Shown piece by piece: positions 1-32,052 of a stretch of DNA of 32,052 bases. Origin of the DNA: Candidatus Methanoperedens sp. (lineage in GTDB: Archaea > Halobacteriota > Methanosarcinia > Methanosarcinales > Methanoperedenaceae); NCBI GenBank assembly GCA_021409285.1, contig JAGFND010000016.1:1-32052 (forward strand), given 5' to 3'. Below the pieces are notes generated by a model, which was given only the letters and a program-made list of their open reading frames with translations, searched no databases and was not told where the DNA came from. How positions within the stretch are numbered: the stretch's first letter is position 1; each line of letters begins with the position of its first letter. Position numbers and translations under genes: made by a program.

Positions 1-138
1 AATAGCTCGGATAATAATAGTCTGGAATGAAAAAAAGTTCAATTGCATATTATATAAAAAATAAAAAATATTATACAGCAATCAGACGTTATCGGAGAGC
101 CCAAATTTGAAACCAACAATGTCAATAGCTCGGATAAT
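1..138. repeat. 15-bp direct repeat pair
   Basis: AATAGCTCGGATAAT occurs at 1-15 and again at 124-138. The first copy lies at the very edge of the window, so a longer repeat may continue to the left. The two copies are 123 bp apart, start to start. They could be remains of a mobile-element boundary or a dispersed short repeat; the sequence does not decide. Confidence 0.55.
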
Positions 139-371
139 GTTATAATATCGAGATTTAAAAATTGGGATTTATGAAAAAATCTAACTTCGGAAATAAAATA
201 TTAACGGCGTGGGGGGTTGGGCGTAGGGAACCAGGAGAGAGAGAGAGAAGACTGGAGTTCAGGTAAGAGTGAAGCGAAAGTATTGATTTCATATTATTCC
301 GTTATGATATGAAGTTATTTTTGTAAAAGCCTTTAATATTCCTGATCTAAATAGAGATTGGAGGTAAAACG
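1..371. other. AT-rich non-coding flank
   Basis: No gene is recognisable here. The stretch is AT-rich and holds a perfect 15-bp direct repeat (1-15 and 124-138) and a short GA-dinucleotide run near 235-252. A start at 171 opens a frame of only about 31 codons with no recognisable content. The right end supplies the ribosome-binding site of the glyoxalase-like fragment at 372. Confidence 0.6.
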
Positions 372-503
372 ATGATTAAAACAATTGAAGCTATTGTAAT
401 TATGGTGAATGACCTGCAGAAATCGGTGGAATTCTATACTGATGTGCTTGGTTTTTCGATTTCTAATAAGATAGATATGGCAGAAGCGGGATTATCAGCA
501 CCG
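372..503 (+). pseudogene. Truncated glyoxalase/VOC-family fragment
   Basis: The first ~43 codons read like the start of a glyoxalase/bleomycin-resistance (VOC) protein: IEAIVIMVNDLQKSVEFYT followed by DVLGF, the usual first strand and helix of the fold. A good Shine-Dalgarno (GGAGGT, about 359-364) precedes the ATG, so this was once a genuine gene start. VOC proteins are normally 120-150 residues. Here the similarity stops near codon 43, and the frame continues to a stop at 738-740 through sequence belonging to a type I restriction subunit. The 122-residue open frame is therefore a chimera of two gene remnants, and a working metal-binding VOC fold is not expected. The metal ligands of the later strands are absent. 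Confidence 0.7.
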
Positions 504-819
504 CGCGCTCATGGACATCGAAGCAGCCCGCGCCATGGTCGAGCAGCCAGCCATAGAACTTTTCAGCGAGGTTGGCTGGGAAACTGCTTCTACGAAAAAT
601 TCGGAGAAAACTGGACGCTCGGTCCCGAAACCTCAAGCGTTGTAGTCCTCTTACCCCGCCTTCGCGCTGAGCTTATGCGCCTGAATCCCGACCTGCCCTC
701 AGAAGCTATTGAGACTTGCCATCGAAGAACTCACCCGTGACCGCAGCGTCATGAGCCCGGCGAATGCCAACCGGGAGGTTTACAGGATGTTTAAGAACGG
801 AGTGAAAGTTCGCAGATAG
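504..819 (+). pseudogene. Frameshifted HsdR (type I restriction) relic
   Basis: Three consecutive pieces in two frames reconstruct the N-terminus of a type I restriction R subunit. Piece one, about 505-585, reads LMDIEAARAMVEQPAIELF. Piece two, about 582-716, is shifted by one base and reads NCFYEKFGENWTLG and, further on, LPRLRAELMRLNPDLPSEAIET. Piece three, about 718-819, returns to the first frame with AIEELTRDRSVMSPANANR and ends at TAG 817-819. HsdR proteins begin in this way and go on for roughly 1,000 residues with a nuclease and a helicase motor; none of that remains. The tract looks richer in G+C than its surroundings, which fits horizontal origin. Two frameshifts, no start of its own and no downstream domains make it a dead fragment. 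The assignment rests on recognising the family N-terminus by eye. Confidence 0.72.
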
Positions 820-868
820 ACGATAAGTTAATGTAAAGACACTGATATTAAGTCAAAATATTCCCAGA

Positions 869-958
869 GGGCGCGTGGCCTAGTTGGATATGGCGGCAGC
901 CTCCTAATAATGTCAGGGAGAAAGCTGCAGGTCGGGGGTTCAACTCCCTCCGCGCCCG
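869..958 (+). tRNA. tRNA-Arg(CCT) with 16-nt intron
   Basis: A complete cloverleaf can be drawn: acceptor stem GGGCGCG (869-875) with CGCGCCC (951-957), discriminator G958, D stem GCC/GGC (878-880/892-894), anticodon stem GCAGC/GCTGC (896-900/924-928), a 5-nt variable region, and T arm GGGGG-TTCAACT-CCCTC (934-950). The anticodon loop is 23 nt. Removing 907-922 leaves CTCCTAA, with anticodon CCT at 903-905. Both cut sites are the second base of three-base bulges (TA^A and AA^A) flanking a four-pair helix CTCC/GGAG, which is the bulge-helix-bulge pattern recognised by archaeal splicing endonuclease, at canonical position 37/38. No CCA is encoded. The 3' end overlaps the antisense macro-domain frame. 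Confidence 0.88.
907..922 (+). other. tRNA-Arg intron (16 nt)
   Basis: This is the insert between positions 37 and 38 of tRNA-Arg. It includes GGGAG, whose GGAG pairs with the exon CTCC (901-904) to form the central helix of the splice motif. The remaining loop is only about 8 nt, too short for a full inner helix, so this is a relaxed bulge-helix-bulge and a very small archaeal intron. Confidence 0.75.
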
Positions 959-1371
959 TTTAACAACAACATCCTGCAGCATTCTTCATAAAGCAAAAAG
1001 TCACCCCCGCTATGCAGTACGAATCTTATTTCATCGAACCAGTCATTTTTTCTGACAAATCCAATAACAGTACTTAAGGCGATCTTCGATGCCCTGTTTA
1101 TCGGGTATCCATACGCACCTGTGCTGATAGAGGGAAAAGATATCGTCTTTATTCCGTTCTTCATGGCAAGAGCAAGGCTATTTTCATATGCCTGTGCAAG
1201 AAATCCCGCTTCTTTCTGACCGCCGCTATGCCATATTGGCCCGACAGTATGGATTATCTTTTTTGCTTTCAGCCGCCCCCCTCCTGTGATAACAGCATCT
1301 CCGGCAGGCAGACCATCAGGCAGTGACTGCCTTATTATTTTGCATTCCTTCAAGATCTCATTTCTAACTAT
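940..1371 (-). pseudogene. 5'-truncated macro-domain protein
   Basis: The translation matches the C-terminal two-thirds of a macro domain (ADP-ribose-binding, Appr-1''-P phosphatase / ADP-ribosyl hydrolase fold). LPAGDAVITGGG, IIHTVGPIW and FPSISTGAYGYP are clear; the last is the loop that contacts the ADP-ribose phosphates. Macro domains are about 170-190 residues and start with a strand leading to a conserved Asn-Ala-Ala-Asn and Gly-rich loop. That first ~45-residue part, including the catalytic Asn, is missing. An in-frame stop lies at 1372-1374, only 56 bp from guaAA, and there is no room for the missing part. The only initiator is a TTG at 1353-1351 with no evident ribosome site. At the other end the frame runs 19 bp into the antisense strand of tRNA-Arg before its stop at 940-942. 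Most likely a decayed gene; a short ADP-ribose-binding remnant cannot be excluded. Confidence 0.72.
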
Positions 1372-1400
1372 TTATTCTCATCTGCAAGATACAGAATCCT

Positions 1401-1408
1401 TTTTATAA
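1401..1408 (+). promoter_or_regulatory. TATA box of guaAA (leaderless)
   Basis: TTTTATAA is centred about 27 bp upstream of the guaAA ATG at 1431, the spacing at which archaeal transcription begins at the start codon itself. No Shine-Dalgarno is present, which supports a leaderless mRNA. Confidence 0.6.
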
Positions 1409-1430
1409 CCTGAAATCATTTTAAATAATA

Positions 1431-1994
1431 ATGGTAAAGATCATAGTTATCAACAATTACGGGCAGTTCTGCCACCTTATTCACCGCGCGGTGCGTGATC
1501 TGGATCAGAAGGTAGAACTTATGACAAATAGTTCGACTATTAAAGAAATTATGACTAAATCACCTGACGGGCTTATACTCAGCGGAGGCCCTGCACTTGA
1601 ACGGGCGGGCAATTGCAATATGTATGTAAAAGAACTTGATCTACCCATTCTGGGAATATGTCTTGGTCATCAGTTAATGGCAAAAGCTTACGGCGGCGAG
1701 GTCAGAACAGGTGCTGCCGGAGGCTATGCCTCTGTCCAGGTTGAAATTATAGATGAAGATGACATTCTAAGAGGTCTTGGTCCGAGAACGAACGTATGGG
1801 CATCTCATGCTGATGAGGTTCGATCTTTGCCGCCAGATTTCATCAGACTTGCTCGCTCACATATTTGCGAGATTGAAGCAATGAAACACTGTAAAAAACC
1901 TCTATACGGAGTGCAGTGGCATCCTGAAGTCTCGCATACCGAACGCGGTAATGATCTATTCAGGAACTTTTTTGAGGTGTGTCTGAACTACTGA
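1431..1994 (+). CDS. guaAA: GMP synthase glutaminase subunit A
   Basis: Class I glutamine amidotransferase subunit of two-subunit archaeal GMP synthase. It hydrolyses glutamine and passes ammonia to the separate ATP-pyrophosphatase subunit (GuaAB, not in this window) to convert XMP to GMP in the cytoplasm. The 187 residues match the usual length of the stand-alone subunit. The nucleophile elbow GICLGHQ places the catalytic Cys at 77, and WHPEV gives His164 and Glu166 to complete the triad. The oxyanion strand LILSGGP is at 48-54. The start is fixed by the TATA box about 27 bp upstream. The 3' end overlaps the convergent MFS transporter by 35 bp. Confidence 0.95.
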
Positions 1995-3042
1995 GGCGAA
2001 CAGCGACATAGCCCATAATTGAAAAAAAAGCCCCGGCTGCCATTACTGCCCGAAAACCGAAATATTGATATATAGCTCCTCCGATAAGAGATCCGATAAT
2101 TGACGCAAACGCGATAGCTGAATTCAGTAAACCTGCTGCAGCACCTTTTTCTTCATTTGTATCAATTAGCAGCCGGGTTGAGCCAACATAAAGGCAAGCA
2201 TATGAAAAAGCGATCAGGATCATTCCTGCGACTGCCTGGTAGAATCTGGTCAGCGGTATCAGTGCAATAAAAGCTGCTGCAGAGAACAGGTCACCAATAT
2301 GGATAAGCGATATGCTTTTATATCTGTCAAGCCGCCTCATAATGAAAAACTGCAGTATAGGATTAATTGTATAGATTATCCCGACCCACAGCTCATTTGC
2401 CCCCAGGCTAACAAGATATAATGGGAAAACGACCCATACATTGTTAGCTCCGATCTGGCGCATGAAAAATCCAAAATAGACATCCCGATTTTTTTTCAAA
2501 ATATCGGATGAAAAGTAACTTATTTTCTTTTTTATCCTGACTTCACCAGCCGGAAGTGTCATTGTGAAAAGAAAAGCAAATGCAAAAAAGAATGATGATA
2601 TAGCAAATATCTTCCATGTGGCTGCAACGACACCTGCCAGCATGTTCCCAACAGCCCATCCAAGAGGCATAAAAGAGCTAAACTTCCCGATATTTCTTTT
2701 TAAGTTATAAACATAGAGCATAAGTACCGCAGGATATATCCCGACACTGAACCCGGCAAGAGCGCGTATCATCCCGAGAGTGAATGGATCATAAGCGAAC
2801 ATCTGGAGAAAGAAAGTCAGGGAGGAACTTAAGAACCCGGCATATAAAATCGTCTTTGGAGAATAAGAATCTGCAATACGGCTGAATAAATAGGTTGAAA
2901 TAAATAACGCAGTTCCATAAACCGCCCCGATCATGCCTATCTCTGTCCCTGATGCGCCGAGTCTCTGCGCCAGCACGGGGATAAAAAGAGTGGACATCAT
3001 TACGGCAGAGTTTATAAAAAGCTGGATCGCATTTAATCGCAT
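1960..3042 (-). CDS. MFS transporter (12 TM)
   Basis: A hydrophobic protein of about 360 residues with some 12 membrane-spanning stretches. The N-terminal half has MFS character (a TM1 start with Asn-Ala, and a loop 2-3 region with [17 protein letters not shown], resembling the GxxxDRxGRR loop in weakened form). Substrate cannot be told from sequence. I placed the start at ATG 3042-3040 (MRLNAIQLF), because TM1 begins there and a TATA-like GTATTAAATA lies about 27 bp upstream, as for a leaderless gene. The longer frame to 3192 would run across the divergent artA promoter and into its coding sequence. The 3' end overlaps guaAA by 35 bp tail to tail. No neighbour reveals its cargo. Confidence 0.82.
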
Positions 3043-3136
3043 CGGGAATCTAATGAAAAGATATGTATTTAATACATTTGTGAGAATATTCTGATATAAA
3101 ATTATATAATCTCTTAAGCTTATTCTGAGTAGAACA
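3043..3136. promoter_or_regulatory. Divergent promoter region MFS / artA
   Basis: A 94-bp AT-rich gap between two divergent starts. On the plus strand ATTATATAAT (3101-3110) lies about 31 bp before the artA ATG. On the minus strand a TATA-like GTATTAAATA (about 3066-3075) lies about 27 bp before the MFS ATG. Each gene would have a very short leader or none. Confidence 0.55.
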
Positions 3137-3952
3137 ATGATAAATAACATTCTCTGGCTGGCACTTGGATTACTGACAATAGCCTCGATCATCCCGAAGG
3201 GCCATTCTCTAAAGTTTGCGATCGCGGGATCTGGCTGGGTATTCTTTTCATTCCACTGGGCATTACAGTGGCAGCACTATTATGAACTCGCTGATTACGT
3301 AAACGTGTTCCTGACGATACTTGCGGCCGCAGCCTGCCTTCTCTTCGGATTTGTATTTATAAAGAAAGATAAACGGCTATTTACTGACATCAAAGGCATA
3401 AGCACAACCACTTCGCTTTTTATGGCCACAACTGCAGCCGCAATAGGAGGCTTATCTTATTTTATTTTTTCGGAGATCCCTTCAATGAATACATGGATAA
3501 TCACTACTGTAACAAACCAGACCATCTGGCTTGCCTCGATTTTTGGCGTAGTGATAACGAGACTGGACTGGAATCTGATAGCTGTGAATGGATATAAAGT
3601 CGAGATAATCCTTGCATGCACTGCGATCGAAAGCATAGCGCTTTTCACAGGCATAATTGTAAGTGCCAATGCTCCTGCAAAAAGGCTTGCCATGGCATTC
3701 TTTGTCTCAGTCCCTGTGATATATGCTCTTAATCTGATAAGGAATGTTTTTGTGGTGGATGCTTATGGGATGAACTGGTTCGGAGATCCCGAAACGAGTT
3801 TCTATATCGCACATACAGTAATTGCAAAGATCGGTTCTCTTGTTGCGCTATTTCTTATTGCATTTGCTGTTTTAAAGATACTTCCAGAGATCATAGACAT
3901 GATCGATGGAGTTGTGAACCTGATCGGAGGGCTCCTCAGGAATGCTGGCTAA
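3137..3952 (+). CDS. artA: Archaeosortase A
   Basis: Polytopic membrane transpeptidase of the exosortase/archaeosortase family. ArtA recognises a C-terminal PGF-CTERM tripartite signal on exported surface proteins, cleaves it and, with archaetidylethanolamine-pathway enzymes, transfers the protein to a lipid anchor. The 271 residues contain about 7-8 hydrophobic segments and the family's catalytic set: Cys161 in ACTAIES, Arg202 in NLIRN and His226 in IAHT. The Cys-to-Arg spacing of 41 equals that of the Haloferax enzyme as I recall it (Cys173, Arg214). It heads the operon artA-asd-pssA-mptD and overlaps asd by 11 bp. This agrees with the reported dependence of ArtA processing on PssA/PssD. 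No PGF-CTERM substrate is encoded in this window. Confidence 0.9.
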   Translation: MINNILWLALGLLTIASIIPKGHSLKFAIAGSGWVFFSFHWALQWQHYYELADYVNVFLTILAAAACLLFGFVFIKKDKRLFTDIKGISTTTSLFMATTAAAIGGLSYFIFSEIPSMNTWIITTVTNQTIWLASIFGVVITRLDWNLIAVNGYKVEIILACTAIESIALFTGIIVSANAPAKRLAMAFFVSVPVIYALNLIRNVFVVDAYGMNWFGDPETSFYIAHTVIAKIGSLVALFLIAFAVLKILPEIIDMIDGVVNLIGGLLRNAG

Positions 3953-4580
3953 AGGTTCATTCCCATGGATCGGAGCGGGCACACTCTTCACCATTGCCGC
4001 AGGATATGCTTCGACACAAATGGATGACATCTCATCGATAATTCTTGCTTTTTTATTCATAATTGGTATAGCCCTCACAATTTTTTTCTTGGTTTTCTTC
4101 CGTGATCCTGAACGAATTCCTATGGGAGATGAGGACGATGCAGTCTCTCCTGCTGACGGGAAAGTCATCTCTATAAAAGACAGGACGATATGTATTTTCA
4201 TGAACATACATGATGTGCATGTGAACCGCGCTCCCCTTGCATGCACCATAAAACGTATCGATTATAGACCCGGGGGATACATCCCGGCATTCAACAAAGA
4301 TTCAACGGTTAATGAGCGCAACCATGTAATTATGGAAACAGAGTATGGGATGCTCGAACTGACCCAGATAGCCGGTATCCTTACAAGACGCATAGTTTCA
4401 TACATCAGCGAAGGCAGCAAATTGATCAGGGGTGAGCGCATAGGAATGATACGCTTTGGATCGCGGGCGGATGTTATCCTTCCTGAAGGTTATGAGTTTG
4501 CAGTCGGAGTGAATGATAAAGTTATAGCAGGACAGACAATAATCGCAATGAGAAACGGGAAAGAGAAAAAAGAAAAATGA
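3942..4580 (+). CDS. asd: Archaetidylserine decarboxylase (PSD type)
   Basis: Converts archaetidylserine to archaetidylethanolamine at the membrane. An N-terminal hydrophobic hairpin (about 8-54) is followed by the phosphatidylserine-decarboxylase fold: FFRDPERIP (52-60), SPADGKV (69-75) and the His-rich NIHDVHVNRAP (88-98). The self-processing site is FGSRADVILP: cleavage between Gly173 and Ser174 would yield the pyruvoyl cofactor on the small alpha chain (174-212). At 212 residues it is the short archaeal type. Its ATG lies inside the last codons of artA and its stop overlaps the ATG of pssA (ATGA), so translation is probably coupled. Confidence 0.93.
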   Translation: MLAKGSFPWIGAGTLFTIAAGYASTQMDDISSIILAFLFIIGIALTIFFLVFFRDPERIPMGDEDDAVSPADGKVISIKDRTICIFMNIHDVHVNRAPLACTIKRIDYRPGGYIPAFNKDSTVNERNHVIMETEYGMLELTQIAGILTRRIVSYISEGSKLIRGERIGMIRFGSRADVILPEGYEFAVGVNDKVIAGQTIIAMRNGKEKKEK

Positions 4581-5242
4581 CAGAGAACATCCTTAAAATG
4601 ATACAGCCGGCGGATATCATAACGATTTTTAATGCCTTGTTCGGCTTTGCTTCGATAATCATGGTCATCCATGGCCAATTTGACGGTGCGCTTATCCTGA
4701 TACTTTTAGCTGTAATTGCGGACGCTGCTGATGGTGCTGTCGCGAGGTTCACTGGAACAGGCGTACTTGGCGCCAATCTTGATTCGCTTGCAGATGTGAT
4801 ATCTTTCGGAGTTGCACCGGCAGTAGCGACTTTTGTGTATCTTGGCGGCTGGCTTTCGGCAATATTTGCGAGTTTATTTTTGTCATGCGGCATGCTTCGC
4901 CTTGCCCGCTTCAATGTCGAGGGAAAAAAGGATGGTTTTGAAGGCATACCAATAACTGCCGGAGGTTTTATCGTTGCATTATTTCTTTTTGTGAGAGATT
5001 ATTTCATGGCAGAAGTGTTCATCATTATGCTTGTGATCGTTTCGCTGCTGATGGTCAGTACGATCGGATATCCTAAATTAAAGACACCGGTTCTGGTAGC
5101 ACCGATGGGGATTATACTTATCCTGGAAATCGTGATGTTCTTTACTGGCAATATGAATGTTGTTAGAATAGCATCCATAATATTACTTTTATTTATGTTT
5201 GCCTACATAGTGAGTCCAATAGTGAGGAAATATTATGAATGA
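4577..5242 (+). CDS. pssA: Archaetidylserine synthase
   Basis: CDP-alcohol phosphotransferase that joins serine to CDP-archaeol, producing the substrate of the preceding decarboxylase. The signature is complete: Asp49, Asp52-Gly53, Ala56-Arg57, Gly65, Asp69 and Asp73 fit D-x2-D-G-x2-A-R-x7-G-x3-D-x3-D and bind the two metal ions. The 221-residue protein has about six to eight hydrophobic helices. ATGA overlap with asd and an 8-bp overlap with mptD place it firmly in the operon. Serine rather than inositol or glycerol phosphate as acceptor is inferred from the neighbouring decarboxylase and archaeosortase. Confidence 0.92.
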   Translation: MTENILKMIQPADIITIFNALFGFASIIMVIHGQFDGALILILLAVIADAADGAVARFTGTGVLGANLDSLADVISFGVAPAVATFVYLGGWLSAIFASLFLSCGMLRLARFNVEGKKDGFEGIPITAGGFIVALFLFVRDYFMAEVFIIMLVIVSLLMVSTIGYPKLKTPVLVAPMGIILILEIVMFFTGNMNVVRIASIILLLFMFAYIVSPIVRKYYE

Positions 5243-5591
5243 GATCAATGAGCGTGATATTGCGGTTTTTGAAGCCGGCATCAAACTTGGCGCATTATAC
5301 CACCAATTTATAGGAACACCCATCAATACAGATACGATCGATGACCTTTCAAGGTCGATAGAAGAAAGTATCCTTCTTCAGCCATTTGTCAGGAGTATCA
5401 GCGTCCTGATCGATCAGGAGATGGTGGAGAAAAGACAAAATCCGAAGTTCAAATACTGCGAACTGGAAGGGCGGATGCTGCATGTGAGCCTTCAGATACT
5501 TTATAAAAATACGATTGCTCAGGCAGAACTGGGTTATGATGAGGAACAGGATTATCCACTCATGAGGATACAGAAAATTGAGGAAATGTAG
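5235..5591 (+). CDS. mptD: Dihydroneopterin aldolase, archaeal type
   Basis: A 118-residue cytoplasmic enzyme resembling archaeal MptD (the MJ1585 family). It cleaves 7,8-dihydroneopterin to 6-hydroxymethyl-7,8-dihydropterin and glycolaldehyde, on the way to tetrahydromethanopterin. Recognisable features are the opening ERDIAVFEAGIKLGALYHQF, then IGTPI, a middle strand YCELEGRML, and the C-terminal YDEEQDYPLMRI. It is unrelated to the bacterial FolB fold. Its presence implies H4MPT-based C1 chemistry. It is the last gene of the artA operon (8-bp overlap with pssA) and ends 8 bp from the convergent acetyltransferase. Confidence 0.9.
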   Translation: MNEINERDIAVFEAGIKLGALYHQFIGTPINTDTIDDLSRSIEESILLQPFVRSISVLIDQEMVEKRQNPKFKYCELEGRMLHVSLQILYKNTIAQAELGYDEEQDYPLMRIQKIEEM

Positions 5592-5599
5592 AAAGGCCC

Positions 5600-6052
5600 T
5601 TATCCTATATTTTTTACAAGAGGTATCTCATCACATTCGGGGAACTTAGGACATTTGATGCACATACTCCATATCTTATGAGGAAGCGAGCTCTTTTCCA
5701 CCCTTACAAATCCATGCTTCTCAAAGAATCCTGTGGCATAGGTAAGTGTGATGATTTTTTTCAAACCAAGCATACGTGCTTCCTCTTCACATGCCATCAG
5801 AATCTTCGAGCCTATTCCACGTCTCACTTTTGTGGGTTCAACAGCCAGTGATAGTATCTCACCATAATCTTCCCAGGTGATATGAAGGGCCCCGCAGCCA
5901 ACCATCTGGTCATTCTCAATGACCACGTAAAAGTCCCTGAGGCTCTCATAAAGCTCACTCAATGAGCGCGCAAGCATTATGCGTTTATCTGCATAACCAT
6001 TAACAAGTTTCCATATTTTTTCAACATCTTTTATGGTTGCTTTTCTTATCAA
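5600..6052 (-). CDS. GNAT acetyltransferase, short ArgA-like
   Basis: A 150-residue GNAT-fold N-acetyltransferase. The acetyl-CoA loop is VEPTKVRRGIGSKIL, with the RRGIGS pyrophosphate-binding turn. The sequence IRKATIKDVEKIWKLVN, the stretch ARSLSELYESLRDF and a Cys-bearing tail (CIKCPKFPECDEIP) are what I associate with the short single-domain N-acetylglutamate synthases found in some bacteria and archaea. N-acetylglutamate formation for arginine synthesis is thus the best guess, but no other arginine gene is nearby and another amine substrate is possible. It follows purB on the same strand by about 30 bp, so the two may be co-transcribed. Confidence 0.8.
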   Translation of the reverse strand: MIRKATIKDVEKIWKLVNGYADKRIMLARSLSELYESLRDFYVVIENDQMVGCGALHITWEDYGEILSLAVEPTKVRRGIGSKILMACEEEARMLGLKKIITLTYATGFFEKHGFVRVEKSSLPHKIWSMCIKCPKFPECDEIPLVKNIG

Positions 6053-6085
6053 ATATTTTTCCTCTTTATACGCGGTTTGTATTCA

Positions 6086-7423
6086 TTATTTTCGTTTTCT
6101 AAGTTTCAAGACAAGGGATTCCACCTGTTCCACGGCCGTACCTATATAATTATCCGGATCCATTATCGAAATGAGCTCCTTTTCTGTCATATATTTTGAA
6201 ATTATCTTATTCTTTATAAGAGAATCCTTCATGTGATCTCCGCTTTCCCGTGCGGACATAGCGCACTGACGCACGATCTCATGCGCTTCTTGCCTTCCAA
6301 CGCCTTTCTTACTTAACTCCATCATTATAGCTTCACCCATATTCAGTCCTTTTAACAGATCGAGGTTCTTTCTGATATTCTCCGGGTAGAACCGCAGGTT
6401 CTGGATAATGGTCGCAGTAAGTCGGATAACATGATCTGTCAGCACACACGCCTCAGGAAATATAATTCGTTCGCATGATGAATTTGTAAGATCGCGTTCA
6501 TCCCACAGTGTATTATTAAGAAGCTCAGGTTCGACCATTGCTCTCACAATCCTCGCAAGTCCGCATACCTGTTCTGATTTTATTGGGTTGCGCTTATGCG
6601 GCATCGTTGATGAACCTACCTGTCTTTCTCCAAAGCTCTCCTCCAATTCAGCTATCTCGCTCCTTGCAAGGCTTCTTATTTCGACGCATATTTTTTCAAG
6701 AGTTGTAACAGTATTCGCCATCCACATCACAAACTCGGCATGCCTGTCACGCTGGATTATCTGGTTGGATACATCGACAGATTCGATCCCAAGGAATTCC
6801 ATTGTTTTTTTCTGTATCTCAATGCCTTTTTTCCCGAAAGCTGCCTGCGTCCCTACTGCCCCGCTCATTTTGCCTGCTGTTGCGCGCAGCATTAATTGAT
6901 CAAGCCTTTCGATATGCCTGTCGATCTCAGATGCCCATATCCCAAACCGCAGCCCATAAGTTGTCGGGACACCGATCTGCCCATGAGTACGTCCAGCACA
7001 TACCGTTTTCTTGTGCTCCAGGGTCTTATCAAGGAGCACAGACCTCAAATTCACGGTTTCTTTTCTCAAAATAAGTATTGCATCTTTAATCTGGAGAGCC
7101 GTGGCAGTATCCAGTATATCATTGGAAGTCGCTCCGAAATGAACCCATTTTCCGGCATCTTCCGATTGTTCAGATAGAGCAAGCACTACAGCCATCACAT
7201 CATGATGAATCTCATCTTCGATTTCCTTCACCCTGTCAAGTTTAACTTTCCCGGCACCTATGGCTATTTTTTCATCAGCACCCTGAGAAATATAACCGAC
7301 ATATACTTCTGCTTTTGCAAGAGCGGCTTCTACGGAAAGCATTTTAGCAAGACGGGTCTCTTCATTCCAGATGTTTTTCATTTCGGGATGTCCGTAGCGG
7401 TATTCGATTGGGTGGATTGCCAT
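6086..7423 (-). CDS. purB: Adenylosuccinate lyase
   Basis: Catalyses two beta-eliminations in purine synthesis: SAICAR to AICAR and adenylosuccinate to AMP. The fumarase/aspartase-superfamily signature GSSTMPHKRNP, which carries the mobile catalytic Ser loop, lies near residue 275. GRTHGQ, with the catalytic His of motif two, is also present. The chosen ATG at 7423-7421 (MAIHPIEYRYG) gives 445 residues, the normal size. An upstream GTG at 7441 would add only six residues. TTTAAAT about 25 bp before the ATG fits a leaderless transcript. It is divergent from menG. With guaAA, the window has enzymes for both AMP and GMP branches. Confidence 0.95.
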   Translation of the reverse strand: MAIHPIEYRYGHPEMKNIWNEETRLAKMLSVEAALAKAEVYVGYISQGADEKIAIGAGKVKLDRVKEIEDEIHHDVMAVVLALSEQSEDAGKWVHFGATSNDILDTATALQIKDAILILRKETVNLRSVLLDKTLEHKKTVCAGRTHGQIGVPTTYGLRFGIWASEIDRHIERLDQLMLRATAGKMSGAVGTQAAFGKKGIEIQKKTMEFLGIESVDVSNQIIQRDRHAEFVMWMANTVTTLEKICVEIRSLARSEIAELEESFGERQVGSSTMPHKRNPIKSEQVCGLARIVRAMVEPELLNNTLWDERDLTNSSCERIIFPEACVLTDHVIRLTATIIQNLRFYPENIRKNLDLLKGLNMGEAIMMELSKKGVGRQEAHEIVRQCAMSARESGDHMKDSLIKNKIISKYMTEKELISIMDPDNYIGTAVEQVESLVLKLRKRK

Positions 7424-7500
7424 GGAGAAACTTATTGGCACTCTGATTTAAAGAAACTATCGATAACGCAATACTTAAACACTACAAAGTAAGCATAGGT

Positions 7501-7516
7501 AAGGAGGAAGTAGTTG
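7501..7516 (+). promoter_or_regulatory. Strong Shine-Dalgarno fixing a TTG start
   Basis: AAGGAGG (7501-7507) stands six bases before TTG 7514. It is the strongest ribosome site in this neighbourhood and decides the unusual TTG start of the methyltransferase. Confidence 0.75.
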
Positions 7517-8188
7517 CCCAAAAAAGAATATATCCAGAAGATGTTCGCCGGCATTTCCCCGCACTATGATTTTCTCAACCGCACATTGAGTCTTGGAAGA
7601 GATATTTATTGGCGGCGTTTTGCAGTTGCAGAACTGCCTCATGGGCTTATTCTTGATGTCTGTTCAGGCACAGGGGATGTGGCTATAGAGGCTTCGTCCA
7701 AAAGACGCGTCATTTCATCGGATTTTTGCAGGGAGATGACTCTGCTGTGCTCAGAGAAACTGAAAAAACTGGGGATAGATAATGTATTTTGCGTACAGAA
7801 CGACTCGGAGAACCTTTCTTTTAATGATGATACATTTGATGGTGCAATTGTAGCTTTTGGCATAAGGAATGTTGCAGATATGGAAAAGGCATTATCTGAG
7901 ATGTATCGTGTGATCAAGAAAGACGGAAAAGTCATTGTTCTTGAGTTTTCACGACCTGAAAACCGGTTCTTCAGGGGAATATATTATTATTACTTTAAAA
8001 AAATACTGCCTGTTATAGGCACTCTCATTTCAAAGAAAAGCGGAGCATACAGTTATCTGCCCTCTTCGGTCATGGCATTCCCTGAAAGAAGACAATTTGT
8101 TGAATATATGAAAAGATCGGGTTTGAAGGACATAAAATATTATGATCTCACTTTCGGGATAGTTACGATTTATGCGGGCATAAAATAG
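7514..8188 (+). CDS. menG: UbiE/MenG-type quinone C-methyltransferase
   Basis: SAM-dependent class I methyltransferase of the UbiE/COQ5 family, 224 residues. The N-terminus has the family pattern MFAGISPHYDFLNRTLSLG with W33-R-R-F following. Motif I is ILDVCSGTGDVA, and FGIRNV (the family's GxRN hallmark) is at about 116-121. The C-terminus LTFGIVTIYAGIK is also typical. In quinone-using organisms it methylates demethylmenaquinone to menaquinone on the membrane surface. Most methanogens use methanophenazine instead, so this suggests a menaquinone-using lineage. The TTG start is set by a strong AAGGAGG. No other men or futalosine gene is in the window, so the exact substrate is inferred. Confidence 0.85.
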   Translation: MPKKEYIQKMFAGISPHYDFLNRTLSLGRDIYWRRFAVAELPHGLILDVCSGTGDVAIEASSKRRVISSDFCREMTLLCSEKLKKLGIDNVFCVQNDSENLSFNDDTFDGAIVAFGIRNVADMEKALSEMYRVIKKDGKVIVLEFSRPENRFFRGIYYYYFKKILPVIGTLISKKSGAYSYLPSSVMAFPERRQFVEYMKRSGLKDIKYYDLTFGIVTIYAGIK

Positions 8189-8237
8189 AGATTGATTGAC
8201 CAACAATTAAGTATATCCAGATGAATAGAGACAAAAA

Positions 8238-9161
8238 ATGAATAAAGATGATGTATGTATCCTGATCCCTTCGCTGAATGAAGGGAAGACTATCGGTGGA
8301 CTGGTCAGGGAATTCAGATCACTTGGTTTTTCCAATATACTCGTGATCGATGGCCATAGCACCGATGATACAGTAAGAGACGCCCAAAAAGAAGGCGCAA
8401 GGGTAATACTTCAAAGTGGAAAAGGAAAAGGGCAGGCTATAAGCCAGGCATTCCAGATAATAGACCGCGAATTTATTCTGATGATAGATGGGGATGGCAC
8501 ATATCTTACTGAAGAAGCGTTTAAAGTTCTTGAACCTGTTATTTCAAGAACAGCCGACCACGTCATAGGAAACAGATTCGCGAATTATCAAAAAGGAGCT
8601 TTCACAAGGTTCAATCTTTTCGGGAATATGATATTGAACAAGATATTCGGCTTAGCTTATGGAATATGGCTTAATGATGTCCTTTCAGGCTACAGGGCAT
8701 TCAACAAAAAGGCGATAAAGAATATGGAATTGAACAGGACGGGTTTTGAGGTTGAAACTGAGATCACTGTTGAATGTGTCAAAAAGGATATGAAGATCGT
8801 TGAAGTCCCTATAACTTATCATGCAAGGGTAAGCGGAGCAGCCACCAAACTGCGGCCGATCCGGGATGGATTAAGGATAGCTTCGACCATATATCTACTT
8901 GCCCGGACACATAATCCTCTGTTCTATTTTAACATAATAGGCGCCGCTTCAATTATGGCTGGCATAGGGATCGGCATCTATGTGGTCAACGAATGGTTAA
9001 AGGATATTACCCATGTCCCGCTGGCGATACTTGCGACGTTATTCATTGTTATCGGGATTCAGATGTTCATTTTCGCGATCCTGAGCGATCTTGTTGTGTC
9101 AATGCATAAGGAAAATATGCGTATGCTACGAAAAATAATAACGGAAAAGGAGAAAATATGA
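8238..9161 (+). CDS. AglJ-like dolichol-phosphate glycosyltransferase
   Basis: Family 2 glycosyltransferase of 307 residues. The catalytic domain occupies about 1-215: IPSLNEGKTIGGLV at the nucleotide-binding start, VIDGHSTDDT (37-46), and the metal-binding DGD at 84-86. Then YHARVSGAATKL and two C-terminal hydrophobic segments (about 230-255 and 265-292) anchor it to the membrane. The layout resembles the archaeal group that includes AglJ, which loads the first hexose onto dolichol phosphate for N-glycosylation, and also dolichol-phosphate mannose/glucose synthases. The precise sugar is unknown. It overlaps the next gene by ATGA. The sequon-rich protein at 18201-19076 is a plausible recipient of the glycan. 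Confidence 0.82.
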   Translation: MNKDDVCILIPSLNEGKTIGGLVREFRSLGFSNILVIDGHSTDDTVRDAQKEGARVILQSGKGKGQAISQAFQIIDREFILMIDGDGTYLTEEAFKVLEPVISRTADHVIGNRFANYQKGAFTRFNLFGNMILNKIFGLAYGIWLNDVLSGYRAFNKKAIKNMELNRTGFEVETEITVECVKKDMKIVEVPITYHARVSGAATKLRPIRDGLRIASTIYLLARTHNPLFYFNIIGAASIMAGIGIGIYVVNEWLKDITHVPLAILATLFIVIGIQMFIFAILSDLVVSMHKENMRMLRKIITEKEKI

Positions 9162-9814
9162 AAATAGCGATACTTGGAGGAACAGGCAGTATTGGCGAAG
9201 GATTCGCGCTGCGCTGGGCGGATAAACACGATATCAAAATATGTTCGCGTGAAGTTTATAAAGCGGTCAAAGCCGTTGATGAATATAAGAAAATGCTTTC
9301 CGAGAAGAGATTATACTGTTGCGGTATGGGAGGATGCATGAACGAAGCAGGCATCAGGGATGCGGATGTGGTTGTACTTTCAGTGCCATATGACGGTGTG
9401 AAAGCACTTTTAAAAAATCTCCTCCCTTATTTTAATGAGCAGATCGTTATTTCACTCGTAGTTCCAATGAAGAAAAATGATTGGTATGAATATACTCCGC
9501 CAAAACAGGGCAGTGCAGCTCTTGAGATCCAGGAAATTCTTCCGAAAAGCGTTAAAGTGGTTTCTGCTTATCATAATGTATCGGCAAAGAAACTGGCAAG
9601 ACTTGAATTGAGACTTGATTATGATGTTGTAGTCTGCGGGGATGATGCCGACGCAAAGGGTACAGTTATGAAATTGACAAAAGATATCAAAACCCTGCAT
9701 CCTCTGGATGGGGGCGGGCTTGCATCTTCATATATGATCGAGTCCTTGACACCTTTTTTACTTAATCTTGCAATCCGGAATGGATTTTCGGATCTTGGCG
9801 TAAAGTTTGTATGA
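9158..9814 (+). CDS. npdG: F420H2:NADP+ oxidoreductase
   Basis: A 218-residue cytoplasmic enzyme that passes hydride between reduced coenzyme F420 and NADP+. The N-terminal Rossmann loop is ILGGTGSIGEGFALRWA, followed by ICSR where the NADP 2'-phosphate is bound. Later conserved pieces are VVLSVPYD, VSAYHNVSA (substrate pocket) and the C-terminal GLASSYMIESLTPFLLNLA. It overlaps the glycosyltransferase upstream (ATGA) and the DNA glycosylase downstream by 4 bp, forming a compact set with no obvious single pathway. The enzyme implies an F420-using archaeon and would supply NADPH to biosynthesis. Confidence 0.93.
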   Translation: MKIAILGGTGSIGEGFALRWADKHDIKICSREVYKAVKAVDEYKKMLSEKRLYCCGMGGCMNEAGIRDADVVVLSVPYDGVKALLKNLLPYFNEQIVISLVVPMKKNDWYEYTPPKQGSAALEIQEILPKSVKVVSAYHNVSAKKLARLELRLDYDVVVCGDDADAKGTVMKLTKDIKTLHPLDGGGLASSYMIESLTPFLLNLAIRNGFSDLGVKFV

Positions 9815-10419
9815 ACCTTATTTCAATTTATGACCAACTCCTGGGTCTATTCGGTCATAGGAACTGGTGGCCTGCAGAAACTCCTTTTGAAGTCGTGGTA
9901 GGGGCGATCCTCACGCAGCAGACAAAATGGGAGAATGTTGAGAAGGCAATCGTGAACCTGAAAGAAAAGGGGCTATTGACTGCGGACGGCCTGGCAGAAG
10001 CCGACATTGAAGAACTTGAAGGACTGGTAAGATGCACAGGGTTTTACCGGCAGAAAGCCCGGAGATTGAAGGATATTTCACGGTTTTTTTCTATGAATCC
10101 TGTGATTCTTGAAACACCCACATATGAACTCAGGGATGTGCTATTATCACTTAAGGGAATAGGTCATGAGACCGCTGACAGCATCGTGCTATATGCTGCG
10201 GATAAGCCCAAATTCGTTATCGATGCTTATACAAAGAAAATGTGCAAATGCATGGGGATAGATGGGGATTATACGGAATTGCAGTCCTTATTCGAAGGAT
10301 CGCTTCCAAAAGATGTGCCTCTGTATAAGGAATTCCATGCACTTATCGTGGAGTATGGTAAGCGGTTCTGCGGGAAAAAAATGTGCGGGGAGTGCATGCT
10401 GGTAAAAATAGACTATTAA
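9811..10419 (+). CDS. HhH-GPD DNA glycosylase, EndoIII/MagIII-like
   Basis: A 202-residue base-excision repair glycosylase. The first domain has VVVGAILTQQTKWENVEKAI (28-47). The helix-hairpin-helix is LKGIGHETADSI (114-125) and the catalytic Asp is Asp138 in FVIDAYT. In bifunctional endonuclease III the hairpin carries a Lys (GVGRKTA). Here Glu120 stands in that place, as in MagIII-type 3-methyladenine glycosylases, so base removal without the lyase step is predicted. The C-terminus has only three clustered cysteines, Cys187, Cys192 and Cys195 (C-x4-C-x2-C), then ends at 202; the fourth ligand of the usual C-x6-C-x2-C-x5-C [4Fe-4S] cluster is missing unless Cys145 or Cys147 substitutes. Start overlaps npdG by 4 bp. 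Confidence 0.85.
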   Translation: MNLISIYDQLLGLFGHRNWWPAETPFEVVVGAILTQQTKWENVEKAIVNLKEKGLLTADGLAEADIEELEGLVRCTGFYRQKARRLKDISRFFSMNPVILETPTYELRDVLLSLKGIGHETADSIVLYAADKPKFVIDAYTKKMCKCMGIDGDYTELQSLFEGSLPKDVPLYKEFHALIVEYGKRFCGKKMCGECMLVKIDY

Positions 10420-10452
10420 CAATGAAAATTGTATTAATTATGAAATAAATTA

Positions 10453-12495
10453 TCAAACCGGGCACACAGGCGCGGGGCATCCTCCTGAGTATTCATCATC
10501 TGCCGATACATACTTACTGAAACTGTCTCCAAGATACAGAACCTGCAGGGATTTACTTCCGTATCTATAAACGGTGATCCCCTTGCATTTTAATTCGTGA
10601 GCGAGCATATACGCTTTCTCAACTTCCTTGATGTCGACATCGTTGGGGAAATTGATGGTCTTTGAGACCGCATTATCTGTATATTTCTGGAAAGCTGCCT
10701 GCATCCTCACATGCCATTCCGGTGCAATATCAAAAGCAGTGACAAAGATACGTTTCACATCATCCGGTATCTCCTCAATTTCGGTAAGTTTTCCTGTTCT
10801 TGCGATCTTCATCATTAGTTCCTCGCTGTAGAAACCACGTTCTCTTGCAACAGCCTCAAAATGCGGATTTGCTTCGATCAGTTTTGTCCCTTCCATAATG
10901 TTTCTCACAAAAGATATGGCAAAAAACGGTTCGATACCGCTTGAGCAGCCTGCAATGATGCTGATCGTACCTGTTGGCGCGATTGTCGTAACTGTGGAAT
11001 TTCGTATGGGTTTTTCATATATGCTTCCCGGAAAGTTGGGGAATGCACCGTGGACAAGTGCACGTTTTTCAGATACTGCATGCGATTTTTCCTGAATAAA
11101 ACACATTATTTCCTCAGCTTTTCTCAGGGCATCCTCTGAATTGTAAGGAATGCCAAGCTGCACAAGCAAATCGGCAAAACCCATTACACCAAGACCGATC
11201 TTCCTGTTAGCACGCGTGATCTCATCTATCCGGGGAAGAGGATATCTATTGACGTCTATTACATTGTCGAGGAACTTGACTGCGATATTTATGATATTTG
11301 CAAGTTTTTCCCAGTCTATAGAACTATCTTTAACCAGTTTTGCCAGATTTATCGATCCAAGATTACAGGATTCATAAGGGAGCAAAGGCTGCTCACCGCA
11401 GGGATTTGTACTCTCGATCTCCCCGATATGCGGGGTCGGATTATGCCTGTTTATCTCATCAATGAACACAACGCCGGGATCACCTGTTCTCCACGCCATT
11501 GTTATTATGAGATCCCATATCTCCCGCGCCCTGATTTTTTTCACGATTTCCATGTTCCTGGGATTAATTAATTCATATTCACGGTCATTTCTGACAGCGT
11601 CCATGAATTTATCATCGACTGCAACTGATATGTTGAAATTCGAAAATATGCCTTCTTTTGTTTTTGCGATTATGAAATCGATGATATCAGGATGATCTGC
11701 CCTCAGTATCCCCATATTGGCGCCCCGGCGTTTGCCGCCCTGTTTTATGACATCTGTTGCCGTATCAAATACTCTCATGAAAGAAACCGGGCCTGAGGCC
11801 ACCCCTTTTGTGGATCTTACAATATCTCTTGCCGGTCGAAGATGCGAGAACGAGAAACCTGTCCCGCCGCCTGACTGCTGGATAAGCGCCATATCCTTCA
11901 CGGCATCGAAAATACTCGCCAGTGAATCCTCAACAGGAATGACGAAGCAGGCAGAAAGCTGACCAAGGTCGGTCCCTGCATTCATGAGCGTAGGAGTGTT
12001 AGGAAGGAATTCAAGGTTTACAAGCATTTTGAAGAACTCTTCTTCAGACTCAGGGTCAAGTGCTACTGCTTTTGCAATGCGTCGAAAAAGCTGCAAAGGA
12101 CTTTCGACCACATTCCCGTCCTCATCTTTCAACAGGTATCGCCTTTCAAGGACGCGCACTGCATTCACGCTTAACTTGAGTTCATCTTTCACTCCCATGA
12201 ATTCCTTGGCTTTTCGGATTTGTGCGCGCTTCTCCCTGTAAATGATATAAGCTTTTGCAACCGCAGCATAACCATTCTTGATAAGGACTTCTTCCACAAT
12301 ATCCTGCACGTCTTCGATGCCAGGTATCCCTGATATCCTTACATCGATCAATTCGACCACATGATCAGCTATATCTTCTGCTTTCTTCCCGTCCTGAGTT
12401 CTTGTGGCAAGGAATGCTTTATGGACGGCTTTGGCTATCTTTGAAGGGTCAAAATCTTCTATCCTGCCATCTCGTTTCCTGATTTTTTGCGCCAT
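10453..12495 (-). CDS. nrdJ: Class II (B12) ribonucleotide reductase
   Basis: Adenosylcobalamin-dependent ribonucleoside reductase, 680 residues, oxygen-independent supplier of dNTPs. An N-terminal ATP-cone (about 1-90, opening KIRKRDGRIEDFDPSKI) provides allosteric control of activity. The barrel has Cys183 (LSACFV) and Cys377 (ESCNLGS) as the likely reducible pair, and the active-site triad Asn364-Cys366-Glu368 in NPCGEQP. The phosphate-binding TTIAPTGTISIIAGCSSGIEP follows. The tail has a C-x4-C pair (CPAPVC) that would take electrons from a thioredoxin-like protein. No separate radical subunit is nearby, in keeping with class II. It is the last gene of the minus-strand block, 22 bp after the IscU-reductase fusion. 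Confidence 0.92.
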   Translation of the reverse strand: MAQKIRKRDGRIEDFDPSKIAKAVHKAFLATRTQDGKKAEDIADHVVELIDVRISGIPGIEDVQDIVEEVLIKNGYAAVAKAYIIYREKRAQIRKAKEFMGVKDELKLSVNAVRVLERRYLLKDEDGNVVESPLQLFRRIAKAVALDPESEEEFFKMLVNLEFLPNTPTLMNAGTDLGQLSACFVIPVEDSLASIFDAVKDMALIQQSGGGTGFSFSHLRPARDIVRSTKGVASGPVSFMRVFDTATDVIKQGGKRRGANMGILRADHPDIIDFIIAKTKEGIFSNFNISVAVDDKFMDAVRNDREYELINPRNMEIVKKIRAREIWDLIITMAWRTGDPGVVFIDEINRHNPTPHIGEIESTNPCGEQPLLPYESCNLGSINLAKLVKDSSIDWEKLANIINIAVKFLDNVIDVNRYPLPRIDEITRANRKIGLGVMGFADLLVQLGIPYNSEDALRKAEEIMCFIQEKSHAVSEKRALVHGAFPNFPGSIYEKPIRNSTVTTIAPTGTISIIAGCSSGIEPFFAISFVRNIMEGTKLIEANPHFEAVARERGFYSEELMMKIARTGKLTEIEEIPDDVKRIFVTAFDIAPEWHVRMQAAFQKYTDNAVSKTINFPNDVDIKEVEKAYMLAHELKCKGITVYRYGSKSLQVLYLGDSFSKYVSADDEYSGGCPAPVCPV

Positions 12496-12517
12496 TAATA
12501 AATATTACTAATTAAAC

Positions 12518-13852
12518 TCATCTCCAGTACGGCTTTCTCAATTCGATATATGCATTATGAGCTACCGTTGCACCATGCGCCACCGCAATAACCACAAGCT
12601 GCAGGTCAGACGCGATATCTCCCACAGCGTAAATACCGTCAATATTCGTTTTCTGCGTCTTATCGGTCTTAAGATACCCCTTCTCATCCATTTCAAGGCC
12701 GAGCTTCTTGAATATCTCCGTGTTCGGAATGAAACCCACTGCCAGTACCACAGAATCCACTACCTGCTGGATGTTTTCATCTTCTTTCAGGTCTTTCATT
12801 ATGACTTTTTCGACCTTATCCGTGCCTGAAATCTCAAGAATTTCGGTATTATAAAGAACTTTAATCTTATCGCTCTCCTTCAGTCGTTCTATCTTATTAG
12901 GAACTGCTCTCAATTCATCTTTATTGCAGGCAATTGTAATGAGGTCTGCCGTGTCATCAAGGCTCAATGCTGCATCGACTGCTGAATTCCCGCTGCCTAC
13001 AATGATGACGCGTTTACCTGTGAAATTCTGGGGGTTTCTGACATAATAATATACTCCCCTTTCATTCTTGCTGAATTTCTCTTCGCCTTTAATGCCCCCT
13101 GCCGCAGGAGAACTGCCTGTAGCAAGGACTACGATCTTGCCTCTGTATTCCCCGCTTTCTGCAATGATCTTATTATCAGGCATGATTTCATTCACTCGCT
13201 CTTTTTTCAATTCCACCTTCAATTTCTTTGCCTCATTCATCCAGCTATTAACAAGATCTGAACACGTAGATTTCTCACAAAGCCCAGGAAAATTCTCGAT
13301 CATTTTGTTGGGGCACAGCCATGAAAGTATGCCACCCCAGTTGGAGGCTTCAAAAACTGCCGTTTTTAGCCCGCGATAAGCGCACAGGATGCCGGAAGTC
13401 AATCCCCCCGGACCTCCTCCCACGATGATTACATCGAAATCGTATTGTTCAGCTTCGATTTTCGCTTTCTCCTCTTTCCTGGCCATATAATTCTGGATAG
13501 CTGCATGAAGCGCATCAGCCGCAAGATTTGAGCAGTGCATTTTTATCGGAGGAAGACCGTCAAGTTCAGCCGCCACATCCCCGCGCGTGATCTTCAATGC
13601 TTCCTCAAGAGTTTTTCCTATAGCCATTTCTGTTATCATGCTGCTGGTTGCGATAGCTGAGCCGCAGCCGAAAGTCTTGAATTTCACATCCTTCAGGATA
13701 TTGTTCTCGACTTTGATCTGGATCTCCATCAAATCCCCACATACTGGATTTCCAACCCTTCCAATTCCATCGGCATCCTTTATCTGGCCTACATTTCTCG
13801 GATTCCTGAAATGATCCATCACCTTTTCTGAATATTCGATTTGTTCTTCCAT
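12518..13852 (-). CDS. IscU scaffold fused to TrxR-like flavin reductase
   Basis: One uninterrupted 444-residue frame. Residues 1-125 are IscU/NifU-N: NPVCGD (Cys38, Asp40), FGCGSA (Cys63) and MHCSN (Cys107). The 25- and 44-residue spacings equal those of A. fulgidus IscU (33, 58, 102) as I recall them. After a charged linker (123-137), residues 138-435 form a two-nucleotide flavoprotein: FAD site VIIVGGGPGG (141-150), NAD(P)H site VGSGNSAVDAAL (285-296) and FAD C-terminal motif GIYAVGDIA (406-414). The CxxC of thioredoxin reductase should lie at about 270-273, where the protein reads YVRN, so it resembles ferredoxin-NADP+ reductases of that family. Predicted role: scaffold for Fe-S assembly with a built-in NAD(P)H electron input. 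Start ATG 13852 chosen for the AGGTGA five bases upstream; a GTG three codons earlier lies within that site. It follows iscS directly. Confidence 0.87.
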   Translation of the reverse strand: MEEQIEYSEKVMDHFRNPRNVGQIKDADGIGRVGNPVCGDLMEIQIKVENNILKDVKFKTFGCGSAIATSSMITEMAIGKTLEEALKITRGDVAAELDGLPPIKMHCSNLAADALHAAIQNYMARKEEKAKIEAEQYDFDVIIVGGGPGGLTSGILCAYRGLKTAVFEASNWGGILSWLCPNKMIENFPGLCEKSTCSDLVNSWMNEAKKLKVELKKERVNEIMPDNKIIAESGEYRGKIVVLATGSSPAAGGIKGEEKFSKNERGVYYYVRNPQNFTGKRVIIVGSGNSAVDAALSLDDTADLITIACNKDELRAVPNKIERLKESDKIKVLYNTEILEISGTDKVEKVIMKDLKEDENIQQVVDSVVLAVGFIPNTEIFKKLGLEMDEKGYLKTDKTQKTNIDGIYAVGDIASDLQLVVIAVAHGATVAHNAYIELRKPYWR

Positions 13853-13861
13853 GATTTTCAC

Positions 13862-15025
13862 CTATTTCATCGGATATAACGGCGACAACGCTCGCAGTTT
13901 TCCCACGATCGCTGGTACTGAGCCAATAACATGATCCACATCACCTTCTGTATTGTATCTTCCAAGCGTGAGCAAGAGCGAACCGTGCGCCTCTTCGTGC
14001 CTTAGTCCCATGGCAATGAGTACATGTGAAGGCTCAAGCGTCTTTGTGGAACAGGCAGAACCTGTGCTTGCTGTTATTCCCAGATCGTTGAGCTGAAGTA
14101 TTATGCTCTCTCCTTCAATGAAACTGAACCTGAAACTTGCATTATTAGGAAGCCTTTTTGTCCTGTGGCCTGTGAGGTAAGTGTATTCAGTCTTCAGGAT
14201 ATTTTCTATCAGCCTGTCCCGCAGTTTCATAAGCTGTGCGCTTTCATCGATCATTTCTTTCTGCGCAAGCTCAGCAGCTTTACCCATCCCGATTATTCCA
14301 GGGATATTTTCAGAGCCACTTCGCATCCCTGATTCCTGACCTCCGCCAAGCATGAACGGTATGAACCTTACTCCCTGTTTCACATAGAGCGCCCCGATTC
14401 CTTTTGGGCCAAGCATATCGTTTGAGGATATAGTCATCATATCTATATGCTCTTTATCCACATCTATCGGCACTTTACCAACCGCAGCCGTCCCATCCAC
14501 ATGGAAAAGTATTTTCTTATCCGATGCAATTTCACCTATCTCTTTTATTGGCTGGATCGTTCCAATTTCCCCATTTGCATACATCACCGAAATGAGGATG
14601 GTCTTATCTGTTATCGCATTTTTTATTTGTTCTGTATTCACAAGACCATCTCTGTCAACAGGGATATGTGTAACCTCAAATCCATTTCTTTGCATGTCTT
14701 TCAGGGTATTCATTACTGACATGTGCTCGATTGAAGTCGTGATTATATGATTTCCTTTATCTTTATACCGCAGCGCTGCGCCGCGAAGTGCAAGATTGTT
14801 CGATTCAGTCGCACCTGATGTGAATGTTATGCTTTTTTGATTTTGTGCACCTATCAGGTCAGCGACTATCTTTCGGGCTGCTTCAAGCTCCCTTTTTGCT
14901 TTTATTCCCTGTGAATGAAGTGAGGAGGGGTTCCCGATATCCTTGTTAAAGAATGGCAGTATTAATTCGATCACTCGTTCATCAACAGGTGACGCTGAAC
15001 CATAGTCCATGTAAACTTGTTTCAT
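13862..15025 (-). CDS. iscS: IscS homologue lacking the PLP lysine
   Basis: Aminotransferase-class-V fold, cysteine desulfurase family, 387 codons from ATG 15025 (MKQVYMDYGSASPVDERV). Kept features: TSGATESNN (69-77), His101 that stacks on PLP in relatives, Asn151, Asp177 and the sulfur-carrying Cys324 in TGSACSTKTLEPSH. The PLP lysine segment is altered: relatives have SGHKxxGPKGIG, but here 200-210 read SSNDMLGPKGI, so Asp203 replaces the Lys. The Gln after Asp177 (VDATQ in bacteria) is also changed (VDGTA). A. fulgidus IscS is known for the same Lys-to-Asp change and for lacking bound PLP. The protein therefore probably does not desulfurate cysteine; it may act as structural partner and Cys ligand for IscU, with sulfide as sulfur source. 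It starts one base after the infB stop and ends 9 bp before the IscU fusion. Confidence 0.9.
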   Translation of the reverse strand: MKQVYMDYGSASPVDERVIELILPFFNKDIGNPSSLHSQGIKAKRELEAARKIVADLIGAQNQKSITFTSGATESNNLALRGAALRYKDKGNHIITTSIEHMSVMNTLKDMQRNGFEVTHIPVDRDGLVNTEQIKNAITDKTILISVMYANGEIGTIQPIKEIGEIASDKKILFHVDGTAAVGKVPIDVDKEHIDMMTISSNDMLGPKGIGALYVKQGVRFIPFMLGGGQESGMRSGSENIPGIIGMGKAAELAQKEMIDESAQLMKLRDRLIENILKTEYTYLTGHRTKRLPNNASFRFSFIEGESIILQLNDLGITASTGSACSTKTLEPSHVLIAMGLRHEEAHGSLLLTLGRYNTEGDVDHVIGSVPAIVGKLRALSPLYPMK

Positions 15026-15026
15026 T

Positions 15027-16790
15027 TTATTTTCCCCAGAACGGAGCACCTCTTCTTTTGATCGTCATATAGGCCATTAAAGTCTCCTTATCCTCAATTT
15101 TCATTGATTCAAATAACTCCTGTTCCGCTATTTTTGCATGTTTCTCGGGCACATCTATATAAAGGATATCTCCTTCCTTTATCTGGCGTCCCACAGTCGG
15201 CCCGTCTATGGCCATCGCCACTTCTTTACCAGATGATGCTTCACTTATATTCTCATTGTTTTCCTGGAGACCTTTTATTATCCCGACTATCGAACCATCC
15301 TCTCTCATTACATCAAGATTGGTCTTTATTACACCCCCCATAACTCTAACCCCTACGACTGCTGGTTTGCTCTGCCTGAACGTACAGTCCGGCATTATAA
15401 TGAACCTTCCCGGTTTTATGATCTTTTCATATCGTTTCTTTTCGATGAGCTGTTTTTGCTCTGTGACCCATTTCTTATAATCCTCTATGAGCCGATATAT
15501 CACATCGTTAAGGAATAATTTAATATCAGAACCAAGGAGTTCTTCTTTGGCATCCGGAAGAACATCCACCTCAAAACCGAGGACAACAGAAAAAAGCGGG
15601 TCTTTAATGGTTTTCACTTCTGCGATATCTCGTTTTGAAATATCACCGATATCTGCCCTGCGTATCGGTATTTTCTCTTTTTTCAACTCATTGACAAGAG
15701 CTTCGAGCGATCCGATGGTATCTGATTTTATCAATATCCCGTTTGACTCAGTTTCGATCCTTACTGCATCAATCTCTGATTTAATTGCAATTGAGACTTC
15801 ATCAATGTTATCCAGGGCCACCCTTATCTGTGAACCTGCCAGAGCTCCCTCAAGATCCGGTGCAGCGATCTTTATCCCTGATGCTGCGACCACTTTCTTG
15901 ACCTGCTTGAATTTTTCCTCTGAGCGAATTTCAGAAAGCGCCCTTGGTTTTAGCAGTGCGCGGATCTTTGTGACTATTGGATCGCCGCGGCTGCCCACGA
16001 CTACTGTATCCCCGACGTTCATCTCACCATCATATAAGATAACATCAAGTGTCGTGCCAAGACCGATCTCTTCTTTCACTTCAAGAACTGTCCCGGTTCC
16101 GGGCCCGACCGCCCTGTATTCCAGGTCTTTTTCAAGGAATCTCCGGGCCAGTCCCATTAAAACCATTAGAAGATCAGATACTCCCTCTCCCGTCTTTGCA
16201 CTGAGCGGCATAACTCCAATATTTCGCTGAAAATCGCGTACCCTGTCATATCTGTCGGAACTGAAACCCTGTTCATAGAGTTTTCCAATTATCACATATA
16301 TTTTTTCGTCAAGAGCCACTTTTACATGTTCGGCCTGTTCAGGATATGAGGTGATAAAAGGCTGTCCGGGCTTTGGATTCCAGCCGGCTATCCTGTCAAT
16401 CTTATTTGCCGCGACCACAAAAGGTGTTTTGAAACGTTTAAGTATTTCCACGGCTTCCAGCGTCTGGGGCTGGAATCCTTCATTCACATCAACCACAAGC
16501 ACTGCAAGATCTGCAAGCGCTCCTCCTCTTGCTCTTAGTGTCGTGAATGCACGGTGTCCCGGAGTATCGATGAAAAGGAGGCCTGGCACTTTTGTATCCC
16601 CTTTGAAAATAGATCCACATACGCGTTTTATTACATCAAGCGGAACCTCGGTTGCACCGATGTGCTGCGTGATGAGACCAGCTTCCTGCTCCGCTATTGT
16701 TGTGCCCCTGATCCTGTCAAGTAATGAGGTCTTACCATGGTCTACATGCCCCATCACACATACTATAGGGGTGCGCAGATTCTGTGCCAT
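15027..16790 (-). CDS. infB: Translation initiation factor aIF5B
   Basis: GTPase that promotes ribosomal subunit joining and initiator tRNA placement, 587 residues, the usual archaeal size without the long bacterial or eukaryal N-terminal extension. G motifs: GHVDHGKTS (14-22), DTPGH, and AANKIDR. Domain II (beta barrel), III and IV follow, ending in KRRGAPFWGK. No intein is present. It has its own TATA box about 25 bp upstream and a hairpin separates it from ndk, so it can be transcribed independently of the ribosomal genes. The iscS ATG follows after one base. Confidence 0.96.
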   Translation of the reverse strand: MAQNLRTPIVCVMGHVDHGKTSLLDRIRGTTIAEQEAGLITQHIGATEVPLDVIKRVCGSIFKGDTKVPGLLFIDTPGHRAFTTLRARGGALADLAVLVVDVNEGFQPQTLEAVEILKRFKTPFVVAANKIDRIAGWNPKPGQPFITSYPEQAEHVKVALDEKIYVIIGKLYEQGFSSDRYDRVRDFQRNIGVMPLSAKTGEGVSDLLMVLMGLARRFLEKDLEYRAVGPGTGTVLEVKEEIGLGTTLDVILYDGEMNVGDTVVVGSRGDPIVTKIRALLKPRALSEIRSEEKFKQVKKVVAASGIKIAAPDLEGALAGSQIRVALDNIDEVSIAIKSEIDAVRIETESNGILIKSDTIGSLEALVNELKKEKIPIRRADIGDISKRDIAEVKTIKDPLFSVVLGFEVDVLPDAKEELLGSDIKLFLNDVIYRLIEDYKKWVTEQKQLIEKKRYEKIIKPGRFIIMPDCTFRQSKPAVVGVRVMGGVIKTNLDVMREDGSIVGIIKGLQENNENISEASSGKEVAMAIDGPTVGRQIKEGDILYIDVPEKHAKIAEQELFESMKIEDKETLMAYMTIKRRGAPFWGK

Positions 16791-16810
16791 ACACTTAAGA
16801 TTATGTTATA

Positions 16811-16820
16811 AGTATATATA
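16811..16820 (-). promoter_or_regulatory. TATA box of infB
   Basis: The minus strand reads TATATATACT here, about 25 bp before the infB ATG (16790). It indicates a separate, near-leaderless transcript for infB-iscS-iscU-nrdJ. Confidence 0.6.
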
Positions 16821-16833
16821 GTTCTCAAAATAC

Positions 16834-16847
16834 GGGAGTGAACTCCC
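16834..16847 (-). terminator. Hairpin between ndk and infB
   Basis: A perfect palindrome, GGGAG-TTCA-CTCCC on the minus strand, lies 12 bp after the ndk stop and is followed by a short T-rich GTATTTTG. It could end or attenuate the ribosomal-protein transcript, or protect its 3' end. Archaeal termination relies mostly on T-runs, so the function is uncertain. Confidence 0.4.
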
Positions 16848-16858
16848 TGTTCAGTTAC

Positions 16859-17308
16859 TTATTCGTATATCCAGGTTTCATCTATCCGCGAATAATCTGA
16901 TATTTCAGATTCTTTGAAATGTATCGATATTTCTCTTTTCGCAGATTCAGGTGAATCGCTGGCATGGACTATATTGCGTCCTGTATCCAATGCAAGATCG
17001 CCCCTGATGCTTCCTGTGGCCGCATTGATCGGGTTCGTAGCCCCATTTATTGCACGAAGCACAGCGATGGCATTCTTGCCTTCCACTACCATTGAAACTG
17101 ATGGACCTGATGTTATGAAACTGATCAAAGAATTAAAAAAAGGTTTTTGGGCATGTTCAGCATAGTGTTCCTTCGCAGAATCCGGGGATATTGTATTCAT
17201 GCGCAGCGAAACTATTTTAAGTCCGCGCCCCTCGATCCTCTTGATCACTTCGCCAATAAGCCCGCGCTGTACGCCGTCGGGTTTTACCATTACGTATGTG
17301 CGCTCCAA
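16859..17308 (-). CDS. ndk: Nucleoside diphosphate kinase
   Basis: Transfers the gamma phosphate from ATP to NDPs through a phosphohistidine. The 149 residues show [18 protein letters not shown] (5-22), ATGSIRGDL (97-105) and the active-site His115 in NIVHASDS. The start is TTG 17308, supported by GGTGA five bases upstream and by the family's usual N-terminus ([11 protein letters not shown]). It sits 11 bp after rpl24e, in the conserved archaeal rpl7ae-rps28e-rpl24e-ndk order. Confidence 0.96.
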
Positions 17309-17319
17309 GATTTCACCGT

Positions 17320-17511
17320 TTAATCTTTCTTTCCCCTGGATTTACGTCCGGCTTCTGTCCATCTGACCTTACGGGGTATCCTGCCAAGATTTGAATTGCC
17401 CTGGCATTTGGATGAACAAAAATGAAATACAGTTCCATCCTTCTTAACGTATAGTTTACCAGTGCCAGGTTCTATTCCATCCCCGCAGAAAGAACATTTT
17501 CTTTTTTCCAT
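17320..17511 (-). CDS. rpl24e: Ribosomal protein eL24
   Basis: A 63-residue large-subunit protein with a zinc ribbon: [14 protein letters not shown] at 6-19 and the second pair CSSKC at 32-36. The basic tail RRxxGKK-like (GRKSRGKKD) binds rRNA. The length is typical of archaea, which lack the eukaryal C-terminal extension. GGTGA three bases before the ATG is its ribosome site. It starts 4 bp after the rps28e stop. Confidence 0.95.
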
Positions 17512-17515
17512 GACT

Positions 17516-17731
17516 TCACCTTGACATTAATTTCTTTGCTTCCCGGGATGTTTCAAGTAGCATCAGAATATCACCATTTTTAATTGGCCCTAATACATTG
17601 CGGGTGATTATTCTTCCCTTGTCTCTACCTTCAAGTATTCTGCACTGGACCTGCATGGCTTCCCCATGCATACCGGTCTTGCCGATTACTTCGATTACTT
17701 CCGCAGGAAATCCTGCTTCTTCATCTGCCAT
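17516..17731 (-). CDS. rps28e: Ribosomal protein eS28
   Basis: A 71-residue small-subunit OB-fold protein near the mRNA exit. Recognisable stretches are [20 protein letters not shown], the RNA-contacting [19 protein letters not shown], and the C-terminal [15 protein letters not shown] precedes the ATG. It starts 4 bp after rpl7ae. Confidence 0.96.
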
Positions 17732-17735
17732 AATC

Positions 17736-18107
17736 TCACTTCTTCAGAGCCTGTACTTTCTGAGCTACTTCTTCTACCAATTCTTTGCCCTTTCCAGGTT
17801 CTATTATTGCGGCTGCTGCGCTTCCTACGCTTAATCCGCAGGCTGCTCCCAGTTCGACCTGTTTCTTTACAAAAATATACGGCGTGTTCTTTTCATCACA
17901 CAGCGGCGATAGGTGGGCCACTATTTCGGGTGGATTTATGTCTTCGCTGATCAGAACAAGTTTTGCGATACCGCGTTCGATCGCTTTTGTAGCTTCATTC
18001 GTTCCTTTCTTGATCTTTCCAGTATCCCGTGCCATTTCAAGTGCTTCTAAAGCTTTATTGGCAAGTTCGGCTGGAACTTCAAATTTAATATATGTTGGTT
18101 GTGCCAT
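17736..18107 (-). CDS. rpl7ae: Ribosomal protein L7Ae
   Basis: A 123-residue kink-turn-binding protein shared by the ribosome, box C/D and H/ACA RNPs and archaeal RNase P. Key RNA-binding pieces are [14 protein letters not shown] (34-47), [16 protein letters not shown] and the [16 protein letters not shown] loop. A longer open frame continues upstream to 18149. I chose ATG 18107 because GGAG lies 9 bases before it and the family begins with the PTYIKFEVP strand directly after the start. It is the first gene of the ribosomal cluster. Confidence 0.95.
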
Positions 18108-18186
18108 ATTATTTAACTCCTTCAGGAATTTTTTTCCTTCATTATTCACTTGTTAAAAGTAACGACTTCCCTACATCATCAAGTGG

Positions 18187-18194
18187 TATATATT
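18187..18194 (-). promoter_or_regulatory. TATA box of the rpl7ae operon
   Basis: On the minus strand AATATATA lies about 83 bp before the rpl7ae ATG. Transcription would start near 18165, giving an untranslated leader of some 55-60 bases. L7Ae is known to regulate its own message through leader kink-turns in some archaea; I could not draw a convincing kink-turn here. Confidence 0.5.
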
Positions 18195-18200
18195 TTGCCT

Positions 18201-19076
18201 CTAGGATATCCCTTCAGTCAATATCGTAAAAAAGTCCGGAGATATTATATCTACAATGGTGTAGTTGGCCGCCTGTGTTATATTATAGTGCGAAAATCCT
18301 TTTTGCGTGCTATTGGCTTTGAACATGGTCAGATTTTTCATGGTACTGGAGTTCAGATTGAGATAGGCCGTAGTACGTTCGTAGCTTCCATTGTTCAACT
18401 TTATACCCATATAATATTGTTCTGAAAAAGTTACATTTGAGCTGAGAGTCTGGAAAGGTGCGGCTGGTACCAGGTTGATCAACTTTTCATACTGGTCGTA
18501 TGATGTGTTCGTCTTATTCAGACTCTCAGTGATCGATAGAACACCCATAACTGTTTCTCCAGAGGCAAGTATGGAAGGCCGTCCCATCACATTGTACAGA
18601 CCATTCATGTCTGTTCTTTGAAGAATCGGGGGAGAAGTGTTTGGGATTTCCATATATCCAAAATCATTCTTTTCAGGGAACATTGTGCTTAGCAGCAAGA
18701 AAGAACTGTTATTCTTCTCTCGAAGGTTTGCATAATACATCCGCGTTGTATTGGATTTATAAATCGTATCCACTTCCCCAATGACCTGCATATCCTGTCT
18801 TACCCACTGAACCATTTGAGGGGGCATGCTTTCAAGATCAACAAAACTTGCTGATTCTGCACCAGGAGGTGTCATATTGAGAGCATCTGAAATTGAATAG
18901 AACGGCTGGTTAACAGTCCAGAATTCAGGGTTATATTTTTCCTGCGTATTCGTTTGCTCGGATGTATTCGCCGCCAAGTCACTCGTTGGACTTGTAATGA
19001 CATAAGCTACCGGTACGATTATCATGGTTAAGATCATGATCGCAGCCAGTATTTTGTAAATATTCTGCTGTTCCAT
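18201..19076 (-). CDS. Anchored sequon-rich extracellular protein
   Basis: A 291-residue protein I cannot assign to a family. Residues 7-29 form one N-terminal membrane helix (signal anchor or uncleaved signal) with no lipobox cysteine; the rest is soluble and should face outside. The outer part carries about 15 Asn-x-Ser/Thr sequons (for example NTS at 37-39, NKTNTS, NVT, NGS, NLT, NST, NIT, NYT) and the whole protein has no cysteine. Such density is typical of heavily N-glycosylated archaeal surface proteins. There is no PGF-CTERM or C-terminal anchor, so it is not an archaeosortase substrate. A TATA-like TTTAATATT lies about 25 bp before the ATG, and the gene is monocistronic, ending about 100 bp before rpl7ae. 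Confidence 0.75.
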   Translation of the reverse strand: MEQQNIYKILAAIMILTMIIVPVAYVITSPTSDLAANTSEQTNTQEKYNPEFWTVNQPFYSISDALNMTPPGAESASFVDLESMPPQMVQWVRQDMQVIGEVDTIYKSNTTRMYYANLREKNNSSFLLLSTMFPEKNDFGYMEIPNTSPPILQRTDMNGLYNVMGRPSILASGETVMGVLSITESLNKTNTSYDQYEKLINLVPAAPFQTLSSNVTFSEQYYMGIKLNNGSYERTTAYLNLNSSTMKNLTMFKANSTQKGFSHYNITQAANYTIVDIISPDFFTILTEGIS

Positions 19077-19169
19077 GCTCCATCTTATTGCTCTTGTAAT
19101 ATTAAAACATCACGCCTTTTGATCACCATAAGGAAAACAATTTACCTTAGGTAGCCTATAGATGCCTGA

Positions 19170-19985
19170 ATGACCGACCATCCAAAAGTCAAAGACTATA
19201 TGACGCAGGAAGTTGATACCGTCTCTCCGGGAAATACGGTACGAGAAGTAATAGATCTCATACGCAAGACCGGACATGATGGTTTTCCGGTGATCGAAGA
19301 CGGTAAGGTGACCGGATACGTTTCCGCTTCCAATCTTCTTGAAAAAAAAACAAATGATCTGGTTTCTTCCGTTATGAGCAAGGACGTGCTTGTGGCAGAT
19401 ACAGAAATGGACATGAATGACGCCGCACGCGTGATATTTCGGTCAGGCAAATCAAAGCTTCCTGTGGTTGATGATAACAGCCATTTGCGCGGCATCATTA
19501 CAAATTCAGACGTCATACGTTCTCATATTGAACGAACAAGCCCGCAAAAGGTCTGGACACTAAAGAAAACACTTGAAGCCATCCACAATATACATGCAGA
19601 TGTGGTTCGCGAAACAGTAAATATTGATGAACTTGTCCCCACACAGCCAAAAGTTTTTGCTGATGAGCTTGACGGAAGGATATACGAATTAAAGAAAGGT
19701 CTGGCAGAACCAATCGTTGTTATTAAAAAGACTCACAAACTTCTGCTTGTGGACGGACATCACAGGGTCATTGCTGCAAAGAAACTCGGTATTAAAACAA
19801 TGGAAGCTTATGTCATCCCTCTTGGAGATGAGGTCCACCTCGGAATGGAAAAAACAGCGGAATCAGGAGGTCTTCATACGCTTTCTGATATAAAGATCCT
19901 TGATTACGCAAAGCATCCTCTTATTGAGGTCACAAAAAGATTAAAAAAGAATGACGAGAACGGTCTTACTGATGTAAATCATTGA
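19170..19985 (+). CDS. CBS-pair plus ParB/SerK-like protein
   Basis: 271 residues in two parts. Residues 5-122 are two CBS motifs (VKDYMTQEVDTVSPG with GFPVIEDGKVTGYVS, then VSSVMSKDVL with KLPVVDDNSHLRGIIT), the usual adenine-nucleotide sensor. Residues 140-240 resemble the ParB/sulfiredoxin fold, with VNIDELVPTQPKV and the signature LVDGHHRVIAAKKLG (His197-His198-Arg199). The free-serine kinase SerK of Thermococcus kodakarensis belongs to this fold, uses ADP and carries a comparable motif, so a small-molecule kinase is more likely than plasmid partitioning. It ends 6 bp from the convergent CBS-HTH gene. The start codon follows a TGA immediately, so no longer version exists. Confidence 0.82.
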   Translation: MTDHPKVKDYMTQEVDTVSPGNTVREVIDLIRKTGHDGFPVIEDGKVTGYVSASNLLEKKTNDLVSSVMSKDVLVADTEMDMNDAARVIFRSGKSKLPVVDDNSHLRGIITNSDVIRSHIERTSPQKVWTLKKTLEAIHNIHADVVRETVNIDELVPTQPKVFADELDGRIYELKKGLAEPIVVIKKTHKLLLVDGHHRVIAAKKLGIKTMEAYVIPLGDEVHLGMEKTAESGGLHTLSDIKILDYAKHPLIEVTKRLKKNDENGLTDVNH

Positions 19986-19991
19986 AAAAAA

Positions 19992-20879
19992 TCAATACAA
20001 AATGATCTTATCCAGGATATCTGTCTTTGAGATAAGCCCTATGAACTCGCCTTCCGAACGGACAAGAAGACGTCCAACCTTTTCTTTATTGAAGACACGG
20101 ACTACCTCATGAAGAGGCATTTCCCCATCGACCGATATTATCTTTTTTGTCATGATATCTTTTATCTTAAGACTGGTCTTGCCATCAGCAAGTGTTTTTC
20201 CTATGTCTGTCAGGGTCACAATACCCACTATCATGGTCTTGTCGCGTACAGGTGCCCCGTGTATCTTATTATCAACAAGTATCCTTGACGCTTCCTGGAT
20301 GGTCGCAATTGCGGGAATGGTGATGGGCTGCTCCCTGAGGTATAATTTGACAGGTTTCTTGGGCAGTGATATCATTTCCTGAATGACAAATAATAATGTA
20401 TTCTTTGTATCATCCCTGCCTATCACTTCTCCTTTTATTACCATTTTATTGACAGGTGTGGGGCCAATTGTTACTGTATTACCTAATTCGAATTTTCTTA
20501 TATCTCCTATAACATGTACCGTTGCATTGCAAAGGTCAGGATGGCGAACAGTCGTAAAACTTATTTCTGCCGCCGTGGCATTCAGGATTATTTCTTCATT
20601 CCTTCTTATAGGCACGACAGTCTCTTTCTCAAGCTCTGATAAACAAAGGGCACGGTATGTTTCACCTGTGGCTTTGTATCCACCTTTTGGTCCAGGCACC
20701 CCTTCGACAAGGCCGAGAGCTTTCAGGGATTGCATCTGATTCCGGACTGTTCCCGGGTTCCTGTTAATGACATCAGCGATATCTTCACCTTTTATCGCCT
20801 GTTTTTTCTCTCTGTACAGGTTTATTAACGCCGTGAGTATCTCTTTTTGAATTGGTGAAAGTTCCATAAATTTCCTCAT
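19992..20879 (-). CDS. HTH regulator with C-terminal CBS pair
   Basis: 295 residues in three parts: a winged helix-turn-helix (about 8-75, IADVINRNPGTVRNQMQSLKALGLVEG cut by turns, then a GPKGGY wing), a middle domain of unknown type (about 80-165), and two CBS motifs (about 175-290, with PITIPAIATIQEASRI, then IKDIMTKKIISVDGEMPLHE). The family is common in methanogens as 'CBS domain-containing transcriptional regulator'; targets are unknown. Either ATG 20879 or the ATG four codons later (with GAGGA upstream) could start it. It lies tail to tail with the CBS-ParB protein, so two CBS sensors share the locus. Confidence 0.85.
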   Translation of the reverse strand: MRKFMELSPIQKEILTALINLYREKKQAIKGEDIADVINRNPGTVRNQMQSLKALGLVEGVPGPKGGYKATGETYRALCLSELEKETVVPIRRNEEIILNATAAEISFTTVRHPDLCNATVHVIGDIRKFELGNTVTIGPTPVNKMVIKGEVIGRDDTKNTLLFVIQEMISLPKKPVKLYLREQPITIPAIATIQEASRILVDNKIHGAPVRDKTMIVGIVTLTDIGKTLADGKTSLKIKDIMTKKIISVDGEMPLHEVVRVFNKEKVGRLLVRSEGEFIGLISKTDILDKIILY

Positions 20880-20968
20880 TATAACTGTAATTTATATTAG
20901 TTATTAATGTACTTTAGTAATATATGTATTTATTGATAAGAACCATTATGCTAATCTTTTCAATTGTC

Positions 20969-22246
20969 CTATTTCTTCTCCCACTTATGAAGTTGAAGCA
21001 CTTCAGAAAGGGTTTTTCCTCTTTTTATCTCATCCCGTATCCTGCGTTCGGTCTTTTCAACTTCGATAGCCCTTCTCGCTATTTCATAGCCCCGTTCTAC
21101 CGGAACGACGACCACACCATTGTCGTCTCCCACTATAAAATCTTCGGATTTGACTGTTTGACCTCCGCACTGTATCTCCGCATTAATCTCACCGAACCCT
21201 TTGGGTTCACCGGCATTCGGAACAATGGAAGTGGCAAATACAGGAAAATTGAGTTTCCTTATATCATCTACATCCCTTACCGCGCCATCAATAACCACGC
21301 CTGAGATTCCCTTGTTGATGCAGCTTAAGGTTGCAAGTTCTCCCCATGGAGCGATGTGAGGACTCCCGTTATAGATCACAATAATATCACCTTTTTTGGC
21401 GATGTCTATTGCTTCGACGGCTTTTGCCCAATCACCGGAAAATGTCTGTACAGTGACCGCTTTTCCAGCGATTTTATTTCCAGGGCAAATAGAGTGGATG
21501 TTTTTCATGGCACCTTTCCTGTGCATTGCGTCTGAGATGTTGGGCGTAGATACACGCTTCAGTAATTCTATTGTTTTCTCATCAATGGATATTTCTTCGA
21601 CTTCTGTAATTTCGGGTGCATCGATGCTCTTTCGTATGATCCTTGCAGAGGCAGTAACATCAGATGAACGGACAATATTCCCCCCGACTATTACAATACT
21701 CGCGCCTGACAGGACAGCCCTTGCTGCGCTCTTTTCATCAAGTCCCCCTGCAACGGCGACGGGCACCCTGAGCTTTAGCTTTTTGAGATATTGTACAGGA
21801 TCTTCACCGATCATCTGCTGGTCGATGCCAACATGGATATTTATATAGTCGATTCCCAGTTCCTGCAATTCCAGTGCTCTTTTCACTGGATCTTCACTGG
21901 AAAGAAGATCTGCCATGAGCTTAACTCCATATTTTCTTGCTGCTCTTAATGCATCCTGGATTGTGGAGTCATCCGCGCTCCCGAGAATTATTATAATATC
22001 AGCTCCAGCTTTTGCTGCCATTTCGATCTCCATGGCGCCTGTATCGACCGTCTTCATATCCGCAAGTATAATATGATCCGGAATGGCTGTTTTCAGGTTT
22101 CTTATTGCATTCATTCCTTCGCTTTTTATTAAGGGAGTTCCTGCTTCTATCCAGTCTACTCCACCGGCAATGGCCTCTTCTGCTATCTGTATAGCCCGCT
22201 CTATTTCAAGAACATCAAGAGCGACCTGCAGTATGGGTTTAATAAT
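20969..22246 (-). CDS. Hexulose-6-P synthase fused to RraA-like domain
   Basis: A two-domain enzyme of about 425 residues. The N-terminal part (about 1-215) is 3-hexulose-6-phosphate synthase of the OMP-decarboxylase superfamily: [36 protein letters not shown] and INIHVG. In archaea it runs in reverse to make ribulose-5-phosphate for ribose synthesis, releasing formaldehyde. The C-terminal part (about 235-400) is RraA/HMG-aldolase-like, with [13 protein letters not shown]. Such fusions are known from methanogens. The first ATG in frame is at 22114, inside the barrel, but homology runs on to about 22246, where only ATT codons are in frame. An ATG (22254) and a GTG (22251) stand just upstream in another frame. 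A rare start or a one-base indel is implied. Confidence 0.85.
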
Positions 22247-22307
22247 ATCACCATTTAATAAATTAGCGTATGTTATTAAAGCTTTAATGGTCGGGAAAAA
22301 GGTAATC

Positions 22308-22760
22308 TCACAAAAATACTCCGGCGAGATACGCCACAGCTAAATACCTGAGGAATTTACCAGTAAACACAAAAACCGAAAATATCCAGAATTTCAACCG
22401 CAAAAGCCCCCCGACAACTGTAAACACATCCCCTATTAATGGAAGCCAGGTGAATAACAGTAAAAAGGAACCATATCTTGAAAAATATTTATCTGCTTTT
22501 TCGATATCTTTTGGATCGATCTTGAGATACTTTTCGACAAAATTCCTGCCCTTCCAACCTATGTAATAACTTGTGCAGGCTCCCAGAAAATTACCTGATG
22601 AAGCCACCAGCACAACTACCCAGAAATTGAATTTTTCATAAATAAGAAGTAGCACCAGTCCTTCGCTGCCGAATGGAAGTATTGTTGAAGCAAAGAAGCT
22701 TGCAAGGAAAAGGCCGAAATAGCCATAATTTATAACAATTGCTTCAAGTGATCCGAACAT
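22308..22760 (-). CDS. DedA/YqaA-type membrane protein
   Basis: 150 residues with four to five hydrophobic segments, resembling the short YqaA branch of the DedA/VTT ('SNARE-associated') family. Hallmarks are [15 protein letters not shown] (re-entrant helix with the acidic residue), [16 protein letters not shown] and [22 protein letters not shown], with the Arg/Trp-type segment replaced by TWLPLIGD. DedA proteins are linked to polyprenyl-phosphate and phospholipid flipping; the archaeal YqaA branch is not characterised. ATG 22760 is chosen because a TTTATAAG box sits about 25 bp upstream (leaderless); a GTG two codons earlier is possible. It is divergent from the ferritin gene. Confidence 0.82.
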
Positions 22761-22846
22761 AGCCACGAATATACAGTCACCTTATAAATACAATTGGCAT
22801 AAACATAAATACTGATATTTTCCATTTCAATACAGGAAGAGTAAAC

Positions 22847-23254
22847 ATGGAAAACGAAGAAATTATCCGCTTATTGAACAAAGATTTTGTGAGTGAAATA
22901 GAAGCCACTATGGTCTATGTGAGAAATGCTTTCATAATGTCCCGGTGCGATCCGAGCCGGGTCACAGAAGCGATAGCCATTGATGAAATGAGGCACATGA
23001 ACTGGCTTGCCGACCTTATCATCAAAAGGGGAGGAAAGCCCACAATGGAGCACAAAGAACTTGATTTCGGGGGCGATGACCTTGAAACCCAACTGAGAAA
23101 GCAGATGGAGTATGAGACCGAAGCTGTGGATAGATATAAAAAGCACATCGAAATGATCGATGATCCTGAAGTTGCAGGAGTGCTAAAGCACATCCTTGAT
23201 GAGGAAAAAAGGCACAGGAAAGAGTTCAGGATGAGACTTGAAACGATATATTAA
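22847..23254 (+). CDS. Ferritin-like / bacterioferritin-family protein
   Basis: 135 residues forming a four-helix di-iron bundle. Two ExxH pairs (Glu47-Met-Arg-His50 and Glu120-Lys-Arg-His123) with further glutamates in helix 1 (Glu17/Glu19) and helix 3 (Glu88-92) supply the metal ligands. Length and the EIxATMVYVRNAF opening fit the short bacterioferritin-related proteins of anaerobes rather than rubrerythrin; there is no rubredoxin domain. Likely tasks are iron storage or peroxide/oxygen detoxification. AGGA precedes the ATG by 9 bases. It ends one base from the convergent acs gene. Confidence 0.85.
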   Translation: MENEEIIRLLNKDFVSEIEATMVYVRNAFIMSRCDPSRVTEAIAIDEMRHMNWLADLIIKRGGKPTMEHKELDFGGDDLETQLRKQMEYETEAVDRYKKHIEMIDDPEVAGVLKHILDEEKRHRKEFRMRLETIY

Positions 23255-23255
23255 T

Positions 23256-25211
23256 TCATGCTCTTTCCGTCACCAGGACACCAACTACTGATGGGTCAGC
23301 AAGTGTGGTAATATCACCCAGTTCATGGATATCTCCTGATGCGATCTTTCTGAGTATCCGTCTCATGATCTTGCCTGATCGGGTCTTGGGAAGAGCATCT
23401 GCAAATTGCAGCTTCTCAGGTTTTGCGATAGCGCCTATTGTATTCCTGACATGCTCAATAAGTTCAGCCTTTAATTCTTCACTTTTCTCAATACCTTCCT
23501 TGAGGGTGACGAAAGCATAGATCGCTTCTCCTTTTATATAATGCGGATATCCGACAACTGACGCTTCAGCGACCGCTTTATGGGATACGAGAGAACTTTC
23601 GATTTCCGCTGTCCCGAGCCTGTGACCTGAAACCTTGATCACATCATCAATTCTCCCCATAATCCAGTAATAGCCGTCCTCATCTTTTCTCGCACTATCC
23701 CCTGTCTGGTACAATCCAGGGAACTGAGCGAAATATTTCTCAATGAATCTCTCATGATTGCCATAAACAGTCCGCATCATACCTGGCCATGGTTTCTTTA
23801 TCACGAGCTGACCTCCTTCATTGGCGGATGCCTCTGTGCCGTCTTGATTCACTACCATGGGTTCAATGCCAGGGAATGGGAAAGTCGCAGAACCCGGCTT
23901 AAGAGGCGTGGCGCCCGGAAGAGGCGTAATAAGGATGCCTCCGGTCTCTGTCTGCCACCATGTATCCACTACAGGACATCGTTTGTTACCGATAACATCA
24001 TAATACCACATCCAGGCTTCAGGATTTATTGGCTCACCAACTGTTCCCAGAAGCCGCAGGCTTGACAGGTCTCTTCCTTTAGGCCACTGGTCACCGCTTC
24101 TTTCCATCGCCCTGATAGCAGTCGGTGCCGTATAGAATATCGTGACCCTGTATTTTTCCACAAGCTGCCAGAATCTATCAGGTGCGGGGTAATTTGGGAC
24201 ACCTTCGAACATAAGACTTGTTGCACCGCTTGCAAGAGGCCCGTACACGATGTAGCTGTGGCCTGTTATCCAGCCGATATCCGCGGTGCACCAGAAAATA
24301 TCTTCATTCCTGTAATCAAATATCCATTTGAAGGTCTGCATTGTATACAATAAATATCCTCCTGCAGTATGGAGAACCCCTTTGGGCTTACCGGTGCTCC
24401 CGCTTGTGTAGAGGATGAACAGCGGATCCTCAGCATCCATTATTTCAGGCTCGCATTTATCATCTGCATTCTTCATTTCTTCGTCCCACCAGAAATCACG
24501 ACCAGGTTTCATATCCGTCGCGGTACCGGCGCTGTTATAAACGATCACTTTTCCGACTGAACCATTATCACTGATCGCCTTATCGACATTCTCTTTTAGC
24601 GGTATTATCTTTCCGGACCTGAAGCCGGCATCGGCTGTTATGACCATCCCGCATGAACTGTCATGTATGCGGTCGCGAAGTGATTCAGCGCTGAATCCTG
24701 CAAATACCACATTATGTATCGCACCTATCCTTGCGCAGGCAAGCATGGATATCACAAGCTGCGGTATCATTGGCAGATATATAGCCACTCTTTCACCTTT
24801 TCTTATACCCTGGTTCTTCAGGACGTTCGCGAATTTGCAGACCTGGGTATGCAGTTGCCTGTAAGTATAAGTTGTTTTGTTACCGCTATCTCCTTCCCAT
24901 ATGATGGCGATCCTATCCCCTTTATCTGAAAGATGCCTGTCCAGGCAGTTATATGATACATTCAGCTTTCCGCCTTCAAACCATTTGCATATCGCTTTTT
25001 TAGAGTCCCAGTAATGTACTCTGTCCCATTTCTTAAACCATGTGAGCTCATCAGCTTGTTTTTCCCAGAAAGAGGAAGGATCTCGAATGGATTCTTCGTA
25101 TATTTTTTTATATTCATTGAGATCTTTTACATACGCTTTCTTGCTGAATTCTAAAGGAGGATAAAAAATACGTTTTTCCTTAAGAAGAGATTCAATTCTT
25201 GTTTCATCCAT
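23256..25211 (-). CDS. acs: Acetyl-CoA synthetase (AMP-forming)
   Basis: 651-residue cytoplasmic acetate:CoA ligase that activates acetate through acetyl-AMP, linking acetate to acetyl-CoA and the Wood-Ljungdahl/CODH pathway. P-loop YTSGSTGKPKG, the carboxylate-site ADIGWITGHSY, DTWWQTETGG (adenine and substrate Trp), the hinge GRIDDVIKVSGHRLGTAEIES, and the C-terminal KTRSGKIMRR with the acetylatable catalytic Lys are all present. Length and order are standard. AGGTGA lies 6-7 bases before ATG 25211. It is divergently placed from enolase. Confidence 0.96.
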   Translation of the reverse strand: MDETRIESLLKEKRIFYPPLEFSKKAYVKDLNEYKKIYEESIRDPSSFWEKQADELTWFKKWDRVHYWDSKKAICKWFEGGKLNVSYNCLDRHLSDKGDRIAIIWEGDSGNKTTYTYRQLHTQVCKFANVLKNQGIRKGERVAIYLPMIPQLVISMLACARIGAIHNVVFAGFSAESLRDRIHDSSCGMVITADAGFRSGKIIPLKENVDKAISDNGSVGKVIVYNSAGTATDMKPGRDFWWDEEMKNADDKCEPEIMDAEDPLFILYTSGSTGKPKGVLHTAGGYLLYTMQTFKWIFDYRNEDIFWCTADIGWITGHSYIVYGPLASGATSLMFEGVPNYPAPDRFWQLVEKYRVTIFYTAPTAIRAMERSGDQWPKGRDLSSLRLLGTVGEPINPEAWMWYYDVIGNKRCPVVDTWWQTETGGILITPLPGATPLKPGSATFPFPGIEPMVVNQDGTEASANEGGQLVIKKPWPGMMRTVYGNHERFIEKYFAQFPGLYQTGDSARKDEDGYYWIMGRIDDVIKVSGHRLGTAEIESSLVSHKAVAEASVVGYPHYIKGEAIYAFVTLKEGIEKSEELKAELIEHVRNTIGAIAKPEKLQFADALPKTRSGKIMRRILRKIASGDIHELGDITTLADPSVVGVLVTERA

Positions 25212-25324
25212 TCTGGATCACCTGTCTTCCTAATTTATCATTGTTGTTAAAATAATTAATCCCATATTTGTCTTTAAGCCAATTATAAGTACATGTATGT
25301 CAATTCAGGTCAACAGGTGACATT

Positions 25325-26572
25325 ATGTTTGTAATCCGGCACATCCATTCACGGGAAATTCTTGATTCACGGGGTAATCCCACAATAGAAGTCGATGTAA
25401 TTACAGAACAGGGTTTTGGGCGCGCCAGCGTCCCTTCTGGCGCCTCCACCGGCACAAATGAAGCGCTTGAATTGAGAGATAAAGACAGACGGTATCTTGG
25501 AAAAGGCGTGAAAATTGCAGTCAACAATGTCAATACAGAATTAAAAGACGCACTCGCCGGTATAGATGTCCGTAATCAGCGGGAAATTGATGGAATAATG
25601 CTTGAGCTTGATGGAACTGAGAACAAATCAAGACTGGGCGCAAATGCAATTCTTGGGGTATCACTTGCCGTTGCCCATGCTGCGGCCGATTCCCTGGGGA
25701 TTTCGCTCTATCGTTACCTTGGCGGAACAAATGCCTTCACTCTGCCTGTGCCCACGATGAACGTCATTAACGGCGGAAAACATGCAGGAAATGAGCTTGC
25801 CATACAGGAATTCATGATACAGCCAAAAGGAGCTAACACTTATTCGGATGCTCTTCGGATGGGTGCTGAAACGTATCATACTCTTGGTGCAATACTTGTG
25901 AAAAAGTACGGCAATTCCGCCGTTAATGTAGGCTACGAAGGCGGTTACGCCCCGCCGCTTAAGAATACGACCGATGCGCTTAATGCTATGATGGATGCGA
26001 TTGAGGAAACAGGATATACTAAAAAGATTAACATAGGTCTTGATTCTGCCGCATCCGAATTCTATAAGGATGGCAATTACAAAATCGATGGCAAGAAATT
26101 ATCAAGTGGAGAATTGGTGGACTTCTATTGCGAACTTGTCAAATCATATCCAATTCTCTCTATTGAAGATCCATTCGAAGAAGAAGCTTTTGATGATTTT
26201 GCGGAATTGACACAAAAATTAAAGGATATAATAATCATAGGCGACGACCTTTTCGTAACAAACGTAAAGCGCCTCAAACATGGTATAGAAATGAAGGCCG
26301 GAAATGCGCTGCTTCTTAAAGTAAATCAGATCGGAACTCTTTCCGAAGCTTTTGACGCTGCAAGACTTGCGCAAAAGAACAGTTTCAAGGTGGTGGTAAG
26401 TCACAGGTCTGCAGAGACAGAGGATACAACGATCGCGGATATTTCAGTGGCTATCGGAGCCGAGCTTATTAAGACGGGAGCGCCGGCAAGAAGCGAGAGG
26501 AACGCTAAATATAACCAGCTTCTCAGGATCGAGGAAGAGCTGGGGAAGGCGGCGCGGTTTGTGGAGATTTGA
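25325..26572 (+). CDS. eno: Enolase
   Basis: Interconverts 2-phosphoglycerate and phosphoenolpyruvate in gluconeogenesis/glycolysis. The 415 residues include the N-terminal HSREILDSRGNPTIEVDV, the flexible loop SGASTGTNEALELRD, metal ligands in NIGLDSAASEFY, SIEDPFEEEAFDD and IIGDDLFVTN, the base KVNQIGTLSEAFDA and VVSHRSAETEDTTIAD. AGGTGA lies 4 bases before the ATG, with a TATA-like AATTATAAGT further upstream. It is divergent from acs. Confidence 0.97.
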   Translation: MFVIRHIHSREILDSRGNPTIEVDVITEQGFGRASVPSGASTGTNEALELRDKDRRYLGKGVKIAVNNVNTELKDALAGIDVRNQREIDGIMLELDGTENKSRLGANAILGVSLAVAHAAADSLGISLYRYLGGTNAFTLPVPTMNVINGGKHAGNELAIQEFMIQPKGANTYSDALRMGAETYHTLGAILVKKYGNSAVNVGYEGGYAPPLKNTTDALNAMMDAIEETGYTKKINIGLDSAASEFYKDGNYKIDGKKLSSGELVDFYCELVKSYPILSIEDPFEEEAFDDFAELTQKLKDIIIIGDDLFVTNVKRLKHGIEMKAGNALLLKVNQIGTLSEAFDAARLAQKNSFKVVVSHRSAETEDTTIADISVAIGAELIKTGAPARSERNAKYNQLLRIEEELGKAARFVEI

Positions 26573-26612
26573 TTTTTTGCTTTAGTGAATATGCTTCTCC
26601 GGCAAATTAAAC

Positions 26613-27305
26613 ATGTACTTTATACCACTCCAGGCAATTGCGCTCTATTTAATTTCAGGATACTTACATCGCTCCCTGTCCTCAGCGTCGAAAAACCTGT
26701 ATGTTGTTCTTATGCTGCCGGGAACGATAGTACATGAATTCAGTCACGCTGTTGTGGCTTTGCTCATGGGTGCGCGCATAACAAAGTTCAGCGTCATCCC
26801 GTCAGGGGACACTCTGGGACATGTGGAATATACAGCTCCAAAGATACCTCTCATTGGAAATGCTGCCATATCGATCGCTCCAATGATCGGATGTCCTGCA
26901 ATACTCCTTCTAATAAGCTGTTACTTTGGAGTGCATTTTAAATCTCCACCAGCCTCCTTTGATATACTTGTAGAATCACGATTTTTCATTGATGGGACAC
27001 TTTCTTTCATTACTGGCCTGGATTATTTGAACTGGAAAACATATGTTTTTCTTTACCTTGCACTGACACTGGGAGCAGGGGCAGCACCCAGCAAAACCGA
27101 TATCATTAGCATGCTTCCGGGTTTAATTGTTATTGTTGCAGCGATATATGCATTGAACTACTTCGATGTCAATATTCAATATCTGTATAATGCATTCTCT
27201 TTGTTAAGTGAAGCTCTTTCCATTGCGATGATCCCTTTAATTGCTGTAACCGTCATTGTTGGGATGCTAAAATTGATAATAAAGAGCAAGCTTGCTGTTT
27301 ATTGA
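26613..27305 (+). CDS. HExxH membrane protein, M50-like
   Basis: 230 residues with about five to six hydrophobic segments. The second carries PGTIVHEFSHAVVALLMGA with the zinc-protease motif His41-Glu42-xx-His45, followed by VEYTAPKIPLIGNAAISIAPMIG, which resembles the region after the HExxH in site-2 (M50) proteases. The third M50 zinc ligand (LDG-type Asp) is not obvious, so catalysis is unproven; a related archaeal 'M50 family metallopeptidase' group has the same look. It lies 40 bp after eno and 70 bp before the trehalose gene on the same strand. No substrate is suggested by the context. Confidence 0.72.
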   Translation: MYFIPLQAIALYLISGYLHRSLSSASKNLYVVLMLPGTIVHEFSHAVVALLMGARITKFSVIPSGDTLGHVEYTAPKIPLIGNAAISIAPMIGCPAILLLISCYFGVHFKSPPASFDILVESRFFIDGTLSFITGLDYLNWKTYVFLYLALTLGAGAAPSKTDIISMLPGLIVIVAAIYALNYFDVNIQYLYNAFSLLSEALSIAMIPLIAVTVIVGMLKLIIKSKLAVY

Positions 27306-27375
27306 CGAACCAGATAGGTATATTAACATCGGATATTATTTTATGATATTGTGATCCTTATATTGGAGAAAATTC

Positions 27376-29637
27376 ATGAGATTGCTTATAGTTTCAAATC
27401 GACTGCCTTTCACTGTTGTTGAAAAAGAAGGTAGGTTCAGATATCATGAAAGCGTTGGCGGCATGGTGTCAGGCCTTTCAGCATATATTGATTCAATGAA
27501 AAACTCTTCATTTGTAGAGTTTGAATATATCTGGATTGGATGGCCGGGGATAACAGTTGAAGATAAAAAAAAGCAAGAAGAATTAAAATCAAAAGCGCTT
27601 TCTGATTATCATTCATATCCCATTTTTCTTTCCAGGAAAACAATGGATAAATTCTATTATGGATTTTGCAACAAAACCATCTGGCCGCTATTTCACTATT
27701 TTCCGTCCTATACTGTATATGATGAGGACTCATGGAAATATTACAGGCTTGTAAACGAAAAATTCTGCGAAGCTATCATGGAAATCATAAGACCTGATGA
27801 TATCGTCTGGGTCCATGATTATCATCTCATGCTTCTTCCGGAGCTCCTGAAAAAAAAGTCTCCTGATAATCCTGTTGGATTTTTTCTTCACATTCCTTTT
27901 CCTTCGTTTGAAATTTTCAGGTTGCTGCCGAAAAAATGGCAGAAGGATTTACTGGATGGGATACTGGGAGCTGACCTTGTCGGATTCCATACGCATGAAT
28001 ATAATCAATATTTCCTGAGATGTGTTCTGCGCATAATGGGTTATGAGCACAATATGGGCAAGATCATAACGCAGAATAAGATCGTAAAAGTTGACACATT
28101 TCCTATGGGTATTGATTTCCAGAAATTCCATAATCATGCAAACAGTGCGCAAGTTCAGAAAGAGGAAGAAAAATTAGACAGGATGCTTGCAAACTACAGA
28201 ATAATTCTTTCAATCGACAGATTGGACTATACCAAAGGTCTTCTCAACCGTCTTCTCAGCTATGAAATCTTCCTTGAGAGATATAAACAATGGCATAAAA
28301 AATTAATACTTCTATTAATAGTTGTTCCTTCCCGCATAGGAGTAGAACACTATCAGCAGAATAAAAAAGAAATTGATGAACTTGTGGGCAGAATCAATGG
28401 AAGGTTTGGAAGTATCGACTGGACGCCAATATCCTACCAGTACAAATTCCTGCCATTCAGTTCTCTTGTGGGCCTTTATAAAAGAAGCGACATTGCGTTG
28501 ATTACGCCTTTAAGAGATGGTATGAATCTCATATCAAAAGAATATATTGCAGCAAGAACCGACAAAACAGGTGTTCTCATACTCAGCGAAATGGCGGGGG
28601 CTTCAAAAGAACTCGGAGAAGCCATTATCATAAATCCCAATAATACAGAAGAGATTACTGAAGCATTGAAAGAGGCACTGGAAATGCCAAAAGAAGAGCA
28701 GATCAGGAGAAATTATATCATGCAGGAAAGGCTCAAATGTTATGATGTTGTGAGATGGGCACATGATTTCATTGATGATCTGCTTTCTGTAGGCGAGGAA
28801 CAAAAAAGATTTGACGCAAGACTATTGAATCGCAAAGTCCGGGAAGAAATGAAAGTAGATTTCAATAAAGCCAGAAGAAGGCTTATCTTATTGGATTATG
28901 ATGGGACACTTATTCCCTTTGCTCCAAGCCCTCAGATGGCAGTACCGAACAGGGACACTTTGAACATTCTTATGAGTCTTTTAAAGGATCTGCGGAATGA
29001 AATTGTCCTGTTAAGCGGCAGGGACAAAGATACGCTTGAGAGATGGTTTGGATTGCTGCCGAATATAAACATTGTGGCTGAGCATGGGATATTGATTAAG
29101 GAAAAAAATTGTGACTGGAGTGTAGCCAGGCAAATGAACGATCAATGGAAAACAAGGATTCTTCTTTTACTCAAGTTATATGTGGATAGAGTCCCCGGAT
29201 CCTTCATAGAAGAAAAAGATTTTTCCATTGCATGGCATTATCGCAAATCTGATCCTGAACAGAGTTCTCAGCAGGCAAAAGAACTGATGGATACTCTCGT
29301 AAATCTTACTGCAAACATTGATGTTCAGGTAATGCAGGGTAATAAAGTTGTGGAAATCAGGAATTCAGGTTTTAACAAAGGCACAGCTGGAATGCACTGG
29401 ATCTCAAAAAACGAATATGATTTCATACTTGCAATTGGCGATGATTTCACAGATGAGGATCTATTCAAAATCCTTCCTGATACTGCTTATTCAATAAAGG
29501 TCGGAATTACTCAAACATATGCAAGATTTAATCTTCATAATTATTCGGAAGTCATAGAACTTCTCAGGCAAATCGTTGAAGTTGGTATGACGCCGGATAG
29601 CATTAATAAAGGTATTCGTGATGAAATTCCCAGTTAA
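27376..29637 (+). CDS. Trehalose-6-P synthase/phosphatase fusion
   Basis: 753 residues combining OtsA and OtsB. Residues 1 to about 465 are a GT20 glycosyltransferase (SNRLPF, GGMVSGLSAYI, VWVHDYHLMLLPELL, DRLDYTKGLLNRL near 280, RDGMNLISKEY near 380) that joins glucose from a nucleotide sugar to glucose-6-phosphate. Residues about 495-740 are a HAD phosphatase (LLDYDGTLIPF near 505, LSGRDKDTLERWF, AEHGILI, GDDFTDEDLF near 689) that releases trehalose. Both active sites look intact, so a single chain would make the compatible solute. The 3' end overlaps an MFS transporter by about 20 bp, which suggests a functional link. GT20 relatives making other phosphosugars cannot be excluded. Confidence 0.92.
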   Translation: MRLLIVSNRLPFTVVEKEGRFRYHESVGGMVSGLSAYIDSMKNSSFVEFEYIWIGWPGITVEDKKKQEELKSKALSDYHSYPIFLSRKTMDKFYYGFCNKTIWPLFHYFPSYTVYDEDSWKYYRLVNEKFCEAIMEIIRPDDIVWVHDYHLMLLPELLKKKSPDNPVGFFLHIPFPSFEIFRLLPKKWQKDLLDGILGADLVGFHTHEYNQYFLRCVLRIMGYEHNMGKIITQNKIVKVDTFPMGIDFQKFHNHANSAQVQKEEEKLDRMLANYRIILSIDRLDYTKGLLNRLLSYEIFLERYKQWHKKLILLLIVVPSRIGVEHYQQNKKEIDELVGRINGRFGSIDWTPISYQYKFLPFSSLVGLYKRSDIALITPLRDGMNLISKEYIAARTDKTGVLILSEMAGASKELGEAIIINPNNTEEITEALKEALEMPKEEQIRRNYIMQERLKCYDVVRWAHDFIDDLLSVGEEQKRFDARLLNRKVREEMKVDFNKARRRLILLDYDGTLIPFAPSPQMAVPNRDTLNILMSLLKDLRNEIVLLSGRDKDTLERWFGLLPNINIVAEHGILIKEKNCDWSVARQMNDQWKTRILLLLKLYVDRVPGSFIEEKDFSIAWHYRKSDPEQSSQQAKELMDTLVNLTANIDVQVMQGNKVVEIRNSGFNKGTAGMHWISKNEYDFILAIGDDFTDEDLFKILPDTAYSIKVGITQTYARFNLHNYSEVIELLRQIVEVGMTPDSINKGIRDEIPS

Positions 29638-31240
29638 AGATTCGTTAACAGAAGAAGAATTGAAATCCGGTCTTGACAATGTGGTAATGGACGGCCTCAC
29701 AACTCAGGCAATAGCAACATTGACAGGTGGAATATTCCTTGTGGCTTTTGCTCTAAAACTTGGAGCTTCTAACCTGATTATCGGTATTCTTGCAGCCATC
29801 CCACCTCTTGGACAGCTGATCCAGATACCTGCAATATATATAGTGGAGAAATACAGGGTCCGAAGAATTATTTGTATCGTAAGTACGGCAGTGGGCAGGT
29901 CATTCTGGCTGCTGATAGCTCTGATTCCTTTCCTGGTTTTTATGAAAAACCCCCTGACCCTGCTCATCATTGCTTTAATAATAAATGCGGCTTTCTCAGC
30001 AATCGGAGGTTGCAGCTGGAACTCATGGATGCGCGACCTTGTTCCCGTGGATCGAATGGGATCTTTTTTCGGTAAACGAATGACCTATGCAAGTATAGTG
30101 GGAATTTTCTTCAGTCTTGCTGCTGGAATTTTTATAGATTACTGGAAACAATTATATCCTGATAATGAGTTATATGCATATTCATATATTTTTTTCGCTG
30201 GATTCCTGGCAGGTATATTTGGACTGTATTTTCTTTCAAAGATACCTGAGCCCCGAATTGTGATCCTGCAAGAAAAGTTCAATTTCCCAAGGCTGCTTAT
30301 GCAGCCCTTCAAGGATGCCAATTTTAAAAACTTGATCATTTTCCTTGGATCGTGGAATTTTGCTGTAAACCTGGCAGCTCCTTTTTTCACGGTTTACATG
30401 CTTATGAGATTAAAGCTTGATATGTCAACTATTATAATTCTCATGCTATTGAACCAGGTTATTAGTATTGCATTTTTGCATTTGTGGGGAAAATATTCTG
30501 ACAGGTTCAGCAATAAATCGATACTCAGCATAAATGGTCCTTTATTCATAATATGCATTTTTGCGTGGACTTTCACGGCAAGACCTGATAAGTATATATT
30601 GACCATGCCGTTGTTGGTGGTCATACATATCCTGATGGGTATTTCCACAGCAGGAATCACTCTTTCATCCGGAAATATCGGGCTCAAATTAGCGCCAAAA
30701 GGACAGGCTACGACATATTTAGCAGCAAGCAGTTTTGTCAATTCGTTAGCAGCAGGAATTGCTCCGATACTTGGCGGATTATTTGCTGATTTTTTTGCAT
30801 ACCGCAAACTCTGGATGAGCATTGGCTGGGAAAGTCCGGTAAGGATTTTTGATATTCAGCCCCTGTATTTTCAATCCTGGGATTTCTTTTTTCTTTTTGC
30901 ATTCCTGATCGGTTTTTATTCCATACATAGATTGGCATTGGTAAAAGAAGTTGGAGAAGTTGAGGAGAAGATCGTAATACATGAACTTATTTCTGAAGTA
31001 AGAAGGGATATGAGGTCCTTTTCTACTGCAAGTGGTTTGAGAAACACGATCCAGTTTCCGTTTTCTGTTTTGAGAAGCACAATCGAGAATGTAAATGTTC
31101 TGAACAATTTTAAAAGTTCTCTCAGAAACTTCAATAGGAGACGGGTGATTAGAGGTACTATGTTCAGATCAGCATTTAAAAAGCGCATTAGGAGAATCTC
31201 ACGAAGGGAGATATCCGAGGAGATCAATAAAACTCTATAG
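29618..31240 (+). CDS. MFS transporter with long basic tail
   Basis: 540 residues; about 12 membrane helices in the first 440, then a charged, Arg/Lys-rich cytoplasmic tail of roughly 90 residues (from about 450 to the end, with FRSAFKKRIRRISRRE). GLTTQAIATLTGGIF begins TM1; a loop with EKYRVRRI follows TM2. GTG 29618 and ATG 29621 are adjacent, and either would start inside the end of the trehalose gene. Overlap of about 20 bp implies coupled translation; trehalose or a related sugar is a reasonable but unproven cargo. The tail is unusual for MFS carriers. Confidence 0.85.
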   Translation: MMKFPVKDSLTEEELKSGLDNVVMDGLTTQAIATLTGGIFLVAFALKLGASNLIIGILAAIPPLGQLIQIPAIYIVEKYRVRRIICIVSTAVGRSFWLLIALIPFLVFMKNPLTLLIIALIINAAFSAIGGCSWNSWMRDLVPVDRMGSFFGKRMTYASIVGIFFSLAAGIFIDYWKQLYPDNELYAYSYIFFAGFLAGIFGLYFLSKIPEPRIVILQEKFNFPRLLMQPFKDANFKNLIIFLGSWNFAVNLAAPFFTVYMLMRLKLDMSTIIILMLLNQVISIAFLHLWGKYSDRFSNKSILSINGPLFIICIFAWTFTARPDKYILTMPLLVVIHILMGISTAGITLSSGNIGLKLAPKGQATTYLAASSFVNSLAAGIAPILGGLFADFFAYRKLWMSIGWESPVRIFDIQPLYFQSWDFFFLFAFLIGFYSIHRLALVKEVGEVEEKIVIHELISEVRRDMRSFSTASGLRNTIQFPFSVLRSTIENVNVLNNFKSSLRNFNRRRVIRGTMFRSAFKKRIRRISRREISEEINKTL

Positions 31241-31261
31241 AAAAATTTTCATAAAAATAAA

Positions 31262-31405
31262 TTGTTATACGGAGCAGTCAATGGCGTGAAATCGCTGGCT
31301 CAACAGGCAATAGAAGCGGGCGCCACGAAAGAAGAGATTGTTGAAACGCTGAGAGTCGCACAGCACCTGAGCGGAGTCGGTTGTGTGTATGCCATCAACA
31401 TGTAA
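31262..31405 (+). pseudogene. AhpD/CMD-family C-terminal relic
   Basis: A 47-codon open piece ending at TAA 31403-31405. It reads AQQAIEAGATKEEIVETLRV, then AQHLSGVGCVYAINM. This is the last two helices of carboxymuconolactone decarboxylase/AhpD-like proteins, whose consensus has an EAGATREEI helix. The preceding CxxC-x3-H redox motif is missing: the equivalent place reads GAVNGVKSL. Possible initiators are TTG 31262 or GTG 31286, but no ribosome site is seen. It is best taken as a truncated gene remnant. Confidence 0.65.
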
Positions 31406-31470
31406 TGTAAAGGTCACGTAATAGAACGATAGCAAGACCCTGCAATAAAAAAGATACTTCGAAAGAAAAG

Positions 31471-31486
31471 TGTTAAGTATATACGA
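31471..31486 (+). promoter_or_regulatory. Promoter of tRNA-Tyr
   Basis: An A-rich element (GAAAGAAAAG, about 31461-31470) followed by TTAAGTATATAC lies about 25 bp before the tRNA 5' end, matching the archaeal BRE-TATA arrangement for a stable RNA gene. Confidence 0.55.
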
Positions 31487-31503
31487 GCATATTCAGAGGC
31501 CAT

Positions 31504-31615
31504 CCCGCCTTAACTCAGTGGCTAGAGTGCGCGGCTGTAGTATGGATATGTGCTTTATTGCACACAATACCGCGCAGGCACCGCGAAGTCCCCGGTTCGA
31601 GTCTGGGAGGCGGGA
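31504..31615 (+). tRNA. tRNA-Tyr(GTA) with 39-nt intron
   Basis: Acceptor CCCGCCT (31504-31510) pairs with AGGCGGG (31608-31614), discriminator A31615. D stem ACTC/GAGT, anticodon stem CGCGG (31530-31534) with CCGCG (31581-31585), variable AAGTC, T arm CCCGG-TTCGAGT-CTGGG (31591-31607). Removing 31541-31579 gives loop CTGTAGA with anticodon GTA at 31537-31539. Splice bulges AG^T and GC^A flank a four-pair helix CTGT/GCAG, a good bulge-helix-bulge at position 37/38. A C1-G72 pair and A73 are expected of archaeal tRNA-Tyr. No CCA is encoded. Confidence 0.9.
31541..31579 (+). other. tRNA-Tyr intron (39 nt)
   Basis: The insert has an internal hairpin TGTGC-TTTATT-GCACA and, near its 3' end, ACCGCG (31569-31574), which repeats the exon ACCGCG at 31580-31585. 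The copy could pair with the 5' anticodon strand CGCGG and form an alternative stem. Confidence 0.75.
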
Positions 31616-31617
31616 TA

Positions 31618-31624
31618 TTTTTTT
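31618..31624 (+). terminator. T-run after tRNA-Tyr
   Basis: Seven consecutive T residues begin three bases after the discriminator base, matching archaeal T-tract termination. Confidence 0.5.
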
Positions 31625-31671
31625 AGATACTTATACTTCATTTATTTACTATGTTTTCAGGTTTGGTTTGA

Positions 31672-31904
31672 ACAGGGAACACGGATGACACAGGCGCGCC
31701 GAGCAAAGCTCATCCGAAATTCTGATGATCTTGGAAGCCGACGTTATCTGTGTAACGAAAGGCAACAATCACACCACCGAAATTAAGCATCTCCAGTCTT
31801 GGGATATAGCAGAGAGCTCTGCGACACAGCGAGGCGATGTGAGTCCAACGGCGATATCAAGCCTATTTTATATATTTATGAATCATGGCACAAAATGTGT
31901 ATAG
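31672..31904 (+). other. Unassigned tract with inverted repeats
   Basis: Richer in G+C than its flanks, this tract is neither a recognisable gene nor a known RNA. It holds a 7-bp inverted repeat CGGATGA (31682-31688) / TCATCCG (about 31710-31716), a hairpin CGTTA-TCTGTG-TAACG near 31740-31755, and GCAGA-GAGC-TCTGC near 31809-31822. An open frame ATG 31725 to TAG 31902-31904 (59 codons, opening MILEADVICVTKGNNHTTE) also runs through it, without a clear ribosome site. It could be a small structured RNA, a small gene, or a degenerate fragment of an element. Confidence 0.3.
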
Positions 31905-31908
31905 TTGA

Positions 31909-32052
31909 GAGTATATACATCGAATTTTTCCATCTGAAAAAGTTGAACAGTTAAGAAAACAAATAATCGAGGAATGGAAATCCGACAAATTCAATGACCG
32001 AGAAATTTGGGAACGATATGGTATGAGTGAGAATGCATTTTATGATCTCATC
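31909..32052 (+). CDS. Start of probable transposase (partial)
   Basis: A frame open from the TGA at 31906-31908 to the window edge (48 codons). From about 31933 it reads SEKVEQLRKQIIEEW and then REIWERYGMSENAFYDLI, a helix-turn-helix like the N-terminus of many transposases and integrases. No ATG, GTG or TTG occurs in frame before the HTH; the only in-frame ATG, at 32023, lies within it. A rare start, a programmed frameshift or a broken 5' end are the options. The rest lies outside the window. Confidence 0.45.

Follow-up and report, generated by a model that had tools for sequence, protein, structure and literature searches.

What does an IscS protein do once it has lost the lysine that anchors PLP? 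The question is posed by a gene of the methane-oxidising archaeon Candidatus Methanoperedens sp. (assembly GCA_021409285.1, contig JAGFND010000016.1) lying in a stretch of 32,052 nucleotides that was analysed whole and is here called the window. The gene occupies 15025..13862 on the minus strand and encodes 387 amino acids from an ATG at 15025 (reading of the ORF also shows an in-frame GTG at 15049 as an alternative start). Its product belongs to the IscS/NifS family over its full length: it matches Aminotran_5 in Pfam (PF00266, E = 2e-75), its top match in the PDB is IscS of A. fulgidus (4eb5, E = 4e-140), and it scores 498 bits against TIGR03402, under the cut-off of that model (530.75). As a preliminary description of this DNA had it, residues 200–208 read SSNDMLGPK in an open minus-strand frame, with Asp203 (codon GAT, 14417..14419) at the site of the PLP Schiff-base lysine (E. 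coli K206); the neighbouring codon 202 (AAC, 14420-14422) places Asn at the site of E. coli H205. The arginine that binds the substrate carboxylate (E. coli R354) is also absent, Leu351 (13973..13975) standing in its place. The description was right that a glutamine is changed, but put it next to Asp177, whereas the residue in question, Ala180 (14486..14488) at the site of E. coli Q183, lies three positions further on; it was equally right that the sulfur-accepting cysteine of the mobile loop remains, although this is residue 325 (14051..14053; E. coli C328, cluster ligand C321 in A. fulgidus) and not 324. His101 and Asp177 are kept, as it said.

The signature of the window protein (Asn-Asp for His-Lys, loss of Gln183 and Arg354, retention of the Cys) is that of A. 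fulgidus IscS, for which the Lys-to-Asp substitution was already known; the alignment shows SSNDIYGPKG in 4eb5, in agreement with the description. A sequencing error at codon 203, against which the preliminary description had warned, is excluded: Asp is present in all same-genus full-length genes read, in A. fulgidus IscS and throughout a collection of 150 distinct sequences. Conversion of GAT to a Lys codon (AAR) would require two base changes. Within the genus the gene is under strong purifying selection (median dN/dS over pairs 0.07).

To our knowledge, A. fulgidus IscS has so far looked like an isolated and puzzling example of a desulfurase that lacks the lysine. A degenerate-DNA search of GTDB contigs for the Asp motif recovered at least 118 loci: Asp-IscS is no oddity but a large family that spans many archaeal and several bacterial phyla. 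Among the matches listed, 41 are from Bathyarchaeota; other archaea are Methanobacteriota (in the NCBI sense), Thermoplasmatota, Nitrososphaerota, Hadarchaeota and several Asgard lineages, and the bacteria include Thermodesulfobacteriota, WOR-3/Stahlbacteria, Nitrospinota and Bacillota. Within the phylum to which the window belongs the motif occurs in 34 of 393 genomes. Asn and Asp were part of the search pattern and are invariant in those loci by construction; loci found from protein similarity alone (L007-L034, L204-L211) independently show Asn-Asp. In a quick unrooted tree from which most trait columns had been removed, 60 Asp-IscS representatives group together, the sole intruder being the long E. 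coli branch, and a single Asp-IscS clade is not rejected (AU p = 0.47; root not inferred).

The substitution does not stand alone. We aligned 150 distinct Asp-IscS and 62 Lys-IscS sequences on E. coli IscS and compared positions outside the search pattern (Arg354, Gln183, Asn155, Cys328, Thr76, His104 and Asp180). Substrate Arg354 is absent from 149 of 150 Asp-IscS and present in all 62 Lys-IscS; Gln183 is likewise absent from 149 of 150 and present in 61 of 62; Asn155 is mostly changed in the former and kept in 61 of 62 of the latter. In contrast, the sulfur-accepting Cys328 is kept without exception (150/150 and 62/62), and so are the PLP-pocket residues of Asp-IscS: Thr76 and His104 in 150/150, Asp180 in 149/150 and, with these, Ser203 in at least 148/150. 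The chemistry of cysteine attack has thus disappeared as one set, whereas the sulfur-accepting cysteine and most of the cofactor pocket remain. Joint loss of Lys, His, Gln and the substrate Arg supports the earlier suggestion that the protein is probably desulfurase-dead, in line with the inactivity reported for the A. fulgidus enzyme, as cited in PMC7585200. That A. fulgidus IscS lacks PLP altogether, as the same description held, may be too strong a statement given how well Thr76, His104 and Asp180 are conserved; the protein was reportedly isolated with PMP. In PMC9769115 the legend of one figure gives PLP as part of the A. fulgidus complex 4EB5.

Clustering of neighbouring genes reveals three recurrent partners of Asp-iscS: iscU downstream and, upstream, genes assigned by Pfam to the TusA (PF01206) and DsrE (PF02635) families, the order being tusA-dsrE-iscS-iscU. 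Among loci whose upstream sequence extends to 700 bp or more, tusA and/or dsrE lies directly upstream of 118 of 133 Asp-iscS genes and of none of 38 Lys-iscS genes (Fisher p 4e-26, a value inflated by relatedness among the loci and hence no true probability); a lax re-check found neither carrier at any of the 62 Lys loci. The TusA CPxP cysteine is conserved in 48 of 48 sequences and one DsrE cysteine in 37 of 37.

The window is among the 15 of 133 Asp-iscS loci that neither carrier adjoins. Whereas dsrE is found immediately upstream of Asp-iscS in same-genus genomes, its place is taken here by a gene for an aIF5B-like translation factor (15027..16790, minus strand; Pfam). The single dsrE of this genome resides on another contig (G000:C204:3431-3790) and is 82% identical to its relative; the tusA genes are also elsewhere, not directly upstream. 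Among 40 relatives dsrE is present in 27 of 29 genomes with Asp-IscS and in none of 11 genomes without it, and in both exceptions the contig that bears Asp-iscS ends at this gene or a short way upstream of it. The link between dsrE and Asp-IscS survives a break of synteny in the window's own genome. Elsewhere in the window, an Rfam alignment places at 869-958 (plus strand) a tRNA whose anticodon region is extended by about 18 bases and for which ARAGORN returns a nonsensical anticodon of four bases; this is probably an intron-containing archaeal tRNA. At 20969-22114 (minus strand) Pfam shows an OMP-decarboxylase/HUMPS-like domain fused to an RraA-like aldolase domain.

The partnership with IscU that had been proposed is supported: iscU is the next gene, in the form of a fusion. 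The complete ORF (13861..12518, minus strand, 447 aa) directly follows Asp-iscS. Residues 1-132 (13466..13861, minus) constitute an IscU scaffold domain (NifU_N, E = 2e-49 in Pfam; NifU_clost above the NCBIfam cut-off) in which the motifs GNPVCGD, FGCGS and MHCSNLA supply the three Cys and the Asp ligands of the cluster. Residues from about 140 to 447 (12518..13444, minus) form a TrxR/FNR-type FAD/NAD(P)H flavoprotein domain (Pyr_redox_2, E = 3e-41 in Pfam; a TIGR01292 match falls under its cut-off). The CxxC active site of TrxR is absent and YYYVRNP occupies its position; GxGxxG motifs are retained; some members of the genus also have the HRRxxxR NADPH motif, which is absent from the window. 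By sequence the domain matches TrxR in the PDB, with FNR2 (6gas/3lzw) ranking below, and fold comparison suggests the same order from a low-confidence AF2 model (pLDDT 70, last 60 residues poor).

The same fusion occurs in ANME-2, a second family of the order (52-55% identity); among 393 genomes of the phylum no further full fusion was found beyond the genus and ANME-2 at E<=1e-90. At two other loci (L080 and L102) a separate flavoprotein gene directly follows iscU. IscU carries a fused but degenerate NAD-binding half in several bacteria, in one lokiarchaeon and in a further family of this phylum. The C-terminal half of the bacterial protein matches the TrxR family by fold and by weak sequence similarity: its predicted structure (pLDDT 79) resembles IscU (4eb5_C) and, over a second stretch of about 120-130 columns, TrxR-like proteins. 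Given this degeneracy, a redox role is possible only where the FAD domain is kept. The scaffold shows other variations. Asgard IscU genes at L108:1587-3185 (-), a Sifarchaeum, and L166:818-2401 (+) carry a LAGLIDADG intein inserted exactly at the active-site Cys of the scaffold (GNPV/C...CGD), with Pfam matches to the intein and LAGLIDADG for L108. L190:1130-1582, L194:1598-2041 and L203:1568-2140 encode a different kind of NifU_N protein, which stands alone and has GTCGDT as its changed first motif; no IscS was found beside them.

A second, Lys-bearing IscS or SufS was sought in the genome, as had been advised, and both were found. On contig C90 is an IscS, 54% identical to the window protein, with SAHKIYGPK, the substrate Arg and, as a separate protein, an IscU of its own; on contig C241 is a Lys-bearing SufS-like protein. 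Asp-IscS as the lone replacement of a desulfurase is thus unsupported here. The Asp-type gene and the IscU-flavoprotein fusion are present in 23 of 23 same-genus genomes examined (the former once as a partial match), most of which also carry the Lys-IscS/IscU pair. Genomes in which Asp-IscS is the sole IscS match do occur, but are mostly incomplete MAGs, many with SufS-like proteins; no firm case was found, and both complete chromosomes checked carry another strong class-V match. One ANME-2-type genome (G032; L032/L232 and L061) has two Asp-iscS genes with IscU-flavoprotein fusions; each copy is accompanied by a dsrE of its own and has a tusA nearby.

These findings bear on the earlier suggestion that the protein serves an organism living with free sulfide. 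Such a conclusion is not warranted: with a canonical Lys-IscS/IscU pair and a Lys-bearing SufS-like protein in the same genome, dependence on free sulfide ceases to be the most economical reading, and the conserved neighbours, TusA and DsrE, carry sulfane sulfur, which would be unneeded were sulfide freely available. The usual habitat of Methanoperedens is low-sulfide freshwater.

A desulfurase-dead IscS that shares its operon with genes for TusA and DsrE, both of which keep a cysteine, is most simply a receiver of sulfur. The explanation that we favour, with confidence falling just short of even, is that Asp-IscS is a platform fed with sulfur by DsrE/TusA, which hands it on to IscU and, where a flavoprotein is fused, draws on its electrons. 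DsrE and TusA would deliver persulfide (sulfane) sulfur from an inorganic or protein source; the sulfur would reach an IscU bound to the Asp-IscS dimer either directly or via Cys325, a residue that may also ligate the forming [2Fe-2S] cluster transiently. Where IscU is fused to a flavoprotein, as in Methanoperedens and ANME-2, the flavoprotein would provide electrons from NAD(P)H, reducing S0 to sulfide and so taking the part of ferredoxin in ISC. Delivery of electrons cannot be general, because many Asp-IscS systems are without a flavoprotein and some bacteria have the degenerate half only. The whole would work alongside the canonical Lys-IscS/IscU pair and would not replace it. We infer the source of the sulfur, its direction of flow and the delivery of electrons; alternatively, TusA/DsrE could receive their sulfur from another source, and Asp-IscS would then be no more than a docking site. 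In E. coli the TusA and IscU sites on IscS compete, yet both proteins are bound in one heterocomplex (PMC11302665).

The view published for A. fulgidus, shared by the preliminary description, is that the part of Asp-IscS is confined to holding IscU and providing Cys325 as the fourth cluster ligand, while S2- and Fe2+ come from solution. In the A. fulgidus protein, as cited in PMC9769115, a [2Fe-2S] cluster is held by three Cys of IscU and Cys321 of IscS; together with the missing desulfurase activity (PMC7585200) and the retention of the Cys in all 150 Asp-IscS, this speaks for such a scaffold, as does the observation that IscU can be fed by H2S in iscS-deficient E. coli (PMC13015791). This model, of an inactive desulfurase with Cys321 on the cluster, accounts for the retained Cys and for the scaffold function but offers no reason for the carriers: the conserved tusA/dsrE neighbours and their co-occurrence go unexplained, and so does a flavoprotein on IscU, given that sulfide needs no reduction. 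On balance we consider free sulfide an unlikely source, if one to be taken seriously.

An enzyme of another kind is improbable, although the kept pocket invites the thought: PMP or PLP would be bound non-covalently and Asp203 would act as the base. Fold type I includes Lys-less PMP enzymes. The retention of Thr76, His104, Asp180 and Ser203 and the PLP drawn in 4EB5 (in the legend cited above) are consistent with this, but folding may be the reason why these residues are kept, the substrate Arg354 and Gln183 are lost, and the gene shares its operon with sulfur carriers and a scaffold. The Lys-IscS/IscU pair of the same genome, and of most genomes of the genus, brings to mind a regulatory pseudo-enzyme that pairs with or competes against Lys-IscS and thereby tunes sulfur supply; set against a dedicated, fused IscU, an operon of its own and some genomes (the mostly incomplete ones mentioned) without a Lys-IscS match, such a role is very doubtful. 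A decaying pseudogene or a sequencing artefact, for which loss of catalytic residues is all that speaks, is refuted for practical purposes by an ORF open in all relatives, the dN/dS of 0.07, the operon context and the conservation of the Cys and other residues across 150 sequences.

The proposed platform fed by DsrE/TusA would have wider implications. A tentative extension, to which we give rather less than even credence, is that cysteine-independent Fe-S assembly is widespread in anaerobes, inorganic sulfane sulfur passing from TusA/DsrE through an emptied IscS to IscU with electrons from a fused or adjacent flavoprotein, and that this is possibly close to the ancestral use of IscS, before or beside cysteine desulfuration. 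If the platform model is right, a large share of anaerobic archaea would assemble Fe-S clusters without a cysteine desulfurase even where 'IscS' is annotated; metabolic reconstructions would change (cysteine demand, sulfur source), and the first workings of minimal systems attributed to LUCA would be seen differently. A. fulgidus IscS becomes one member of a large family whose consistent gene context points to the source of its sulfur, and the question of the archaeal sulfur donor can be put to a direct test using three or four small proteins. In the open-access literature searched we found no report of tusA-dsrE-iscS-iscU operons or IscU-TrxR fusions, nor of the extent of the family, the accompanying loss of the substrate Arg or the coupling to TusA/DsrE; the primary papers on A. 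fulgidus lie outside that literature, and a prior report is possible.

Among known systems the closest is IscS2-IscU of A. fulgidus (PDB 4eb5, 4eb7, 4hvk), which shares with the window the SSND motif, Lys-to-Asp, His-to-Asn, Leu for the substrate Arg (TLLLTLGR), the same Cys and an adjacent iscU; a further A. fulgidus entry, 4r5f, has Lys at the position equivalent to Asp203. The window differs in the fusion of IscU to a flavoprotein and in having dsrE on another contig; the Archaeoglobus-type genome closest to the crystallised IscS among those searched (L384) reads tusA-dsrE-iscS-iscU, unlike the window locus. Methanosarcina acetivorans IscS1-IscU1 (MA0808/MA0807) pairs an IscS without the essential Lys with an enlarged IscU (PMC7585200). 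Its relatives in Methanosarcinaceae form a separate branch, with Lys changed to Thr, His104 to Asp and Gln183 to His and with the substrate Arg kept. In two of them (L184:846-2051 (-) and L185:392-1714 (+)) the adjoining IscU is fused to a MIP18/PF01883 domain; a relic of the same flavoprotein was considered for this extension and rejected, the domain being MIP18-like.

Canonical IscS/IscU (E. coli ISC and the copy on C90) shares with Asp-IscS the fold, the IscU partnership, the Cys loop, Thr76, His104 and Asp180. Asp-IscS is without the PLP Lys, the substrate Arg and Gln183, whereas canonical loci are without upstream tusA/dsrE and without the IscU-flavoprotein fusion. The 'minimal ISC system' (MIS, MisS-MisU) of anaerobes is described as having a cysteine desulfurase (PMC12192291). 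It resembles Asp-IscS loci in size, with a two-gene layout of desulfurase and scaffold, no cluster carriers and an anaerobic host; it differs in that Asp-IscS cannot be a desulfurase and in that sulfur-carrier genes join the Asp-IscS operon. The relay of E. coli, from IscS through TusA to the DsrE-type TusBCD, offers a parallel for the carriers: there IscS binds both TusA and IscU, and DsrE-type proteins and TusA relay persulfide. In that relay IscS is the source of the sulfur. Asp-IscS cannot be, and the flow is therefore either reversed with respect to the E. coli relay or bypasses Asp-IscS.
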